A stretch of 64,000 nucleotides of DNA from Lachnospiraceae bacterium (GTDB lineage Bacteria; Bacillota; Clostridia; Lachnospirales; Lachnospiraceae), in assembly GCA_017437065.1 (NCBI GenBank), contig JAFSBX010000071.1:62001-126000 (forward strand). Reading direction: 5' to 3'. The notes beneath the pieces are model-generated. The model searched no databases. It worked only from the letters and a program-made list of their open reading frames with translations, and was not told the DNA's origin. The position numbers and the translations under genes are program-made. Shown here piece after piece: positions 1 through 64,000 of this stretch. Position 1 is the first letter of the stretch. Each line of letters opens with the position of its first letter.

Positions 1-190
1 TCACACTTGCAAGCGCCTCACTTGAAGTATTTGCCTCACTTCTGATTTTGGCAGATGTCGGCTTAACCTTTCCCTCTGCTGCCAGACTTTCAAACGAAGA
101 GGCGAACAGACATGCACTACAAACAAGCACACCTGACATTATTTTTACCGCACTCCACAATTTTGATACTGACCGTTTTGTGTTCTTCAT
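1..190 (-). CDS. Secreted protein N-terminus, probable SH3-type domain (cut by window edge)
   Basis: Only the first 63 codons are present; the gene runs off the left edge. The start is set by a strong ribosome site (AAGGAAGGAAGAAGG) just upstream of the ATG at 190. The protein starts with a basic stretch (MKNTKRS) and a hydrophobic segment ending in a plausible signal-peptidase site near SLAAEG, so it is probably exported. The last visible residues (KIRSEANTSSEALASV) look like the first strands of a bacterial SH3 (SH3b) domain, as found in cell-wall hydrolases. It follows purD by 79 nt with no clear terminator, so it may be co-transcribed. The SH3 call rests on about 15 residues. Confidence 0.6.
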   Translation of the reverse strand, partial: MKNTKRSVSKLWSAVKIMSGVLVCSACLFASSFESLAAEGKVKPTSAKIRSEANTSSEALASV

Positions 191-269
191 TGTACCTTCT
201 TCCTTCCTTAAGTAATCCCGCTTTCTTTATTTGGAAAGCTTTCTCCTGACTTCTCTCTTCTCTTTAGAT

Positions 270-1541
270 TTAAGCTTCGTCAATTGCCTTTCCGATATCA
301 TTTCTCATGTATTTGTTTGCAAATTCTACCCATTTTGTTGCTTCATAAGCATTAGCTCTGGCTTCTTTTAAGTCCTTACCTTTTGCCGTAATTCCTAAAA
401 CACGACCACCGTTTGTTACAATGCCTTCTTCCGCCTGCTTTGTTCCTGCATGGAAACAGTAATATCCGTCTTTTCCTTCAAAATTTTCCAAGCCTTTAAT
501 CGGAAGACCTTTTTCATAGGACAACGGATAACCGTCAGATGCTAAAACTACGCATACTGCTGCATTGTCTTCAAACTGTAAGTCTATCTTGTCCAGCGTA
601 CCGTCAATGCACGCTTCCATTACTTCAATAATGTCATTTTTCATTCTAGGCAGTACTACCTGTGCTTCCGGATCACCGAAGCGTGCATTATACTCTAACA
701 CACGAGGTCCTTTTGCTGTCAGCATAAGCCCAAAGAATATGATTCCCTTAAATTCTCTTCCTTCTGCTGCCATAGCATCTACAGTTGCCTGATAAATGTA
801 TTTTTTACAGAATTCATCTACTTCTTCTGTATAGAAAGGACTCGGAGAGAATGTTCCCATACCTCCTGTATTTAAACCCTGATCACCATCTTTTGCACGT
901 TTATGATCCTGTGCGGAAGTCATGGTCTTAATTGTTTTTCCATCTACATAAGATAAAACAGACACTTCTCTTCCTGTCATGAATTCTTCAATGACAAGAC
1001 GATTTCCTGCAGAACCGAACTGTTTATCCAGCATAATGGATTTTACGCCTTCCTTTGCTTCTTCTAAAGTATTACAGATAAGCACGCCTTTTCCGAGTGC
1101 CAGTCCGTCTGCTTTTAATACGATTGGAAGCTCTGCTGTTTCTAAATAAGCAATTGCTGCATCTGCATCATCAAAAGTTTCATATGCAGCAGTCGGAATA
1201 TTATATTTTTTCATGAGGTCTTTGGAAAATGCTTTACTTCCCTCTAAAATAGCTGCATTTTTCTTTGGTCCGAATGCACGAAGTCCTGCATTGTTTAATT
1301 CGTCTACAAGACCGCCTACTAACGGGTCATCCATTCCTACGATAGTTAAATCAATTTCTTTTTCTTTCGCAAATGCTACGATTTTATCGAATTCCATAGC
1401 ACCGATTGGTACACATTCAGCAATCATTCCGATTCCTGCATTTCCCGGTGCACAATAAATTTTATCTACTTTAGAGCTTTTTGCCACACTTGTTGCTATT
1501 GCGTGTTCTCTTCCGCCACTTCCTACTATTAAAACCTTCAT
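270..1541 (-). CDS. purD: Phosphoribosylamine--glycine ligase
   Basis: Cytosolic ATP-grasp enzyme that joins glycine to phosphoribosylamine to give GAR, the second step of purine synthesis. The N-terminal GSGGREHAIA motif, the ATP-grasp core (KADGLALGKGV) and the GGMGTFSPSP and NARFGDPE motifs are all present, and the 423-aa length is normal. I chose the inner ATG at 1541 (MKVLIVGSGG) because GGAGG lies 11 nt upstream; the open frame extends six codons further, but that ATG overlaps the ribosome site. It is the last pur gene of the purE-purM-purN-purD operon, 41 nt after purN. Confidence 0.96.
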   Translation of the reverse strand: MKVLIVGSGGREHAIATSVAKSSKVDKIYCAPGNAGIGMIAECVPIGAMEFDKIVAFAKEKEIDLTIVGMDDPLVGGLVDELNNAGLRAFGPKKNAAILEGSKAFSKDLMKKYNIPTAAYETFDDADAAIAYLETAELPIVLKADGLALGKGVLICNTLEEAKEGVKSIMLDKQFGSAGNRLVIEEFMTGREVSVLSYVDGKTIKTMTSAQDHKRAKDGDQGLNTGGMGTFSPSPFYTEEVDEFCKKYIYQATVDAMAAEGREFKGIIFFGLMLTAKGPRVLEYNARFGDPEAQVVLPRMKNDIIEVMEACIDGTLDKIDLQFEDNAAVCVVLASDGYPLSYEKGLPIKGLENFEGKDGYYCFHAGTKQAEEGIVTNGGRVLGITAKGKDLKEARANAYEATKWVEFANKYMRNDIGKAIDEA

Positions 1542-1582
1542 GTTAACTTTTTCCTCCATGCATATGATAAACTGTCTGCTTT

Positions 1583-2206
1583 CTATGCTTTTACCACTTT
1601 TCCGTCTGTTACTTTGATTTGTCCGTTTGCAATTGCATCAATTGCTTTCGGTAAAATAATCCACTCTGCCTGTTCCATTACACGTTTTTGTAAAACTTCC
1701 GGCGTATCACCATCTTCTACCATAACCGGTTTCTGATAAATAATTGGACCGGTATCGGTTCCTTCGTCTACAAAATGTACCGTAGCTCCCACAACTTTGA
1801 CACCTCTGTCCAGTGCCGCTTCGTGAACTTTCAATCCATAATAGCCTGTACCACAGAAGGCTGGAATCAGGGACGGATGAATGTTGATAATACGATTCGT
1901 ATATTTCTGTATCATTTTCTCCGGAATCACTACTAAAAATCCGGCAAGTACAATCAAGTCCGGATTTAATTCTTCCATTTTTGCAAGAAATGCTTCGTTA
2001 AAAGCTTCTCTATTTTCATAGCTTTTCGGAGAAATACAGAAAGAAGGTATTCCTGCTTTCTGTGCTCTCTCTAATGCGTAAGCGTTCTGATTATTACTGA
2101 TAACACCTGTAATTTTTGTATTTGTTATCTGTCCGTTAGAAACCGCATCCATAATTGCCTGTAAGTTAGTTCCGCCACCGGATACACAAACTACAATATT
2201 TAGCAT
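1583..2206 (-). CDS. purN: Phosphoribosylglycinamide formyltransferase (10-formyl-THF dependent)
   Basis: Transfers a formyl group from 10-formyltetrahydrofolate to GAR, the third step of purine synthesis. The 207-aa protein carries the phosphate-binding GGGTNLQAI near the N-terminus, the catalytic Asn/His segment [10 protein letters not shown] and the downstream Asp in [13 protein letters not shown], all characteristic of PurN. Its ATG overlaps the purM stop codon by 7 nt (ATGCTAA) and its ribosome site AAAGGAG lies inside purM, so the two genes are translationally coupled. The formate-dependent alternative PurT is an unrelated ATP-grasp enzyme and is ruled out. Confidence 0.96.
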
Positions 2207-3225
2207 AATGTAACTCCTTTTTCACCTGCTTCGCAGTTTCCTACGATGTAAGGTGTGTCGCCTGCTGCTTTGATTGCTTCCATAGTTTTGTCTACGTCTG
2301 CCTTATCCACTGCAACAATCATACCAAGTCCCATATTGTATGTGTTGTACATCATTTCGTCTGTGATGCCGCCTTTTTCCTGAAGTAATTTGAAGATAGC
2401 CGGTACTTCATAGCTGTCTTTCTTTACTACTGCATGAATTCCGTCAGGAAGCATTCTCGGAATATTTTCATAGAAACCACCACCTGTAATATGGCTGCAG
2501 GCTTTTACAGTCACACCTGCATCTTTAATGGATTTCAATGCTTTTACATAAATTCTTGTAGGCTCAATTAATGCTTCACCTAAAGTTTTTCCAAGTTCAT
2601 CATAATATGTATCTAAGCTTTCTTTTGTCATTTCGAAAACTTTTCTTACTAAAGAGAAACCATTACTATGTACACCGGAGGATGCCATACCGATTAACAC
2701 ATCTCCGTCTTTTAAATCTTTTCCTGTAATTAAATCTTTTTCATCAACTACGCCTACTGCAAAACCTGCCAAATCGTATTCATCTTCCGGCATTAATCCC
2801 GGATGCTCTGCCGTTTCACCGCCGATTAAAGCAGCTCCTGACTGTAAACAGCCTTCTGCAACACCTTTTACGATGGTTGCAATTTTTTCAGGATAGTTTT
2901 TACCGCATGCGATGTAATCTAAGAAAAATAACGGTTCACCACCTGCACATGCAATATCATTTACACACATAGCAACCGCATCAATACCGATTGTATCATG
3001 TTTGTCCATTAAAAATGCTAATTTTACTTTTGTACCGCATCCGTCTGTACCGGACACTAACGTAGGTTTTTCCATATTTTTAATTTTCTCCAGGGAGAAT
3101 GCACCTGAAAATCCGCCTAAACCGCCTAATACTTCCGGTCTCATTGTTTCTTTTACATATTTTTTCATTAATTCTACTGATTTGTAACCAGCTTCAATAT
3201 CTACACCAGCGTTCTTGTAATCCAT
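2200..3225 (-). CDS. purM: Phosphoribosylformylglycinamidine cyclo-ligase (AIR synthetase)
   Basis: ATP-dependent ring closure of FGAM to AIR, the fifth step of purine synthesis. The 341-aa protein begins [13 protein letters not shown] and contains TDGCGTK and GGETAEHPG, hallmarks of the PurM/ThiL/SelD fold. An upstream in-frame ATG at 3255 exists, but AGGAGG sits directly before the ATG at 3225 and the family starts there. It sits between purE (131 nt upstream) and purN (7-nt overlap). The other pathway genes (purF, purL, purC, purB, purH) are not in this window, so this is a partial operon. Confidence 0.96.
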
Positions 3226-3318
3226 TTTGTCCTCCTTCTGTATATTGCAAATCACTGCAATATTGCATAAATGAATAAGTCAAATTTTGTTCAACTTATC
3301 CTCTTTATTATTTCATCA

Positions 3319-3356
3319 TTTAATTTCGTCTTGTAAATTTAATTTCATCAGGTAAA
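3319..3356. repeat. Two-copy 19-bp tandem repeat between purE and purM
   Basis: Positions 3319-3337 and 3338-3356 are adjacent copies of a 19-bp unit (TTTAATTTC, then C-rich variable bases, then GTAAA) differing at three positions. The second copy ends at the base before the purE stop codon. A shorter related stretch precedes them. AT-rich slippage is the simplest origin; I see no gene here and no terminator. Confidence 0.6.
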
Positions 3357-3857
3357 TTAGTAGTTTTTATATCCTACTTCCTGTAAATGAGCATCTTTTT
3401 TCTCTACAGCTTCTTTTAATCCTTTAGAATATTCTTTTAATTTAGCAAGAAGCTCTGCATCGGATGTAGCAAGAATTTTAGCTGCTAAAAGTCCTGCATT
3501 GGCACCACCGTTAATTGCTACGGTTGCAACCGGAATTCCGGAAGGCATCTGTACGATAGAATATAAAGAATCTCTTCCTCCTAAAGATGTTGTATGCATC
3601 GGAATACCGATAACCGGCATCGGGAAGATTGCCGCACACATACCAGGCAGATGTGCTGCCATACCTGCTCCTGCAATAATTACTTTAAAGCCCTTTTCTT
3701 CTGCTGTATTTGCATATTCAAAAAATACATCCGGCTCTCTGTGAGCAGAAATGATTTTCATTTCATAAGAAATACCAAGCTCCTCTAAAATATCTGCTGC
3801 TTTCGCCATTACCGGCATGTCTGAATCACTACCCATGACAATTCCAACCTGTGCCAT
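3357..3857 (-). CDS. purE: N5-carboxyaminoimidazole ribonucleotide mutase (class I PurE)
   Basis: Converts N5-CAIR to CAIR in purine synthesis. The 166-aa protein has the MGSDSDMPVM substrate loop, the catalytic-region motif SAHREPD and the glycine-rich GAGMAAHLPGM segment. Length and motifs fit the bacterial class I mutase, which needs PurK to make N5-CAIR; no purK is in the window. A good ribosome site (AGGAGG) precedes the ATG. It is the first gene of the pur operon, and a sigma-A-type promoter lies about 110 nt upstream. Confidence 0.95.
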   Translation of the reverse strand: MAQVGIVMGSDSDMPVMAKAADILEELGISYEMKIISAHREPDVFFEYANTAEEKGFKVIIAGAGMAAHLPGMCAAIFPMPVIGIPMHTTSLGGRDSLYSIVQMPSGIPVATVAINGGANAGLLAAKILATSDAELLAKLKEYSKGLKEAVEKKDAHLQEVGYKNY

Positions 3858-3967
3858 TTTTCCTCCTATTCCTGCACCTTTACTGTTTTCAATACATTCA
3901 GGTACAGCTCTCTTTTTATTTTATGTGCTTTTTCAACACATATTTACATTTTCAAATTAACAGTAAT

Positions 3968-3996
3968 AGTTTACTAAACTTTTACAATCCGTGCAA
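3968..3996 (-). promoter_or_regulatory. Probable sigma-A promoter of the purEMND operon
   Basis: On the minus strand, TTGCAC (3991-3996) and TAAACT (3968-3973) are separated by exactly 17 nt, leaving a leader of about 100 nt before purE. I looked for a purine riboswitch in the leader and did not find its conserved loop bases. Confidence 0.55.
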
Positions 3997-4054
3997 CACT
4001 GTATTGCAAAGAATTAAAGAATTTAATTATGTTGTGTTAATCTTTATTGTTTTG

Positions 4055-6124
4055 TTAATCTTTTTCAAAAGGTTTATTTAATTCCTCACAGCCTGCCAAT
4101 ACAAATCTTCCGTTTTCAATAATGGTTAATTCTTCGCCTTCTTTTGTAACTGCAAACAGTCTTCCCAATTCATCATAAGGAATCGTGATATCTGTATGAC
4201 AGTTAAAATATGCTTTCGATATATCTGTTTTTCGATATTCGGAAACCAATTCATTTTCTCTTGCAATCAGTTCTTTTCCATCCGGATTGTATACCTTTAT
4301 CTCTTCCGCATGAGAATAACAGGTGTCACCAACTGCAAAATGCGGTCCCATTTTTTCTGCAATCAGAATCGGTAACTTATCGGCTATCTGGTACTTCTCT
4401 GCAACCACATAAGCTGTAGTGTTTGTTCCGATGGCAAACTCGCCAAGTGGTAATGTGTCATGATGGAATAAAACATTGTCTTTAATATATTTCTTATTTT
4501 CTTCCTCTGTATCAAAATTTGTACAGCGGTAATCCGTAACCATACCATCTGTAAATTCTACTTCTAAATTCCGATATTCCAGTTCATTCAGAAATACTCT
4601 GCTCACATGCAAAGTACCGTTTGTTCCTTTCAAAAGCGGTGATGTGAACACTTCTCCTACCGGAATATTTACATCTGCAACGCAGTTTTCAAAGTTAGAT
4701 TCCTTTTGGGGATGCTTTAACTCGTGCAGTTTTACGGTCAGGTTGGTTTTATTTCCTTTCATCCCCTGAATTACCACATGGTCGGCTTTATCCAGACAAT
4801 CAATAATGTTCTGTTGGATTGTTTGATATAGTTTGTAATCCAATGTGTTGATACGGACAATTTCATCAAAAATTTCAGAATAGTTATCTCCTACCTCCGG
4901 TGTCGGGAATGCGATAATGGTAAAACTGCGTTCCTCTCCTTTGATATATTCGTTGACAATGCTTCCTGCCGCGGAAGCAAATTCTACTGAAAGCTTCTGT
5001 TGTTCTTCGGAAAGCTTACATGCATTTTCTTTAAATTCCGGTGCAAACGGTGTTTCACCGAACGTTTCTAAAACCGCAGGACCACCGAATACTGCTGCCA
5101 TTTCTTTTCGCTTTTCATAGCCGTTTCGTAACACTTCAAGTCTTCTGTTAATATACTGCTTGTCCATGAAAAGCGCGGCATCATCTTTATGGTCGAAATC
5201 ATACTGTTTGTTCGGAATCGCGCCGAAATATCCGGCTTTGTTTACTCCGGCACCTGCCCTGTATATCGTTGACTGCAAGCCAATTTTTTCAAAATTCCGA
5301 ACTGCCTGACGTATCATTCTTTCAAACCCAAGACTGAAACGTACCGCGACCGTTTTCTTTTTAGTAATATCTTTATTCGTAACTTCAAAGCCGATTCGAT
5401 AGCCTTCGGTATAAGTTTCTGCCATCAGCTTGATTTTTTCTTCCGGCATGGAAAGAAGATGCTTTGCCGTTTCTAATTCATTATCTGTAATATATTCTCC
5501 AAAACGGTATAAATAGCGTAAATCGGATAAATCACTTTCCATAATAATTTTTCTGGCAAAAGAATGTTCCGGATTAATCTGTTTTTCGATGTTTTCCTCT
5601 GTCATCTCTTCCGAATAATCACTCATAAACCAGTAAATGATTTGTTCCAGTTCTTTTTTATCCGGTTTCTTTGCTTCCTCCTGTGCATATACACAGGCAT
5701 TATATACTTCCAAAAACAGTTCCATACGAATAAGCATTTCTTCCTTTTTCTGTTCATAAGCATACGGAATCATTTCTCTAAGTTTTGTATAAAGATAAGA
5801 AAATAATTGTCCGTATTCGCCTAATTTTTCTACGGCAAAATCCGGATTTCCATAAGATTTTTCATAATGTCCGGGCAAAATATCTTCGTACAGTTCTTTG
5901 TTTTTTTCTGCAAGAGTATTCATATCAGCTTCCTTATACGCACTGCTTCCTACCCATTCATAGGTATCTTTTATCATCAGAATAAACGTGGCACATTTTT
6001 TAAAGTAATCCTGCATATTTTCTGCTATTGTTTCTTCTGTAATAATTTCTGCCACTCTTTCTACTGCTAATTCAAAACGTTCCTCTATCATTTTATTAAC
6101 CATGCCTTTCTTATCATCATTCAC
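4055..6124 (-). CDS. M29-type aminopeptidase with long N-terminal extension
   Basis: Predicted metallo-aminopeptidase of the AmpS/PepS/aminopeptidase T family (MEROPS M29). The C-terminal half has the family's metal-ligand segments in order: Glu in GEVFTSP, Glu in LGEFAIGTNT, His in EKMGPHFAVGD, Tyr/His in TCYSHAEE, and His-Thr-Asp in CHTDITIPYDELG. Typical M29 enzymes are about 400 aa; this one is 689 aa, with about 280 extra, mostly helical and acidic residues at the N-terminus whose role I cannot name. The start is uncertain: MNDDKK (6124), MVNKM (6100) and MIEERF (6088) are close together and no ribosome site clearly decides. It is transcribed alone, between purE and a small membrane protein. 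Confidence 0.85.
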   Translation of the reverse strand: MNDDKKGMVNKMIEERFELAVERVAEIITEETIAENMQDYFKKCATFILMIKDTYEWVGSSAYKEADMNTLAEKNKELYEDILPGHYEKSYGNPDFAVEKLGEYGQLFSYLYTKLREMIPYAYEQKKEEMLIRMELFLEVYNACVYAQEEAKKPDKKELEQIIYWFMSDYSEEMTEENIEKQINPEHSFARKIIMESDLSDLRYLYRFGEYITDNELETAKHLLSMPEEKIKLMAETYTEGYRIGFEVTNKDITKKKTVAVRFSLGFERMIRQAVRNFEKIGLQSTIYRAGAGVNKAGYFGAIPNKQYDFDHKDDAALFMDKQYINRRLEVLRNGYEKRKEMAAVFGGPAVLETFGETPFAPEFKENACKLSEEQQKLSVEFASAAGSIVNEYIKGEERSFTIIAFPTPEVGDNYSEIFDEIVRINTLDYKLYQTIQQNIIDCLDKADHVVIQGMKGNKTNLTVKLHELKHPQKESNFENCVADVNIPVGEVFTSPLLKGTNGTLHVSRVFLNELEYRNLEVEFTDGMVTDYRCTNFDTEEENKKYIKDNVLFHHDTLPLGEFAIGTNTTAYVVAEKYQIADKLPILIAEKMGPHFAVGDTCYSHAEEIKVYNPDGKELIARENELVSEYRKTDISKAYFNCHTDITIPYDELGRLFAVTKEGEELTIIENGRFVLAGCEELNKPFEKD

Positions 6125-6178
6125 ATTAATAATATGAATAAACTTCGCAGAATATTTTCATTCTACAAAGATGCAATT

Positions 6179-6499
6179 TTAAATAAAATTTCCTACATAA
6201 ATAATGCAAATGATACTGATTACAGCCAACGCATTCGTAACTATTCCAATATAGGAAAATAAGTAAAACTTATCCTTCTCCAACTTTGATAAAATGCCAA
6301 GTACAAGTCCGGTAACAGAAAAAATTGCTGCTAAAAGTCCTGTCATTCCGTAACCTACCATTGCTTCGCCACCCGCCAAAAAAGTATAGTAGATAGCAGC
6401 AACTAATGCACCAAGACTAATCAGTCCTAAAATTGTCGACATAATTGACTTTTCCGAATATCGTTTGTTTGTAAAAATATAGTTTTTTCTTAAATTCAT
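6179..6499 (-). CDS. Small three-helix membrane protein (DUF6142-like)
   Basis: A 106-aa protein with three predicted membrane helices (about residues 20-42, 47-70 and 80-104). The short basic N-terminus (MNLRKNYIFTNKRYSEKSIMST) resembles a family of small Lachnospiraceae membrane proteins that I recall as DUF6142; I cannot verify that here. No enzymatic motif is visible and the function is unknown. The downstream M29 gene begins 55 nt after its stop, so the two may be co-transcribed. Confidence 0.7.
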   Translation of the reverse strand: MNLRKNYIFTNKRYSEKSIMSTILGLISLGALVAAIYYTFLAGGEAMVGYGMTGLLAAIFSVTGLVLGILSKLEKDKFYLFSYIGIVTNALAVISIICIIYVGNFI

Positions 6500-6622
6500 A
6501 GTTTTTCCTTAATGCCTCCACTGAACATTTTATCGATTTTCAAGGCATACATTCATACTTCATTTTCTTCAACTAACCATCAAACATCATCAGGCTTTGC
6601 AAGCCCCTTATTGCACTCTAAA

Positions 6623-6648
6623 TGGGCACCCCTCTACAGGAATGCCCA
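6623..6648 (-). terminator. Stem-loop after the 50-aa ORF
   Basis: TGGGCA and TGCCCA pair around a CCCC...GG inner stem, 8 nt after the stop codon of the 50-aa gene. On the minus strand only ATTT follows; the better T-run (ACTTTTTC) lies on the plus strand. It is therefore a weak terminator for the upstream gene, or one that acts in both directions. Confidence 0.5.
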
Positions 6649-6655
6649 CTTTTTC

Positions 6656-6808
6656 TTAGAATAATATTTTTGACTTACCGGATAATAATTTAGAACCACC
6701 GATAATAAGCAGAACTCCGCTCACAACTCCGACTACCAATGTAACGACTCCGACTGCAATATTCATTGCACCCGTACCGCGCATTGTTTTATACACCTTT
6801 TCTTCCAT
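6656..6808 (-). CDS. 50-aa single-helix membrane protein
   Basis: A short gene missed by length filters. The ATG at 6808 has GGAGG 11 nt upstream. The 50-aa product starts MEEKVYKTMRGTGAMN, continues with one hydrophobic helix rich in Val and Gly (about residues 17-37) and ends in a basic tail (SKLLSGKSKILF). A stem-loop follows the stop. It lies between pyrE and the 106-aa membrane protein on the same strand. No function can be assigned; ribosome site, composition and downstream hairpin argue that it is real. Confidence 0.65.
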   Translation of the reverse strand: MEEKVYKTMRGTGAMNIAVGVVTLVVGVVSGVLLIIGGSKLLSGKSKILF

Positions 6809-6878
6809 CTTGTACGGTTCCTCCATTCTTTCATGCCATGCAACCGTGATGCTTATTCACCGTTTACACTTCCTGCTT

Positions 6879-7553
6879 TTATTTTACTCCGTACTGAGCG
6901 TAGTATTCGTCAATAGAAGCTTTTAATGTATCGTCAATATAAACTTTTCCGTTGTATGGTTTGTTGTATAAATGCTCGATTACATCTGCCATAGATACAA
7001 TGGCATTTGCATCGAAACCATATTTTTCTTTAATTTCTTCTAATGCACTCTTTTCGCCTTTTCCTTTTTCCATACGGTTCAGGGACACCATAAGACCTAA
7101 GATTTTTACATCACCCTGTGCCTGAATAATTGGGAAAGTCTCTTCGATGGATTTACCGGATGTGGTTACATCTTCAATGATTACCACTCTGTCACCATCT
7201 TTAATCGGGCTTCCGAGTAAAATTCCGGCATCACCATGATCTTTTTCTTCTTTTCTGTTGGAGCAGTATTTGATTTCTTTTCCGTAAAGTTCACTGAAAG
7301 CCATTGTTGTTGCAACACTTAATGGGATTCCTTTGTAAGCCGGTCCGAAAAGTACGTCAAAATCATCACCGTAGTTGTCGTGAATAGCTTTTGCATAGTA
7401 CTGTCCTAATTTTCTGAGCTGGGTTCCTGTTACGTAAGAACCGGCGTTCATGAAAAATGGGGACTTTCTTCCACTCTTTAATGTGAAGTCACCGAATTTT
7501 AATACGTTACTGTCTACCATAAATTCTATAAATTCCTGCTTATATTGTTCCAT
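6879..7553 (-). CDS. pyrE: Orotate phosphoribosyltransferase
   Basis: Adds the phosphoribosyl group of PRPP to orotate to form OMP in pyrimidine synthesis. The PRPP-binding loop, residues 121-135 (DRVVIIEDVTTSGKS), is intact and the N-terminal FGDFTLKSGRKSPFFMN segment is typical. The 224-aa length is normal. AGGAGG precedes the ATG and a strong promoter lies about 70 nt upstream. The partner enzyme gene pyrF is also in this window but 26 kb away, so the pathway genes are dispersed. Confidence 0.96.
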   Translation of the reverse strand: MEQYKQEFIEFMVDSNVLKFGDFTLKSGRKSPFFMNAGSYVTGTQLRKLGQYYAKAIHDNYGDDFDVLFGPAYKGIPLSVATTMAFSELYGKEIKYCSNRKEEKDHGDAGILLGSPIKDGDRVVIIEDVTTSGKSIEETFPIIQAQGDVKILGLMVSLNRMEKGKGEKSALEEIKEKYGFDANAIVSMADVIEHLYNKPYNGKVYIDDTLKASIDEYYAQYGVK

Positions 7554-7622
7554 TTTATGAAATCCTCCTTATTTTAAGCCGTTTGTAGGCATATTAAAAA
7601 ATAGGCATAAATATACTGTTTT

Positions 7623-7651
7623 AGTATACTACCAAATTCTTTTTCTTTCAA
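7623..7651 (-). promoter_or_regulatory. Probable sigma-A promoter of pyrE
   Basis: TTGAAA (7646-7651) and TATACT (7623-7628) on the minus strand with a 17-nt spacer. The leader to the pyrE start is about 65 nt, too short for a typical PyrR attenuator, and none is seen. Confidence 0.65.
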
Positions 7652-7739
7652 CTGCAAAAAAATGCACCTACAACCATCACCTATAGTGTCGATTATTAAA
7701 AACTGCTATACAAAAAAAGCATCTGAAGATAATAGCGCC

Positions 7740-8486
7740 CTATAACACCTTTGTCCCCCACAACACAATACACGCTGCCAATGGTACGGTAACCGTATCT
7801 AACCCCTTTTTCGTAAAAAGCTCCGTAAAGGTTGCCACAATGCCAACTACCAATGCAAGCACCATAGAACTATACCATGAAAAATCCGTCATTACCGCCA
7901 GTGATATCCATGTACACCCTACAGAAGTCAGCCACATTCCAATACTGCCTTCTACTGATTTCACCCCTTCTATCATCTTACCCTGCAGCTTATGCTTTCC
8001 AAATTTTTTACCTACGATTGCTGCCACTCCATCCCCGGGTCCCCATGCCATAATAGACGTAACTGCAATATATTTGTATTCCTCACCCAAAACGCCCCAA
8101 AAAACTGCAAGAAATATTGTCATCAGTCCAAACAATAATACAAAACTGACAATTACTTCATGTTTTGCCTTTTCTACAAACAGCCTTTTATAAAAAGTCA
8201 ACCGCTCCGCCAAATGCAATGCCACAATGACAATAACCAAAAATATCACTTCTACACAAACAGCCATCCACGCGTTATCTGTACCAATGACTAACGGCAA
8301 AATAGAAGTAAACGCAACAAAATGTAACAATTTTCTAAAAATGTAGTCCGGTACTTTAGTAGCAAAACGTACAATAATTAACATAATCGCAAGCACTGCA
8401 ATATACGCTATATAAATACCGAATAATTTTAAAACGTCTCTTAAAAACACCATATCCATCTTTTCCATATTATTTATGAAAATCAT
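7740..8486 (-). CDS. Phytol/dolichol (polyprenol) kinase-like membrane protein
   Basis: Integral membrane protein of the family that includes phytol kinase, the SEC59 dolichol kinase and CDP-diglyceride synthetase-like enzymes. The signature is GPGDGVAAIVGKKFGKHKL followed by KSVEGSIGM, preceded by a helix-rich region with FRKLLHF. About seven helices are predicted. The reaction would be CTP-dependent phosphorylation of a lipid alcohol, but the substrate is unknown. I chose the ATG at 8486, which overlaps the upstream stop codon as ATGA; the open frame extends to 8621 but that part lies inside the TSUP gene. ATGs at 8468 and 8459 are alternatives. It is coupled to the TSUP gene. Confidence 0.75.
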   Translation of the reverse strand: MIFINNMEKMDMVFLRDVLKLFGIYIAYIAVLAIMLIIVRFATKVPDYIFRKLLHFVAFTSILPLVIGTDNAWMAVCVEVIFLVIVIVALHLAERLTFYKRLFVEKAKHEVIVSFVLLFGLMTIFLAVFWGVLGEEYKYIAVTSIMAWGPGDGVAAIVGKKFGKHKLQGKMIEGVKSVEGSIGMWLTSVGCTWISLAVMTDFSWYSSMVLALVVGIVATFTELFTKKGLDTVTVPLAACIVLWGTKVL

Positions 8487-9253
8487 GGTAAGACCAAGTA
8501 CAAGAAGAATATCCCTGTGGTAATTCCTACCACCTTCGCATTCACTCTGTTGGCAAATCTTGCACTTACCAAAGAAAAGACGGTTGCCGTTATAATAGAA
8601 ATCAACAAATAATCCCAACACTCAAAAACAATGGTCGGTTCCATCAAAATATGACTCACCGAAGCAATAAGAGCGGTAAATGTCATAATAAACGTTGACG
8701 TTCCTACTGCCGTTTTACGATCATACCCCAACATTGCAGTAAAAACAATCAACATCATCATTCCGCCACCCGAACCGAAAAAACCTGTTCCGAAACCAAT
8801 CGTCAGTCCAAAGAAAAGCGAAACGGCAATTTCCTTCACAGTCAACTTTACCGTACCGGGACTTTCCTCTTTTTCCTTTGAATCAGGCTTTACTAAAAAT
8901 CGAATGCCTATTGCCACACAAAGAAAAAGTGAAAAACCGCCCAGCACTGTCTGATGTGTAAAATATGCAGCCACCGAACCCACCGTACACATAGATATAA
9001 TACATGTGAGTAACAGCCACCCATGTTTTAAATCAATCTTTTTATTTTTCGCATACACTCCGGCAGTAACTGCCGAACCAAGTACATCACTGGCAAGTGC
9101 TACTGCCGTAGCCATAAAAGCACCATGTTCCCCTCCAAAAGTAGGACAAAGAACAATCAAAAGCGGTACCATTGCCGTTGCCGCACTTAACCCTGCCAGT
9201 CCTGTGCCGACACCTGCAAGTGCCGCAGCAAATATTACAACAATATATTCCAT
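8483..9253 (-). CDS. TSUP-family (TauE/SafE) anion exporter
   Basis: A 256-aa integral membrane protein with about eight helices. It shows the internal duplication of TauE/SafE (formerly DUF81) proteins, each half with a glycine-rich loop (AGVGTGLAGLSAAT near residue 13 and GFGTGFFGSGGGMMM near residue 155). Family members move sulfite, sulfonates or other small organic anions; the substrate here is unknown. A clear ribosome site (AAGGAG) precedes the ATG. Its stop overlaps the next gene's start by four bases, so the two are translated together. Confidence 0.85.
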   Translation of the reverse strand: MEYIVVIFAAALAGVGTGLAGLSAATAMVPLLIVLCPTFGGEHGAFMATAVALASDVLGSAVTAGVYAKNKKIDLKHGWLLLTCIISMCTVGSVAAYFTHQTVLGGFSLFLCVAIGIRFLVKPDSKEKEESPGTVKLTVKEIAVSLFFGLTIGFGTGFFGSGGGMMMLIVFTAMLGYDRKTAVGTSTFIMTFTALIASVSHILMEPTIVFECWDYLLISIITATVFSLVSARFANRVNAKVVGITTGIFFLYLVLP

Positions 9254-9326
9254 GTCTACTCCTTCTTTACCACAGTTACAAGATAACTGTTATATCTCTT
9301 TTCCATCTTCCGCTGTAACATAAACA

Positions 9327-11303
9327 TTAACAAAATGCTTTCTGCTCAAACTCCTTAAGTGGCATCGGTTTCGCAAAATAATATCCCTGAATCAGATCAC
9401 ACCCCAGTTCTGCCAGAAAATCAACCTGTTCTTTCGTTTCAATTCCTTCTGCTACTGTTCTCATATTCAGCTTTTTCGCCAAATCAATCGTTTCATTCAC
9501 AATGATTTTGCCCTTACCGGCTTCATCATTTCCTCTGAAAAACTCCGCATCAAGCTTTATAACATCCAAAGGTATTTCTTTCAAAGAATTAAGTGAAGAA
9601 TATCCGGCTCCAAAATCATCCATGGAAACTGTAAATCCATATTCTCTAAGCTTACGCACTGTCCCTAAAAGTACTTCCTTATCTTCAAAAAATGCACTTT
9701 CCGTCAATTCCAATTCAATTACTTCATGAGGCACATTATATTGATCTACCAGCCTGCAAATATGCTCTGCCAAATCTACTTTTGTAAAATGAGCTCTTGA
9801 TACATTTACGGATATGGGCACTACATTTTTTCCTTCTGAAATCCATTGTGCCTGCTGTCTTGCCACTTCTGAAATCATATAATCATCCAGTTTTAATATG
9901 AATCCATTTTTTTCAAAAATAGGAATAAACCGATTCGGGGGTACAAAACCTTCCTCCGGACTAATCCATCGAACCAGTGCCTCCGCACCTGACAACACTT
10001 CTTCTTTTGGAGAATATTTAGGTTGTAAATACACCTGAAACTCTTTTTGTTTCAGTGCTTCTTCCATGGTATCCTCCACTTTTCTTTCCCACAACTGCTG
10101 TTCCTGCATTTCATCGCTATACCAACAAATCCGCTTATCGCCATCCTCATTCAGACTTGAACGTGCAATACTCGCATTGTTGTACATGGTATCCATGTCT
10201 GTATAAATATCTGAAATTGCATACACACCCATATTAAATTCCAGACGTTGCTCCGGTCTTACCGAACCCAGACGCTCGGAAATAGTTTCCAGCCGCTGTT
10301 CTAATGATTCATTTGTCTCATACCTTAACAACATTGCATAATCAGCCCTTGCATAATGAACTGCAACCTCTTTTTTTCCGATGTTTTGCTGCAACACATT
10401 ATTCATAAGTTCCAGTATCTCGTTTCCTTCTTTTACACCATAACATGTACAAAAGCTTTGATACTTGTTCATTTTCACATGTATAAGTACATACTTCGCT
10501 CTGCTATGCTTCGTTTTCTTTATTAATTTTTCCCCTTTTGCTTTTAAATAAGTCCAGTTGTTCCCACCGGTTACCGTATCCAAATACAACAGTTTTGTAA
10601 GCTTTTTTTGATCAATAAACAAACCTATTATAAAAATAATAAAGTAAATTGCAAAAACTACTATAATAAAAATTGACATTGCTACAAACACTATAAAGCT
10701 TCTTGTTTCTGTTTCCTTAATTACAATTTGATTTTTTACAAAAATATTTAAATCATCTGTCAGCATCGGACTGGAACTCCAGAAATTTACTTGAAGCATT
10801 GTTCTGTCATAATCGTCCCCCGGCTCTTTAGACGCATAAAAATTTTCCAATACGTCTCTAACTTCAAATCGAACTTCACCATTTTCTATGTGTAAGGTAT
10901 CCTCACTTTCTCCTGACAAATATAACATCAAATTATTATATTCCGGAAACAATAACGCTCTCTCTAATTCCGGTTCTGCAACACCGGACTTCATAATGGT
11001 TTCACTATTCGCATTGACAATGCAGACATCTTCCACATCGGTCAATGTTTTTTGTATTTCCTTTGTTATCCTTTTTAATTCTTCTTCATTGCTTATTTTT
11101 TCTTCTGAAATAATTTGTGCTACTTTTTGCGTATTTTCTGCTGCATGTCCTAATTTTCCTGACAATATGCTTTCCATAAATAAACCAAGTGCAACCAGAA
11201 TAATAAATGTAAATGCCGAAATAAACAAAAACATAGACAACACTGCTGGCCAGACATGTTTTCTATGTAGTCTTTTAATTTTTTTATCCTTTTGTATACT
11301 CAT
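9327..11303 (-). CDS. Membrane EAL-domain c-di-GMP phosphodiesterase with degenerate GGDEF
   Basis: A 658-aa signalling enzyme predicted to hydrolyse cyclic di-GMP. In order: a membrane helix (residues 17-43), an extracytoplasmic sensor region (44-200), a second helix (203-230), a GGDEF-like domain in which the GGDEF motif reads ARADY (318-322), hence no cyclase activity, and an EAL domain with intact motifs EAL (441-443), ELTES (532-536), DDFGAG (562-567), IKLD and AEGIET (618-623). The usual metal ligands appear kept, so phosphodiesterase activity is likely. The start has only a weak ribosome site; in-frame stops lie immediately upstream. A promoter is about 120 nt upstream. Confidence 0.9.
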   Translation of the reverse strand: MSIQKDKKIKRLHRKHVWPAVLSMFLFISAFTFIILVALGLFMESILSGKLGHAAENTQKVAQIISEEKISNEEELKRITKEIQKTLTDVEDVCIVNANSETIMKSGVAEPELERALLFPEYNNLMLYLSGESEDTLHIENGEVRFEVRDVLENFYASKEPGDDYDRTMLQVNFWSSSPMLTDDLNIFVKNQIVIKETETRSFIVFVAMSIFIIVVFAIYFIIFIIGLFIDQKKLTKLLYLDTVTGGNNWTYLKAKGEKLIKKTKHSRAKYVLIHVKMNKYQSFCTCYGVKEGNEILELMNNVLQQNIGKKEVAVHYARADYAMLLRYETNESLEQRLETISERLGSVRPEQRLEFNMGVYAISDIYTDMDTMYNNASIARSSLNEDGDKRICWYSDEMQEQQLWERKVEDTMEEALKQKEFQVYLQPKYSPKEEVLSGAEALVRWISPEEGFVPPNRFIPIFEKNGFILKLDDYMISEVARQQAQWISEGKNVVPISVNVSRAHFTKVDLAEHICRLVDQYNVPHEVIELELTESAFFEDKEVLLGTVRKLREYGFTVSMDDFGAGYSSLNSLKEIPLDVIKLDAEFFRGNDEAGKGKIIVNETIDLAKKLNMRTVAEGIETKEQVDFLAELGCDLIQGYYFAKPMPLKEFEQKAFC

Positions 11304-11315
11304 AAATTCTCATTA

Positions 11316-11341
11316 CTGAAAACCGTTTAGCGCATTTTCAG
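11316..11341 (-). promoter_or_regulatory. Leader hairpin before the EAL gene
   Basis: CTGAAAA and TTTTCAG form a 7-bp stem just downstream of a strong ribosome-site-like sequence (AAAGGAGGGG). That site serves no long frame: the nearest ATG gives only Met-Arg-stop. The EAL start itself has a weak site. The arrangement suggests translational control, which is inference. Confidence 0.35.
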
Positions 11342-11420
11342 CAATCCCCTCCTTTTCTCATTATAGTTCTCTTCCTATACAATCTGTTCCTTTAAAAAAC
11401 TTACTTCAAAATATGAGACT

Positions 11421-11449
11421 ATTTTACCATATCACTATGAGGTTCTCAA
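11421..11449 (-). promoter_or_regulatory. Probable promoter of the EAL gene
   Basis: TTGAGA (11444-11449) and TAAAAT (11421-11426) with a 17-nt spacer on the minus strand, downstream of the MATE terminator. Confidence 0.55.
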
Positions 11450-11466
11450 ATGATTTATAACAAGCT

Positions 11467-11494
11467 AAAAAAGACCCCCCTAAAGAGGTCTTTT
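11467..11494 (-). terminator. Terminator of the MATE exporter gene
   Basis: AAAAGACC and GGTCTTTTTT pair around a short loop immediately after the stop codon, followed by a T-run: a canonical intrinsic terminator. Confidence 0.85.
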
Positions 11495-11498
11495 ACTG

Positions 11499-12842
11499 TT
11501 ACTCTGCTACTTGTTTTCTCCACTTTCCCTGTTTATACCGCCACACACTAAACAATCCCGCAATTACCCATGTCAAACCGGTTACCCACCAGATACCCCA
11601 AACACCAATTGCCGGTATCATGGTAAGAGGCTTCGCAAAACCAATTCTACCAATCATTTCTACAATTCCATTCAAGAAAGCAAACACAGCATCACCGGTT
11701 CCATTTAGCAGACCTCTTGTTACATAAATGGTTCCTAAAAATACATAAAACCAACTGGTAATTTTCAGTGCTGTTGCACCCAATGCAATTACCTCCGGCT
11801 CATCCACAAACAGCATCATTATAGGTTCTCCTGCAAATTGGGCAACCGGCAACATTAACAACGAAAAAATAATCATTATCATACAGCCTTTTTTATATCC
11901 CAGCTTTACACGTTCCACATTTTTCGCACCAATATTCTGTCCTGCATAAGTTGACATTGCCATTCCTAAAGAATTATACGGCTGTTGCACTACCTGCTCA
12001 ATCCTTCCTGTTGCAGTAAATGCTGCCACAACGGAAGAACCAAACGTATTTACCACGCTTTGAAGTGCTACACATGATACCGCAATCAGTGAACTTTGAA
12101 ATGCCAGCGGGATACCCATACGAACACTTTTCCATATAATTGTCCATTCTACATTAAAATGCTCTCTGCCAAGCTTAAAGTATGGATTTTTCATAAAAGC
12201 AAACATCAGACATCCTATACCTGCAATCGCCTGCGAAACAATTGTTGCAATTCCCGCACCTGCTACTCCCCAGTACAATCCTTTTACGAACCAAATATCC
12301 AATCCAATATTTAAGAAACTTGCTACAATCAAGAAATACAAGGGAGTTTTTGCATCTCCTACTGCCCGTAAAATAGCAGAAACACAGTTATAAACACCTA
12401 TAGCCAAAACTCCAAGACAGCTAATCTGCATATACAATACTGCATCATCCAATATATTTTCCGGTGTATGCAGCATTATAAGTACCGGACGTGCCAAAAC
12501 ATATCCCAAAGCTCCCATTGCCAATGAAGTTACAACCATAATATAAACCGAATTGGCAATTGCCTTTTTTACGTCTGCATGATTTCCTGCTCCAAAAAAC
12601 TGTGAAATGATAATTCCAATTCCACTTGCCATTCCGAAACATAAGGAAAAAAACAAGAAGTTTAATGAACCTGTTGCACCTACCGCCGCTAATGCATCTG
12701 CTCCCACAAATTTTCCTACAATCATGGAATCTACTAAATTATACAGCTGCTGAAATATATTTCCCACTACCATAGGAAGTGTAAATGACAATAATAACTT
12801 CGTAGGATTTCCCTGTGTCATATCTTTCACATAAGCTTTCAT
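11499..12842 (-). CDS. MATE-family multidrug/cation exporter
   Basis: A 447-aa integral membrane protein with about 12 helices in two homologous halves, the size and pattern of the MATE family (DinF/NorM type). Early motifs such as PMVVGNIFQQLYNLVDSMIVGKFVG are typical. Members extrude cationic drugs or metabolites using Na+ or H+ gradients; substrate and ion are not visible. GGAGG lies before the ATG. The gene is transcribed alone, closed by a strong terminator. The type III toxin gene lies upstream on the same strand. Confidence 0.92.
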   Translation of the reverse strand: MKAYVKDMTQGNPTKLLLSFTLPMVVGNIFQQLYNLVDSMIVGKFVGADALAAVGATGSLNFLFFSLCFGMASGIGIIISQFFGAGNHADVKKAIANSVYIMVVTSLAMGALGYVLARPVLIMLHTPENILDDAVLYMQISCLGVLAIGVYNCVSAILRAVGDAKTPLYFLIVASFLNIGLDIWFVKGLYWGVAGAGIATIVSQAIAGIGCLMFAFMKNPYFKLGREHFNVEWTIIWKSVRMGIPLAFQSSLIAVSCVALQSVVNTFGSSVVAAFTATGRIEQVVQQPYNSLGMAMSTYAGQNIGAKNVERVKLGYKKGCMIMIIFSLLMLPVAQFAGEPIMMLFVDEPEVIALGATALKITSWFYVFLGTIYVTRGLLNGTGDAVFAFLNGIVEMIGRIGFAKPLTMIPAIGVWGIWWVTGLTWVIAGLFSVWRYKQGKWRKQVAE

Positions 12843-12871
12843 AATACTGCGCCTCCTCTGCCACTACTTAT

Positions 12872-12900
12872 GTAATATCACTGTATATGTAGCTTATCAA
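12872..12900 (-). promoter_or_regulatory. Possible promoter of the MATE gene
   Basis: TTGATA (12895-12900) and TATTAC (12872-12877) with a 17-nt spacer, about 30 nt before the ATG. The -10 match is moderate. Confidence 0.35.
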
Positions 12901-13051
12901 AATGTGAAACTATAAAATATAAAATTTCGATTTAATAGTTGTATTACTCTCTTTTCGCATACCTTTATATTTTACAGAAAAAGGGAATAAAAATGAGTTA
13001 CCGAAAAGTAATGAATTCTTTAAAGACTTTAGAGATATGTTAAAACTCAAT

Positions 13052-13074
13052 AGGAAAACTACTACGAGTTTCCT
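13052..13074 (-). terminator. Hairpin at the end of the toxin gene
   Basis: AGGAAAC and GTTTTCCT pair, with the toxin stop codon inside the loop, followed by ATTGAGTTTT. A probable but imperfect terminator. Confidence 0.45.
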
Positions 13075-13601
13075 TTCTTTTTTGCATTATATTTCTCACA
13101 TTCAATTTCTAATCTTTTAAAATCAAGACATCTGTCTTTTCCTTTGTAATTCGAGTCACCATTGCAAAGTCTATATAGACAATTTGCTTTATTAACTATA
13201 ATATCCGCATTTTTACGGCACCAGTTAAGTTCATCAATACACATTTGCTTATAATGTTTGTCACCAACAGAATCATTCTTATTTGTTTTTAAATTAACTT
13301 TAATAAGTTGTAGTTCAGTGACAGGAATCATAAGATTATAGTTCAACACCCCTAATAGCTTTCCGTGCTTATCAATTATTTTATCAAAGTCTGCTCTAGG
13401 GCTCATTTTCTTATGTTTTTCAACCGGATGTGATAGTGGAATTAAATATCTTCTTTCATTGCATACAACAACTATCCCTACATAAATACGATGCTGCTTG
13501 CCAATTTGCGGTGATACAGATGATACTCTGTTATCCACATTATGTAAGTTCCTTATGTATTTCATATCTATCCGATATAGATTTAGTCTTTCTTGTTTCA
13601 T
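13062..13601 (-). CDS. Type III toxin-antitoxin toxin, ToxN/AbiQ-family endoribonuclease
   Basis: A 179-aa protein with the features of ToxN/AbiQ/CptN toxins: an N-terminal strand region (LNLYRIDMKYIRNLH), IYVGIVV, the LIPLSHP segment (residues 53-59) followed by KHKK, the central LNYNLMIPV segment, and the C-terminal helix with Y..M...L.WCRKN. Toxins of this family cut RNA and are held in check by a repeated small RNA made just upstream. I placed the start at 13601, where AAAGGAG precedes the ATG; the open frame continues to 13649 but that part is the antitoxin-region hairpin. An RNA resembling ToxI lies directly upstream with its own promoter. Likely role: phage defence by abortive infection, as for ToxIN and AbiQ. 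Confidence 0.85.
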   Translation of the reverse strand: MKQERLNLYRIDMKYIRNLHNVDNRVSSVSPQIGKQHRIYVGIVVVCNERRYLIPLSHPVEKHKKMSPRADFDKIIDKHGKLLGVLNYNLMIPVTELQLIKVNLKTNKNDSVGDKHYKQMCIDELNWCRKNADIIVNKANCLYRLCNGDSNYKGKDRCLDFKRLEIECEKYNAKKKGNS

Positions 13602-13619
13602 AATACTCCTTTTATAATA

Positions 13620-13718
13620 AATGTGGCTCTGCCAAAAGCACAGCCACATTGCAGAATCACCCTACGGGCAATTCTGACGCTTTTACAACTTCCACTTAAG
13701 GTAGGACTCACCTTTAAT
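13620..13718 (-). ncRNA. ToxI-like antitoxin RNA (single full unit) with downstream hairpins
   Basis: Between a promoter and the toxin ribosome site lies a non-coding stretch with three parts. First (13678-13714, minus strand) an element reading AGGTGA, GTC, CTACCTT, AAGTG, GAAGTTGTAAAAGCG. It closely follows the Pectobacterium ToxI repeat as I remember it (AGGTGA, TTTG, CTACCTTT, AAGTG, then an A-rich cleavage region), including the AAGGT/ACCTT pairing. Second (13652-13676) a perfect hairpin CAGAAT-TG-CCC-GTA-GGG-TG-ATTCTG. Third (13620-13650) an ATGTGGCT/AGCCACAT hairpin, in the position of the attenuating terminator found between toxI and toxN. Known systems usually have several tandem repeats; here I see only one clear unit. 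Confidence 0.7.
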
Positions 13719-13749
13719 ATCATACTACCATATTTCTTGATTTAGTCAA
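13719..13749 (-). promoter_or_regulatory. Promoter of the type III TA locus
   Basis: TTGACT (13744-13749) with TATGAT at 13719-13724 (19-nt spacer) or TAGTAT at 13722-13727 (16-nt spacer). It drives the ToxI-like RNA and, by read-through, the toxin. Confidence 0.6.
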
Positions 13750-13796
13750 TGGAATAAAATTTTTTTCTTTGCACAATATAAACAAAACACCATCTT

Positions 13797-15905
13797 TCAA
13801 TTCACATTTATCTCCAATCCAAACCTCTTCTCCATACTTTTTAGATACTTCTCACCATGACTGGCTGCCACAAGCATTGGTGCATATGCATCCCGCCCAC
13901 TGATACGAAACATATATGGAAATTCCTTAAAATGTTCATGATATTCACGTACAAAATCAAGAATACCTGTCTGAATTTCCCGAATTCCCTCTTGATTGAC
14001 ATCATACTTTCCAAACTGTAAAGTAATATCAAGCTGACTCAGATAAACAGCCTCATCACATACACTGTTCTCTGATTTATTTCCTACCTGCATTTTCTTG
14101 TTATCCTGTGTTTTCTTTCTCCTGCCTTCATAAAATCCTGAAAACTGTGGCGTAGTTGACGACAATAGCAATTCCCAGAATACATTATAATCTTTATTAG
14201 GATTGTGCTTCTTTAAAATGTCCCTGTTATGACTCTGTGAATACAGATATGCTACTAATTTTCCGCTCTGCAAAAATGGCTCTGAAGCATCCGCCTCTGC
14301 ATTATGTACCGTATTAGTACCGGCAATTATTCCGGTAATCTCACATGGAATATTCCAGACTTTCTCTACAAGATGCGACAACGCCAAAGCTCCGCTTCCT
14401 GCCCAACCGATATCTACCGCTACAGCACGACTGCTGCCGGACAAAATATCCGCATAATACCGTTTAGCTGCACTTTGTTGCGAGATATATACACCACGTA
14501 CTTTAACCCAATTTTCTTCTATATGCTTTCTCAAAATATCCGCATTATTATCCGTCAATTCCTCTTCCAACTCCATAGAAGCAATGTTGCTTGTATCTTT
14601 TAGTTCCATAGTTTTCAATACATCTGCAATTGTATAACCCTGATTTACCTTATGATAAATAAATCTCCTAAAAAAGTCATGCTTATCCTCTTCTGCCATC
14701 AACTTAGTTGCTGCTTTTCTGGACCAGTAAACATATTCCGTTCTGTTACACTCATTCGGATAAAGATAATCATATACCTTCTTTAAAATATCCCCGTCTC
14801 TGGACAAAAATAAGAGCTTATCTATCCCATGTCGAATGCTATAATCATGAATAAATTTACAATATCCCAGTACAAACAAACCGCCATAGATATAACCATA
14901 TTCATATTCCATAGAATAAATATCTCCCTTATAAATATGATTATCCACAATGCCACGATAAGCTCCACCTACAATAGCTGACATATCATAAGGTCTCATG
15001 GATAACGCCATACGATTTACATTAGGATAATAAAGCGTAGAAAAACCTGCTCTGTCTGCCATTTTTATATCTGACTTTTCATTATCTCCCACATGAATAA
15101 ACCGCATATCTGCCTGAAAATCTTTTTTTACAAGTTGAAACAACTCACCGGTGCCTTTGTTCTTTCCATATTCACAAGACACATACAATCTCTCATATCC
15201 ATCATATCCACAATTTCTTAACAACCTGTTCAAAAACTTCTTTGAAAGGTACATATCCGAGATTATAATGATTGTTTTCCCCATCTGTTGCAGCCTTTGA
15301 AATACCTTATGCATAAAATGATTCGCATAACAAAGAGATAACTCCAACTGTTGTTCTGTATACATCCCTTTTTCTGCAACAATGCCTACTTCATACTCAA
15401 TTCGTTTCCAAATTTCCTGCAAAGTCACCTCGTAATGACCGTACTGCTTATAGCTCTCCTGCCTTGTCAGCCACTCCTGCTGCATACGAATATCTTTGAA
15501 ATTCATAATATTAAGCTTCTCACCCAACAAATAAAACAAATCTGTAGGACTAGAAAATGGACGAAAAATCAATGTATCAAATATATCAAATGAAATAATA
15601 TCATACCCTGCCAACTGCTCCACAAATGCATCTATCGACAAGTTTGGATGAGACTTCAAATGCAGTTCTGACTCACTCCCCTTAAAGGCTTGGTTCGCTA
15701 TACAGTTTTTTTCCTCATATATTTCAGCATCCTTCTTTTTTCCAATGGAGCGAACATGCAAAACATAATAGGCAAAATTTAAACCTAACAAATAGAGCCA
15801 GGAAAATATTTTCTTGGCTCCTGTCGCATCGTCATGCATTTTATGATACCGGACTGCAATGCCGGCGTGTTTATTAACTAGGAAATTGTATAAAATTAAT
15901 CTCAA
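13797..15905 (-). CDS. HAD-superfamily protein with C-terminal RDG module, surface-polysaccharide locus
   Basis: A 702-aa protein. Residues 100-300 form a HAD domain: DIFDTL (107-112, nucleophile and acid Asp), SDMYLSKK (216-223) and HVGDNEKSD (271-279). Residues 340-600 carry a second module with FLSRDGD (366-372), WSRK (394-397), DIGWAGSG (498-505) and WELLLSS...GFYEG. Two other proteins in this locus share that module. HAD-plus-module proteins (COG5610, from memory) occur in polysaccharide gene clusters, but the reaction is unknown. The start is a TTG codon at 15905, supported by GGAAGGA eight bases upstream. It is the last gene of the block read from the promoter at 21374-21402. Confidence 0.75.
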   Translation of the reverse strand: MRLILYNFLVNKHAGIAVRYHKMHDDATGAKKIFSWLYLLGLNFAYYVLHVRSIGKKKDAEIYEEKNCIANQAFKGSESELHLKSHPNLSIDAFVEQLAGYDIISFDIFDTLIFRPFSSPTDLFYLLGEKLNIMNFKDIRMQQEWLTRQESYKQYGHYEVTLQEIWKRIEYEVGIVAEKGMYTEQQLELSLCYANHFMHKVFQRLQQMGKTIIIISDMYLSKKFLNRLLRNCGYDGYERLYVSCEYGKNKGTGELFQLVKKDFQADMRFIHVGDNEKSDIKMADRAGFSTLYYPNVNRMALSMRPYDMSAIVGGAYRGIVDNHIYKGDIYSMEYEYGYIYGGLFVLGYCKFIHDYSIRHGIDKLLFLSRDGDILKKVYDYLYPNECNRTEYVYWSRKAATKLMAEEDKHDFFRRFIYHKVNQGYTIADVLKTMELKDTSNIASMELEEELTDNNADILRKHIEENWVKVRGVYISQQSAAKRYYADILSGSSRAVAVDIGWAGSGALALSHLVEKVWNIPCEITGIIAGTNTVHNAEADASEPFLQSGKLVAYLYSQSHNRDILKKHNPNKDYNVFWELLLSSTTPQFSGFYEGRRKKTQDNKKMQVGNKSENSVCDEAVYLSQLDITLQFGKYDVNQEGIREIQTGILDFVREYHEHFKEFPYMFRISGRDAYAPMLVAASHGEKYLKSMEKRFGLEINVN

Positions 15906-16043
15906 ATGTATGTTCCTTCCTCACCCAAATCACTATTTCTTTTTTTCATAAAAGACAAATAAGACTGTAAGCACTCATGCTATCAACAATAAAACCTATA
16001 TCACATTGATTTATAAAAATCATATGATTAATCCAACAGAGTA

Positions 16044-18179
16044 TCAACGTACTAAAGTGTCCAATTCCAAAATCTTTCTCAAGAATGAAAAACTGCGTTC
16101 CTTAAGAATACTTAGTTTTTTGTTTACTTCATCAAAATTTATTGAATTAAGTAGATACTCTGTATCATTAACTACATCCGTATTATATAAAACTCTTTTT
16201 GTATCAATATCTAATGAATTCAATAATGATAATACTCTTGTTTCTCCACGCTGTTTGTTAGGAATAACAACAAATGGTTTATTAAATATTATCGCAAAAC
16301 AAGTAGCATGGAATGAATCAGCTATAACAAATTTACAATTCATAAGGGAGGCAAGCCATTTTTCATTACTGAAATTTATTTCTGTTGGTAAATTCCAACA
16401 AGATTCAATATTTGCTTTATCTCTCCACATATCAGTAACAGCTGTAACGGATAGCTTTAATCTATCAGAAATATCTTTAATAATAACCGCAGTATTTTCT
16501 TGTGGATCCAGAATATAACTGAATATTTCTACATTATGCTTTCTCAAATTAGCTGTAAGACATCTGTAGTGCTTTATATCACATAAAAATACGGGATCTA
16601 AAACAAATTCTGGCATAATATCAAAGTTATTCTTAACAAAAGAAATACTACTCTCTTCACGAACTGAAAAATGCTTAAATCGTAAAAGATTATTTTTTAA
16701 AGATAATGTCTCTTCTATATCGCTTAATATTCTATTGCTTCCAAATGATGCAGCAAAAGCAGATTTCGAATGCAAATCATCAACCCAATTCAATTTAATA
16801 AAACCACTAATTTGCCTGTATATATTATAATTAAATAATTGATCAGACCCTACTACAAATTGTTTACATCGATTGTTTAACACTTTCATATCCTCTATGT
16901 TATTATATATAGGTGCAAGTGAATATTGAGGATAATTAAATGTCTCAAAATTAATAGGTGCAGTCGGTTTTATATCAGAATTTGCCGGTTGTCTAATAAT
17001 ATAGACACTCTTTCCACAATCTTCAATAATTTTATATAATGCGTAATTAGTGATAGCACTACCATAATTCTTATAATTCATTACACATACCAATCCTACA
17101 TCATATATAGAATTGTACGCCATTCTAATGGCATCATTAAAACTTTTATATCTTAGCAGATGATTAAAATACTGTTTATTTTGGGGTGGCAAGTGTCGAT
17201 TATGCTGCCCTTCTCGTATCCAATCAAAAGGAACTTTTTCTACCCGCTTAAATTTAGCTTTTAAAAAATTGATGATTTTATTAGCTTTACTATTATTTGC
17301 AAAAACCATACTTGTACCAAGACCATCATTCCATGTCGAATCATGTTGCTCAATTTTCCAAAAATCTCCCATTGTAAAATCTGATTTATGCGGAAAACTA
17401 GCGAATTTACACTTTAAACATGCTTCCCTTGCATAATAACCATTGAAATATCCTAAAAAAAACGGATCATTCATATCATTAATATCAATATGCTCACCAT
17501 TCTTTAATGTAATCTCCATTACAGCACTTATCCATCCAAATTTCTTTGTTCGAAAATTTACAGATGCAATATTTTCAATACCATAATTATCATGCAAATA
17601 TTTTCTTAATACAAATATAGATGGATTATAATAACACACAAAATCCAATGTTATAAGTAATGATGTATTTGCGTTTTTACCAAGCATTGAATAAAGTCCA
17701 CTAATCTGACACGGGGTTCCTGTAAATAAAACCTGTCGTCCTTCTTTGAGGAAATACTCAACCTTTTTATACGAATCACCAATTTCACTCTGAACATACT
17801 TTGAACGACGTAGTATATCTAAATCACTAATTGATTCTATAAATGTATGTTTAACAAAAATGCTCGTTGTCCATGCGGCACCAAAAACTACTCCACCATT
17901 ATTCAAAACATATTCTGCAATTACAGAAAAAAATCCACCACTTGAACTTTGCATTCTGATTTCATCAGAAGCCCATATGGCATATGTTGATGGTTTATGA
18001 TCAATAATTGGACATACATTATCACAAATACCACAATCAATACAAATATTATAATCAATTTCTGGAATATAAAAACCGTAACCATTATGTTTCATTGCTA
18101 TTGCATTTTGGGGACACGAATTACTACAAGCACTGCAACCCGTGCATAAGGTACTATATATACTTTCTATATTACGCAT
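16044..18179 (-). CDS. Fusion: ferredoxin/FrhB-like domain plus polysaccharide pyruvyl transferase
   Basis: A 711-aa protein. The N-terminus has two 4Fe-4S cluster motifs (Cys12/15/18/22 and Cys46/49/52/56), then an FrhB-type F420-hydrogenase beta-subunit region with SSGGFFS and FTGTPCQI. From about residue 350 (YDVGLVCVMNYKNYGS) a polysaccharide pyruvyl transferase domain follows, with VGSDQLFN, FSVREESS and IADSFHATCFAIIF. Pyruvyl transferases add ketal pyruvate to glycan chains using phosphoenolpyruvate; the redox role of the front half in glycan loci is not known. Only a weak ribosome site precedes the ATG. The gene is visibly more AT-rich than the core genes, which suggests transfer. Confidence 0.85.
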   Translation of the reverse strand: MRNIESIYSTLCTGCSACSNSCPQNAIAMKHNGYGFYIPEIDYNICIDCGICDNVCPIIDHKPSTYAIWASDEIRMQSSSGGFFSVIAEYVLNNGGVVFGAAWTTSIFVKHTFIESISDLDILRRSKYVQSEIGDSYKKVEYFLKEGRQVLFTGTPCQISGLYSMLGKNANTSLLITLDFVCYYNPSIFVLRKYLHDNYGIENIASVNFRTKKFGWISAVMEITLKNGEHIDINDMNDPFFLGYFNGYYAREACLKCKFASFPHKSDFTMGDFWKIEQHDSTWNDGLGTSMVFANNSKANKIINFLKAKFKRVEKVPFDWIREGQHNRHLPPQNKQYFNHLLRYKSFNDAIRMAYNSIYDVGLVCVMNYKNYGSAITNYALYKIIEDCGKSVYIIRQPANSDIKPTAPINFETFNYPQYSLAPIYNNIEDMKVLNNRCKQFVVGSDQLFNYNIYRQISGFIKLNWVDDLHSKSAFAASFGSNRILSDIEETLSLKNNLLRFKHFSVREESSISFVKNNFDIMPEFVLDPVFLCDIKHYRCLTANLRKHNVEIFSYILDPQENTAVIIKDISDRLKLSVTAVTDMWRDKANIESCWNLPTEINFSNEKWLASLMNCKFVIADSFHATCFAIIFNKPFVVIPNKQRGETRVLSLLNSLDIDTKRVLYNTDVVNDTEYLLNSINFDEVNKKLSILKERSFSFLRKILELDTLVR

Positions 18180-18181
18180 TT

Positions 18182-18217
18182 TTACTCTATATGATATTCT
18201 AGAAATATAAACACCAT
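18182..18217 (-). other. Possible 11-aa leader ORF ahead of the FrhB fusion
   Basis: A mini-frame (MVFIFLEYHIE) with AAAGGA just upstream ends two bases before the start of the FrhB-pyruvyltransferase gene, which lacks a strong ribosome site of its own. It could serve translational coupling, or be chance in AT-rich DNA. Confidence 0.25.
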
Positions 18218-18264
18218 TTTTCCTTTCTTTTAATTATTTATGGACATTTGTCAAATGCCACGAT

Positions 18265-21200
18265 TTACTTAATAAACATATTAACAATTTTTCGAAACAT
18301 ATTTCTTCTTCGACTACCAAATGGTAATATATTATTTACAGAACGATAAAACTTCACAAACAAACCATCTTGGAATATTTTCTCATCTCTATATACTTGT
18401 TCTCTCACTTCTTTCTTTAATTGTCCTATATCTGTTTGTACATATTTTATAACTTCACGCTCTTTTGTCTTAACTCCATATAAACTATAAATTTCCTGTT
18501 CTTTTGTCCAATAATCATATAATGAAAGCACCTCATTTGTACCAAACTCATCTTCAAATTCAATTGCTGCCATAAGTTTACGATCAAAGCTTTTTGCATA
18601 GTGCATATAATATTCAAACGGAATACATGCATCAAATCTATTAAAGAACAACTGCTTTAAATCTTCACCAAATACCTCAACCATATCATCAACAAATTTT
18701 ATCGCCCACTTTTGGATTACATTCAATACATACTCCTCCTTATATTTCGTATGATATTCTCCAAAAATCGGATTAATTTTACCATCATTATCTCTTTCAA
18801 ATCCCACACACGAAGGCTTATTAGGTGTAAATATCTGCTCTCTCAAAACAAAAGCTGAACATGGCTTAAACGAATAAAATGAATCTATATTGAAACCTTG
18901 ACTTTCTTTTCTCATCAATGCCCAGGGTTCATGCTCATGAAAATAGTATGAATCTACAGGATACCCAAGCAATTTACTCAAAGCAGTCTCCATTCTTCCA
19001 CTATATCCCACATCATATATTGCATCGCCTTGTGATATTTTTTCTGAAAAATAATCATGTAACATTATTTCATATTTTTCTGCTGCCTTAGAATCATAAA
19101 TTTCATTAATAAATATTTTTGCAAATAAATAGTATTCATTTAAACTGCCAAATTTCTTTTGCGGAATAATTCCCGCATTTTTCAAAACATAATCACAATC
19201 AATATTTTCTCTCACTACACTATGTAATAACTTAATAACACTCTCTGGTGTATTATTTAATATATGCGGAGGAAGAAATAACTCGTAAATTCCTTCAGGA
19301 TTTTTCATAAATAAAGGGGCAACAGCTTTTCTAGAAAAATACATATAATTTGATTTAGCCCCATCAAAAATTCCACTTAACCGATCATATGCCTCTTTTA
19401 CATAAAATCCATCCCTCGCAACAAAATGAATTGTTTCTATTTTTTTTCTTTGACTATTTTGATGTAACCATTTTGCCTCTGAAAACAAAAACATTCCAGC
19501 ACAAAAATAACCAATAAATCTTGGGTCTGCATCAAAATCGCTTTGTCTGTTTATTGAAACAAAGGGATTACCAAAAAATCGATTTGCAACATTAGCCAGC
19601 ATACATCTAATTCCTATAAACTTCAATGAAGTTCCTTGGTCAATAATACTTCCATTTGGCTCATATATTTTCTTATAAAATTCACCAGAATAAATTGCTC
19701 CATTTATTCCCTTAAATAAATCTGTTGCCTTAGGAACATGATAAGAAACCATCCCATATTTTCGTGAATTTTCATAATCCACTAAATAATTATCCCCTAT
19801 AAAACAAACCTTAGATTCATCTTCTATTTTCAAATCAGTTAACACATATCCAAATAAATTACCAGAATATTTCGAAACACCTATATCATTAGACAAATAT
19901 AATTTTTCAAAATCCTTATATCCATTTCTTTTAAGAATTTTTACTATAGTTTCTTTTGACAAATACATATCGGAAATAATCACAATCTTCTTATCACAAT
20001 ACTTTGCCCATTCATATAGTTCTTTTCCTATTTCCCTTGACATACAATATTTTTCTTCAAGAAATATTTCATATTTTTTTAATTGTTCTGCTAGTTCACT
20101 ATCTATTCCATAATATTCAGAAATATAATTATAGATTTCATCCAGTGTCACATCCTCATTAGACGGTCTAATTGCGTTATAATACGAACGACATCCCATT
20201 TCTCCATTTCTTCTAATTAACGAAAAATCAATTACTGTTCTTTTTCCAACTAGTTGATTATATTTATCATTAAGAAGAACAAAAAGATCTGTTGGTTCCC
20301 AAAATGGACGTTGTATTAATGTATCAAATATATCAAACCCGACATATTCACATCTTGCACTTGCAATATATTCCTTAATCTGATTCAAATATTCATATCC
20401 ATACTCTAGTTTAGTCGTCAACGATTCAAAATAACCTGTATTTGCTTTTACGTATATGTTTTCTTCTATAAAAGAACTAATATTTTCAAGAATTACTTCA
20501 CGTTCATCTTCATGGTAAACACATATTCTATTTCCATATTCTCTATACCAATTGTAAATCCAATCTTTCGTAATATCAATATTAGTACTAATTCTATACT
20601 GTTCAACTACGTCAATAAACTGCTTGAAATTTTCCAAAATGAAATTGGGTTTTTGGGAATAGATTTTTATTTCTTTTTTCATACCATATATAACATCACA
20701 TTTAGAAACATAATGAAGTTTCTTTGCTATACTTAAAATGCTAAAATTCATTATCTCATATATAAACAAAGAATTATCCAAAATACTATTAATATCACTA
20801 ACTGATAATAAATCCTTCATAAGTGCTCTTGATATGCATTTATTGTTAATTTGCGTCAAAAATCTATCTTCTCCACCATGAAGATAAAATGCTCTCAAAA
20901 TTTCTTCTTTATCAACATTCCTATCCATTGTTTCTGACATTGAAAGATTAAACTTAAATATCCCCTCCCTCTCACTAATAAACAATGAACGTAATAAAAT
21001 TAAATCATAATCTTTATTCAAAACATCTGTAAATGCATATAACCAATTTGACGACATAAAATCTGTATCATCAAGGAACATAAAATATTCACCTTTGCTA
21101 TGTTCGACTATATTTTTTATCATATTATATTTTCGTTCATCGCTACACTGATGATATGAAATATTAAATTCTTCAATCAAAAATTGAATCTCGTCTTTCC

Positions 21201-21330
21201 GGTATGACTTATTAAAATCAGACACATACACCTCAATATTATTATCACTAACTCTCATAATGCTATTTACACATTTGTATAAATCCCTTGAGTCCCCTTG
21301 CGTCCAATTGACTATAAACGATAATTTCAT
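18265..21330 (-). CDS. Glycosyltransferase family 2 - HAD - RDG module fusion
   Basis: A 1021-aa three-part protein. Residues 1-250 are a GT-A glycosyltransferase family 2 domain with an FLDDTD metal-site motif (85-90). Residues 325-550 are a HAD domain with DIFDTL (333-338), SDMYLSKE (453-460) and FIGDNYLVD (510-518). Residues 600-900 carry the module shared with two neighbours: FVARDGF (636-642), FSRKA (665-669), DVGYSGR (773-779). It probably adds a sugar to the surface glycan; the HAD and RDG parts have no known reaction. AAGGATG is near the start, and a strong promoter lies 45 nt upstream. First gene of a three-gene AT-rich block. Confidence 0.8.
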   Translation of the reverse strand: MKLSFIVNWTQGDSRDLYKCVNSIMRVSDNNIEVYVSDFNKSYRKDEIQFLIEEFNISYHQCSDERKYNMIKNIVEHSKGEYFMFLDDTDFMSSNWLYAFTDVLNKDYDLILLRSLFISEREGIFKFNLSMSETMDRNVDKEEILRAFYLHGGEDRFLTQINNKCISRALMKDLLSVSDINSILDNSLFIYEIMNFSILSIAKKLHYVSKCDVIYGMKKEIKIYSQKPNFILENFKQFIDVVEQYRISTNIDITKDWIYNWYREYGNRICVYHEDEREVILENISSFIEENIYVKANTGYFESLTTKLEYGYEYLNQIKEYIASARCEYVGFDIFDTLIQRPFWEPTDLFVLLNDKYNQLVGKRTVIDFSLIRRNGEMGCRSYYNAIRPSNEDVTLDEIYNYISEYYGIDSELAEQLKKYEIFLEEKYCMSREIGKELYEWAKYCDKKIVIISDMYLSKETIVKILKRNGYKDFEKLYLSNDIGVSKYSGNLFGYVLTDLKIEDESKVCFIGDNYLVDYENSRKYGMVSYHVPKATDLFKGINGAIYSGEFYKKIYEPNGSIIDQGTSLKFIGIRCMLANVANRFFGNPFVSINRQSDFDADPRFIGYFCAGMFLFSEAKWLHQNSQRKKIETIHFVARDGFYVKEAYDRLSGIFDGAKSNYMYFSRKAVAPLFMKNPEGIYELFLPPHILNNTPESVIKLLHSVVRENIDCDYVLKNAGIIPQKKFGSLNEYYLFAKIFINEIYDSKAAEKYEIMLHDYFSEKISQGDAIYDVGYSGRMETALSKLLGYPVDSYYFHEHEPWALMRKESQGFNIDSFYSFKPCSAFVLREQIFTPNKPSCVGFERDNDGKINPIFGEYHTKYKEEYVLNVIQKWAIKFVDDMVEVFGEDLKQLFFNRFDACIPFEYYMHYAKSFDRKLMAAIEFEDEFGTNEVLSLYDYWTKEQEIYSLYGVKTKEREVIKYVQTDIGQLKKEVREQVYRDEKIFQDGLFVKFYRSVNNILPFGSRRRNMFRKIVNMFIK

Positions 21331-21373
21331 AAAAATTTCATCCTTTCAATTAATGGCAAAATAGTATTTGCAT

Positions 21374-21402
21374 ACTATATGTAGTATCCTAATTTAAGTC
21401 AA
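21374..21402 (-). promoter_or_regulatory. Promoter of the GT-HAD / FrhB-PPT / HAD block
   Basis: TTGACT (21397-21402) and TATAGT (21374-21379) with a 17-nt spacer on the minus strand. This gives the three AT-rich genes their own transcription start, separate from the exporter operon. Confidence 0.65.
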
Positions 21403-21482
21403 AATAATAACAATTAGTATTAATACAAATTGTTTCTTAATTGTTCTCTACAAGCATATTTCTCTAGCTATCCATATAATAA

Positions 21483-23174
21483 TTATCCAACTTTCATCTT
21501 CCTATACTCCTCACACACCACCTCCGGTTCCCCAATCATCCTAAGTTCCCCCTTCTCAATCCACACACACTTCGTGCAATTCTCAAGAATGGTTCCCATA
21601 CCATGACTCACCATCAGTACCGTGCTACCACCATGTATCATTTCTTTAATTCTCTTCAAACTTTTCTTACGGAAGAATTCATCTCCTACACTCAGCACCT
21701 CATCCAGTATCAATATCTCTGCCGCATCCCCTGCTGTTGCAATAGCAAAACCAAGACGACTCACCATACCGCTTGAGAAATTCTTTACCTTTTCTCCCAT
21801 AAAGTCCTGCAGCTCTGCAAATTCCACAATATCTTCATAATGCTCATCCAAAAACTCTCTGCTATAACCTATAATCGAGCCGTTTAAGTACACGTTTTCC
21901 TTCGCAGTCAGCTCCATATCAAATCCGGTTCCAAGAGTTAACAGCTGCACCTTCTTTCGGTCTACCTCTATATGACCTCCGGTGGGCTTTAGTGCCCCGG
22001 ATACAATCTTTAGCAATGTGGACTTTCCTGAACCATTAGTTCCAATAATGCCGACGATTTCACCCTTATAGACATTAAAGCTCACATGATACAGTGCAAA
22101 CAGCTTTCGATAGCTGACCTGCCTTTTTAGCATCTGAATCAGATAATCCTTAAGTCCCGAGGGGTTGTACGAAGACAAATGAAATTCCATCGTCACGTCA
22201 CAAACCTTGATGACCGGTTCCCTATAATCACTCTCTTCCTCTTCGTCAAGCATAAATAACTGCACCTGTCTTGCCAAATCTTCTGTATCAAATTCTTCCA
22301 AACTTATATAATCCAAATTTGAATCAAAATCTGTCCATTCTGTTTCTCGCTGTCCTTCCGATTCTTTTGCATTTTTTGTTTTCTGCAAAATTTTTCGAAC
22401 TGCAAGTACAATTAACTCAACTACTGCCACGAGTATAATTACTACCAAAACCAGAACCACATATACATTAAAAAATACGGAAGTTTTCTTCTCTTTTCCT
22501 AAAACATTTTCAGATTCTTCTGCCGACTCCCGCTGAAAGATTTCACCGTTTTCACTATCCTGTCCGGCTACCTTTTGTTCCTCCGCATGAGTTTCTGATA
22601 CCGTTTCCTGTAATGACTGCGTTTCTTCCTGCTGCGTTTCCTCCTGCAATGCTTCTTCAAGACGTTGTTCTTCTGCCAATCGTTCTTCCTCGGCAACAGC
22701 GGTATCCTCTCCGTTTATCTTAATCGGTGCCTGCCCATAAGTCGTAATATCATAAATCTCATTCTCTGTATCCCTAACACAGATTTCCGCGTTCTCTACC
22801 GTAAGCTCAGTATCACCGCCGCTCAACGCCTTAAATTTAAGCCAATATTTAATCTCTGTGTTACCAAATGTTCCTGATAAAATCAGAACGCCATTCTCCT
22901 CATTCACCTCATTAGCACCTGATATGTACTTAAGCCGCAAAGGATTATATGTAATTGTTACGTTATAATCCCCAACCCCACTCTCCGTTCTGATGTAAAC
23001 ACCAACCGGAAAGGTTTCATCCTTTTCCTTCTCATACCAGTTAGACCCAAAGGTAACTGTCGCCTCTGCCGCATAGACCTGTATCGGAACAAACATACTT
23101 AACACAAGACTAAATATCATAAAAAGCGTTAAGATTCCTTTTTTTGTGTGATTTATTTTCTTTATGTTTATCAT
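21483..23174 (-). CDS. Polysaccharide ABC exporter ATPase (Wzt/TagH type) with extracytoplasmic cohesin-like N-terminal domain
   Basis: A 563-aa protein in one uninterrupted frame. Residues 1-35 are a signal peptide (cleavage near VYAAEA), 36-153 a beta-sandwich resembling a cohesin/Ig fold (VTFGSNWYEK, DYNVTITYNPLRLKYISG), 158-230 a Glu/Gln-rich linker, 233-260 a membrane helix, and 320-563 an ABC ATPase. The ATPase has Walker A GTNGSGKST (378-386), a weak signature NFSSGM (465-470), Walker B ILILDE (487-492) and H-loop His524. The ATPase belongs to the Wzt/TagH/RfbB group, which drives export of lipid-linked glycans. Placing a secreted domain in front of it is unusual. It overlaps the permease gene by ATGA. 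Confidence 0.85.
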   Translation of the reverse strand: MINIKKINHTKKGILTLFMIFSLVLSMFVPIQVYAAEATVTFGSNWYEKEKDETFPVGVYIRTESGVGDYNVTITYNPLRLKYISGANEVNEENGVLILSGTFGNTEIKYWLKFKALSGGDTELTVENAEICVRDTENEIYDITTYGQAPIKINGEDTAVAEEERLAEEQRLEEALQEETQQEETQSLQETVSETHAEEQKVAGQDSENGEIFQRESAEESENVLGKEKKTSVFFNVYVVLVLVVIILVAVVELIVLAVRKILQKTKNAKESEGQRETEWTDFDSNLDYISLEEFDTEDLARQVQLFMLDEEEESDYREPVIKVCDVTMEFHLSSYNPSGLKDYLIQMLKRQVSYRKLFALYHVSFNVYKGEIVGIIGTNGSGKSTLLKIVSGALKPTGGHIEVDRKKVQLLTLGTGFDMELTAKENVYLNGSIIGYSREFLDEHYEDIVEFAELQDFMGEKVKNFSSGMVSRLGFAIATAGDAAEILILDEVLSVGDEFFRKKSLKRIKEMIHGGSTVLMVSHGMGTILENCTKCVWIEKGELRMIGEPEVVCEEYRKMKVG

Positions 23175-23962
23175 ATCTTCTGCATTACCTGATTTTCTTT
23201 TACTTTAAATACCAATAACCCGACCGTCATACTTCCAACACTCCAACAAATTAATTTTATCCACATCATCGGTTCAGGAACTTTTCCATACATAACACAT
23301 TCTCTGGCTATTGCAATCATCACATAGATTGGATTACAACCTACAAAAGTCTGCATGGATTCCGATAATCCTGAAATCGGATAAAAGATTGCCGACAAAT
23401 ACATGAGCAATGTCAGCAACACCGTGTACAAATATTTAATATCTGCAAAGAACACATATGCTACCGCAAGCATATAGCCTATTCCCATGGAAAAAAGTAA
23501 ACCCAAAGCTACATCTATTGGAAACAACAACATTGTCCAGCTTGGTGTAATGCGAAATACAATTAGCATCAGCACATATGCAATACATGTATAACCAAAG
23601 TTCACCATTGCTGTATAAATTCTTGACAGAATAAATGTCTGCTTTGGAAGCTTTGCCTTAATCAACAGACTCTTATTGTCCACCAGTGCAGACATAGACG
23701 AATCCGTTGCCGCACTAAACATACTCCAGAGAATTTGCCCTGTCAGATAATAGACCGGGAAATTTTCTATGGAACGCCTGAACATCGTCGAAAAAATCAA
23801 CGACATGACAATCATTGTAAGAAGTGGATTTAATACACTCCATATGACGCCCAGTGAACTTCTGGCATACTTTCTCTTAATCTCCCTTGATGTCAATTCA
23901 CTGATAACAAATAAATACTGCTTCGCTTCTTCTGCTTTTCTAAGGAATTTTTTCTTTTTCAT
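23171..23962 (-). CDS. Polysaccharide ABC exporter permease (Wzm/TagG type)
   Basis: A 263-aa ABC-2 membrane protein with six predicted helices and the family's early RSSLGVIWSVLNPLLTMIVMSLIFSTM-like pattern (seen around residues 31-57). With the overlapping ATPase it forms an exporter for undecaprenyl-linked glycan across the membrane. The stop codon overlaps the ATPase start by four bases. The upstream stand-alone module gene ends four bases before this start, so all are in one operon. Confidence 0.93.
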   Translation of the reverse strand: MKKKKFLRKAEEAKQYLFVISELTSREIKRKYARSSLGVIWSVLNPLLTMIVMSLIFSTMFRRSIENFPVYYLTGQILWSMFSAATDSSMSALVDNKSLLIKAKLPKQTFILSRIYTAMVNFGYTCIAYVLMLIVFRITPSWTMLLFPIDVALGLLFSMGIGYMLAVAYVFFADIKYLYTVLLTLLMYLSAIFYPISGLSESMQTFVGCNPIYVMIAIARECVMYGKVPEPMMWIKLICWSVGSMTVGLLVFKVKENQVMQKI

Positions 23963-23966
23963 TTGA

Positions 23967-25358
23967 CTATTTAAAATCCTTCCTTATGTACATAAAATAT
24001 TTATAAAAATGCTCCTGTCTGATAGCCCTTCTATGGCCTGCATTTACAATGCTTCCCTCCGGCCATCCACTTTCATGGAGTGTTCCTTTCCTTATGTTTA
24101 GTTTTATGAGAATTTTGTTCACAAATTTCTGTTTTTTAAGTTCATCCTCATCCCACTTCGCTGCAACACTTTGCATCTGAAGTTCTAACACGTCATCACA
24201 AAACTGCAATGCTCCCATAAACTCTGCTTCTGACCTGGTGGGATTTCCCATAGAAAGCTTAAGAAGCCTCTCAATTATTTGCAGGTTTGCTTTTGCTTTC
24301 CCGGAAACTTGCACATAATACTTCAGATAACTACATAACAGCTCCTTATTTCGGTACATTATTTTTTCATTTGGATTCTGCCGAATGCTTTCCAATGGTA
24401 TGTAATCCACCTCACCCATTTTAGAACGTTCCGTTCTCTCATACCCCATTGTCATTCCTTCCGGAGATGAAAACAACGTTTCAAACAGGCATATAGAAAA
24501 TCTGGTTTTTCGCAGAATATCTTTCTTCGGATGGATATAGTATCCATGATACCGTTCTGCATCACAGCCTTTCGGAATTTCATAAATACCGAAATAATAT
24601 CCCTCCAGTTTTTTGTTTGCCGTTTCTTTTCTTTTATCAACTGCCGTTGAATTTCCTGCCACGTGAATGAGATGCTCCAGACTCTGTTGAATAGTCCCAA
24701 TCCAACCGCTGTCAACTACAGCCATAGAAACATTATCAAAAAGCCCTTCCTGTCTCAGGTAGCCAATTGTATCATCATAACACTTCTTTGAGTGATGATT
24801 CACATATTCAAAAAACTTCTTTTTATTTTTTAACTTTTCCTTTAATTCCTGAATCTGCACATAGTTTAGTGGTGTATCCACCTTCGTCTCGTACCCTGTA
24901 ATCCGGGCTGTTTCTATGATTTCCTGCTCAGTAAAAGACGCTCTCATCATTAGCTTTCGAAAAGAAATATCAATTCCTCCTACACAGATGGTATCCAGAC
25001 ACTTCTCGCCTAAGAGCCGGTACTCTGCCATACGAAGCGAATAGCGCGATATTTTGAGGTATCGAAGCTCAGGTATCTTTTTACCTTCGCCTAATATTTG
25101 TGCTACCTGATACATGAGCCAGCCATCCCTTGCCAGAAAATACAGCCTCCGTTTCCCCGACTTTACCGCTTCGTCCAATACCCATTCCACAAAAGACACT
25201 ATAACAGGTGCAAACACATGCAAAAAAATTTCATCATATGCTGTCGGTTTATTAAATGCTGCCAGAGATTCTTCGAGAGCGTGATAATGTGCCGGATTCT
25301 TTTGTAACAAATTCCTGTATTGATGCAATCGGCTCTCCAATTCCTCTCTCCCTGTCAA
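23967..25358 (-). CDS. Stand-alone copy of the RDG module, surface-polysaccharide locus
   Basis: A 463-aa protein with no HAD domain that matches the C-terminal module of the two HAD proteins nearby: YFLARDGW (73-80), KISRYS (102-107), VVDSGWIGT (214-222) and CLFETLFSSPEG (290-301) followed by GYE. Function is unknown; the invariant Asp/Arg and DxGxxG motifs suggest an enzyme. The start is a TTG at 25358 with GGAGG nine bases upstream. This makes its first 107 nt overlap the end of the preceding glycosyltransferase gene in another frame, an unusually long overlap. Confidence 0.7.
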   Translation of the reverse strand: MTGREELESRLHQYRNLLQKNPAHYHALEESLAAFNKPTAYDEIFLHVFAPVIVSFVEWVLDEAVKSGKRRLYFLARDGWLMYQVAQILGEGKKIPELRYLKISRYSLRMAEYRLLGEKCLDTICVGGIDISFRKLMMRASFTEQEIIETARITGYETKVDTPLNYVQIQELKEKLKNKKKFFEYVNHHSKKCYDDTIGYLRQEGLFDNVSMAVVDSGWIGTIQQSLEHLIHVAGNSTAVDKRKETANKKLEGYYFGIYEIPKGCDAERYHGYYIHPKKDILRKTRFSICLFETLFSSPEGMTMGYERTERSKMGEVDYIPLESIRQNPNEKIMYRNKELLCSYLKYYVQVSGKAKANLQIIERLLKLSMGNPTRSEAEFMGALQFCDDVLELQMQSVAAKWDEDELKKQKFVNKILIKLNIRKGTLHESGWPEGSIVNAGHRRAIRQEHFYKYFMYIRKDFK

Positions 25359-26226
25359 CTCTGTTTACCTCCATGCGATTCCTTTTCTGTATTCTGCTTT
25401 CTTCCACTCTCTTTGAATAAATTCCCTCAGAACGCTTGACGAACTCCAAAAGCCTTGCCGGAATAAGACATGCTGCTATCGGACGCAGGACATACACCCA
25501 TCCCACCGGAAAGAGTTTTCCAAGCTTTTTATAATTTCTGTATCGGGACTTGGCTTCATTGAGTCGAAAATGAACTGTTCTTTTGTGATAAGACTCTCTT
25601 GTCTCTCTGTAGCTAAAAAGTTTCTCTTGCAGGTTATAGCCCTTCTGACCTCTCTGAACAAGATTCATAAAAAGTTCATAATCTTCACAACGAAGTGTAT
25701 CCTCTCTGGAAAGATAACCATTATTTTCATCAAACAGATCTGCACGGAACATGACGGAAGGGTGCACAAAAGGCGAATAGTGGAAATAGTCCCTCATCAC
25801 CGGAATTTCAGGCATCTGCCTAATACCCCACTCACCATTTTCATCAAAGAGCTTTGTATTGGTTCCGCACCAGCCATATTCTTCATGTGACTCCAAAAAA
25901 TCCACCTGTTTAGCAAATCTTTCGGGTGCTGAAATATCATCCGCATCCATTCTGGCTATGTATTTACCTGCGGCAAGCCGGATGCATTCATTTAATGAAA
26001 ATGCCAAACCTCTGTTTTCTTCTTTACCTGCTACTATAATCCTATTATCCAGCAAAGCAAGTTTCGTCACATGCTTTGCCGCCTCAGGTTTTGAGCCATC
26101 GTCCCAGATAATAAACTCAAAGTTTCTGTATGTCTGATTCAATATAGAATTTACTGCTTCATGCAGTACATCTTCATCCCATTGGTTATATACACCCATA
26201 ATAACCGATACCAGTGGCTGTTCCAT
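25252..26226 (-). CDS. Glycosyltransferase family 2
   Basis: A 324-aa GT-A glycosyltransferase with N-terminal PLVSVIMGVYN, WDDGS (41-45), the metal-binding ARMDADD (91-97) and a later CEDYELFMN segment, as in enzymes adding hexoses or N-acetylhexosamines to capsule or teichoic-type glycans. The start at 26226 is set by AGGAGGG just upstream; the frame extends to 26289 without support. The last 107 nt overlap the next gene, and the final 35 residues look unlike a family tail, so the stop may have moved after a mutation. It follows the GT4 gene by 13 nt. Confidence 0.9.
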   Translation of the reverse strand: MEQPLVSVIMGVYNQWDEDVLHEAVNSILNQTYRNFEFIIWDDGSKPEAAKHVTKLALLDNRIIVAGKEENRGLAFSLNECIRLAAGKYIARMDADDISAPERFAKQVDFLESHEEYGWCGTNTKLFDENGEWGIRQMPEIPVMRDYFHYSPFVHPSVMFRADLFDENNGYLSREDTLRCEDYELFMNLVQRGQKGYNLQEKLFSYRETRESYHKRTVHFRLNEAKSRYRNYKKLGKLFPVGWVYVLRPIAACLIPARLLEFVKRSEGIYSKRVEESRIQKRNRMEVNRVDRERGIGEPIASIQEFVTKESGTLSRSRRISGSI

Positions 26227-26239
26227 CGTTTCCCTCCTG

Positions 26240-27385
26240 CTATGCCCGTTCCAGTGCCTTTTTATACACTTCCCGCATAGTCTTCTCAACCTCTTCTATT
26301 GTAAACTTCATGGCTGATTTTCTGGCATATCCACTCATTCGGTCACGAAGTGTCTTATTTCTATATAAGTTATCAATTGCATTAGCAAAAAAATTTGCAT
26401 CATCTGCTTTACAGCAAAAGGCATTTGCTCCGTCTATGGTATACTCTCTGGTTCCCCGATTATCGGCTGTTACCAATGGTACGCCACAAAGTAATGCTTC
26501 CACGGCTGCCACTCCAAGCCCCTCTCTGTAAGAAGGAAAGGCAAAACAATCTGCTGTCTGCAAAATTTCTTCCATATCCGTCCGAAACCCCAAAAGTCTT
26601 ACCCGTTCCGCAAGCCCCTCTTCCTCAATAAGGCTCTGCAATTTTTTCTCATTGGAACCTTTACCACAAATACTGTAATAAATATCTTTTTCCGGCAGTT
26701 TTCTGATTGCTTCAATAATCACCTTTTGATTCTTATTTGCATTAAGCTCTGCTGCTGTTACAATATGAAAAGCATCCTGTGGTATGGAAAGCTCCTTTCG
26801 TTTTTCCATGGCAATCTCCGGGTGTCTGTCAAATCGTTTTTTGTCCACTCCCACACTATGTATCTGATAAACTGAGCCACCTTTTTTCAACCGAAACTTA
26901 CATGCTCTCTCATAGTCCTCTCGGTTAATTGTGACAATACAGTCTGTCATATGAGCCATCAAACGTTCCGCCGGATAAAATAACGCCCAATTGACCTTGG
27001 GTGCACCCTTATAAAAATGAAAGCCATGGGCTGTATAAATTACATAAGGATTTCTCCTGCTAAATCCGGATGCGACTCTGCCTGCCACACCTCCCATAGG
27101 ATTGTGACAATGCACTATGTCAATTTTGTAGCTATCTATAATTGCTTTCAGCTGCCTGATTGCTTTTGCATTTGTCCGAAACTTTACCGGACTCTTTGCA
27201 ATATCAATCTGATGCAAAATAATCCCTTGTCTTCGTAATTCCTCCTCATCAAAAGCATAGATTGGATTTTCGAAATTAGATGCATAATGAATCTCGCAGC
27301 CCATCTCTTTTAAGAGCTTTACATCATTTTTTTCAAATTGTGGCAGAAAGCCACTGATTGTTGTTATGAATAATACTCTTTTCAT
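26240..27385 (-). CDS. Glycosyltransferase family 4
   Basis: A GT-B glycosyltransferase of about 381 aa. The N-terminal domain starts KRVLFITTISGFLPQFE and has HCHNPMGGVAGR and YTAHGFHFYKG; the C-terminal GT1 domain has the nucleotide-binding FPSYREGLGVAAVEALLCGVPLVT with the EX7E pair. It resembles enzymes of capsule/exopolysaccharide assembly. I use the ATG at 27385; GAGAGGAGAG lies upstream, and a GTG two codons earlier is possible. It is the first gene of the exporter operon, after a leader with two hairpins. Confidence 0.9.
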   Translation of the reverse strand: MKRVLFITTISGFLPQFEKNDVKLLKEMGCEIHYASNFENPIYAFDEEELRRQGIILHQIDIAKSPVKFRTNAKAIRQLKAIIDSYKIDIVHCHNPMGGVAGRVASGFSRRNPYVIYTAHGFHFYKGAPKVNWALFYPAERLMAHMTDCIVTINREDYERACKFRLKKGGSVYQIHSVGVDKKRFDRHPEIAMEKRKELSIPQDAFHIVTAAELNANKNQKVIIEAIRKLPEKDIYYSICGKGSNEKKLQSLIEEEGLAERVRLLGFRTDMEEILQTADCFAFPSYREGLGVAAVEALLCGVPLVTADNRGTREYTIDGANAFCCKADDANFFANAIDNLYRNKTLRDRMSGYARKSAMKFTIEEVEKTMREVYKKALERA

Positions 27386-27421
27386 GCACACCCATCTGCT
27401 CTCCTCTCTACGCCTGATGCA

Positions 27422-27461
27422 CATATGAAAACCGGCTTAAATTTAAACCTTCTTTCATATG
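27422..27461 (-). promoter_or_regulatory. Second leader hairpin before the GT4 gene
   Basis: CATATGAAA and TTTCATATG are perfect 9-bp arms, extended by a G-T wobble and GG/CC pairs around an AT-rich loop. It lies about 37 nt before the GT4 start and lacks a following T-run, so it is not a terminator. It may control translation or serve as a protein-binding palindrome. Confidence 0.45.
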
Positions 27462-27489
27462 CACATCAAATGTATTTTTAACTGAATGA

Positions 27490-27530
27490 GCAGTCATCCG
27501 GACAGTGCTTTCGCTCCGCCGGATTACTGC
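27490..27530 (-). promoter_or_regulatory. Long GAAA-capped hairpin in the glycosyltransferase-exporter leader
   Basis: The 41-nt element folds as GCAGT/ACTGC, one A-G mismatch, ATCCGG/CCGGAT, a bulged U, CGG/CTG, an A-A mismatch and GC-GAAA-GC. That is an almost continuous hairpin closed by a GNRA-type tetraloop, with no T-run after it. Such elements in polysaccharide operon leaders can recruit antitermination factors (LoaP-type); this is a hypothesis, as no loaP gene is in the window. Confidence 0.5.
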
Positions 27531-27574
27531 ATTTCCTAAATCAACCACATGATGTTCGGAATAATAAAATCTTA

Positions 27575-28255
27575 TTATGCAAAACATTTCTTTCCGCAAA
27601 TTGCTGTTCCTGCAACACCGATTACAAAAATCATTGCTGCATATGGAGCTGTTTCTCCTGTCTTTGGTGCTGCTGTTACACCGTTAACAGAAAGCTTTAC
27701 TACAGAGATTGGTGAAAGAGATGCTGTAGCAAATGTAACTGAACCTGCTGAAACACTGCTTGGTGCGATTACTTCCCAAGCGCTTCCATTGTAGTGGAGA
27801 ACTACGATGGCATCTCCTGCTGCAATACTTGGAATGTTAAGAGTTACAATGTAATTACCATTTGCATCTTTTACTGCTGATGAAGCGTTTACTTCTACTA
27901 CAGAAAGCACGGATGCTGTTACTCTCTTTGAAGCATCTGTTGCTGCTGCCACAAGACTGCTGTTGCCAAGCTTTGTACCAATAGATGCAATATCATTTAA
28001 TAATGCATTCTGAACTGCTACTGCCGCTGACTGAACAGTCGTTGCAGATACTGCCTCTACTGAAAATCCTTCTGAAGCTTTTGTTTCAGCTGCATAGTCA
28101 GCTGGTGCTGCTGTAGCTTCTACTGTTGTTGTTACTGACTGTGTTGCAACCGCTGCCTCAGTAGTTCCTACTGTCGGACTAGCTGCAAATACAGTCATAG
28201 AACTCATTGTCATAACCATGGCTGCTGTTAATGCTGCCAATACTTTTTTCTTCAT
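27575..28255 (-). CDS. Surface protein with class B sortase-type sorting signal
   Basis: A 226-aa Ala/Val/Ser/Thr-rich secreted protein. It has an N-terminal signal peptide (MKKKVLAALTAAMVMTMSS...FAAS), a repeat-free acidic middle, and a C-terminal sorting signal: APKTG (196-200), a hydrophobic stretch and a basic tail (GKKCFA). C. difficile SrtB is known to accept (S/P)PxTG motifs, so APKTG fits the sortase encoded two genes upstream. AGGAGG precedes the ATG. Exposed role unknown; an N-terminal Thr/Ala-rich stretch could be glycosylated (inference from the adjacent glycan genes). Confidence 0.8.
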   Translation of the reverse strand: MKKKVLAALTAAMVMTMSSMTVFAASPTVGTTEAAVATQSVTTTVEATAAPADYAAETKASEGFSVEAVSATTVQSAAVAVQNALLNDIASIGTKLGNSSLVAAATDASKRVTASVLSVVEVNASSAVKDANGNYIVTLNIPSIAAGDAIVVLHYNGSAWEVIAPSSVSAGSVTFATASLSPISVVKLSVNGVTAAPKTGETAPYAAMIFVIGVAGTAICGKKCFA

Positions 28256-28367
28256 TATTTAAATTCCTCCTTCCCTAGTCTCATGTGGTCTATATCAAAC
28301 CGGAATTTTGGTTCTCCGGCAGATACCGAAAATATTTAAATTTCTTAAGCGGTTTACCGACTTATGC
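28256..28367 (-). other. 112-nt leader of the surface-protein gene, small hairpins, identity unknown
   Basis: Between the LCP stop and the surface-protein ATG the minus strand has CCGGA/TCCGG (5 bp) and CGGT/ACCG stems and no T-run. I compared it from memory with c-di-GMP and c-di-AMP riboswitches; a GCCGGAGAACC stretch is reminiscent of the latter, but other conserved parts are missing. Confidence 0.3.
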
Positions 28368-29453
28368 TTACTCACCTGCCGGCTCATAGAAAAGCTTTAC
28401 GATTAACTCCTGTAAAGCATTATCATCTACATAAAATTCTTCAAAATTATTTCCCTGAATTACCTCTCCCTGCAGGGAATACAAATTGTTTATGTCAAAG
28501 TTATAGCCAAGTGCCTCTGTTGCCAGATACGTAAAGCTACTTAAATCAATATCTGTTACCATGTACTTACTTACTGTGTTATATAAATTTATCGCCACTC
28601 GAATGTCTGATGTAGCCTGATTCTTTGCCTCTGCCGCAAATGTAGTAAGATACTGTTTCTGTCTCTGAAGCCTGAGTTCATTGGAATTAAATACGTTCTC
28701 ATTACGTAAACGCACATACCAATATGCCTTCTCTCCATACAAGGTAACGATATCTCCCTGATGAAGATTCATGTCATATTCCGGATAGATAATGTCATCC
28801 AAAACTTCTACCGTAATTCCTCCCAGAGCATCATTAAGCTCCGGGATGGCATCCATGCTAACAGCTGCATAAGAATGGATCGGGATATTATGGAACATAC
28901 GGGATACGGTCTTAACCTGTCTCTTGCAACTTTCTTCTTTACCATCGCCATATCCGTGCTGCAGTGCAACCTGCTTGGTGAATACGCCTTTGTAATTTCC
29001 ATTCTCATCCCACACATCTACATCCACCATGGAATTACGGTTGATTGCTATTACGTATACATTTTTATCACGAGGATTAATAATCATAAGAAACAAGGCA
29101 TCTGCCTGTCCCCCGGCGTACTCACCAGCCTCTTCTTCTGTCCAACTTTGACCGCCAACCGTAGTAACTGTCTCCTTATCAATACCCATCACAAGAATGG
29201 TAATAAGTTCCTCATTTAATTCATAAACCTTTCCGTTATATAGAATCTGATTATCCTTAAGTGTCTCGTCCGCTTTTCCGATATCTATTGTTTCTGCCGC
29301 ATCTACAATAGATGTTGTCAGGTTATTCTTTCCAATAATTCGAAGTACTGCAACAATTCCCAATACGACTATCAGAATAGTGACAATCGTAATAACTGTC
29401 ATTGCACCAATTCCGATTTTCTTTTTTTCTACTGTTTCTTCTTTATCAAGCAT
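28368..29453 (-). CDS. LytR-CpsA-Psr (LCP) family glycopolymer-peptidoglycan ligase
   Basis: A 361-aa type II membrane protein: short cytoplasmic N-terminus, one helix (about residues 12-38), then an extracytoplasmic LCP domain. Landmarks are LVMGID, the GGQADALFLMIINP segment, AINRNSMVDVDVW, VSMDAIPELNDALGGITVEV and YVRLRN..FNSNELRLQRQKQYL, which carry the pyrophosphate-binding Asp and Arg residues of the family. LCP enzymes transfer lipid-linked glycopolymers to peptidoglycan, which fits a locus with glycosyltransferases and an ABC glycan exporter. It starts 15 nt after the sortase gene, in the same operon. Confidence 0.92.
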   Translation of the reverse strand: MLDKEETVEKKKIGIGAMTVITIVTILIVVLGIVAVLRIIGKNNLTTSIVDAAETIDIGKADETLKDNQILYNGKVYELNEELITILVMGIDKETVTTVGGQSWTEEEAGEYAGGQADALFLMIINPRDKNVYVIAINRNSMVDVDVWDENGNYKGVFTKQVALQHGYGDGKEESCKRQVKTVSRMFHNIPIHSYAAVSMDAIPELNDALGGITVEVLDDIIYPEYDMNLHQGDIVTLYGEKAYWYVRLRNENVFNSNELRLQRQKQYLTTFAAEAKNQATSDIRVAINLYNTVSKYMVTDIDLSSFTYLATEALGYNFDINNLYSLQGEVIQGNNFEEFYVDDNALQELIVKLFYEPAGE

Positions 29454-29468
29454 TATTTCTTTCTCTTT

Positions 29469-30485
29469 CTATGGATTTAGCAAAACACCTACTACAAGGA
29501 ATCGGAAGTTGGAATTATGATCCGAAGTACAAGTAGACAATGTCACTATTCTATCTTCCTTTGTCACTTCTATATCATTACGAATATTTGCTACTCTTGC
29601 ATTTGTGTTTGGAACATTGAATATGTCCTTGATGTACTGCTCATACACATACTCGTTAGATAAATCATAATTGTCCAGCAAATGAATCGCATTGAACTCA
29701 TATGCTGCAAAAATCTGATATACATATACATTACTTTCTGTGTAAATATAAATGTAATGATTTTCATTAAAAAGCTTCACATTCTCAAAATTGTGAAGAG
29801 AAGAAAACATACTCTTATCCTTTAGGTTATGTCCATAAATTACCGTATGCGGGTCAGTAAAATCCTTGGTGTTGTAATTCTCAGTATAAATACATCCCGG
29901 ATATCCCTTGGTACCATCTATGTTGTAATTAAGATAATAACTATTATCTGTCGGATGTCTCAAAATCGGATAATCTACTGTGGTATCCGGTACATAAATC
30001 CAAGCATAAATATCCTCATTCTGCTCATGAAGTGCAGCCCAGTCTAAATTTTTTACCGGAACATTGATACCGGACTGTTCCTGACTGCCAACATTAAGTT
30101 CTTCTAAGACTACGACTTGCTCCTCCTTGAAGATTTCTGTGTTTACCGGCTGTCCTTCCTTTGTTTCTTCTGCAATTAATGTCTGATTTCCTTTAAAATC
30201 TTTTGCGTTTGCAATCTTTTCTCCCGCCAATTCATCTGTGGTTACTGACTGCACTTCTTTTATTTCTTCTCTGATTATAGTCTGTTCCTCTGCATTATTC
30301 TTTGGAACATCATTGACTTTCTCCTGTAATTCCTCATATGTAGCTGTTGCTGCCTTTTTTCCCACAAGCTGCTTTACCAAAACAACCGCCGCAATAATTG
30401 CAACTGTCAAACATACGAATAGCAGAATAAGCCATATCTTTGATTTATTTTTCGGTTTCTGTGTATTTCTTTTTTCATCCTTCAT
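29469..30485 (-). CDS. Class B sortase
   Basis: A 338-aa membrane-anchored transpeptidase. Residues 15-41 form the anchor helix, about 45-140 an acidic linker with two degenerate repeats (EEQTIIREEIKEVQ and NQTLIAEETKEGQP), and 145-338 the sortase domain. The catalytic triad is visible: His219 (YGHN), Cys319 (TLSTC) and Arg328 (NFRFLVVG). The WIYVPDTTVDYPILRH start is typical of class B. It would attach APKTG-type proteins, such as the one encoded two genes downstream, to the cell wall. First gene of the sortase-LCP-surface protein operon, divergent from an XRE regulator. Confidence 0.94.
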   Translation of the reverse strand: MKDEKRNTQKPKNKSKIWLILLFVCLTVAIIAAVVLVKQLVGKKAATATYEELQEKVNDVPKNNAEEQTIIREEIKEVQSVTTDELAGEKIANAKDFKGNQTLIAEETKEGQPVNTEIFKEEQVVVLEELNVGSQEQSGINVPVKNLDWAALHEQNEDIYAWIYVPDTTVDYPILRHPTDNSYYLNYNIDGTKGYPGCIYTENYNTKDFTDPHTVIYGHNLKDKSMFSSLHNFENVKLFNENHYIYIYTESNVYVYQIFAAYEFNAIHLLDNYDLSNEYVYEQYIKDIFNVPNTNARVANIRNDIEVTKEDRIVTLSTCTSDHNSNFRFLVVGVLLNP

Positions 30486-30646
30486 TTCATATCACTTCCA
30501 ATCCAATTTTTTTCATAGTTTTTATACTATGAGTATACGTGCACTGCATACAAAACACCTAAAAGAGGGAAACTGTATTAACACTTATTAAGATACTTTA
30601 CCTATGATTTGACAAAATATCCTTTAATCTTCCAATCATTGCATAT

Positions 30647-30668
30647 TATAGTCACTTTAGTGACTATA
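30647..30668. promoter_or_regulatory. Perfect palindrome between sortase operon and XRE gene
   Basis: TATAGTCAC-TTTA-GTGACTATA is a perfect 9-bp inverted repeat with a 4-nt centre, followed by a further half-site-like ATAGTCA. It lies 67 nt before the XRE start in a divergent intergenic region, the expected place for an operator of a small HTH repressor. TTGACA is seen at 30610-30615 and may be part of a promoter. Confidence 0.55.
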
Positions 30669-30734
30669 GTCAAGAATAACATTACAAAATAAAATTAAAT
30701 TAATTATGCCTATTGAAAAAGGAGGCTTGTATTT

Positions 30735-30953
30735 TTGATTGAATATACTCCCTTTTGGGAAACTCTGAAGCAATCAGCAGAAACAACTTACACATTGATT
30801 CACAACCACCATATATCCAGTGCAACAATAGATAAATTAAGAAAAAACAAACCTATGACTACAACAACTTTAAATGATTTATGCAGAATATTACATTGCG
30901 ATTTACCTGATTTGGCAAGATATGTACCATCAGAAGATGATCAGACATTATAA
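30735..30953 (+). CDS. Small XRE/Cro-type DNA-binding regulator
   Basis: A 72-aa helix-turn-helix protein (HTH_26-like), essentially the DNA-binding domain alone: IHNHHISSATIDKLRKNKPMTTTTLNDLCRILHC contains the two recognition-type helices, with LPDLARYVP at the end. It starts at TTG 30735, supported by GGAGG nine bases upstream; no ATG fits. It is one of few plus-strand genes and faces away from the sortase operon, with a palindrome between them, so it probably controls that operon and itself. Confidence 0.8.
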   Translation: MIEYTPFWETLKQSAETTYTLIHNHHISSATIDKLRKNKPMTTTTLNDLCRILHCDLPDLARYVPSEDDQTL

Positions 30954-30995
30954 AAGGCCATCTTTACCTTATAGTGGTAAAGATGACCTTTATTT
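30953..30995. terminator. Bidirectional terminator between XRE gene and membrane protein gene
   Basis: AAAGG(C)CATCTTTACC pairs with GGTAAAGATG(A)CCTTT around TTATAGT: a long stem with T-rich flanks on both strands, placed between two convergent genes. Confidence 0.8.
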
Positions 30996-31039
30996 ATATA
31001 GGATTTTTATTCTATTTTAGTATATTCACACTAAATGCC

Positions 31040-32572
31040 CTACCCATTCTGGAAATAATCCAAATCCGGGTACAATTCGCTAATCATATCCTGCCTTTCC
31101 CTATAGTCTTCCGGTAAAAGATGACTTTGTACCTTTTCTCCCATTACATAATAATTCAGATACGTTCCCACTTCTGAATTACCTTCATCATCCGTATGCA
31201 TCTCACTTTCTTTGGTCAATTCCCTTGCTTTTACATACTCTCCGTTAACAACCTTATACTCTGTCACTTGCTCATAATCCCATCCACACCGCACACTTAC
31301 AATTAATCTTTCACTATCAAAATCCAGACAAGTAACCTGTTCCGGGAGCGAAATAAAAAATTCAAACTCTTCCCGTTCACTATTCCATGTAATTCCCCGT
31401 ATATTTTTCCAGCTTCCTCCACTTCCGTCGGAATAGCCCTCTTCAATCAGCAAATCAGACTTTCCGTCAAAATTGATATCTTCACAACTGACACCATTAA
31501 ACTCTTCATGCAACAGTGAACCCATATCAGTAATCGGAATAATCAAATGTTGATTCACCATCTTCCCTTCCCATGTTCCCTCCAAAAAGACATCATATTC
31601 CCAATAATCATCCTCGTTTTCCCCATCATAACACTGAACAATTTGAACAGTCAGGTCATCCAATCTCTTCTGATACCAAAAAGAAATATATTCCTCTTTT
31701 CCAATATCCATTTTTTCTGCCAAACCTTCCAAACTTTTTAAGGATTTTGGCATTGTCCCTGAACCCTGATTCCACTCCGAAACACGGATGCAACACCATT
31801 TTCCATGCTCTTTAGACGATTCACAAAATTCCTTAAAACCCTTTATCAATGATTCCGTTTCTACCCCCATATCTTCCACAGTAATCTGCAAATTATATTC
31901 TTCAAAATCTTTTATCTTTTCTTTTACATACTCCGCTTCTTCTTCACTTTTCACACTCAGATACAGACTTTCTCTGATTCCTATCGTATTTCTAATGCTC
32001 AGGTTCACAACTTTGGCATTCTCTCCCAATACCAGAAAATCCTGCACCGCTCCTACTTTTGACCTCCCTGGAAAGCATCCGTTTATTCCATGTCCGTCTC
32101 CATCAAAAATGCCATGAAAAGTCCTCTGACTATTCCCTATCCTCACCCAGTCTTCCCTTATGCTAATATCTTCCGTCAGTCGATAAGATGCATTCGCCGC
32201 ATAAACCCCCTCTTCAATTTCCTTCCCATTTTCAATCATTTCTTCCAGTTTATAAATCTGCGCTTCGGACTCAATTAAATAAACACCGGCCTTTTTTCTA
32301 AAACCTGTCTCTGTTTCCTTTATATCCAGACTCTCTGCTACATACAGTCGATTTTGTAATTGCTCTATTACATCCACTAATTGAATTATTTTGCTTTCTT
32401 TTTCAAATCTTTCCTCATCTAACTGTTCTATTTGCCCATGCAATTTATGACAATAAAATAGCAGAAAAAGAGTTCCTCCACAAATAAGAAATACAATTAA
32501 AATATATAAATTTCTGAATAAAACATATAATTGCCTGCTTATTTTTTTCTTTTGTTTCATATGTATTACCAT
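31040..32572 (-). CDS. Uncharacterised membrane-anchored protein with FDGxGH motif
   Basis: About 510 aa, function not recognised. After a basic N-terminus comes one membrane helix (FLICGGTLFLLFYC, about 25-40 residues in) and a coiled-coil stretch, so the bulk is outside the cell. The middle has YRLTEDISIREDWVRIG...FHGIFDGDGHGING, reminiscent of GLUG-like surface repeats, and the C-terminal part has INFDGKSDLLI, a calcium-loop-like motif also seen in VCBS/FG-GAP-type proteins. The start is either 32572 or 32560 (MKQKKK); the open frame reaches 32671 but would overlap the HxlR gene. It stands alone and ends at a shared bidirectional terminator. Confidence 0.6.
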   Translation of the reverse strand: MVIHMKQKKKISRQLYVLFRNLYILIVFLICGGTLFLLFYCHKLHGQIEQLDEERFEKESKIIQLVDVIEQLQNRLYVAESLDIKETETGFRKKAGVYLIESEAQIYKLEEMIENGKEIEEGVYAANASYRLTEDISIREDWVRIGNSQRTFHGIFDGDGHGINGCFPGRSKVGAVQDFLVLGENAKVVNLSIRNTIGIRESLYLSVKSEEEAEYVKEKIKDFEEYNLQITVEDMGVETESLIKGFKEFCESSKEHGKWCCIRVSEWNQGSGTMPKSLKSLEGLAEKMDIGKEEYISFWYQKRLDDLTVQIVQCYDGENEDDYWEYDVFLEGTWEGKMVNQHLIIPITDMGSLLHEEFNGVSCEDINFDGKSDLLIEEGYSDGSGGSWKNIRGITWNSEREEFEFFISLPEQVTCLDFDSERLIVSVRCGWDYEQVTEYKVVNGEYVKARELTKESEMHTDDEGNSEVGTYLNYYVMGEKVQSHLLPEDYRERQDMISELYPDLDYFQNG

Positions 32573-32622
32573 GCTTCCCTTTACAAAATTTTCTATAGTA
32601 AGAAGCATACAACATGATTGCA

Positions 32623-32967
32623 TCAAATTTGCATCATTTTCTGTTCTTTTTCCCGATACCCTTCTCCCCACTTACACATTTCATCCAGTATCGGAAACAG
32701 ACTTTTCCCCAACTCGGTTAATGAATACTCCGTTTTTGGCGGTACAATCGGGTACACTTTCCTGCTTATCAAACCATCTTTCTCCAATTCTCTTAACTGC
32801 TGTGCCAGCATCTTATCTGTTGCTTTTGGCATTCGCTTATGCAATTCATTGTATCTTAAAGTATTCCCCATCAAATGCCACAAAATGATTGCTTTATACT
32901 TTCCTCCGATTAATTGTATTGTCGTTTCCACCGGGCATAAAATTTCTCTACTGCAAACATTCTCCAT
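32623..32967 (-). CDS. HxlR-family transcriptional regulator
   Basis: A 114-aa winged-helix MarR/HxlR-type regulator: CPVETTIQLIGGKYKAIILWHLM and LRYNELHKRMPKATDKMLAQQLRELEKDGLISR are the typical recognition region, and a Cys (ILCPVE) sits at the position used for redox or electrophile sensing in HypR/YodB/QorR. The start at 32967 is set by AGGGAG; the frame extends to 33024. It is divergent from a nitroreductase gene, the classic arrangement for electrophile-responsive pairs. Confidence 0.92.
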   Translation of the reverse strand: MENVCSREILCPVETTIQLIGGKYKAIILWHLMGNTLRYNELHKRMPKATDKMLAQQLRELEKDGLISRKVYPIVPPKTEYSLTELGKSLFPILDEMCKWGEGYREKEQKMMQI

Positions 32968-33068
32968 AAAAATTACTCCCTTTCCTGACATCCATACACT
33001 CCTGTATTGTTTCCTTCTAAGCATTTAAACAGCATACGTTATTCACTTTGTTTTCAAAACAATACTTT

Positions 33069-33095
33069 CTTTTTAGGAAGTATATACCTAAAAAG
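33069..33095. promoter_or_regulatory. Inverted repeat, likely HxlR operator
   Basis: CTTTTTAGG-N9-CCTAAAAAG, perfect 9-bp arms, in the space between the hxlR-type and nitroreductase genes. Its spacing and place fit an operator for the dimeric HxlR protein; not proven. Confidence 0.5.
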
Positions 33096-33231
33096 TGCAT
33101 TCTTGCCATTTATCTTATTTGGCTATAAATTATATTACAGGTCGACCGCAAAATCAACAAAACTATATATGAACAAACTTTAGTCAACGAAATATATCAA
33201 TTTAATAAGAATACAAGCGAGGTAAAATAAA

Positions 33232-33744
33232 ATGAAATTTTTAGATATTGCAAAATCACGTTATTCTGTGCGTAAGTATAAACAAACAAAAGTAGAAAGT
33301 GATAAACTGAACAAAATATTAGAAGCCGCTCACGTTGCACCCACTGCTGCCAATTTACAACCTGTCCGTCTGTTTGTAATTCAGGATGAAAACACACTTG
33401 CAAAACTTGGAAAAGCAGCAAATATTTATAACGCACCTTTAGCCATCGTTGTATGTAGTGACCACACAAAAGCATGGAATCGCCCTTTTGACGGAAAAAG
33501 CTCTGCAGATATTGATGCTTCCATCATAACCGACCATATGATGCTGGAAGCTACCGATTTAGGACTTGGCAGTGTTTGGATTTGCTACTTTAAACCGGAT
33601 GTATTGAAAAAAGAATTGAATTTACCGGAAAAACTGGAACCTATCAACATTTTGGCTATCGGTTACGCTGACGAAACACCAGCCAGCCCAAACCGACATA
33701 GTGAACAGCGTATTTCTTTAAACAAATTAGCAACATTTATGTAG
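33232..33744 (+). CDS. Nitroreductase-family flavoprotein
   Basis: A 170-aa FMN-dependent NAD(P)H oxidoreductase of the nitroreductase family: SRYSVRKYKQTKV (FMN phosphate contact), APTAANLQPVRLFV, TDHMMLEATDLGLGSVWI and a C-terminal NLPEKLEPINILAIGYA. Substrates are typically quinones or nitroaromatics. GAGGTAAAATAAA precedes the ATG. It is divergent from the HxlR regulator, which probably represses it until an electrophile is present. Confidence 0.92.
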   Translation: MKFLDIAKSRYSVRKYKQTKVESDKLNKILEAAHVAPTAANLQPVRLFVIQDENTLAKLGKAANIYNAPLAIVVCSDHTKAWNRPFDGKSSADIDASIITDHMMLEATDLGLGSVWICYFKPDVLKKELNLPEKLEPINILAIGYADETPASPNRHSEQRISLNKLATFM

Positions 33745-33770
33745 ACTATAAAACAACACTTATTTTTTCT

Positions 33771-33803
33771 AAACTTGAAATGTCAATTTGGCATTTCAAG
33801 TTT
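33771..33803. terminator. 12-bp inverted repeat after the nitroreductase gene
   Basis: AAACTTGAAATG and CATTTCAAGTTT are perfect arms around a 9-nt loop, 26 nt after the stop. A T-run is lacking after the stem on the plus strand, so termination is likely but weak. Confidence 0.5.
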
Positions 33804-33828
33804 CCATACGTGTTCAATGTTCCTATAC

Positions 33829-33865
33829 AAAAAGCTCTGTGACACCCACAGCATCACAAAGCTTT
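33829..33865 (-). terminator. Terminator region downstream of pyrF
   Basis: On the minus strand AAAGCTTTGTGA pairs with TCACAGAGCTTT and is followed by TTTTTG; an intrinsic terminator about 65 nt after the pyrF stop. Confidence 0.7.
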
Positions 33866-33928
33866 CTAAGTTACAACTATTCACTAAAAATAATTACTCT
33901 CATATACATCATTTACAACTAACTATAT

Positions 33929-34855
33929 CTATCTTGCTTCCAACGCCCCATTAATATCCGCAATCATATCCTCAACCGCAGCTCTGGATGCATCTGCAAA
34001 ATGCTCAGCACCAAACTTCGCATATTTTTCCTGCTGATATGCTGCAATGATTCCTCTGGAAGAGTTTACAATTGCACCAAGTCCGTCTTCATTAAAGAAG
34101 TGTACAAGGTCAGCACCTTTTCCGCCCTGTGCACCGTAACCCGGTACTAAAATATAAGTCTTTGGCATAATTTTTCTTAAAATCTTGCCCTGTTCCGGAT
34201 AAGTTGCTCCAACGACTGCTCCTACATAGCTATAGGAATCTCCCATATGCTCTGCCCCCCATGCAGCAACCTGCTCACCTACGATTTCATAAAGCGGTTT
34301 TCCGTCAACCAGTCTGTCCTGGAATTCTCCACTACTTGGATTGGAAGTTTTTACAAGAACAAAAATACCTGTATTTTCTTCTTTTCCTACATTGATAAAC
34401 GGATTTACACCATCAGAACCAAGATATGGATTTACAGTAACGAAATCTTCATCAAAGCCACGGTAAGTTTTGCTTCCTACCTGTACTTTTCCGATATGAC
34501 CTACTGCATATGCTTCTGAAGTAGAACCGATATCACCACGCTTAATATCTCCGATGACCACCAGACCTTTTTCTTTACAATAATCTACGGTTTTCTTAAA
34601 TGCCACAAGTCCCGGAATACCAAACTGCTCATACATGGCAATCTGTGGTTTTACCGCCGGAATCAAATCGTATACAGCATCCACAATTGCTTTATTATAC
34701 TGCCAGATAGCTTCTCCTGCACCCTCTAAGGTCTCTCCAAACTCTGCAAAAGCTTTCGTTTTAATATGCTCCGGAATGAACTTCATCATCGGATCCAGCC
34801 CCACTACGATTGGTGCATTTGTTTTTTTAATGTTTGCTACTAACTTATTAATCAT
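33929..34855 (-). CDS. pyrF: Orotidine 5'-phosphate decarboxylase (long form)
   Basis: Removes CO2 from OMP to make UMP, the last step of UMP synthesis. The 308-aa length is that of the longer PyrF subfamily. Motifs: VVGLDPM at the N-terminus, the catalytic Asp-Lys segment GDIKRGDIGSTSEAYA, VNPYLGSDGVNPF, VLVKTSNPSSGEFQ and LVPGYGAQGG. AAAGGAATTATCAGT gives the ribosome site. Located away from pyrE, with a Nudix-like gene upstream on the same strand. Confidence 0.95.
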   Translation of the reverse strand: MINKLVANIKKTNAPIVVGLDPMMKFIPEHIKTKAFAEFGETLEGAGEAIWQYNKAIVDAVYDLIPAVKPQIAMYEQFGIPGLVAFKKTVDYCKEKGLVVIGDIKRGDIGSTSEAYAVGHIGKVQVGSKTYRGFDEDFVTVNPYLGSDGVNPFINVGKEENTGIFVLVKTSNPSSGEFQDRLVDGKPLYEIVGEQVAAWGAEHMGDSYSYVGAVVGATYPEQGKILRKIMPKTYILVPGYGAQGGKGADLVHFFNEDGLGAIVNSSRGIIAAYQQEKYAKFGAEHFADASRAAVEDMIADINGALEAR

Positions 34856-34937
34856 ACTGATAATTCCTTTCTGCTTTTATTTTTAAGCCCCGGCATAACA
34901 TATACCGACGCTAAACTCTCACTAACTTTTTTCCGCC

Positions 34938-34966
34938 AAAAAGGCGTTGCACTACAGTTCAACGCC
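34938..34966 (-). terminator. Terminator overlapping the end of the Nudix-like gene
   Basis: GGCGTTG and CAACGCC pair around a 10-nt loop that contains the stop codon, followed by TTTTTGGCGG and a second T-run. Confidence 0.75.
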
Positions 34967-35350
34967 TATCAAATCATCTAATACATATTGGTTACTAATG
35001 TATTCTTCAAATTCATCCCGTGTAACCCACTGCCACTCACCATATTCTTCGGTTAAGGTAATATCTGCCTCATCATCCATTGAACAAAGGAATGCAATTC
35101 CGACACACTGAGAATCACCGGTTACTTTTGACCATGTGTAAAGTACTTTTTCAATAGTACCACTAACTCCTAAAAGCTCATTCATCCAACGAATTACTGC
35201 ATCTTTAGGTGCTTCACCAAAATTCACTTCACCTTCTACAAACTCCCATAAATACGGATCTGGAATTCTGTCATCTACCCAGTGTTTAATTAATAAATAC
35301 TTGTCCTCTTTTTTTACAATGCCTCTGACGCGCACATAAATATCTGCCAT
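34952..35350 (-). CDS. Nudix-fold protein with degenerate Nudix box
   Basis: A 132-aa protein with the Nudix beta/alpha pattern: VRGIVKKEDKYLLIKHW, then WEFVEGEVNFGEAPKDAVIRWMNELLGV. In the normal box (GX5EX7REUXEEXGU) the REUXEE part reads RWMNEL, so the Glu after Arg and the last Glu that bind metal are missing. It may bind a nucleotide or have lost phosphohydrolase activity. AGGGAGG precedes the ATG. It precedes pyrF on the same strand but is separated from it by a terminator. Confidence 0.75.
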   Translation of the reverse strand: MADIYVRVRGIVKKEDKYLLIKHWVDDRIPDPYLWEFVEGEVNFGEAPKDAVIRWMNELLGVSGTIEKVLYTWSKVTGDSQCVGIAFLCSMDDEADITLTEEYGEWQWVTRDEFEEYISNQYVLDDLIGVEL

Positions 35351-35445
35351 AAGCTGACCTCCCTATTTATGTAATTAGTATAATAAATCTGTTAAATATA
35401 CAAAAATTGTATCATATTACCTATTATCATGCAAGCATTCTCATT

Positions 35446-37830
35446 CTATACAATTGCTTTTTCCTCAGCATATTTTTTGATATTTGAAGCATTCACATAT
35501 TTCTTGAAAGAATCACCGTTTACCGCTACTAACGTTGGTGCCTGCATTATTTTGTAACGGGAAACCAGTTCAGCATTTTCTTCTGCATCAATCACAATGT
35601 ATTTCTCTCCTGCCAGATATTGCTTCGCAATCTTACAATTTGGACAGGTTTTCGTTACAAATAAATAGTTCACGTTTTCCGGCTTTTCTATCTCCACCGT
35701 AACATCCTGTTCATGGCTTGAAAGAGTTACCACACTGCTTGTCGGGCGCTTCAAAACCGATTTTTCAACATCATATTCTATACGGTTTGCATACTCCTGT
35801 AATTTTCCATCATTCCAGTTCTGTACCGGACGATAATAACCGGTAATACGACTGTAAACTTCTGTCTTATTTCCACATATTGGACATTTTTTCTGTTCCC
35901 CCTGCAAATATCCGTGTTCTTTACAAATCGAATATGTAGGAGACAACGTATAATACGGCAGCTTATAATTTTCAGCAATTGTCCTTACTAAATTTGCCGC
36001 AGCCTTCCAATCGGGAAGCTTCTCACCAAGAAACGCATGAAATACCGTTCCCGAAGTATATAATGTCTGTAATTCATCCTGAATATCCAGTGCATCAAAA
36101 ATATCCATCGTATAGTCCACCGGTAAATGGGAAGAATTGGTATAATACGGAGTATCTCCTGCATTTCCTGCTGTTTTGATTGCCGGCCATCTCTTTTTGT
36201 CATGTTTCGCCAGACGATACGTTGTACTCTCTGCCGGTGTCGCCTCCAGATTGTACAAATCTCCATATTCTTCCTGATAATCAGAAAGACGTTCTCTCAT
36301 ATGGTTTAATACTTCTTTCGTAAATTCCTGTGTTTTCTTTTCCGATAAATCTGCCCGCAGCCAGTTTGCATTCAAACCCACTTCATTCATACCAATCAGA
36401 CCAATTGTTGAAAAGTGATTTTCAAATGAGCCCAGATATCGTTTCGTATACGGATATAATCCTTCTTCTAAAAGCTTGGAAATGACACCTCTCTTAATTT
36501 TCAGGCTCCTTGCCGCAATATCCATCATTTTATCCAGACGATGATAAAAATCAACTTTATCTGCCGACAAATAAGCAATACGAGGCATATTAATTGTTAC
36601 TACTCCCACACTTCCGGTACTTTCTCCTGAACCAAAAAATCCACCGGTTTTCTTTCTAAGCTCTCTTAAGTCAAGACGCAGACGACAGCACATACTGCGT
36701 ACATCACTTGGTTCCATGTCGGAATTAATATAATTTGAAAAATACGGTGTACCATATTTAGAAGTCATCTCAAAAAGAAGTCTGTTGTTTTCATTATCAG
36801 ACCAGTCAAAATCACTTGTGATGGAATACGTTGGAATCGGATACTGAAATCCCCGCCCGTTGGCATCTCCTTCAATCATCGTTTCAATAAATGCCTTATT
36901 AACCATATCCATTTCTTTTTTACAGTCTTTATATTTAAAATCCATTTCCTCACCGCCAACGATTGCCGGCAGCTCTGCCAAGTCATTTGGCACCGTCCAG
37001 TCCAGTGTAATATTAGAGAACGGTGCCTGAGTTCCCCAACGGCTCGGTGTATTTACTCCATAAATAAAAGATTCAATACATTTCTTTACTTCTTCATAAG
37101 AAAGATTATCCACCTTTACAAAAGGAGCAAGATATGTATCAAAAGAAGAAAATGCCTGTGCACCTGCCCACTCATTCTGCATAATTCCAAGGAAATTTAC
37201 CATCTGATTACATAACACGGATAAATGTCTTGCCGGCGCAGAAGTAATTTTTCCTGTAATTCCACCCAGTCCTTCTGTAATGAGCTGTTTTAACGACCAT
37301 CCCGCACAATAACCTGTTAACATAGACAAATCATGAATATGAATGTCTGCATTCCGATGTGCTGATGCAATCTCTTCGTCATAGATTTCCGACAACCAGT
37401 AATTTGCCGTAACTGCACCTGAGTTACTCAAAATCAATCCCCCTACAGAATATGTAACCGTAGAATTTTCTTTTACGCGCCAGTCTTCTACTTTCACATA
37501 GCTGTTTACCACATCTTTATAATCCAAAATGGTAGATGTCATTTCCCGCATCTTTTCTCGTTGTTTGCGGTAGAGAATAAAAGCCTTTGCTGCTTCTGCA
37601 TAGCCAGCCTGCTCTAAAACCTTCTCCACGCTGTCCTGAATATCTTCCACATGAACTGCATTTTCTTTTACCTTGTCCTGAAAATCAGCCGTAACACGAA
37701 GTGCCAGCAAATCTACAATATCATTATTGTATTGCATATTTGTTGCATTAAACGCTTTTATAATTGCATCATTTATTTTTGTCAATGTAAAATCTGCAAC
37801 TTCTCCATCTCTTTTAATTACCTGAAACAT
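35446..37830 (-). CDS. nrdD: Anaerobic ribonucleoside-triphosphate reductase with C-terminal glutaredoxin-like domain
   Basis: Makes dNTPs from NTPs without oxygen through a glycyl radical. The start MFQVIKRDG (37830) follows AGGAGG; the frame extends to 37920. An ATP-cone leads (VIKRDGEVADFTLTKI), then the catalytic barrel, the Zn site (CKEH...CPICGN), the glycyl-radical segment TGYYRPVQNWNDGK, and from about residue 725 a glutaredoxin/thioredoxin-like domain with TCPNCK. The fused domain would supply reducing power, since formate is the donor in E. coli NrdD. The activase gene nrdG is not in this window. Confidence 0.93.
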   Translation of the reverse strand: MFQVIKRDGEVADFTLTKINDAIIKAFNATNMQYNNDIVDLLALRVTADFQDKVKENAVHVEDIQDSVEKVLEQAGYAEAAKAFILYRKQREKMREMTSTILDYKDVVNSYVKVEDWRVKENSTVTYSVGGLILSNSGAVTANYWLSEIYDEEIASAHRNADIHIHDLSMLTGYCAGWSLKQLITEGLGGITGKITSAPARHLSVLCNQMVNFLGIMQNEWAGAQAFSSFDTYLAPFVKVDNLSYEEVKKCIESFIYGVNTPSRWGTQAPFSNITLDWTVPNDLAELPAIVGGEEMDFKYKDCKKEMDMVNKAFIETMIEGDANGRGFQYPIPTYSITSDFDWSDNENNRLLFEMTSKYGTPYFSNYINSDMEPSDVRSMCCRLRLDLRELRKKTGGFFGSGESTGSVGVVTINMPRIAYLSADKVDFYHRLDKMMDIAARSLKIKRGVISKLLEEGLYPYTKRYLGSFENHFSTIGLIGMNEVGLNANWLRADLSEKKTQEFTKEVLNHMRERLSDYQEEYGDLYNLEATPAESTTYRLAKHDKKRWPAIKTAGNAGDTPYYTNSSHLPVDYTMDIFDALDIQDELQTLYTSGTVFHAFLGEKLPDWKAAANLVRTIAENYKLPYYTLSPTYSICKEHGYLQGEQKKCPICGNKTEVYSRITGYYRPVQNWNDGKLQEYANRIEYDVEKSVLKRPTSSVVTLSSHEQDVTVEIEKPENVNYLFVTKTCPNCKIAKQYLAGEKYIVIDAEENAELVSRYKIMQAPTLVAVNGDSFKKYVNASNIKKYAEEKAIV

Positions 37831-37891
37831 TACGTTCCCTCCTAATATTACTGCTAATTTCTCTATTATACTCGTCCCCAAGACTGTTAAA

Positions 37892-37920
37892 ATTCTACCA
37901 TCTCTAGTAGTTGAAGTCAA
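37892..37920 (-). promoter_or_regulatory. Probable promoter of nrdD
   Basis: TTGACT (37915-37920) and TAGAAT (37892-37897), 17-nt spacer, on the minus strand. A second TATAAT lies at about 37865-37870. Confidence 0.6.
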
Positions 37921-37926
37921 TACAGA

Positions 37927-37942
37927 ACACTATATGTTGTTA
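37927..37942. promoter_or_regulatory. Possible NrdR box upstream of nrdD promoter
   Basis: ACACTATATGTTGTTA resembles the NrdR consensus ACACTATATATAGTGT over its first nine bases and sits beside the -35 element. A second copy at the expected spacing is not convincing. Confidence 0.3.
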
Positions 37943-38121
37943 TTTGCACATAATTAACATAATATTACACTTTCTGAATTTTACAAGGTTTTGCACAAAC
38001 TTTATGTAAACTTCTCTCCCTTTTTTCCTATAACTGGAATTTTTCTTTTGTTCTACTTATGCAATTTTCTGTTATATAAGAAATGTAACAAAAAAGTATG
38101 CAGTTTTTACTGCACACTTTC

Positions 38122-39171
38122 CTATCTGGTCTGTAAAAATACATTCTCTCTTTTTGCAATTTCATCCCCCGGATATGCTTTTAAATAGCTTTCCAAAAGT
38201 ACTGCTGCTTTCTTATACTCTCCAATATACTCATAAGCAACAATCTCATTAAACTGTAACGTCTGCATCATGGAATTATCCTCCACATTTTTTCCTGCCT
38301 GAAAAGCAGTAAGTGCTTCTTCATAATTTCCCATCTGCATTCTGCACATACCAAGCTGATTATATATCTGTTCACTATCCGTATGCTCATCAAGATAACT
38401 GCTGTATACCGTTGCAGCATAATTATAATCACCCAGTGCCTCATAGGTCTTTCCCAGATACAAAATGATTTCCTCGTCTCCGGCCGTTCTTGCTCTCTCC
38501 AAATATGTACTTGCCGAAGCATAGTCCTCCAGATAATAGCTGATAAGGCCTCTTTCATAGTCTTTCATGGACTTTTCATCTGCTTCTACTGCTGCCTGCA
38601 AATATTCCTGACCAATCTGTTTATAACCGTTTTGTTCCAATACCTGATAAATGGAAATCAACTGGCCATAATCTTTTTTGTCTAACGCAATGGCTTTATC
38701 AAAATCCTGCATGGCGACTTCATAATTACCCTGCTCCAACCGAATGGTACCTCTTAAAAAATAAGCTGTTCTCTCTGTATCTTTCAGTGCCAGAATGGCA
38801 TCATATACACCGGCAGCTTTATCAAGTTCTCCATTTTTATAGTACGCTGTTGCCAGATAATAATTAATGTCATAATCCATGTCATCAATCAGAATCTTAC
38901 TGTTAGCCAGCGCCTTTTCAAATGACTGTGATGCCTCCTCATAGCGGGTAAGCCCCATATATGCAATTCCCTGACCTCTGTACAACAGCCGGATATCCTC
39001 TCCATTTGCAAGTGCCGCCTCAAAGTTTGTAAGTGCCTGTTCATACTCCATCGCCTCTACTGCTTCCATACCGGCATTTATATTTTCCTGTCCGCCTTTT
39101 CCGCAACCGGTAAGCAAAAGCCCCATTCCTGCTATGATAAGACAAACCTTGTATTTGTTATATTTTTTCAT
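38122..39171 (-). CDS. TPR-repeat lipoprotein
   Basis: A 349-aa exported protein: basic start (MKKYNKYK), hydrophobic stretch and a lipobox LLTGC, so it is a predicted lipoprotein. The rest is a chain of about eight tetratricopeptide repeats (for example YEQALTNFEAALANG, YEEASQSFEKALANS, YEVAMQDFDKAIALD, YEEALTAFQAGKNV), a scaffold for protein-protein contact. No catalytic domain. The start follows a short upstream ATG (MIH) at 39180. It stands between helD and nrdD on the same strand, with 90 to 290 nt around it; binding partner unknown. Confidence 0.88.
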   Translation of the reverse strand: MKKYNKYKVCLIIAGMGLLLTGCGKGGQENINAGMEAVEAMEYEQALTNFEAALANGEDIRLLYRGQGIAYMGLTRYEEASQSFEKALANSKILIDDMDYDINYYLATAYYKNGELDKAAGVYDAILALKDTERTAYFLRGTIRLEQGNYEVAMQDFDKAIALDKKDYGQLISIYQVLEQNGYKQIGQEYLQAAVEADEKSMKDYERGLISYYLEDYASASTYLERARTAGDEEIILYLGKTYEALGDYNYAATVYSSYLDEHTDSEQIYNQLGMCRMQMGNYEEALTAFQAGKNVEDNSMMQTLQFNEIVAYEYIGEYKKAAVLLESYLKAYPGDEIAKRENVFLQTR

Positions 39172-39270
39172 GTGTATCATGCCTTTCCCCTGCCTGTAAA
39201 ATCACAAGCCTACAAGTCCTTACTATTACATAAAAAATAGTATAACAACCACACCTTCTTTTTTCAACAG

Positions 39271-41310
39271 CTAATTCAGAATATGCAGTTCATGTAATGC
39301 TCTTGTCACTGCCACATATCTTAATTTTGCTTCCTTACTTCCCGACTTTGCCTTTTCCATTTCCGGCTTCCACAAAATCACCGCATCAAACTCCAGTCCT
39401 TTGGTCAGCTGCACCGGAAGTATCATTGTTCCGGTCTGAAATCCCGTTTCGTTTCCGTCAATTACTTCTGTATAAGCCCCCACTTTTTCTTTTACTACCG
39501 TACTTTCTTTTTCGTCAAATACAACAATGGCAACCGAAAAAAATCCTCTTTTTTTCACCTCTTCAATAATCTCTGCTGTCTTTTTTGCCCTTTCCTCATC
39601 ATCTCCTGCGTCAACAATATCGACCTCCATTCCATGACGGATTACCGGCTCTATTTTATAAGCTCCGGCTGATGCAAGCTCCAATATTTCTCCCGCATAT
39701 TCAGAAATCTCAATGGTATTCCGATAACTTTTGGAAAGAAGACGAAAACTGTCTTTTTCATTTGTCAGCATACACTTCTTTAAATCTTCCCAGTCATTCA
39801 TACCACTTTCATAATTAATATTCTGGGACACATCTCCCATTATGGTAAAGAAGCACTTCGGCAGAACCGTTCTTAATACATAATAAGGTGCCACTCCAAA
39901 ATCCTGTGCTTCATCCATAAAAATCTGTCCAAACTCTTCGTTCTCTTTTTTCTGTGTAGTTCTGTATTTAATCAGCACAAGTGCCGCCAAATCATACACA
40001 TCAAACTTATTTTCCAGTATATGACTAACGGTATCTTTTATTTCAATGCGGGTACGCTTTCCGTAATCCTGTAAAAATTCCAGATAAATATTCACCGGAC
40101 TTTTGGTTATTTTTCTTTCCTGATAATACTTTTTATATTGTGTAGATTTTTCTTTAAATTTCTTTTTATATTCATCCTTATCCGAATCATCAATTAAAAA
40201 CTTCAACCGATTTTTCAGCCGTTCATCCATCAGGGCAAGCATGCGGTTAATCGAATACTCCGGGAAAGAATCCAATATCTCTTTCATTCCTGACGCAGAC
40301 ATTATCCTTCCCAGTTCCTTATCCGTCAAATCCTCACATGGAATACAGTTTTCACGGATTCTTTCCAGATACCGTTCCAGTCCTTTCATAAACTGCATCC
40401 TGCTCTTCCATTCTCCATCACTTCCTACCGTTATCTTTCTATACTTCGCTTTAAAATCTTTCGCCAGCAAATGAATAAACATATCATCCATTCGTTTCTG
40501 TTTCATGTTGAATACATCCAGTTCCGGCAAACCGCTTGTAATATAATTGAGCAACATGTCATTACTTCCGATAATACAAAACTCGTTTGACTCAAACCGT
40601 TCTTTGTAGTTGTACAAAATATAGGAAATCCGATGCATGGCAACGGTTGTCTTTCCGCTTCCTGCCACGCCCTGTACAATGGTATTGGAAAAAGGATTGG
40701 CTCTTATGATTTCATTCTGTTCTTTTTGTATTGTAGCAATAATATCTCCTAAAACCGCATCTTTATTTTTCGATAAATACTGCACTAACAGCTCGTCATT
40801 AGAAGCCACATCACTATCATAAAACCCGTGTAAAATTCCTTTCTCCACATTATAGGTACGTTTCAACTCCAGATTTATGTTCTGCATTTTGCCATCCGGA
40901 GTTTCATAACTTCCTTCTCCCATCTCATTTTCGTAATAAACTGTGGCAATCGGTGCTCTCCAATCTGCCACCACTACTTCCGTCTTGTTACGAAATATAC
41001 CGTTTTTTCCAATATAAACCTTTTCGTCCTTCTCCAGTCCCAAATCTTTATAATCAATCCGTCCAAAATAAGGCTTTTCGAATGCCACTCTGTTTTTACG
41101 CAACTGATTATTTGCATGTTCTTCCAGACTGGTGCTTGTCATTAACTGATTATAAAGCTCACTGTCGCCTTCCTGCATAGCTTTATACAATTCCTGCACT
41201 TCTTCATGACGTTCTCTTGCTTCCCGTTCATATTCTTCTATATTTTTTGCAATAAAAGCCCTGCACTTATCAAAATGTTCTTTTTCAATACTCCACTCCT
41301 GATTCTCCAT
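39271..41310 (-). CDS. helD: HelD-type UvrD-like helicase, RNA polymerase recycling factor
   Basis: A 679-aa superfamily 1 ATPase. After an N-terminal coiled-coil region (about residues 1-80) comes FGRIDYKDLG...VYIGKNGIFRN and VVADWRAPIATVYY, landmarks of HelD, and then the helicase core: Walker A VQGVAGSGKTTVAMHRISYIL, Walker B FMDEAQDF, LSKSYRNTIEI, LPVQLTKGLEFDAV, and RYVAVTRALHEL. HelD pulls stalled RNA polymerase off DNA. I chose 41310 (MENQEWSIEKE) because GGAGG lies just upstream; the frame starts four codons earlier. A strong hairpin lies in its leader. Confidence 0.9.
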   Translation of the reverse strand: MENQEWSIEKEHFDKCRAFIAKNIEEYEREARERHEEVQELYKAMQEGDSELYNQLMTSTSLEEHANNQLRKNRVAFEKPYFGRIDYKDLGLEKDEKVYIGKNGIFRNKTEVVVADWRAPIATVYYENEMGEGSYETPDGKMQNINLELKRTYNVEKGILHGFYDSDVASNDELLVQYLSKNKDAVLGDIIATIQKEQNEIIRANPFSNTIVQGVAGSGKTTVAMHRISYILYNYKERFESNEFCIIGSNDMLLNYITSGLPELDVFNMKQKRMDDMFIHLLAKDFKAKYRKITVGSDGEWKSRMQFMKGLERYLERIRENCIPCEDLTDKELGRIMSASGMKEILDSFPEYSINRMLALMDERLKNRLKFLIDDSDKDEYKKKFKEKSTQYKKYYQERKITKSPVNIYLEFLQDYGKRTRIEIKDTVSHILENKFDVYDLAALVLIKYRTTQKKENEEFGQIFMDEAQDFGVAPYYVLRTVLPKCFFTIMGDVSQNINYESGMNDWEDLKKCMLTNEKDSFRLLSKSYRNTIEISEYAGEILELASAGAYKIEPVIRHGMEVDIVDAGDDEERAKKTAEIIEEVKKRGFFSVAIVVFDEKESTVVKEKVGAYTEVIDGNETGFQTGTMILPVQLTKGLEFDAVILWKPEMEKAKSGSKEAKLRYVAVTRALHELHILN

Positions 41311-41338
41311 ATAAACCTCCATTCCATCCCATACATAT

Positions 41339-41365
41339 GCAGCCGGACAGCAAGTGTCCGACTGC
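41339..41365 (-). promoter_or_regulatory. Leader hairpin before helD
   Basis: GCAGTCGGACA and TGTCCGGCTGC pair over 11 bp (one G-U) around a 5-nt loop (CTTGC), 29 nt upstream of the helD start, with no T-run after it. A TATAAT lies about 20 nt upstream of it. The structure would be at the 5' end of the mRNA. Confidence 0.5.
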
Positions 41366-41454
41366 TATATGATTGTATCTACATTATAGTAAAAAAATAA
41401 AATAATGCTAGACTTTTCTTTTGTCTTATGATAGCATGGATACTGAAGTTTAGA

Positions 41455-41481
41455 TAAAAATAGCTGTTTCCTTTACAACAG
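41455..41481 (-). terminator. Terminator-like hairpin at the end of phoU
   Basis: CTGTT and AACAG pair with the phoU stop codon in the loop, followed by CTATTTTTATC. Short stem, good T-run; ends the pst operon. Confidence 0.5.
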
Positions 41482-42135
41482 TCTCACATCAGCAATTGTT
41501 CCTGTTTCTTGAAAAATTTCCCACTCTCCTATATTCACTGCATGATCGCCAATCTTCTCAAGATATTTTGCTATCATAAGCACATCAATGCACTCGTCAG
41601 CATTAATTGTCCCCTGTTTCAAATATTCTACTAAATCTGCAACAACCTTATTAAACAAATCATCTACAATGTCATCACCGTCAATTACTTTCTTTGCTGC
41701 TTTCATATCACGATTTACAAAAGCATCTACTGCTTCATGCTCTAATTTCTTTGTTTCTTCAATCATGGCTTTCATATGCTCTGAATAAACATTTAAGTCC
41801 TTTAATTTCATACGGAGCAATAATTCTGCAATATCAGAACAATGGTCTCCAATTCTTTCAATATCTGTTACGACCTTTAAAGATGCTGTTACAAGGCGTA
41901 AATCCTTAGCTACCGGTTGCTGCTTTGTAAGCAGGGAAAGGCAAGCCGCCTCAATCCCTCTTTGCATATCATTAATAATGCGATCATTTTTTAAAACATC
42001 CATGACTGTTTCTTCATCCTTATTTCCCAGTGCCTCAAACAGTGTGTCATATGTCTTCTCAACGGCACTTCCCATTTCCTCCACATCTGCATGCAACTGT
42101 GAAAGCTGCTTTTCAAATAAAACTCTAGGTGACAT
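41473..42135 (-). CDS. phoU: Phosphate signalling regulator PhoU
   Basis: A 220-aa all-helical protein with two three-helix repeats, each with the metal-binding pattern (for example IERIGDHCSDIAE and LEKIGDHAVNIGEW). PhoU links the Pst transporter to the PhoR kinase and limits phosphate uptake when phosphate is plentiful. Last gene of [20 protein letters not shown], 17 nt after pstB. Confidence 0.96.
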   Translation of the reverse strand: MSPRVLFEKQLSQLHADVEEMGSAVEKTYDTLFEALGNKDEETVMDVLKNDRIINDMQRGIEAACLSLLTKQQPVAKDLRLVTASLKVVTDIERIGDHCSDIAELLLRMKLKDLNVYSEHMKAMIEETKKLEHEAVDAFVNRDMKAAKKVIDGDDIVDDLFNKVVADLVEYLKQGTINADECIDVLMIAKYLEKIGDHAVNIGEWEIFQETGTIADVRLL

Positions 42136-42152
42136 TTTCTCTCCTCCTCAAA

Positions 42153-42911
42153 TCATCCAAATCGTCCTGTAATGTAATCTTCCGTTCTCTTATCCTTAGG
42201 CGAACCAAAAATATTGTCTGTCGTATCAAACTCTACCAATTCTCCCAATAAGAAAAATGCGGTATAATCTGATACTCTGGCTGCCTGCTGCATATTATGA
42301 GTAACTGCAACTACCGTATATTTTTCCTTTAACTGTTCCATCAGCTCTTCAATTTTCAATGTAGAAATCGGATCCAGTGCAGAGGTTGGTTCATCCATCA
42401 AAAGTACTTCCGGTTCTACCGCAAGTGCTCTTGCAATGCAAAGACGCTGTTGCTGTCCTCCGGAAAGTCCCAATGCAGATTTTTTAAGTCTGTCCTTTAC
42501 TTCATCCCAAATGGCTGCTCCTCTTAAACTATTTTCTACAATTTCATCTAACTGAGCTTTGTTTTTCATTCCATGAATTCTAGGTCCGTATGCCACGTTA
42601 TCATAAATGCTCATCGGAAATGGATTTGGCTGCTGAAATACCATACCTATTTTTTTTCGTAACAGCGTAGTATCAACCTTCGGATCATAAATATCCTCTC
42701 CATCCAACAGAATTTTCCCGTTTATATGTACTCCGTCAACCAAATCATTCATACGGTTTATGCTTTTTAAAAATGTAGATTTCCCACATCCGGACGGTCC
42801 GATAAATGCAGTAACCGCATTCGCTTTTATATTCATTGTAATATTCTTTAAAGCATGATTTTCACCATAAAACAAATTTAAATCTTTTGTTTTTATTTTT
42901 GCATTTTCCAC
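42153..42911 (-). CDS. pstB: Phosphate ABC transporter ATPase PstB
   Basis: A 252-aa ATP-binding subunit: [19 protein letters not shown] (Walker A), the PstB-specific [18 protein letters not shown], signature [19 protein letters not shown], Walker [15 protein letters not shown] and the H-loop TH. I placed the start at a GTG (42911, [16 protein letters not shown]), where AGGGAG sits seven bases upstream. The frame runs on to a GTG at 42956, which has no ribosome site. Fourth gene of the operon. Confidence 0.95.
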
Positions 42912-42958
42912 TATGTTACTCCCTTTCTTATGACCTGTGAAATTAGTTTTGCTCACAC

Positions 42959-43831
42959 TTATTTCTTCGACTTCACATCAAACTTCTTTGCCAGCACTTT
43001 TGTAATAAAGTTAATTCCAAGAACAATCACAAGCAGTACCAGAGCAATTCCAAACGCCACATCATATTCTGCTTTTGACATACTCAGATAAAGTTGAATT
43101 GTCAACGTTCCGCCGGACTCAAACAACTTATCAACAAATTCCATACCGCCCTTTGGCAATTTATAGTCACTTCCTGCCGTAAATAAAAGTGCTGCAGATT
43201 CTCCCACAATTCTACCGATTGCCAGAATAATTCCGGTAATAATTCCGGGCATGGCAGAAGGAAGCAAAATAGTTCTTATCATATACCACTTTGTAGCGCC
43301 CATCCCAAGTGCACCGCTTCTGTAACTGTCCGGAACTGTCCGAAGTGCTTCCTGCGTATTTCTTGTAATCAGTGGTAAAATCATAAGCGTAAGTGTAAAT
43401 GCACCTGTCAAAACAGAATAACCAAGTCCAAAAACATTTCCGAAAAATACCATACCAAATAAACCAAAAATAATAGATGGAATGCCGGACAAAATTTCCG
43501 TTGTAAATTCAACAGCACGTACAAACTTTCCAGGTTTTGCATACTCATTCAGATAAATGGCTGCTCCTACTCCAATTGGAGTCGCAATCAACAGTGTTAT
43601 TATAATAATATAAAGTGTATTTACAATATTTCCCGCAATACCTACTGTCTGCTTGAGACTGCTCGTTACGGTAGTTAAAAAACTCCAGTTTACCTGCCCT
43701 ATTCCTTTAAAAAACACATAGCATATAATACCAATTAATAAAGACACCGAAATTGCTGCTGAAAGATAAATCAATATGTATAAAATCTTATCCGATACTC
43801 TTTTTTTTGTCATAGTCAAACTACTGTTCAT
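42959..43831 (-). CDS. pstA: Phosphate ABC transporter permease PstA
   Basis: A 290-aa membrane protein with six helices and the binding-protein-dependent transport loop ([32 protein letters not shown]). [13 protein letters not shown] is typical of PstA. It starts 19 nt after pstC and ends 47 nt before the pstB start. Confidence 0.95.
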
Positions 43832-43850
43832 CTTAACAACTATACTCCTT

Positions 43851-44786
43851 TTAATCCTTGTCCTGCGATTTTTTCAAAATACCTGTCAATGTTACATTGA
43901 TTAACATAATAAATGCAAACAGAACAAGACCGATTGTAAACAATACTTCTCTATGTGTTCCTGAAGCATATCCCATCTCACTTACAATCGCTGTTGTCAG
44001 GAATCGTACAGAATTAAATGGAAGCGGCAAATTTACCGAACTGCCGGATACAAGTGTAATAGCCATTGCCTCACCGATTGCTCTTCCGACTCCCAGAACA
44101 ACAGCGGAAATAATACCCGATTTCGCCGCCGGAATAATCACTTTAAAAATCGTCTGAATATGAGAAGCTCCCAGTGCCAGAGACGCTGATTTTAAATGTG
44201 TTGGAACTGCTTTTATTGCAGATTCACTAATATTAATTACGGTGGGCAAAATCATAATAGCAAGTACAAGGACTGCAGAAATTAAATTACTCCCTCCGGT
44301 AAACTTATGTGTTTCACTTCCTGCAAATACTACCTTTTCCAGCTTATACATCAACGGATTCAATATCAAAATCCCCAATAATCCGTAAATAACGGACGGA
44401 ATACCTGCAAGCAGCTCTACTGCCGGTTTTACAATGGCTGCCAATTTTTTTGGTGCTACTTCTGCCAAAAAAACTGCCGTCAGAATTCCAATCGGAACAC
44501 CGATAATAATTGCCATTGCCGTCCCCACAATAGAAGTAAGAATAACATATAAAATACCAAAACTCGGTTCTTTAGCACTTGGTTTCCATATTGTCCCGAA
44601 TAAAATTTCTTTCATCCCGACTTCGAATAATGCCGGTGTTCCTTTTATAATCATATAAATGGTAATAGATACAACTGCCAATACTGCCATTACTGCACAA
44701 GTGGTAAAAATAACCTGTGCTGTTTTTTCCACAATTGATTTATTTTTTCTGTTCCCTACAACAGAAAAGGATTTTTGCTCTTTCAA
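43851..44786 (-). CDS. pstC: Phosphate ABC transporter permease PstC
   Basis: A 311-aa membrane protein, six helices, with PAVELLAGIPSVIYGLLG, the EAA-type loop HLKSASLALGASHIQTIFKVIIPAAKSGI and VGRAIGEAMAI. It pairs with PstA in the membrane channel. 19 nt follow the pstS stop. Confidence 0.95.
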   Translation of the reverse strand: MKEQKSFSVVGNRKNKSIVEKTAQVIFTTCAVMAVLAVVSITIYMIIKGTPALFEVGMKEILFGTIWKPSAKEPSFGILYVILTSIVGTAMAIIIGVPIGILTAVFLAEVAPKKLAAIVKPAVELLAGIPSVIYGLLGILILNPLMYKLEKVVFAGSETHKFTGGSNLISAVLVLAIMILPTVINISESAIKAVPTHLKSASLALGASHIQTIFKVIIPAAKSGIISAVVLGVGRAIGEAMAITLVSGSSVNLPLPFNSVRFLTTAIVSEMGYASGTHREVLFTIGLVLFAFIMLINVTLTGILKKSQDKD

Positions 44787-44805
44787 GTTGGCTCTCCCTG
44801 TTCTT

Positions 44806-45732
44806 CTAATCTACCGTGATAAGTCCTACACTGCTGATAATCTCTTTACCTTCTTCTGATGCAAGATACTCAAATAATGCCTGCACTTCTGCACTCTGTT
44901 CTGAAATTTCACCCATAGTAGCCATTATGAAAGGTCTGCTTAAAAAGTAATCGCCTGCTTTGATGTTTTCTGCTGTTGCCGCAACACCTTCTAATGAAAC
45001 TGCAATAACACTGTCGTCAACTACATCTAAAGAAACATAACCAATTGCCCCCGGTGTTGAAGCTACTTTCGCCATAACTGCACCTGTGGAATCCAGTTCA
45101 TTTACATAAACACACGCATCTTCGATTTCAAGAATTTCTTCAAATGCACCTCTTGTACCGGAACCGGCCTCACGTCCAACCACAACGATAGGTTCATCAG
45201 TTCCGCCAAGTTCACTCCAGTTTGTTGTTTCACCTGTATAAATGCTGATTAACTGGTCTTTTGTAATATCTGTTACTGTGTTTGCCGGATCTACCACTAC
45301 CGCAATCCCATCAATGGCTACGATATTTTCAACTGCCCCGGCTGCTTTTTCTTCATCCTTCAGATTTCTGGAAGAATTTCCGATATCTACGCTTCCTGTT
45401 GTTACACTTTCAATTCCTGCACCGGAACCTGTAAACTCTGCACTTACTGTAATGTTGGGATATTTCGCCATGAAGCTTTCTGCTACTGCATTTGCAAGTT
45501 TCTCCATAGAAGTACTTCCTGCCATAGAAATGCTACCGCTTAAATCAGTACTCATTTCACCTGCTTCTGCTGTACTCTCAGCAGCGTTTTCTGTCTTACT
45601 TTCTGTCGATGTCTGCTCCTGTGTTGTTGTCTTAGCTTCATTTGTTGCATTTTTGCTATTTCCACATGCTGTAAGACTTGCTGCTGTTAATACTGCTGCA
45701 CTTAAAATTGCTACTAATTTTCTTGTTTTCAT
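44806..45732 (-). CDS. pstS: Phosphate-binding lipoprotein PstS
   Basis: A 308-aa solute-binding lipoprotein with lipobox Cys23 (SLTAC), a Thr/Ser/Glu-rich linker (25-65), and the phosphate-contact segments SMAGSTSMEKLA, SGAGIESVTTGSVDIGNSSR and VGREAGSGTRGAFEE. First gene of the operon; GCGAGGAAA is the ribosome site and a triple Pho box lies about 155-180 nt upstream, so it should be induced in phosphate starvation. Confidence 0.96.
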   Translation of the reverse strand: MKTRKLVAILSAAVLTAASLTACGNSKNATNEAKTTTQEQTSTESKTENAAESTAEAGEMSTDLSGSISMAGSTSMEKLANAVAESFMAKYPNITVSAEFTGSGAGIESVTTGSVDIGNSSRNLKDEEKAAGAVENIVAIDGIAVVVDPANTVTDITKDQLISIYTGETTNWSELGGTDEPIVVVGREAGSGTRGAFEEILEIEDACVYVNELDSTGAVMAKVASTPGAIGYVSLDVVDDSVIAVSLEGVAATAENIKAGDYFLSRPFIMATMGEISEQSAEVQALFEYLASEEGKEIISSVGLITVD

Positions 45733-45884
45733 AATATTTTCCTCGCTTTTCCTGTTTACAAACTTACATTTTCGATAAATTTGTCGATTGAAATACTAAA
45801 TTTTCAATCTGTTCTCTTTTTATGTATGGCTACTTACCACGTTTTAAAGTCTAACAGATTTATTTTTCAGAAAATATCATATTC

Positions 45885-45912
45885 AAGTAATTTGTATGTA
45901 AAATTTATGTAA
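45885..45912 (-). promoter_or_regulatory. Pho box: three direct repeats at 11-bp spacing
   Basis: On the minus strand TTACAT (45907-45912), TTACAT (45896-45901) and TTACTT (45885-45890) repeat every 11 bp. The Gram-positive PhoP site is a series of TT(A/T)ACA-like repeats with 11-bp period, so this is a good PhoP binding site for the pst operon. Confidence 0.7.
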
Positions 45913-46052
45913 TGCACTCTTTTAATTGATTCTTTTTTATTATATATATAGAAGATTGACTTAATTTTTATAATGTGGAAATATATAGTTTGAATTAACT
46001 ATTATGAACTGCTCTGATTGAATCTGTCATACAGAATTGTTACAAAAACATT

Positions 46053-46077
46053 AAAAGCTCCGCCACGCAGAGCTTTT
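46053..46077 (-). terminator. Terminator of the HD-domain gene
   Basis: AAAAGCTC(TGC) and (GCG)GAGCTTTT pair around a short loop, then AATGTTTTTG; 14 nt after the stop codon. Confidence 0.8.
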
Positions 46078-46090
46078 AGATATATTGGCA

Positions 46091-46756
46091 CTAACACACC
46101 TTACTTCCATTCGCCGTAAATTTAAATCTCATTCCTAATACTTCTGCTGCTCTCTTACACATCGTCATGCGTCCCAAAAATATTTCAAAATAATCCATAA
46201 TAGAACAAATTTCCTCATCCAGTTCCATTTCAAGGCGGATTACTTTCTTTTCCGTATCTACGATAAGGTTTGAAGAAACTGCCGCATAATTTACCCTGTC
46301 ATGTATATCAAAAGTAGCCTTCACTTTATTTTGCACACGATTTCGTCTCACATCTGTTTTATCCGCAAGAATAAGCGCTGCTGAAATCACATCTACTGCT
46401 GTTCCTGTTCTCTCATCATGCTGTCCGATAGCAGAAATCACCTTTACGATATCTTCCGGTTCCATTCCCATCTCTTTCAAAAGCTGTCTTGCCAGTAACG
46501 CACCATTATGCGCATGATCATTACGGTTCACACAGTTTCCGATATCGTGCATATATCCTGCAATCATTGCCAACTCAATTTCTTCTTCGGAATAATTCAG
46601 TTGCCTTAAAATCATACCGGCTGTTTCTGCCACCTTTGCCGCGTGTGCCTTGGAATGATCCGTATATCCGATTGCAGCCAGCATCTCATTACCTTTTGCT
46701 ATATAAAGATTAATTTCTTCATTTGCTTTTACCTGACTATATGTTATCTTCCCCAT
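46091..46756 (-). CDS. HD-domain phosphohydrolase
   Basis: A 221-aa protein with an HD domain: HSKAHAAKVAETAG, the paired metal ligands in YMHDIGN, DHAHNGA, GQHDE and LADKTDV. HD enzymes cut phosphate esters, commonly of nucleotides; the substrate is unknown. The start at 46756 (MGKITYSQV) is preferred because GAGGG lies nine bases upstream; the frame starts six codons earlier. It follows trkH by 46 nt on the same strand and has its own terminator. Confidence 0.88.
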   Translation of the reverse strand: MGKITYSQVKANEEINLYIAKGNEMLAAIGYTDHSKAHAAKVAETAGMILRQLNYSEEEIELAMIAGYMHDIGNCVNRNDHAHNGALLARQLLKEMGMEPEDIVKVISAIGQHDERTGTAVDVISAALILADKTDVRRNRVQNKVKATFDIHDRVNYAAVSSNLIVDTEKKVIRLEMELDEEICSIMDYFEIFLGRMTMCKRAAEVLGMRFKFTANGSKVC

Positions 46757-46802
46757 GCGTCTTATCCCTCTCATCTTTCTCTTATTATTGTCAATATTCC
46801 AC

Positions 46803-48248
46803 CTACTTTTTCCATGTTTTGGGTGAAAATAAAATCAACATTGGAAATAATTCCAATCTTCCGGTCAGCATATCAAACATCAGTACAAACTTTGAAAATA
46901 CCGAATATTGTGAAAAATTTCCTGCCGGTCCCACTACTCCAAATCCCGGTCCCACATTATTTAAATTTGCAGCCACTGCTGAAAAATTCGTTACAAAATC
47001 AAACTTATCCAATGACAATAGCAATACAGAAATCATATAAATTATCACATATGTTATCAGATAAATCTGTGTTGATTTCATAACCGTATCCGATACTACA
47101 TGCCCATCCATATGAATTTTCTTGATACTCCGAGGATGTACTACATAGGATAGCTCATTTTTGACAGACTTAAGCATCAATAACAGTCTGGATACCTTGA
47201 AACCGCCTCCGGTGCTTCCTGCACAGGCACCTATTAATGTCAAAAAGAGGATTATCATTTTTGAAAATTCCGGCCATAAGTTAAAGTCCACTGTTGAAAA
47301 TCCTGTCGTAGTCATTACTGAAGCTGTATGGAACAACGCTGTGTGAAATGTCTCAAACAAACTTTCAAACCTGTCTCTTATATTTATAGTAATGAGTAAA
47401 GCCCCACCAAACATAAGTGCCAGATAGAGCCACACTTCTTCACTTTTTACCGCCTCTTTCGGTTTGCGAATCAAAAACAAATAATATACATTGAAATTCA
47501 CACCGCATAAAATCATAAAAATAAGAATAATGGACTGAACAGCCTGTGAATATTCCGCAATACTTGAATTTAATATACCAAATCCACCTGTTCCGGCAGT
47601 AGAAAATGACAACGTAATTGCATCATACAATGGCATCCCTGCAATGCATAACAAAAAAATTTCTACAATTGTAATAACAATATAAATACCATAAAGTATA
47701 ATTGCCGTATTCCTCACTCTGGGCACTAATTTTCCTACCGACGGTCCCGGGCTTTCCGCTCTCATAAGATGCATGTTATAACTTCCTGACAGCGGCAATA
47801 TGGCCAGAATAAATACCAGTACCCCCATTCCGCCAATCCAATGGGTAAAACATCTCCAAAACTGAGTACATTTAGAAAGCACTTCTACATTCGTTAAAAT
47901 CGTACCTCCGGTTGTTGTCAGCCCTGAAATCGTTTCAAACAAAGCATCCACATAAGATGGAATTTCTCCTGTCAGATAAAATGGAACCGCTCCGATCACA
48001 CTTAATAAAATCCAACTTAAAGAGACCGTTACAAATCCTTCCTTTGCATAAAACACAGTGCTTTCCGGTTTCCAGCGCTTTCCAATTCCTCCAATTAAGA
48101 GACACCCTGCTGCCACAAGCAAAAAGACCCATCCTTCCTGTTCTTTATAAATAAGTGCCACCAGACAGGGCAACAACAAAAAAAATCCGGCAAATTCCAT
48201 TACCCTGCATAAAATATAACGGATAATAGATTGATTCATTGTTTCCAT
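46803..48248 (-). CDS. trkH: Potassium uptake channel subunit TrkH
   Basis: A 481-aa membrane protein with four pore repeats typical of Trk/Ktr: SGLTTTGGTIL, FSTAGTGGFGIL, VMTTTGFSTVD and GPGFGVVGPAGN, the K+ selectivity filters. With TrkA it forms a potassium uptake system. METMNQ start at 48248; another Met two codons on is possible. Second gene of the trkA-trkH operon, 33 nt after trkA. Confidence 0.95.
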   Translation of the reverse strand: METMNQSIIRYILCRVMEFAGFFLLLPCLVALIYKEQEGWVFLLVAAGCLLIGGIGKRWKPESTVFYAKEGFVTVSLSWILLSVIGAVPFYLTGEIPSYVDALFETISGLTTTGGTILTNVEVLSKCTQFWRCFTHWIGGMGVLVFILAILPLSGSYNMHLMRAESPGPSVGKLVPRVRNTAIILYGIYIVITIVEIFLLCIAGMPLYDAITLSFSTAGTGGFGILNSSIAEYSQAVQSIILIFMILCGVNFNVYYLFLIRKPKEAVKSEEVWLYLALMFGGALLITINIRDRFESLFETFHTALFHTASVMTTTGFSTVDFNLWPEFSKMIILFLTLIGACAGSTGGGFKVSRLLLMLKSVKNELSYVVHPRSIKKIHMDGHVVSDTVMKSTQIYLITYVIIYMISVLLLSLDKFDFVTNFSAVAANLNNVGPGFGVVGPAGNFSQYSVFSKFVLMFDMLTGRLELFPMLILFSPKTWKK

Positions 48249-48281
48249 GATTGTTAACTATCCCTTTCTCTTTCGACCCGG

Positions 48282-49637
48282 CTATTTTAAAATGTCCTTA
48301 ATATCATGGAGACCTGTAATAATTGTAACAATTACAACGGTATCTCCTACACTGATTACACTTTGTCCACCCGGGGTAATAATATTTCCCTTATGATTAA
48401 TACTGCAAATCAAAATATTATCTTTTAAATTTAATTGCTGTAAAGGAACACCTACTACCGGCGAGTCTTCTTTTACAACAAATTCCAATGCTTCTACCCT
48501 GTTATCATTCAGACGATATAATGTTTCAATATTGCTTCCGATAGAATTCTGCATCGCACGTACATACTGTATAATACTTTCTGCCGTAATATATTTAGGA
48601 TAAATAACCGTTCCCAAATCCAGCTCATTAATAATCTCATCATAAGCAATTCTGTGTACATGCGTAATCAGCTTTGCTTTTGACATACTTTTTGCAAAAA
48701 GCGACAACATAATATTTTCTTCATCAAAATTTGTCAAAGAAACAAATGCTTCTGCATGAACCATCCCCTCTTCCAAAAGCAGATCCCTATCTGTTCCGTC
48801 ACCATATATGATAAGTGCCTGCGGAAGTAATTCACTAAGCTCCTCACATCTCTCTTTATCTTTTTCAATAATTTTCACTTCCACACCTATGGAAACCAAC
48901 TGTTTTGCCAAATAAAATGCGGTTTCTCCACCACCAATAATAATAGCACTTTTTGCTCTGTTCGTAGTAACTCCCATTTTTTTGAAAAGCTTTATCACAT
49001 TTGGCGCTGATGCCACAATAGAAATGGTATCTTTTTCCTGTAATACAAAATTACCATCAGGAATCACTACTTCCTCTCCACGCTCTACCACACAGACAAG
49101 CATATCACAACGTAATTTTGAGGGAATATCTTTTAACGCCATATTATGAAGAATACTGCCTTCTGCGATCCGGTAACTGATCAATTCAATTCTGCCTTTT
49201 GCAAATGTATCAATTTTTACTGCAGACGGGAATTTCAAAACCCGTCCAATCTCCATTGCTGCCGCATATTCCGGATTTATAATCATGGAAAGTCCTAATT
49301 CTTCCTTAATGTATCCTATTTCTCTGCTGTATATCGGATTTCGCACCCTTGCAATCGTATGACAGCCACCTGCTTTTTTGGCAATCAGACAGCATAAAAG
49401 ATTCAGCTCGTCCGAACCGGTAATTGCAATCAACAAATCCGCATTCTCCACACCTGCTTCTGCCTGTACACTAAAACTGGCACCATTTCCTTCAATTCCC
49501 ATAACATCAAACGTATTGGTAATATTCTGTACCTTTCTGTCATCTGTATCTATTACCGTGATATTATGCCCTTCTTTACTCAGCTGTTCTGCCAAAGTAG
49601 CTCCTACATTCCCACAGCCTACTATAATAATACGCAT
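48282..49637 (-). CDS. trkA: Potassium uptake regulatory subunit TrkA
   Basis: A 451-aa cytosolic protein with two RCK units, each with a Rossmann TrkA-N domain (IIIVGCGNVGATLAEQLSKEGHNITVID at the start and IIIGGGETAFYLAKQL near 230) and a TrkA-C domain. It binds NAD(H)/ATP and gates TrkH. ATACGGAGGAAAAA precedes the start. Confidence 0.95.
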   Translation of the reverse strand: MRIIIVGCGNVGATLAEQLSKEGHNITVIDTDDRKVQNITNTFDVMGIEGNGASFSVQAEAGVENADLLIAITGSDELNLLCCLIAKKAGGCHTIARVRNPIYSREIGYIKEELGLSMIINPEYAAAMEIGRVLKFPSAVKIDTFAKGRIELISYRIAEGSILHNMALKDIPSKLRCDMLVCVVERGEEVVIPDGNFVLQEKDTISIVASAPNVIKLFKKMGVTTNRAKSAIIIGGGETAFYLAKQLVSIGVEVKIIEKDKERCEELSELLPQALIIYGDGTDRDLLLEEGMVHAEAFVSLTNFDEENIMLSLFAKSMSKAKLITHVHRIAYDEIINELDLGTVIYPKYITAESIIQYVRAMQNSIGSNIETLYRLNDNRVEALEFVVKEDSPVVGVPLQQLNLKDNILICSINHKGNIITPGGQSVISVGDTVVIVTIITGLHDIKDILK

Positions 49638-49674
49638 ATCGCTTTTTCCTCCGTAAACACTAATACACTACAGT

Positions 49675-49702
49675 ATTATACCATGTTCATTTTAAATAAC
49701 AA
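49675..49702 (-). promoter_or_regulatory. Probable promoter of trkA-trkH
   Basis: TTGTTA (49697-49702), 16-nt spacer, extended -10 (TGG) TATAAT (49675-49680) on the minus strand, beginning inside the end of the upstream gene. Confidence 0.6.
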
Positions 49703-50318
49703 TGTTCAATGCCAGATTAATATACTTCCTTCCATCCTGTTCATAAACCATTTCTAAGCCATCTTCTTCTCCGGCTCCATATACCTCGCAATTATCCACC
49801 AAAAACCTGCCGAACGCCTGCTTTTCTCCACCATTGAAGCGATAACATTTCCCATCTTTTTCAAGTAATATACTTCTTACAATGTGCTGATATCCGCCAT
49901 CCCATTCTTTCTCTGCATTCATTCCCAAAGCGGCTTCCGTCATCATCCTTTGAAACTTATCCTCATAAAGCCATTTTTCTGAAAATCCCATTGCATTTCT
50001 TTCTGTCACCCATAATAAAAGCTGTTTTAAACGATGTTCCTGCTCTCCATTTTTATAATACTGATAAACCAGACTCATATACATCAACGGTAGGTTTGAA
50101 TCTATAAGTAAAAGATTTTTATAAAAACAGGAACTTAAAAACCCTGCCGGTCTGATGGCAGATACATTGCATAAAATATCTGTTACGCTCATGTTTTCTA
50201 TCTTTTTTACGTCAATTCCCTCTAATTCCAATCTGACACCGGTTTCCACTCCAGCCTTCAGTAATATCGTATTTTCCATAGAAATTTCCTCGTATAAGTC
50301 AGCATCCAGGCCGCTCAT
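49692..50318 (-). CDS. Short protein resembling the C-terminal part of HpaII-family restriction endonucleases
   Basis: A 208-aa protein. Its second half reads like the end of HpaII-family enzymes as I remember them: LLIDSNLPLMYMSLVYQYY, then ALGMNAEKEWDGGYQ, KDGKCYRF and a final DGRKYINLALNI. True HpaII enzymes are about 360 aa; here the N-terminal part is missing or replaced. No methyltransferase gene is nearby, so it is unlikely to act as a normal restriction enzyme. It starts 1 nt after the VanZ-like stop, in the same operon. The family call is from memory and moderate; otherwise a hypothetical protein. Confidence 0.4.
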   Translation of the reverse strand: MSGLDADLYEEISMENTILLKAGVETGVRLELEGIDVKKIENMSVTDILCNVSAIRPAGFLSSCFYKNLLLIDSNLPLMYMSLVYQYYKNGEQEHRLKQLLLWVTERNAMGFSEKWLYEDKFQRMMTEAALGMNAEKEWDGGYQHIVRSILLEKDGKCYRFNGGEKQAFGRFLVDNCEVYGAGEEDGLEMVYEQDGRKYINLALNIVI

Positions 50319-50319
50319 T

Positions 50320-50847
50320 CTATTTTTTGGCTAAAGGTCGAAATATTGTCTTCCGACCGGTCCACCCAACAATCCGTGTTACTATAATCCCCATAAAAAC
50401 TCCTATACTGTCAATAAGAACATCCTTTTTTGACGGACTTCTTCCCGCCACAAAAGACTGATGATATTCATCCAGACAGGCAAATCCTACACAAAATCCT
50501 CCTGCAATAACCATAAGCGGTATTCCCCTGAGTCCATATACATAAAGAGGAAATGCCACCGAAACCGCCAGTACAAAATACTCCGTCACATGTGCCAGTT
50601 TCCTGACATAATGCTCGATTTTCCCTGAAATTACCGCCACCTGTTCATCGCTAAAACCTAAATCCAGTTTCTCGTTAATAACCGCTACTATTCCGTCACT
50701 GACCTGCCCACTTATCTGAGAAGACGTTACTCCATTCTGGGCTGAAAAAGTAGTAATCACATACATAACCACAAGTGCCGGTAAAAACGACATCGGTTTC
50801 AATGTAAATCGAAGAAATTTTTTTATAAACATCCCTACATATTTCAT
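50320..50847 (-). CDS. VanZ-like membrane protein
   Basis: A 175-aa membrane protein of the VanZ family: four to five helices with RKLAHVTEYFVLA and the CLDEYHQSFVAGRSPSKKDVLIDSIG signature. VanZ gives low-level teicoplanin resistance in some plasmids, but most homologues are chromosomal with unknown roles, so no drug phenotype is implied. It is between the ABC-F gene (51 nt) and the HpaII-like gene (1 nt). Confidence 0.9.
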   Translation of the reverse strand: MKYVGMFIKKFLRFTLKPMSFLPALVVMYVITTFSAQNGVTSSQISGQVSDGIVAVINEKLDLGFSDEQVAVISGKIEHYVRKLAHVTEYFVLAVSVAFPLYVYGLRGIPLMVIAGGFCVGFACLDEYHQSFVAGRSPSKKDVLIDSIGVFMGIIVTRIVGWTGRKTIFRPLAKK

Positions 50848-50898
50848 TTAAACACTTATACTCCCTTCCGGCCTGCACCTTTCAGTCATAATCTCTCT

Positions 50899-52743
50899 TT
50901 ACTCGCCTGCCTTAATCTTTTCTGCCAGTTCCTCCAGATACATCCATCGCTCCATTTTTTCTTCCAGCGTTTTTCTTGTCTCTTCCTGCTCTTTTGTCAA
51001 TTCATTCAAACGTACAAAATCATGTGCCGCCTTTGCAATTTCCTGCTCAAACCATTCCAGTTTTTCTTCTAAATCTGCAATAGTCTTTTCTATCGTATCG
51101 TATTCCTTTTGCTCATTGTAGCTGAACTTTAATTTACGCTGTCCGCCCCATGTTTTTGCAGATTCTGATTTCGTTTTTTCTTTTTCTGCCTCTTTACCTG
51201 AGCCATTTGTACGTTCTTCTTCCATCTCAGAAAATTCTTTTTTCAACTGATAATCGGTATAACCACCTTCATATTGAGTGATATTTCCGTGGCCTTCAAA
51301 CGCAAAAATCCGGCGCACTACACGGTCTAAAAAGTATCGGTCATGAGAAACCGTAATTACAATACCGTCAAAAGAATCCAAATAATCTTCCAAAATAGTA
51401 AGTGTTTCGATGTCAAGGTCATTGGTAGGCTCGTCCAGAATCAGCACATTTGGTGCTTCCATCAGTACTCTTAACAGATTCAGTCTTCTTTTTTCTCCTC
51501 CCGACAGTTTTCCAATCAGACTATACTGTGCACTGCCTTCAAACAGAAATCGTTCCAGCATTTTGGATGCCGATACAGTTCCTTCCGTAGTCTGTACAAA
51601 TTCTGCCACATCCTTAATATAATCAATCACCTTCTGCTCAGGATTCATGAAAGCTATATCATCTTTATTTTGCACTGTTTCGATTTCCTGTGTATAATAG
51701 CCGCTTTTCACAGTCTGTCCTACAACTACTTCCCCTTCATCCGATGGAATCCTTCCGGCAATTATTTTCATCAGAGTTGTCTTTCCGCAACCGTTTTCTC
51801 CCAAAAATCCTACTCTGTCACCTTTTAAGAAAATATAATTGAAATCTTTAAACAGCTGCTTTTCTCCATATGCTTTCGATATATGATTCAGCTCTATTGT
51901 AGTTTTCCCCAACCTTGTAGAAATTGAACTCATTTCTACTTTTCCATCGGTTTTTGGTGCTTGTGCATCTCTTAATTGTTCAAAACGTTCAATTCTGGCT
52001 TTCTGCTTTGTGGAACGGGCTCTTGCACCCCTCTGTATCCACGCAAGTTCATTTCTTAAAATCGTCTGTCTTTTCCGCTCTCCTGCCAGCGCCATTTCTT
52101 CCCGTTCTGCCTTTAATGTGAGAAATCCCGAATAATTTGTACTGTAGGAATATAATGCTCCTTTATCTATCTCCACGATACGGTTTGATACGCTATCCAG
52201 AAAATAGCGGTCATGGGTTACCATAACAAGTGCACCCTTCCAATTTTTCAGATATTCTTCCAACCAGTCTGCCATACTGTTATCCAGATGGTTGGTAGGC
52301 TCATCCAAAATCAGTATTTCTGCCGGCGACAACAGTACATTTGCAAGTGACACTCGTTTTTTCTGACCACCTGACAATAGATTCACTTCTTTATCAAACT
52401 CCGTTATTCCCAGTTTGTTTAACATGGACTTGGCAGATGCCTCCAGACTCCACTTATTTTCTTTATTCTCATTTCCGTCCATAACTGCTTCAAGTACTGT
52501 TACACCTTCTGCAAAAACCGGATGTTGAGACAGGAAGCGAATCATTACGTGATTAGCTTTCGTAACACTCCCGCCATCTGCCTCTTCCAACCCTGCCATA
52601 ATTTTTAAAAGTGTAGACTTTCCGGTACCGTTGATACCGATAACTCCTACCTTTTCCCCTTCCTGTAAATAAAAATTCACGCCATCAAGTAATTTTTTGT
52701 CTGTAAATGTTTTTGTAATATTGTCTAATGTAAGTAAATTCAA
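50899..52743 (-). CDS. ABC-F family ATPase (translation factor, Uup/YdiF-like)
   Basis: A 614-aa soluble protein with two ABC ATPase domains and no membrane part. Domain 1: GINGTGKSTLLK, LLSGGQKKRVSLA, ILILDEPTNHLD; domain 2: GENGCGKTTLMK, KLSGGEKRRLNLL, VLILDEPTNDLD. The PtIM linker between them and a C-terminal coiled coil (about 540-605) are present. ABC-F proteins act on ribosomes; this resembles the housekeeping group rather than antibiotic-resistance factors. Follows the 124-aa gene by 17 nt. Confidence 0.93.
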   Translation of the reverse strand: MNLLTLDNITKTFTDKKLLDGVNFYLQEGEKVGVIGINGTGKSTLLKIMAGLEEADGGSVTKANHVMIRFLSQHPVFAEGVTVLEAVMDGNENKENKWSLEASAKSMLNKLGITEFDKEVNLLSGGQKKRVSLANVLLSPAEILILDEPTNHLDNSMADWLEEYLKNWKGALVMVTHDRYFLDSVSNRIVEIDKGALYSYSTNYSGFLTLKAEREEMALAGERKRQTILRNELAWIQRGARARSTKQKARIERFEQLRDAQAPKTDGKVEMSSISTRLGKTTIELNHISKAYGEKQLFKDFNYIFLKGDRVGFLGENGCGKTTLMKIIAGRIPSDEGEVVVGQTVKSGYYTQEIETVQNKDDIAFMNPEQKVIDYIKDVAEFVQTTEGTVSASKMLERFLFEGSAQYSLIGKLSGGEKRRLNLLRVLMEAPNVLILDEPTNDLDIETLTILEDYLDSFDGIVITVSHDRYFLDRVVRRIFAFEGHGNITQYEGGYTDYQLKKEFSEMEEERTNGSGKEAEKEKTKSESAKTWGGQRKLKFSYNEQKEYDTIEKTIADLEEKLEWFEQEIAKAAHDFVRLNELTKEQEETRKTLEEKMERWMYLEELAEKIKAGE

Positions 52744-52760
52744 GCTGTAACCATACCTTT

Positions 52761-53135
52761 CTAATATTTTCCGGGATAATCAGTTCCCGTTTCACTCTGC
52801 AAAAGTTCCACATACTTTTGTGGCTCCTTTTCCATTTTCAAAAATGTATCAAACGCAGTCAGTACCATTTTATTCTGATTATGCTTCACCGTATAATTGT
52901 CTCTGTCAAGCTGTGCCTTAAAATGATCCATCTGCCATACCATAATGTCTACAATGGAATATCCCTGTATTTTATATTGACATAAAAAATTCTGATGATA
53001 AGCAAAATAGAGAAGCTCCTTATAAATTTCCGGTGCCTGTTCTAACCTGTTTATAAAATTCTCCGCAAATAATGCTTTTTCTCCTGCCGCATCACAAAGT
53101 TCGCATATCCATCTCTTTACTTCCTGTTCTATCAT
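52761..53135 (-). CDS. Conserved hypothetical protein, 124 aa
   Basis: A helical, cytosolic protein with no signal or membrane segment (IEQEVKRWICELCDAAGEKALFAENFINRL..). DIMVWQMDHFKAQLDRD and KMVLTAFDTFLKM look like a conserved core. I do not recognise a family with certainty. It is the first gene of an operon with the ABC-F ATPase, behind a promoter at 53196-53224. Confidence 0.6.
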   Translation of the reverse strand: MIEQEVKRWICELCDAAGEKALFAENFINRLEQAPEIYKELLYFAYHQNFLCQYKIQGYSIVDIMVWQMDHFKAQLDRDNYTVKHNQNKMVLTAFDTFLKMEKEPQKYVELLQSETGTDYPGKY

Positions 53136-53195
53136 TTCTGCCTCTTTCTATGCAGATACCTTTCATTTTATTTTTGTTTTTTCTGCCTTCATTTC

Positions 53196-53224
53196 ATTTT
53201 CGCTATTAAACTCCTGTCTGTCAA
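53196..53224 (-). promoter_or_regulatory. Probable promoter of the 124-aa protein / ABC-F / VanZ operon
   Basis: TTGACA (53219-53224), 17-nt spacer, GAAAAT (53196-53201) on the minus strand. Confidence 0.5.
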
Positions 53225-53275
53225 TCCTTTTTAGGACTGTGATACATTTTTTCTGACCTATTCATTACAAATACG

Positions 53276-53308
53276 CCAAAAAAGGAGACCGAAATAACTC
53301 CGATCTCC
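53276..53308 (-). terminator. Terminator of the membrane chemoreceptor gene
   Basis: GGAGA and TCTCC close a stem with inner CGG pairs, followed by TTTTTTGG; 8 nt after the stop codon. Confidence 0.75.
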
Positions 53309-53315
53309 AACCCGC

Positions 53316-54830
53316 TTATCCTTGCACCACTTTATTCAATTGCGCTGAAAGTCCTTTAATCTGCTCTACTATTTCCGCAAGACTCTCCGCTCCGGCACTG
53401 TTCTCCTGTGTTGCAGCTGATACTTGTTCTACCGCATTGCAATTCTGCTGGGTGTTATTGCTAATCTGTCTCATATTATCTGCAACTTCACCACTCTTTT
53501 CCCGAATACTCCAAGCCACCTTATCAATCTCATGAATCTGACCGGCTAATTCCTCATTGGAAGATGTAATCAATGTAGCTGACTCATTGGCTTTCTGAAT
53601 GCTTTCCATACCATTTTGTGTATAAATGGCATTTTGTTCCATTGCTACAACTGCATCTTCTGTATTTTTTACCACTTCATGAACAATACTTCCTATATTT
53701 TCTACCGCAGTTTTCGTCTGTTCAGAGAGTTTTTGAATTTCTTCTGCAACTACAGCAAAACCTTTTCCATGTTCTCCGGCTCTTGCTGCTTCTATAGTGG
53801 CATTTAAAGCCAGAATATTAGTCTGACTGGAAATATTCGTAATTGTTTTCACAATTCCAATAATTTCTTTTGACTCTTCTCCAAGATTTGCAATAATACG
53901 CTTACACTCATTTGTACTCTTATGTATCTGCTCCATACTTACTGTCGCATCGTCCATTCTTTTCTGATTTTCCTGCGTATTATCACCAATCTGATCTGTC
54001 AGGCCGGCTGTTCTGTGATTCATATCACTAAGTCCGACCAACTGCTCTGTAATATCCTGTATCTTACAATCTGCATTTTCCACGGCTTCTGTATTTTCTG
54101 TAGAACCTGTCAGCAAACGCTCTGTTTCTTCTGCAATACTCTGATTTGCCTTAAGAGAAGCATCCGCAATTTTGGAAAGCTCTGTTACCATACCAAACAT
54201 AATTTCAGAAGTCTGTACTGCATTTTCCTTCATCTCCTTCATACGTTTTAACATTTCCTTTTGTTCTTCGGCACCCATCAAATTTGAAAGCATCGATGCT
54301 GTCCTGCTGCAAAGCATTGTAAAAATAGCTGCAACCGCAATAACTACCAATGCTCGTGGAATTACGCCAAAAATAATTACACTGTTAAACTCTGTAAAAT
54401 TATCATCCTGTAATGTTTTTAAATAAAATGCAAGTATCTGCCCAACGGAAACTCCTGCTACAGTAAGTGCAGTTGCCATAATGTTTAATTTTTTTGAAAA
54501 GTAAAGGCTTGCAATTGCAATGGGATATACATAAATTGCAACTACATGATATGTTAGTGTAATACTGAGCAATGTCACAAACACTGCCGCACAAATAACA
54601 TTTACATACTTAACATAGCCATCTTCCTTTTTTAGGATATTAGTAAGAAGAGTTGGCAACAGGAGAAGACATCCTCCACCGATAAAAGCAACCGTCATAA
54701 TCATTTTATCAACTACAAATATGCCCATCACATTTAACAAATAAATAAGTATGAAAATGATAAATGTAATTCTCATCACTTTGGCTACTAACAAATTCGC
54801 TTCCTTTTCATTCTGCCTAAGTAAACTCAT
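53316..54830 (-). CDS. Methyl-accepting chemotaxis protein with multi-helix membrane sensor
   Basis: A 504-aa receptor. Residues 15-185 hold about six membrane helices with no large outside loop and no HAMP domain, so it senses in or near the membrane. The C-terminal signalling domain has the conserved hairpin tip [35 protein letters not shown] and coiled-coil flanks. Its start overlaps the HD-GYP stop by ATGA. The receptor would feed CheA/CheW encoded 6 kb away. Confidence 0.92.
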
Positions 54831-56137
54831 AATCCTTCATTCTCCTTCCTGCTTTGCATTACCTTTTCTTTTATGTCTAAAAATACCTCCACCAATACCG
54901 GGTCAAAGTCCTGTCCACTTCCATCCTGAATAATTTCAAAACATTTATCCAGCGGCATTGCCTCTTTGTAGCACCGCTTCTCTGATAACGCATCAAATAC
55001 ATCTGCAATTGCCATAATTCTCGCACACAATGGAATTTCTTTTCTCTTTAATCCTTCCGGATATCCTTTCCCGTTCCATTTCTCATGGTGGAAACGTGCC
55101 ACTTCATATGCCATCTGTGCATACTGTTCATTTTCCAAATGTCCAAATGTTTCCTGAATAATTTTTCCACCATTTACCGTATGAAGCTTAATAATTTCAA
55201 ATTCTTCTTCTGTCAGCCTTCCCGGCTTTTGTAAAATAACATCCGGCACGGATATTTTCCCAATATCATGCATAGGTGCCGCCAGACGCAAATTTTTCAT
55301 ATAATCTTTCGTCAGAACTTCCTTATAATAGCCTCTGTACCTTAGTTCTTCTGCCAAAAGCTTTACATATGTGGTTGTTCTCCTTATATGTCCGCCTGTA
55401 CTTCCATCTTTGTTTTCCACAAGTGTAGCAAATCCCGTTATCATTTCATTATGATAATGAGCCAGTTCCTCCACTAACGGATTTTCCTGATTTATATACA
55501 CTCCCAATACAATAATTGTTACACAAATACTGCTAAGCAAAGACTGCGGATAAATCATCTGATATCCTGTAATACATGCCAACACAAACAGATAAGTAAA
55601 AATACTTACTCTTTTTTGCTTTTCTATGTATCTCCAACGTCCAAAAAAAATAAGAAGACTAAGCAAAATATAAACTCCTGCCATGGCAAAACAAGTGTAT
55701 GCAGAAAGTCCCATAGAATAATTACTGAGTTCACCTTCGTAATATTTTAAATCCGGTATATAAACTACTACCAAAATCACATTTATCAAAAAAGGACTGA
55801 ACAAAAGTGCTACCCTACTTTTCTTCTGTGGCAATCCGGTTGTTATGGAAACCATATAAATAAACAACCAGAATATAAGCAAGTCAAGGCTTAACAGAAA
55901 AATTAAGTGTAATATTCTATTTATCACTTCATTTACAGTATCTAAATGATTTACCGTATATGCCGTCAATCCATCAAACAGTACACATACCAATCCTAAT
56001 CCCAGCAATCCATCAAAAACAGACAGCCTATGCTTTTGCCGAAATCTTCTGCACTCTTTACAATAAGTGAATATGATATACAAAATTATCAGCATACATC
56101 CTATCTGTAATTTACAGTATTCTAAAATAAACCTCAC
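54827..56137 (-). CDS. Membrane HD-GYP c-di-GMP phosphodiesterase
   Basis: A 436-aa protein: seven predicted helices (about residues 10-215) followed by an HD-GYP domain with [49 protein letters not shown] and the ADVFDAL helix. The GYP motif is intact (HHExxNGxGYP). It likely hydrolyses cyclic di-GMP. Overlap with the chemoreceptor stop/start (ATGA) couples the two. Driven by a consensus promoter with the same operator as tetR. Confidence 0.93.
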
Positions 56138-56198
56138 CTGCCATTCTAAAGTTCATCTTCACATCTCACTTTTTATACATCTATTATTATAAAACTTA

Positions 56199-56208
56199 GT
56201 TATGTAAC
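56199..56208. promoter_or_regulatory. TetR-type operator in front of the HD-GYP operon
   Basis: GTTATGTAAC (palindromic except for the centre pair) lies 10 nt downstream of the -10. The 26-bp block 56200-56225 is 22/26 identical to the block in front of tetR. Confidence 0.6.
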
Positions 56209-56217
56209 GTTTGTTTT

Positions 56218-56246
56218 ATTATATAACTGCAATTTTTTTTTGTCAA
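56218..56246 (-). promoter_or_regulatory. Consensus sigma-A promoter of the HD-GYP/chemoreceptor operon
   Basis: Perfect TTGACA (56241-56246), 17-nt spacer, perfect TATAAT (56218-56223). Confidence 0.85.
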
Positions 56247-56286
56247 TTAAATTTGATACATGTCGTTTTCCTGACTTCCCGCTCAC

Positions 56287-56901
56287 TTATTTCACTATAT
56301 CATTTGGACCATTTACAGGAACCGTTTGAAATGTTTTTGATTTTATCAGCATCAAAGTTCCCTGAAACTCTACACTTAGCATCTCTGATATTTCCTCGGG
56401 TGTAAGCCGACATACTTTTCCTGCTACCAATACACAAATACCAAAAGTATGAAGCCATACCTGCCCAAAAAGCAATTCCGCCTCCTCTCTGCTTAAGTCA
56501 TAATCTTTTTGCATAACCTCAATGCACACTTCTACAGTATCCCCAAGTTCTTCAATCAGCATAGCATAAGTCTGATTACCATCATGTTCACGCATATATA
56601 CCAGCTGAAACAACTTTGGCTCTTTCATTGCAAACTCAATCATCTTCAGCCCTACATATTTAAATGCAGGTGTATAATTTAATGCATCACGAACATAAGA
56701 CTCAAACTCCTGCAGGGCAACCTTTCTTACTTCCTTCTGTACCTCTTCCATATTTTTAAAAGCTGTAAAAATAGGTGATGATGACGTTCCAAGCTCCTTT
56801 CCAAGCTCTCTTGCCACAACAGCATCAATTCCCTTTTTCCTGGTAAGTTCAAATGCTTTTTGAATAATTTCTTCTCTTGTATATTTTGCTTTTGGCGGCA
56901 T
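56287..56901 (-). CDS. TetR/AcrR-family regulator
   Basis: A 204-aa regulator: N-terminal TetR helix-turn-helix (YTREEIIQKAFELTRKKGIDAVVARELGKELGTSSSPIFTAFKNMEE) and a ligand-binding C-terminal domain with LFQLVYM and FGICVLVAGK. Its promoter-operator region matches that of the HD-GYP operon, so it is probably autoregulated and also controls that operon. The HD-GYP gene is 149 nt downstream. Confidence 0.92.
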   Translation of the reverse strand: MPPKAKYTREEIIQKAFELTRKKGIDAVVARELGKELGTSSSPIFTAFKNMEEVQKEVRKVALQEFESYVRDALNYTPAFKYVGLKMIEFAMKEPKLFQLVYMREHDGNQTYAMLIEELGDTVEVCIEVMQKDYDLSREEAELLFGQVWLHTFGICVLVAGKVCRLTPEEISEMLSVEFQGTLMLIKSKTFQTVPVNGPNDIVK

Positions 56902-56931
56902 GACATTACTACCTTTCCATTTCTATATTTT

Positions 56932-56947
56932 CATGTTATATAACATG
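56932..56947. promoter_or_regulatory. TetR operator: perfect 16-bp palindrome
   Basis: CATGTTATATAACATG, self-complementary, between the -10 of the tetR promoter and the tetR start. Confidence 0.7.
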
Positions 56948-56953
56948 TGTTTT

Positions 56954-56982
56954 ATTATATGTTTTTGTTACTTTCTTGTCAA
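56954..56982 (-). promoter_or_regulatory. Consensus sigma-A promoter of tetR
   Basis: Perfect TTGACA (56977-56982), 17-nt spacer, perfect TATAAT (56954-56959); same layout as the HD-GYP promoter. Confidence 0.85.
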
Positions 56983-57014
56983 TTTTATTACGCGTATCCT
57001 TTCGCTCGCTCTTC

Positions 57015-57043
57015 TTGACTCTCTTTGTCGAAAAGATTATACT
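57015..57043 (+). promoter_or_regulatory. Promoter of azlC-azlD
   Basis: TTGACT (57015-57020), 17-nt spacer, TATACT (57038-57043) on the plus strand. Confidence 0.7.
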
Positions 57044-57068
57044 AATCAAAGAAAAAATCAGTTTAGAA

Positions 57069-57090
57069 AAATCTGTACTATAGCAGATTT
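57069..57090 (+). promoter_or_regulatory. Small hairpin at the azlC ribosome site
   Basis: AAATCTG and CAGATTT pair around TACTATAG and end three bases before GGAGG, so folding could affect translation start. Confidence 0.35.
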
Positions 57091-57105
57091 ATGGAGGATA
57101 AATAA

Positions 57106-57831
57106 ATGAAAAAAGAAACTGCTCTTTGCTTTAAGAAAGGAATGCAGCACGGAATTCCCATTTCATTAGGCTACCTTGCTGTTTCTTTTACTTTAGGAAT
57201 TGCAGCTAAGAATGCCGGCATGACAGCTTTTCAGGCAACCATCACAAGTATGCTTGTCAATGCTTCTGCCGGACAGTTTGCAGGCTTTACTTTAATTGCC
57301 GCACAGGCGGGCTATTTAGAAATGGCAGTCATGATTTTAGTGGCAAACGCACGTTATCTTTTAATGTCCTGCGCCTTAAGCCAGAAGCTCTCACCCGACA
57401 CAAAATTTTTCCACAGACTGCTTATTGGATTTGATGTTACCGATGAAATCTTTGGTGTTTCCATGTCCTATCCGGGAAAACTAAATCCATTCTACACTTA
57501 TGGGGTGATTGTAGTAGCTCTCCCCGGCTGGGCAATTGGTACATGTTTCGGTGTTTTATGTGGCAATATTCTTCCCGCAAACGTAGTCAGTGCTTTAAGC
57601 GTTGGTTTATATGGCATGTTCCTTGCCATTATTATTCCTCCTGCAAGAAAGAACAAAATTATAGCAGGACTTGTAGTTCTTTCCATGCTTGCAAGCTTCC
57701 TCTTCTCAAAATTGCCTGTTTTAAGCACTCTTTCTTCCGGTATACGCATTATTATACTTACTGTAGTGATTTCGGGAATTGCCGCTATTCTCTTCCCGGT
57801 GCCGGAAGAGAATAAAAAAACTGCTACTTAA
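57106..57831 (+). CDS. azlC: Branched-chain amino acid exporter large subunit AzlC
   Basis: A 241-aa membrane protein with about seven helices; GIPISLGYLAVSFTLGI, SAGQFAGFTLIA and NARYLLMSCALS are typical of the AzlC/YgaZ family. It exports branched-chain amino acids or analogues with AzlD. GGAGG precedes the ATG. Divergent from tetR; whether TetR controls it is unclear. Confidence 0.9.
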   Translation: MKKETALCFKKGMQHGIPISLGYLAVSFTLGIAAKNAGMTAFQATITSMLVNASAGQFAGFTLIAAQAGYLEMAVMILVANARYLLMSCALSQKLSPDTKFFHRLLIGFDVTDEIFGVSMSYPGKLNPFYTYGVIVVALPGWAIGTCFGVLCGNILPANVVSALSVGLYGMFLAIIIPPARKNKIIAGLVVLSMLASFLFSKLPVLSTLSSGIRIIILTVVISGIAAILFPVPEENKKTAT

Positions 57832-57898
57832 TATTTTATTCCAAAGAAAATGTTTGAACAATTTCCTATTACATAAAAATAAAACTAAGGAGTTTCCC

Positions 57899-58207
57899 AT
57901 GAATCATAATATTTACATTTATATTCTTATCATGGCAGGAGTCAGCTATCTTATCCGCGTACTTCCGCTTACACTTATCCGCAAGGAAATTAAAAACAGA
58001 ACTATTCGCTCATTCTTGTTTTATGTACCGTATGTTACGTTAGCAGTAATGACCTTCCCTGCCATTTTAGAATCCACAAACAGTGTATGGTCCGGACTTT
58101 TAGCCCTGATTATCGGAGTTTTACTTGCATGGTGTCAAAGAGGTCTGCTTCAGGTAGCCGTTTTTTCTTGCCTTGCAGTATTTATTTTAGAGTTATTTAT
58201 TTCATAA
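57899..58207 (+). CDS. azlD: Branched-chain amino acid exporter small subunit AzlD
   Basis: A 102-aa membrane protein with four short helices: YIRVLP-like (YLIRVLPLTLI), YVPYVTLAVMTFPAIL. The start at 57899 has AAGGAG upstream; the longer open frame in this register begins inside azlC and is not supported. Ends at a terminator. Confidence 0.9.
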   Translation: MNHNIYIYILIMAGVSYLIRVLPLTLIRKEIKNRTIRSFLFYVPYVTLAVMTFPAILESTNSVWSGLLALIIGVLLAWCQRGLLQVAVFSCLAVFILELFIS

Positions 58208-58237
58208 ATTATTGCACACCGGCAATAATTTTCTTTT
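58206..58237 (+). terminator. Terminator of azlCD
   Basis: AAATTATTGC and GCAATAATTT, a 10-bp perfect stem with 6-nt loop, followed by TCTTTTC; overlaps the stop codon. Confidence 0.75.
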
Positions 58238-58251
58238 CACTGTAATTTGAA

Positions 58252-58512
58252 CTATTTCTTCTTTTTGTTTCTAATATATATTCCAACCAGACATACTATT
58301 AACAGTAGTGCCACTCCACCACACAATATTCTGAATCCCTTGTTCTCACCGTTAATACTTCCAATAATAAAAAATGTAATAAGACCTCCATACACAACTC
58401 CCATTAATATCATGCACAGAATTCTAAGTGGTTTTGGTATCTCCTTTGACATACTTCCTTCTACTATAAACTCCAATACTAATTCACCTATAAGTTCAAT
58501 TATAACTCCCAT
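58252..58512 (-). CDS. Small two-helix membrane protein, 86 aa
   Basis: GAGGGGAATGT gives a good ribosome site. Two helices (about 30-50 and 58-79) and a C-terminal IRNKKKK basic tail; the N-terminal IIELIGELVLEFIVEG segment is amphipathic. No recognised family; related short proteins of this pattern are common in Lachnospiraceae. Faces azlD tail to tail. Confidence 0.6.
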   Translation of the reverse strand: MGVIIELIGELVLEFIVEGSMSKEIPKPLRILCMILMGVVYGGLITFFIIGSINGENKGFRILCGGVALLLIVCLVGIYIRNKKKK

Positions 58513-58542
58513 ACATTCCCCTCTTTTTCGTCTAATTATGCC

Positions 58543-58578
58543 TAAAAATACTCCCGCATCACTGCAGGAGCATTTTTA
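58543..58578 (-). terminator. Terminator of the chemotaxis operon
   Basis: AAAAATGCTCC and GGAGTATTTTT pair around a 12-nt loop on the minus strand, 20 nt after the receptor stop; T-run included in the stem. Confidence 0.75.
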
Positions 58579-58596
58579 TATACATATATTTATTTC

Positions 58597-60375
58597 TTAA
58601 TATTTACCAAAATCTCCATCAAGAGAAATGATATGTTCATTGTAGTTAGAGTTTTTATCATTCTCTATCACATAATTTCCATGTGTTCCACCGGCAAGCT
58701 TATAATTTGCCATAAGATTTCTAAGCATTGCTGCCTGATTCGATAATTCTTCACTTGCCGCTGCACACTGTTCACTTGTAGCAGAGTTCGTCTGTACTAC
58801 GGTAGATACCTGTCCAATTGCCTGATCAATCTGTGATACTGCTGTTGCCTGGTCATTAGATGCTACCGCAATATTACTAATCAATGATACAATTTTATCA
58901 ATGGAAGCCACGATTTCATCCAGAGACTCTGCTGTTTCTTCTGCAAGTTTTGTACCATTGTTTACTTTGCGGATAGAATCTTCAATCATTTCTGCTGTTT
59001 CACTTGCTGCAGATGCACTCTTTGCCGCAAGATTTCTAACCTCTTCTGCAACTACTGCAAATCCTTTTCCGTGTACTCCGGCTCTTGCTGCTTCTACTGC
59101 TGCATTTAATGCCAAAATATTGGTCTGGAATGCAATATCATCAATTACTTTAATAATCTTAGAAATTGTCTCAGAAGATTCATTAATGTCATTCATGGCA
59201 CTAATCATGGATTTCATCTGTCCGTTTCCTGAAACTGCCATATCTTTTACGCTATGTACTAATTCATTTGCTTCACTTGCTTCAGATGCATTTGCTTTTG
59301 TACGTTCTGCGATTTCATCCATGGAAGCTGTTACCTGCTCAAGTGCACTTGCCTGTTCAGTTGAACCCTGTGCTAATGCCTGACTTGCTGTTGCAACCTG
59401 TTCTGCACCTATTGTCATCTGCATAGTAGATTCTTTAATATTGCCAAGAGTTGCATTATCATCCTTCACAAGTTTCTTTAACGCTTTACCAAGAACGTCT
59501 TTTTCACATCTTGGTTCCACCTGCACTGTTAAATCACCTTTTGAAATAATTTCTGCAATTCTGGCCTGTTCTTTAATAGCAGCTGCCATATTTGCAAAAT
59601 CATCCATTAATTCACCTAAGTCATCATCATACAGTTTTGTACAATCTACATCTACATCACCCATTGCTAACTTCTTGGATGCCTTTGATAATTTTGCAAC
59701 CGGAATAACAATCGATTTGATTATTCCCCATGAATATAATCCTGAAATAATTAAACAGAATATACAAATACCCAAAACAACCGTTCTGAGTCCCTCAACC
59801 TGTCCTTCTACTCTTTTTTCTGCTTCATCTGATGCGACTTCTATATCATCCATAATCTCCTGCATGAATGCCTCTGCATTATTAGCAGATGTTACTCCTG
59901 CTGACATAAGTTCTTTTCTGGCACTTTCCAATTTTCCTCCATTTATGTAAGAAATGCACTTATTAACTGATATTCCATATTCCTCACTATATGAAACACA
60001 CTTTTTATAATTATCAGCAATTGAACTGTCATACTTATCAAGTTTTTGTGCAAATGCTGCTAAATCCGCTTCTGCCTCACTTAACTTCTTTGAAATGGAA
60101 GTCATTTCTTCCTGTTGCTTCACTTCATCATCAGCATATAAATAAAGCATATTACGAAGATGTACTTTTATTTCGTTAAAATGAGTCATTGCTTTACTTA
60201 ATTCCAACTCTCCCATCGCATAATTATTATATCTTGATAAATGCGCCTGAGTCGTCAAATCCAACGATACCATAGCCACCGTTGCAACAACTAAAATTAA
60301 AAATGATAAAACACAACTAAAAAAACCTATCTTACCTTTCACTGATGCATTGCGTATTGAAAATTTTTTCTTCAT
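58597..60375 (-). CDS. Methyl-accepting chemotaxis protein (4HB-HAMP)
   Basis: A 592-aa receptor: helix 1 (about 18-42), an outside four-helix-bundle ligand domain (45-195), helix 2, HAMP, and the signalling domain with [36 protein letters not shown]. Start 60375 (MKKKFSIRN) has GGAGG upstream; the frame begins 16 codons earlier inside cheW. It follows cheW by 19 nt, the last gene of the che operon. Confidence 0.93.
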
Positions 60376-60394
60376 GGTGATTTCCTCCGTTCTG

Positions 60395-60904
60395 TTATTG
60401 TTCTTCCTCTTGTAATTCTTCAATAACTTCTATGTCTTCATCCTTAATCAGTTTTTCAGGATCCAGTAATAATTTTACCGTGTCTCCTGTTCTCGCCAAT
60501 CCATACACATATTTATTCTGTTCATTTTCTTTGTGTCCAAGTGTGGGCGGCGGAATAATGTCATCATCCATAATCGTATCCACTTCCGCTATCTTTTCCA
60601 CAATCAATCCGATAACCGTAGATTTTACATTAATAACAATAATGCACGTCCTGTCCGTATATTCTATCGGTTCCATTTTAAACCTTACCCGGACGTCAAT
60701 CACGGGAATAATCTTTCCACGAAGATTAATCAGACCTTTAATATAATCTTCCACTTCCGGTATTGCCGTTATCGGCTGCATAACGATAATTTCATTTACA
60801 TAACTGATACTAATGCCGAAGAATTCTTTTCCCGTCTGGAATGTCATAAACTTGCCCTTCTGGGTGTCTTCTTCAAGCAGTTCTGCTTTTATTTCTTCCG
60901 CCAT
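60395..60904 (-). CDS. cheW: Chemotaxis coupling protein CheW
   Basis: A 169-aa CheW adaptor with a CheW-like domain ([50 protein letters not shown]). It couples receptors to CheA. Follows cheA by 3 nt. Confidence 0.95.
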
Positions 60905-60907
60905 GTA

Positions 60908-63031
60908 CTAACTCCTTTCCTCATCCTCTATTAATCCCGCAATATCAAGAATCAGTGCAATACTTCCGTCACCAAGCTGTGTACATCCCGACAATCCTTT
61001 TACTTTTTTAATATAAGAAGGAATCGGTTTGACTACAATTTCCTGTTCCTGTATCAGCCTGTCAATCAAAATACATATTTGTCTGCCTTCATGCTCCAGT
61101 ACAACAACAATTCCATTATCGACTTTGTCCTGTGAATCAGGCAACTGATATCTTTCACTTAATCGGATAAACGGATAGCATTCTCCTCTTAAGACAATGT
61201 ATTCTTCTCCGCTCGGTTCCTGTACAATCGTATCTTCTCCAACTCTTACAAATTCTTTAATGGAAGCAGTCTCAATAACAAAAGAAGAATCTCCTACCTG
61301 TACCACGATGCCGTTAATAATTGCCAGTGTCAGCGGTATAATTAATGTCATTTCAGAACCATGCCCTTCTTCACTGTCAATTTCCAGTCTTCCACCAATG
61401 GATTGAATATTCTTAACAACTACGTCCATACCTACACCACGTCCTGAATATTCCGTAACCACTTCTTTCGTTGAAAATCCGGGCAAAGTAATAAAACGAT
61501 AAATTTCTTTATCGGAAAAGTCTGTAATTTCCTTGCTGCCGATAAGTCCGTTATTTTTTGCCTTTTCATACAGCTTTTCTTTCTTTAATCCTTTACCGTC
61601 ATCCTTTACACTAATATAAACTTTTCCACCTTCATTTTTCGCTTCCAGTATAATTTTACCTTGTGCCGGCTTACCAAGTGCAACCCGGTCCTCTGCATTT
61701 TCTTCAATACCATGGTCTACGGAATTTCTGACAAGATGCATAAGCGGATCAGAAATATGTTCAATAATATTTTTATCAACTTCCGTATCTTCACCAATTA
61801 CTTCCAGTTCAATATCTTTTCCCAGTTTTCTGGATACATCAAATACAATTCTCTTCATCTTCTGGAATACATTTGTAAGCGGCATCATTCGCATGGACAT
61901 GATAACTTCCTGCAATTCCGTTGTTATCTTGCTAAGCTGTGCAGAAGCTTTCTGGAAATTCGTAAGATCCAGCCCCGGTACTTTTAAATCCGGATTCTGT
62001 AAAACTACTGCCTCTGCAATTACAATTTCACCAATTAAATCCATAAGTGCATCCATCTTCTCTACACTTACACTTATGATGCTTTGCTGTTTTGGCTGAT
62101 TTTTCGCCAACGTTTTACCTTTACCGGTTTCCTTTGTTTTTACTACATAGTCACCCGGTGCCGGTTCTTTTTTCACTTCTTTTACCGGAGGTTTTTCATC
62201 ATCCAGATTAATGACAATCGGTTGCTCCTCCTGTCCGATTTCTGCAAGACCTCTTCCATATTCTGCTGAGGTAATCTCTTCAAAATCAATCTTTTCCGCC
62301 TCGGAACTGTCAATCAGTTTCAGAATCTCTTCCTTGCTGCTTTTGGTCTGCAAAAGCATATGAAAACCTTCTGCCAGAATAACATCCGCACTATCTTCAT
62401 TTACCAGAATATCCTCCGGTGTATACAAAAGATCCTCTGCTACTTCTTTCAGTGCATATGTTGCTGAATATGCCCTGATATTACTCATCTGAGTATCATT
62501 CCTGTAATGAATGACAATCCGGTAAAAGTGACTGTTTTCACTTGCCACGGGTGCAATATAGAACTGCTTCGGCTCCTCATGTTTATTTACCTTCGGAAGC
62601 CGGATTCCCTGATCCTTAATTTCACCTTTAATACAATTTAAAAACTCGTCTAAATCTTCTAAAATTTCTGCCTCACTGCCGTCTGCTTCATTTCCCTCTT
62701 TAATTTTGTCCAGTTCGCCTATGATAAAATCCGATACGATAAGTACCTTTTCCACAAGCTCCAAATGGGGAACATTATCGGGGTGGGACTCTCTCAAGTA
62801 ATAAAACACATCTTCCAGCTTATGAGATACTTTTGTAATATTTTCGTACATCATAATTCCTGATGAGCCTTTAATCGTATGCATGATACGGAATATTTCA
62901 TTAATGTCAGCATCATCAAAGCATTCTTCATCCTTTTTCTCTAAAATAATGCCTTCTAATTTTTCAAGCAACTGACTGCTCTCATACAGGAACATGTCAA
63001 GCATCCCGTCTGTGCTAAACTCTTCTGCCAT
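60908..63031 (-). CDS. cheA: Chemotaxis histidine kinase CheA
   Basis: A 707-aa CheA. N-terminal HPt domain with phosphorylated His in MHTIKGSSG, a P2-like middle, dimerisation region, ATPase (LMHLVRNSVDHGIEE, VKDDGKGL, GRGVGMDVV) and C-terminal CheW-like domain (IILRGECYPFIRL-like; YIVLRGECYPFIRLSE). Start 63031 (MAEEFST) after AGGGAGG; frame begins seven codons earlier. Confidence 0.96.
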   Translation of the reverse strand: MAEEFSTDGMLDMFLYESSQLLEKLEGIILEKKDEECFDDADINEIFRIMHTIKGSSGIMMYENITKVSHKLEDVFYYLRESHPDNVPHLELVEKVLIVSDFIIGELDKIKEGNEADGSEAEILEDLDEFLNCIKGEIKDQGIRLPKVNKHEEPKQFYIAPVASENSHFYRIVIHYRNDTQMSNIRAYSATYALKEVAEDLLYTPEDILVNEDSADVILAEGFHMLLQTKSSKEEILKLIDSSEAEKIDFEEITSAEYGRGLAEIGQEEQPIVINLDDEKPPVKEVKKEPAPGDYVVKTKETGKGKTLAKNQPKQQSIISVSVEKMDALMDLIGEIVIAEAVVLQNPDLKVPGLDLTNFQKASAQLSKITTELQEVIMSMRMMPLTNVFQKMKRIVFDVSRKLGKDIELEVIGEDTEVDKNIIEHISDPLMHLVRNSVDHGIEENAEDRVALGKPAQGKIILEAKNEGGKVYISVKDDGKGLKKEKLYEKAKNNGLIGSKEITDFSDKEIYRFITLPGFSTKEVVTEYSGRGVGMDVVVKNIQSIGGRLEIDSEEGHGSEMTLIIPLTLAIINGIVVQVGDSSFVIETASIKEFVRVGEDTIVQEPSGEEYIVLRGECYPFIRLSERYQLPDSQDKVDNGIVVVLEHEGRQICILIDRLIQEQEIVVKPIPSYIKKVKGLSGCTQLGDGSIALILDIAGLIEDEERS

Positions 63032-63074
63032 ATTTCCTCCCTTTCCCAGCATTTATATAAAATATTCTGTCTGC

Positions 63075-63467
63075 TTAAATCAGTCCAAGTTTTTTTAATA
63101 CTACTTCAAACTTCTTAACATCAATCGGTTTTCCCGAATATGCTTCACATCCAAGTTCAAATGCCATTTTTACATTGCGTTCTTCATTCAACGCAGTTGT
63201 CATAATAACTTTTACTTTCTTATCTTTTTCTATTCCCCTTTCTGCCTCAATGTCTCTAATTGCTTTCAAAACCTGATAACCATCCAATACCGGCATCATT
63301 ACATCCAGACAAATAAGGTCATAGGGTTCTCCATCTTCCAGTGCCATCATAAAGGCATCGACTGCCTCCTCACCATCTACTGTCACATCACATTCCCCAT
63401 ACTGTGACAAGTACTTGTCCATAAATTTTCGACTGGCAAAATCATCCTCTGCTAATAATATTTTCAT
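63075..63467 (-). CDS. cheY: Response regulator CheY
   Basis: A 130-aa single receiver domain: acidic pair in LAEDDF, phospho-Asp in LICLDVMMP, conserved Thr (MTTAL) and Lys (SGKPI). No output domain. Operon position and size fit CheY, between cheB and cheA. Confidence 0.88.
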   Translation of the reverse strand: MKILLAEDDFASRKFMDKYLSQYGECDVTVDGEEAVDAFMMALEDGEPYDLICLDVMMPVLDGYQVLKAIRDIEAERGIEKDKKVKVIMTTALNEERNVKMAFELGCEAYSGKPIDVKKFEVVLKKLGLI

Positions 63468-63491
63468 TTAACATACTCCTTTCTTTTCTCC

Positions 63492-64000
63492 CTATATACT
63501 CAACAAACTGTATACTTTTCCTGAAATAGCTGAAAGTCCCAACCGGTACTGCACTGCACCGATATCATAAGCTACTTTCGGCATTCCATACACTATACTG
63601 CTTGTCTCATCCTGTCCTACAGTAGGTGCTCCGGTCTTTCTCATTTCCAAAAGTCCTTTTGCACCATCGCTGCCCATTCCTGTCAAAATTACACCAATAG
63701 CATTTTTTCCCGCCACTCTTGCGACGGACCCAAACAATACATCAACGGAAGGACAATGTCCATTTACCTTTTCTTCACCTCTGCACTCTACCTGATAGCA
63801 TTCTCCAACTTTAACAACCTTCATCTGCCTGTCCCCCGGTGCAATCAGTACCTGCCCGGGTATCACCTTATCTCCGGTTTGTGCTTCTTTTACTGTCACT
63901 TCACATTGATTATTCAATCTCTCTGCATACATCTTCGTGAATCCGGGCGGCATATGCTGTACAACAACAATTCCGGGAATATCCCTCCGAAATTGCTTTA
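63492..64000 (-). CDS. cheB: Chemotaxis methylesterase CheB, C-terminal part (cut by window edge)
   Basis: The catalytic domain of CheB with active-site His in VVQHMPPGFT and Asp in GMGSDGAKG. The reading frame continues to the window's right edge (RRDIPGIVVVQHM), so the gene starts beyond it, including the catalytic Ser and receiver domain. It demethylates receptors. First visible gene of the che operon. Confidence 0.93.
   Translation of the reverse strand, partial: KQFRRDIPGIVVVQHMPPGFTKMYAERLNNQCEVTVKEAQTGDKVIPGQVLIAPGDRQMKVVKVGECYQVECRGEEKVNGHCPSVDVLFGSVARVAGKNAIGVILTGMGSDGAKGLLEMRKTGAPTVGQDETSSIVYGMPKVAYDIGAVQYRLGLSAISGKVYSLLSI

Follow-up and report, generated by a model that had tools for sequence, protein, structure and literature searches.

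A ToxIN-family toxin–antitoxin locus with a single ToxI-like unit and a conserved hairpin in a gut Lachnospiraceae bacterium

The ToxIN systems of Pectobacterium, Bacillus thuringiensis and Escherichia coli are arranged in the order promoter, ToxI, terminator and toxN, and their antitoxin RNA is a tandem array of units of about 35 nt that follow the pattern GGTGA..CTACC..TAAGTG and carry an A-rich tail. ToxN cuts such arrays to single units, which alternate with the toxin in a closed complex, and ToxIN assembles in vitro from either processed or precursor RNA, according to PMC5086642. Much of the cellular ToxI is described as uncut or incompletely cut (PMC5772629). The antiQ/AbiQ system of Lactococcus has 2.8 repeats, of which 1.8 are reported there to be needed (PMC5086642). 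Search criteria for type III systems, as given in PMC5086642 and PMC8860590, include the tandem array; therefore, a repeat-less clade would be missed. A review that tabulates type III loci of the gut gives, among the rows listed, repeat numbers from 1.9 upward (PMC6315513). In a literature search by title, abstract start or excerpts, which had the main 2012 census outside its range, no description of single-unit ToxI loci was recognised.

Eubacterium rectale, the host of CptIN, belongs to the same family as the gut bacterium whose locus is described here. CptI has only two repeats, and one overexpressed unit is reported to neutralise CptN fully (PMC4627078); however, CptIN has a toxin of another family, a 45-nt unit and a heterotetrameric complex. 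The AbiF/RCd22 system of C. difficile is reported likewise to employ a toxin-binding antitoxin RNA, in which two abiF motifs take the place of a ToxI array, but its toxin (Abi_2) and its RNA fold are unrelated to those considered here.

Layout of the locus and number of units

The window analysed is a stretch of 64,000 nt from the Lachnospiraceae bacterium assembly GCA_017437065.1 (contig JAFSBX010000071.1, positions 62,001–126,000, forward strand). On its minus strand a promoter is followed by one ToxI-like unit, a hairpin, a terminator-type hairpin and a toxN-like gene (Table 1), and every part listed in the initial annotation (promoter, non-coding element, two hairpins and a ToxN/AbiQ-family gene) is present. 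Judged by sequence, this is the ToxIN-type order of promoter, antitoxin RNA, terminator and toxin, and the locus is a type III (ToxIN-family) toxin–antitoxin locus carrying one ToxI unit, as had been proposed; the single unit proved to be a conserved trait of the toxin clade. A tandem array (about two units or more), characteristic of the ToxIN family, is absent, and a conserved hairpin follows the unit instead. The segment from 13745 to 13602 folds better than 200 of 200 shuffled sequences (z −4.16). Downstream of the toxN locus is a MATE gene, and upstream of it a HAD-domain gene; neither an orthologous flank nor an empty site was found, the best matches of the MATE neighbour, in two other genomes of the genus, being only 38–39% identical.

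Table 1. Features of the single-unit locus (positions in the window)
Feature	Position	Strand	Details
-35 box TTGACT	13744..13749	-	assigned by sequence; layout shared by upstream regions of relatives
-10 box TAGTAT	13722..13727	-	16-nt spacing from the -35 box
Alternative -10 box TATGAT	13719..13724	-	19-nt spacing; preferred by the -10 scoring script
Single ToxI-like unit AAAGGTGAGTCCTACCTTAAGTGGAAGTTGTAAAA	13681..13715	-	S1 GGUG/UACC, S2 (G)UCC/GGA, A-rich 3′ tail (where ToxN is predicted to cleave)
Conserved hairpin, at the position of a second unit	13652..13676	-	10 pairs, covariation
Terminator/attenuator-type hairpin 5′ of toxN	13621..13649	-	11 pairs; stem in the window -19.1 kcal/mol, followed by 9 nt with 4 U
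toxN-like gene, ToxN/AbiQ family	13062..13601	-	179 aa, ATG start, AGGAG upstream

Units were counted with R2, a covariance model of the 32-nt unit built from 34 sequences, nine of them from arrays; a first model (R1) had undercounted arrays because its 38-nt matches overlapped. R2 has one match in the window (13712–13682, 48.7 bits), the next best score being 2.8 bits with filters off, and direct repeats of at least 12 nt between 12800 and 14000 are limited to two pairs of 12-mers, both outside the element. With R2, three units each were found in an annotated ToxN/AbiQ locus on a Lactococcus plasmid (L193) and in a Fusobacterium locus, and its matches in annotated ToxN/AbiQ loci indicate that the unit of the window is homologous to ToxI. 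The likeness to Pectobacterium ToxI was checked against an annotated record, the pseudo-ToxI of the Pectobacterium phage phiTE: its sequence is CAGGTGATTCGCTACCTTAAGTGC, and the counterpart in the window is AAAGGTGAGTCC-TACCTTAAGTGG. R2, which was built from relatives of the window locus, gives the phiTE pseudo-ToxI only a weak score (9.4 bits, E 0.051). The additional “degenerate half” of a unit was not borne out. This stretch, AGGGTGATTCTGC, sits at 13663–13651 (it had been placed at 13654–13666), mostly forms the 3′ arm of the covarying hairpin and receives no R2 score; a reading of the second element as a degenerate unit was rejected, as no R2 score was obtained even with filters off. Rfam models were silent on the window, which is uninformative because annotated arrays are missed by Rfam as well.

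Conservation of the unit and structure of the RNA

Relatives of the toxin were found at 59 loci in a scan of the genome collection. A relative is present in 58 of 397 genomes of the family, and the Pfam family PF13958 occurs in 37 of 391 genomes of the class; one distant match was found in the viral collection, and matches in phages (2 records) and plasmids (131) are all below 60% identity. The 161 toxin reading frames obtained from 152 of 160 loci were reduced to 131 by dropping duplicates, partial toxin starts and short upstream regions, and the 113 toxins of at least 140 aa were used for a tree, each row being classed as array or single-unit from a tandem-similarity score and visual inspection. 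Fifty rows have arrays of two or more units and 58 have a single unit followed by the hairpin (L117 being doubtful), two have a lone unit and no hairpin (in one case, L156, the toxin contains stops), and three are unclear.

Each of 68 non-redundant single-unit loci contains the unit pattern once; the pattern was itself written from their sequences. Among 74 sources of the single-unit class, R2 gives 71 matches in 70 sources, one per toxin (L040 has two toxins). The four misses are L028, whose contig begins inside the unit, L082, in which a diverged unit was recognised by eye, L117, and L059, in which another sequence occupies the place of the unit and only 23 toxin residues matched; the match in L081 is weak (16.8 bits, E 0.024). 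By contrast, the model finds three units in each of the array loci with the closest units (L094, L078, L091, L096, L090 and L159). Across 28 array loci, picked for ToxI-like units from 60 sources, two or more matches were found in 18, one in six and none in four, so that R2 undercounts distant arrays. Within group 1 of the single-unit class, mean pairwise identity is 0.93 in the unit, 0.80 in the hairpin stem, 0.32 in the hairpin loop, 0.86 in the terminator stem and 0.41 in the terminator loop.

L040 carries two different single-unit systems on one contig, 2.6 kb apart (2890–2921 and 5495–5527), and genome G269 has a single-unit system (L071) together with a three-unit system (L094). Upstream of the toxin in L077 and L128 are three-unit arrays whose units contain an extra stretch and a small hairpin and which, by eye, represent an enlarged type of ToxI unit. 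A scan of the 397 family genomes that started from the RNA gave matches in 40, from which 30 loci were taken, and 10 of these have no toxin-profile match at E up to 1. Units without a toxin occur singly in L164, L166, L177, L182, L183 and L189 and as a pair in L184; L186, L190 and L191, also negative for the toxin profile, are arrays or array ends, although L191 seems to have the start of a toxin, and the toxin of L165 is broken. The toxin-less loci may be remnants, or they may encode the antitoxin alone and perhaps give protection from the toxin.

The structure of the RNA was examined in an alignment of 55 of 67 single-unit RNAs, all from groups 1–3; seven RNAs of group 4 and those of L032, L036, L040, L047 and L081 stand outside it, and the set of 67 itself omits L020, whose contig begins 5 nt before the unit. 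Stem S1 (GGUG/UACC) is nearly invariant, except that 23 of 55 rows have A.G instead of its U-A pair. The outer pair of S2 (GUCC/GGAC) is G-C in 20 rows, A-U in two and unpaired in 33, counts that include a one-base misalignment of some group 3 rows. With 89.5% of S1 cells and 82.3% of S2 cells paired over the 55 rows, both stems of a pseudoknot are possible, and covariation within the unit is thin, one S2 pair having changed on both sides. An additional outer S1 pair, between the base before GG and the base after ACC, is paired in only 35 of the 67 RNAs and is not claimed.

The second hairpin is the best-supported structural part of the RNA: 95.6% of its cells are paired, eight of its 10 pairs have changed on both sides, and its covariation is 0.521, as against 0.252 when shuffled and at most 0.128 when slid. 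Its loop varies (identity 0.25 over 55 rows), and the CA that follows it has a pairwise identity of 0.96. The terminator stem has 94.7% of cells paired, with seven of 11 pairs changed on both sides. RNAalifold recovers both the second hairpin and the terminator from the 55-row alignment; within the unit this program, which cannot predict pseudoknots, gives only a two-pair stem (GG with CC) and not S1. A second pseudoknot within the second element (GCG/CGC) was rejected, because its covariation is not above that of shuffles and group 3 has lost one of its pairs. The tail AAAAGC connects one unit to the following one in arrays such as L094 and L091; in groups 1–3 that tail, with GCG, runs into the hairpin, which thus stands in the place of unit 2. 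In the array relatives L094 and L078 the last unit is followed almost directly by the terminator.

The toxin and the origin of the single-unit class

The toxin of the window matches Pfam ToxN_toxin (PF13958) with 140 bits (cut-off 25; E 9e-41), which is its sole Pfam match at E ≤0.001, and the PADLOC AbiQ model at 4e-31. It also matches, by sequence, the PDB chains of ToxN from Bt (3e-11), Ec (3e-10) and Pa (4e-10) and of AbiQ (8.5e-6), and lacks any match in NCBIfam up to an E value of 1. Membership in CptIN or TenpIN was rejected, given that PF13958 (ToxN) is the only Pfam match and the unit measures about 35 nt. Four usable comparisons gave dN/dS values of 0.059 (L003), 0.056 (L004), 0.073 (L011) and 0.060 (L013), the synonymous difference being 0.54–0.66 against L003, L004 and L011; L005, L019 and L030 are saturated at synonymous sites, and the 0.000 printed for them is no value. 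The toxin is under purifying selection, and this, together with the conservation of the RNA, means that both toxin and RNA parts appear maintained.

The active site, as aligned, departs from that of the described toxins. Residues K33, T52, S53 and K55 of Pa ToxN align with R, S, H and V in the window, positions 52–55 being encoded at 13433–13422. Arginine at position 33 and serine at position 52 are common in the family (32 and 31 of 50 array toxins, respectively), and a serine at the Thr52 position corresponds to the reported Ser51 of AbiQ. At the position of Ser53, a residue other than Ser is rare in array toxins: it is Ser in 47 of 50 array toxins (non-Ser in 3 of 50), His in 26 of 26 group 1 toxins and in L153, Lys or Arg in 20 of 20 group 2 toxins, and Ser in 10 of 10 toxins of groups 3 and 4. 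Ser53 has thus been replaced by His and by Lys/Arg on separate branches within the single-unit clade. At the position of Lys55, Val is found in 22 of 26 group 1 toxins, and seven of 50 array toxins have a residue other than Lys. The changes look functional rather than like decay, because they are fixed within groups, and the single-unit state is independent of the Ser53 change, because groups 3 and 4 keep the serine.

In the 113-row tree, the single-unit class forms one group of 57 rows, with weak support (92/38), apart from the outlier L117, and this group is nested, together with six array rows and one unclear row, within a well-supported group of 64 rows (100/99). When L117 is left out of the clade count, having a very long branch and no unit match, a 72-row tree places the 57 rows on one side of a branch (95/73) that is present in 97% of 200 bootstrap trees. 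The evidence that the single-unit toxins form one clade is good but not decisive. Because the neighbours of the class are arrays in both trees, one contraction of an array would be its simplest history. L102 (G200:C9) has a lone unit of another type, without a second hairpin and with an open toxin frame; its relatives L101 and L103 have two units, and it would be a separate contraction.

The layout of one unit and a conserved hairpin is shared by close relatives of the toxin gene, and repeats may therefore not be required in systems of this sort. A repeat-less clade separates the function of the unit from that of the array and makes it a testable question whether the array serves ring assembly, antitoxin dose or the response to phage; the window, with one unit, and L094, with three that are nearly identical to it, permit a direct comparison.

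How a single unit may act

In 63 of 67 loci, 4–11 nt separate the best -10 box from the GG of the unit; therefore, transcription should start at the unit or slightly ahead of it, and in the window a start is expected near position 13715, which would give a 5′ AAA tail without a cut. Since transcription would start there, the promoter would set the 5′ end of the unit. The reading that we favour, and hold to be somewhat better than an even bet, is that the usual ToxN ring is fed by single-unit transcripts, with the hairpin as a stand-in neighbour of the cut site. The unit would fold as an H-type pseudoknot; ToxN would cut once, in the AAAA tail, and stay bound to the product; and units from separate transcripts would alternate with ToxN in the usual closed complex, so that three transcripts could feed one ring. 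The hairpin, in replacing unit 2, would give the cut site a structured 3′ neighbour or stabilise the precursor, and the terminator would keep the antitoxin in excess over toxN read-through. The system would be expressed, its toxin active, and it may serve in phage defence. This reading is supported by the one unit found in the window and, per toxin, in 70 of the 74 sources of the class, by the grouping of the class as one clade beside array loci such as L094 with a nearly identical unit, by the covariation of the hairpin, and by the retention of the A-rich tail and the GC that lead into the next unit in arrays. In group 1, moreover, the unit is 93% identical and the hairpin loop 32%, whereas the toxin of the window differs from those of L003, L004 and L011 by 0.54–0.66 at synonymous sites. 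The initial annotation had argued that a one-unit antitoxin would need a different stoichiometry; such a change is possible but not required, because ToxN itself makes single units, processed ToxI assembles in vitro and one CptI unit suffices when overexpressed.

Some observations weigh against feeding of the usual ring by single units. Described arrays seem, each in its own context, to depend on more than one repeat: PMC5086642 gives the repeats needed as 2.5 for Pectobacterium ToxI and 1.8 for antiQ, with 0.8 repeats inviable, although 0.8 is less than a full unit. A single phage pseudo-ToxI unit is reported as not antitoxic, two substitutions being held responsible, in a study whose test format was single aligned units (PMC3475682). 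Compensation for a lower yield of units via the terminators is not clear: stems of single-unit loci are slightly stronger than those of arrays (median -18.4 versus -16.9 kcal/mol, Mann-Whitney p 0.007, on rows that are not independent), and the number of U residues does not differ. A compensatory role of stronger terminators is not claimed, the difference being small. Finally, Lys55Ala is reported to abolish the toxicity of E. coli ToxN (PMC8860590), and, given the changes at the Ser53 and Lys55 positions, cleavage by the toxin of the window is not assured.

The hairpin is open to two other interpretations. It may be part of the inhibitor, a two-part, non-repetitive RNA that escapes cutting wholly or in part and keeps ToxN in a complex of smaller size, for example 1:1. 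Its fixed place after the A-rich tail and GCG, its strong covariation, the conserved CA behind it and the two kinds of replacement of the otherwise conserved Ser53 are in keeping with such a role, but a freely varying loop on a compensatory stem fits a structural spacer better than a surface read by its bases, groups 3 and 4 keep Ser53 despite their single unit, and the A-rich cut-site tail is retained. The conservation of the hairpin allows an inhibitory role and does not show it, and we regard this interpretation as unlikely, if worth serious attention. A more radical form, which we think improbable, is a clade that has abandoned the logic of the repeat array, in which a non-repetitive pseudoknot-plus-hairpin RNA, perhaps uncut, inhibits a ToxN whose active site has been rebuilt (Ser53 replaced by His or Lys), the complex of the two not being a three-fold ring. 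Alternatively, the hairpin might control toxN, by attenuation or by protecting the 5′ end of the read-through mRNA after the ToxN cut, and have no part in inhibition. Lying between the predicted cut site and the terminator, it would remain with the toxN mRNA after cleavage, and its structure is conserved more than its sequence; however, the almost direct passage from last unit to terminator in L094 and L078 means that control of toxN in general needs no such hairpin, and we consider this role decidedly improbable.

An array in decay, left with one good unit plus half of a degenerate one, or a locus on its way to extinction, could account for the GGTGATTC-like stretch noted earlier, repeat contraction is easy, and toxin-less units exist elsewhere. 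Yet the supposed half has no unit score, the unit pattern appears once in each of the 68 loci, the hairpin covaries and the toxin has dN/dS values of 0.056–0.073, which leaves decay very hard to believe. We likewise give scant credence to a supply of further units in trans by another array of the same genome. The genome does possess a second ToxN locus, L002, with an array of about three 45-nt units, but its array belongs to another type, R2 detecting no unit in it at E up to 1, and the only R2 match at E ≤0.001 in the genome is that of the window. About 250 nt upstream of the L002 array, on contig 111 of the same genome (L002 positions 1750–1665, minus strand), lies a match to the Rfam “skipping-rope” RNA (57.4 bits).
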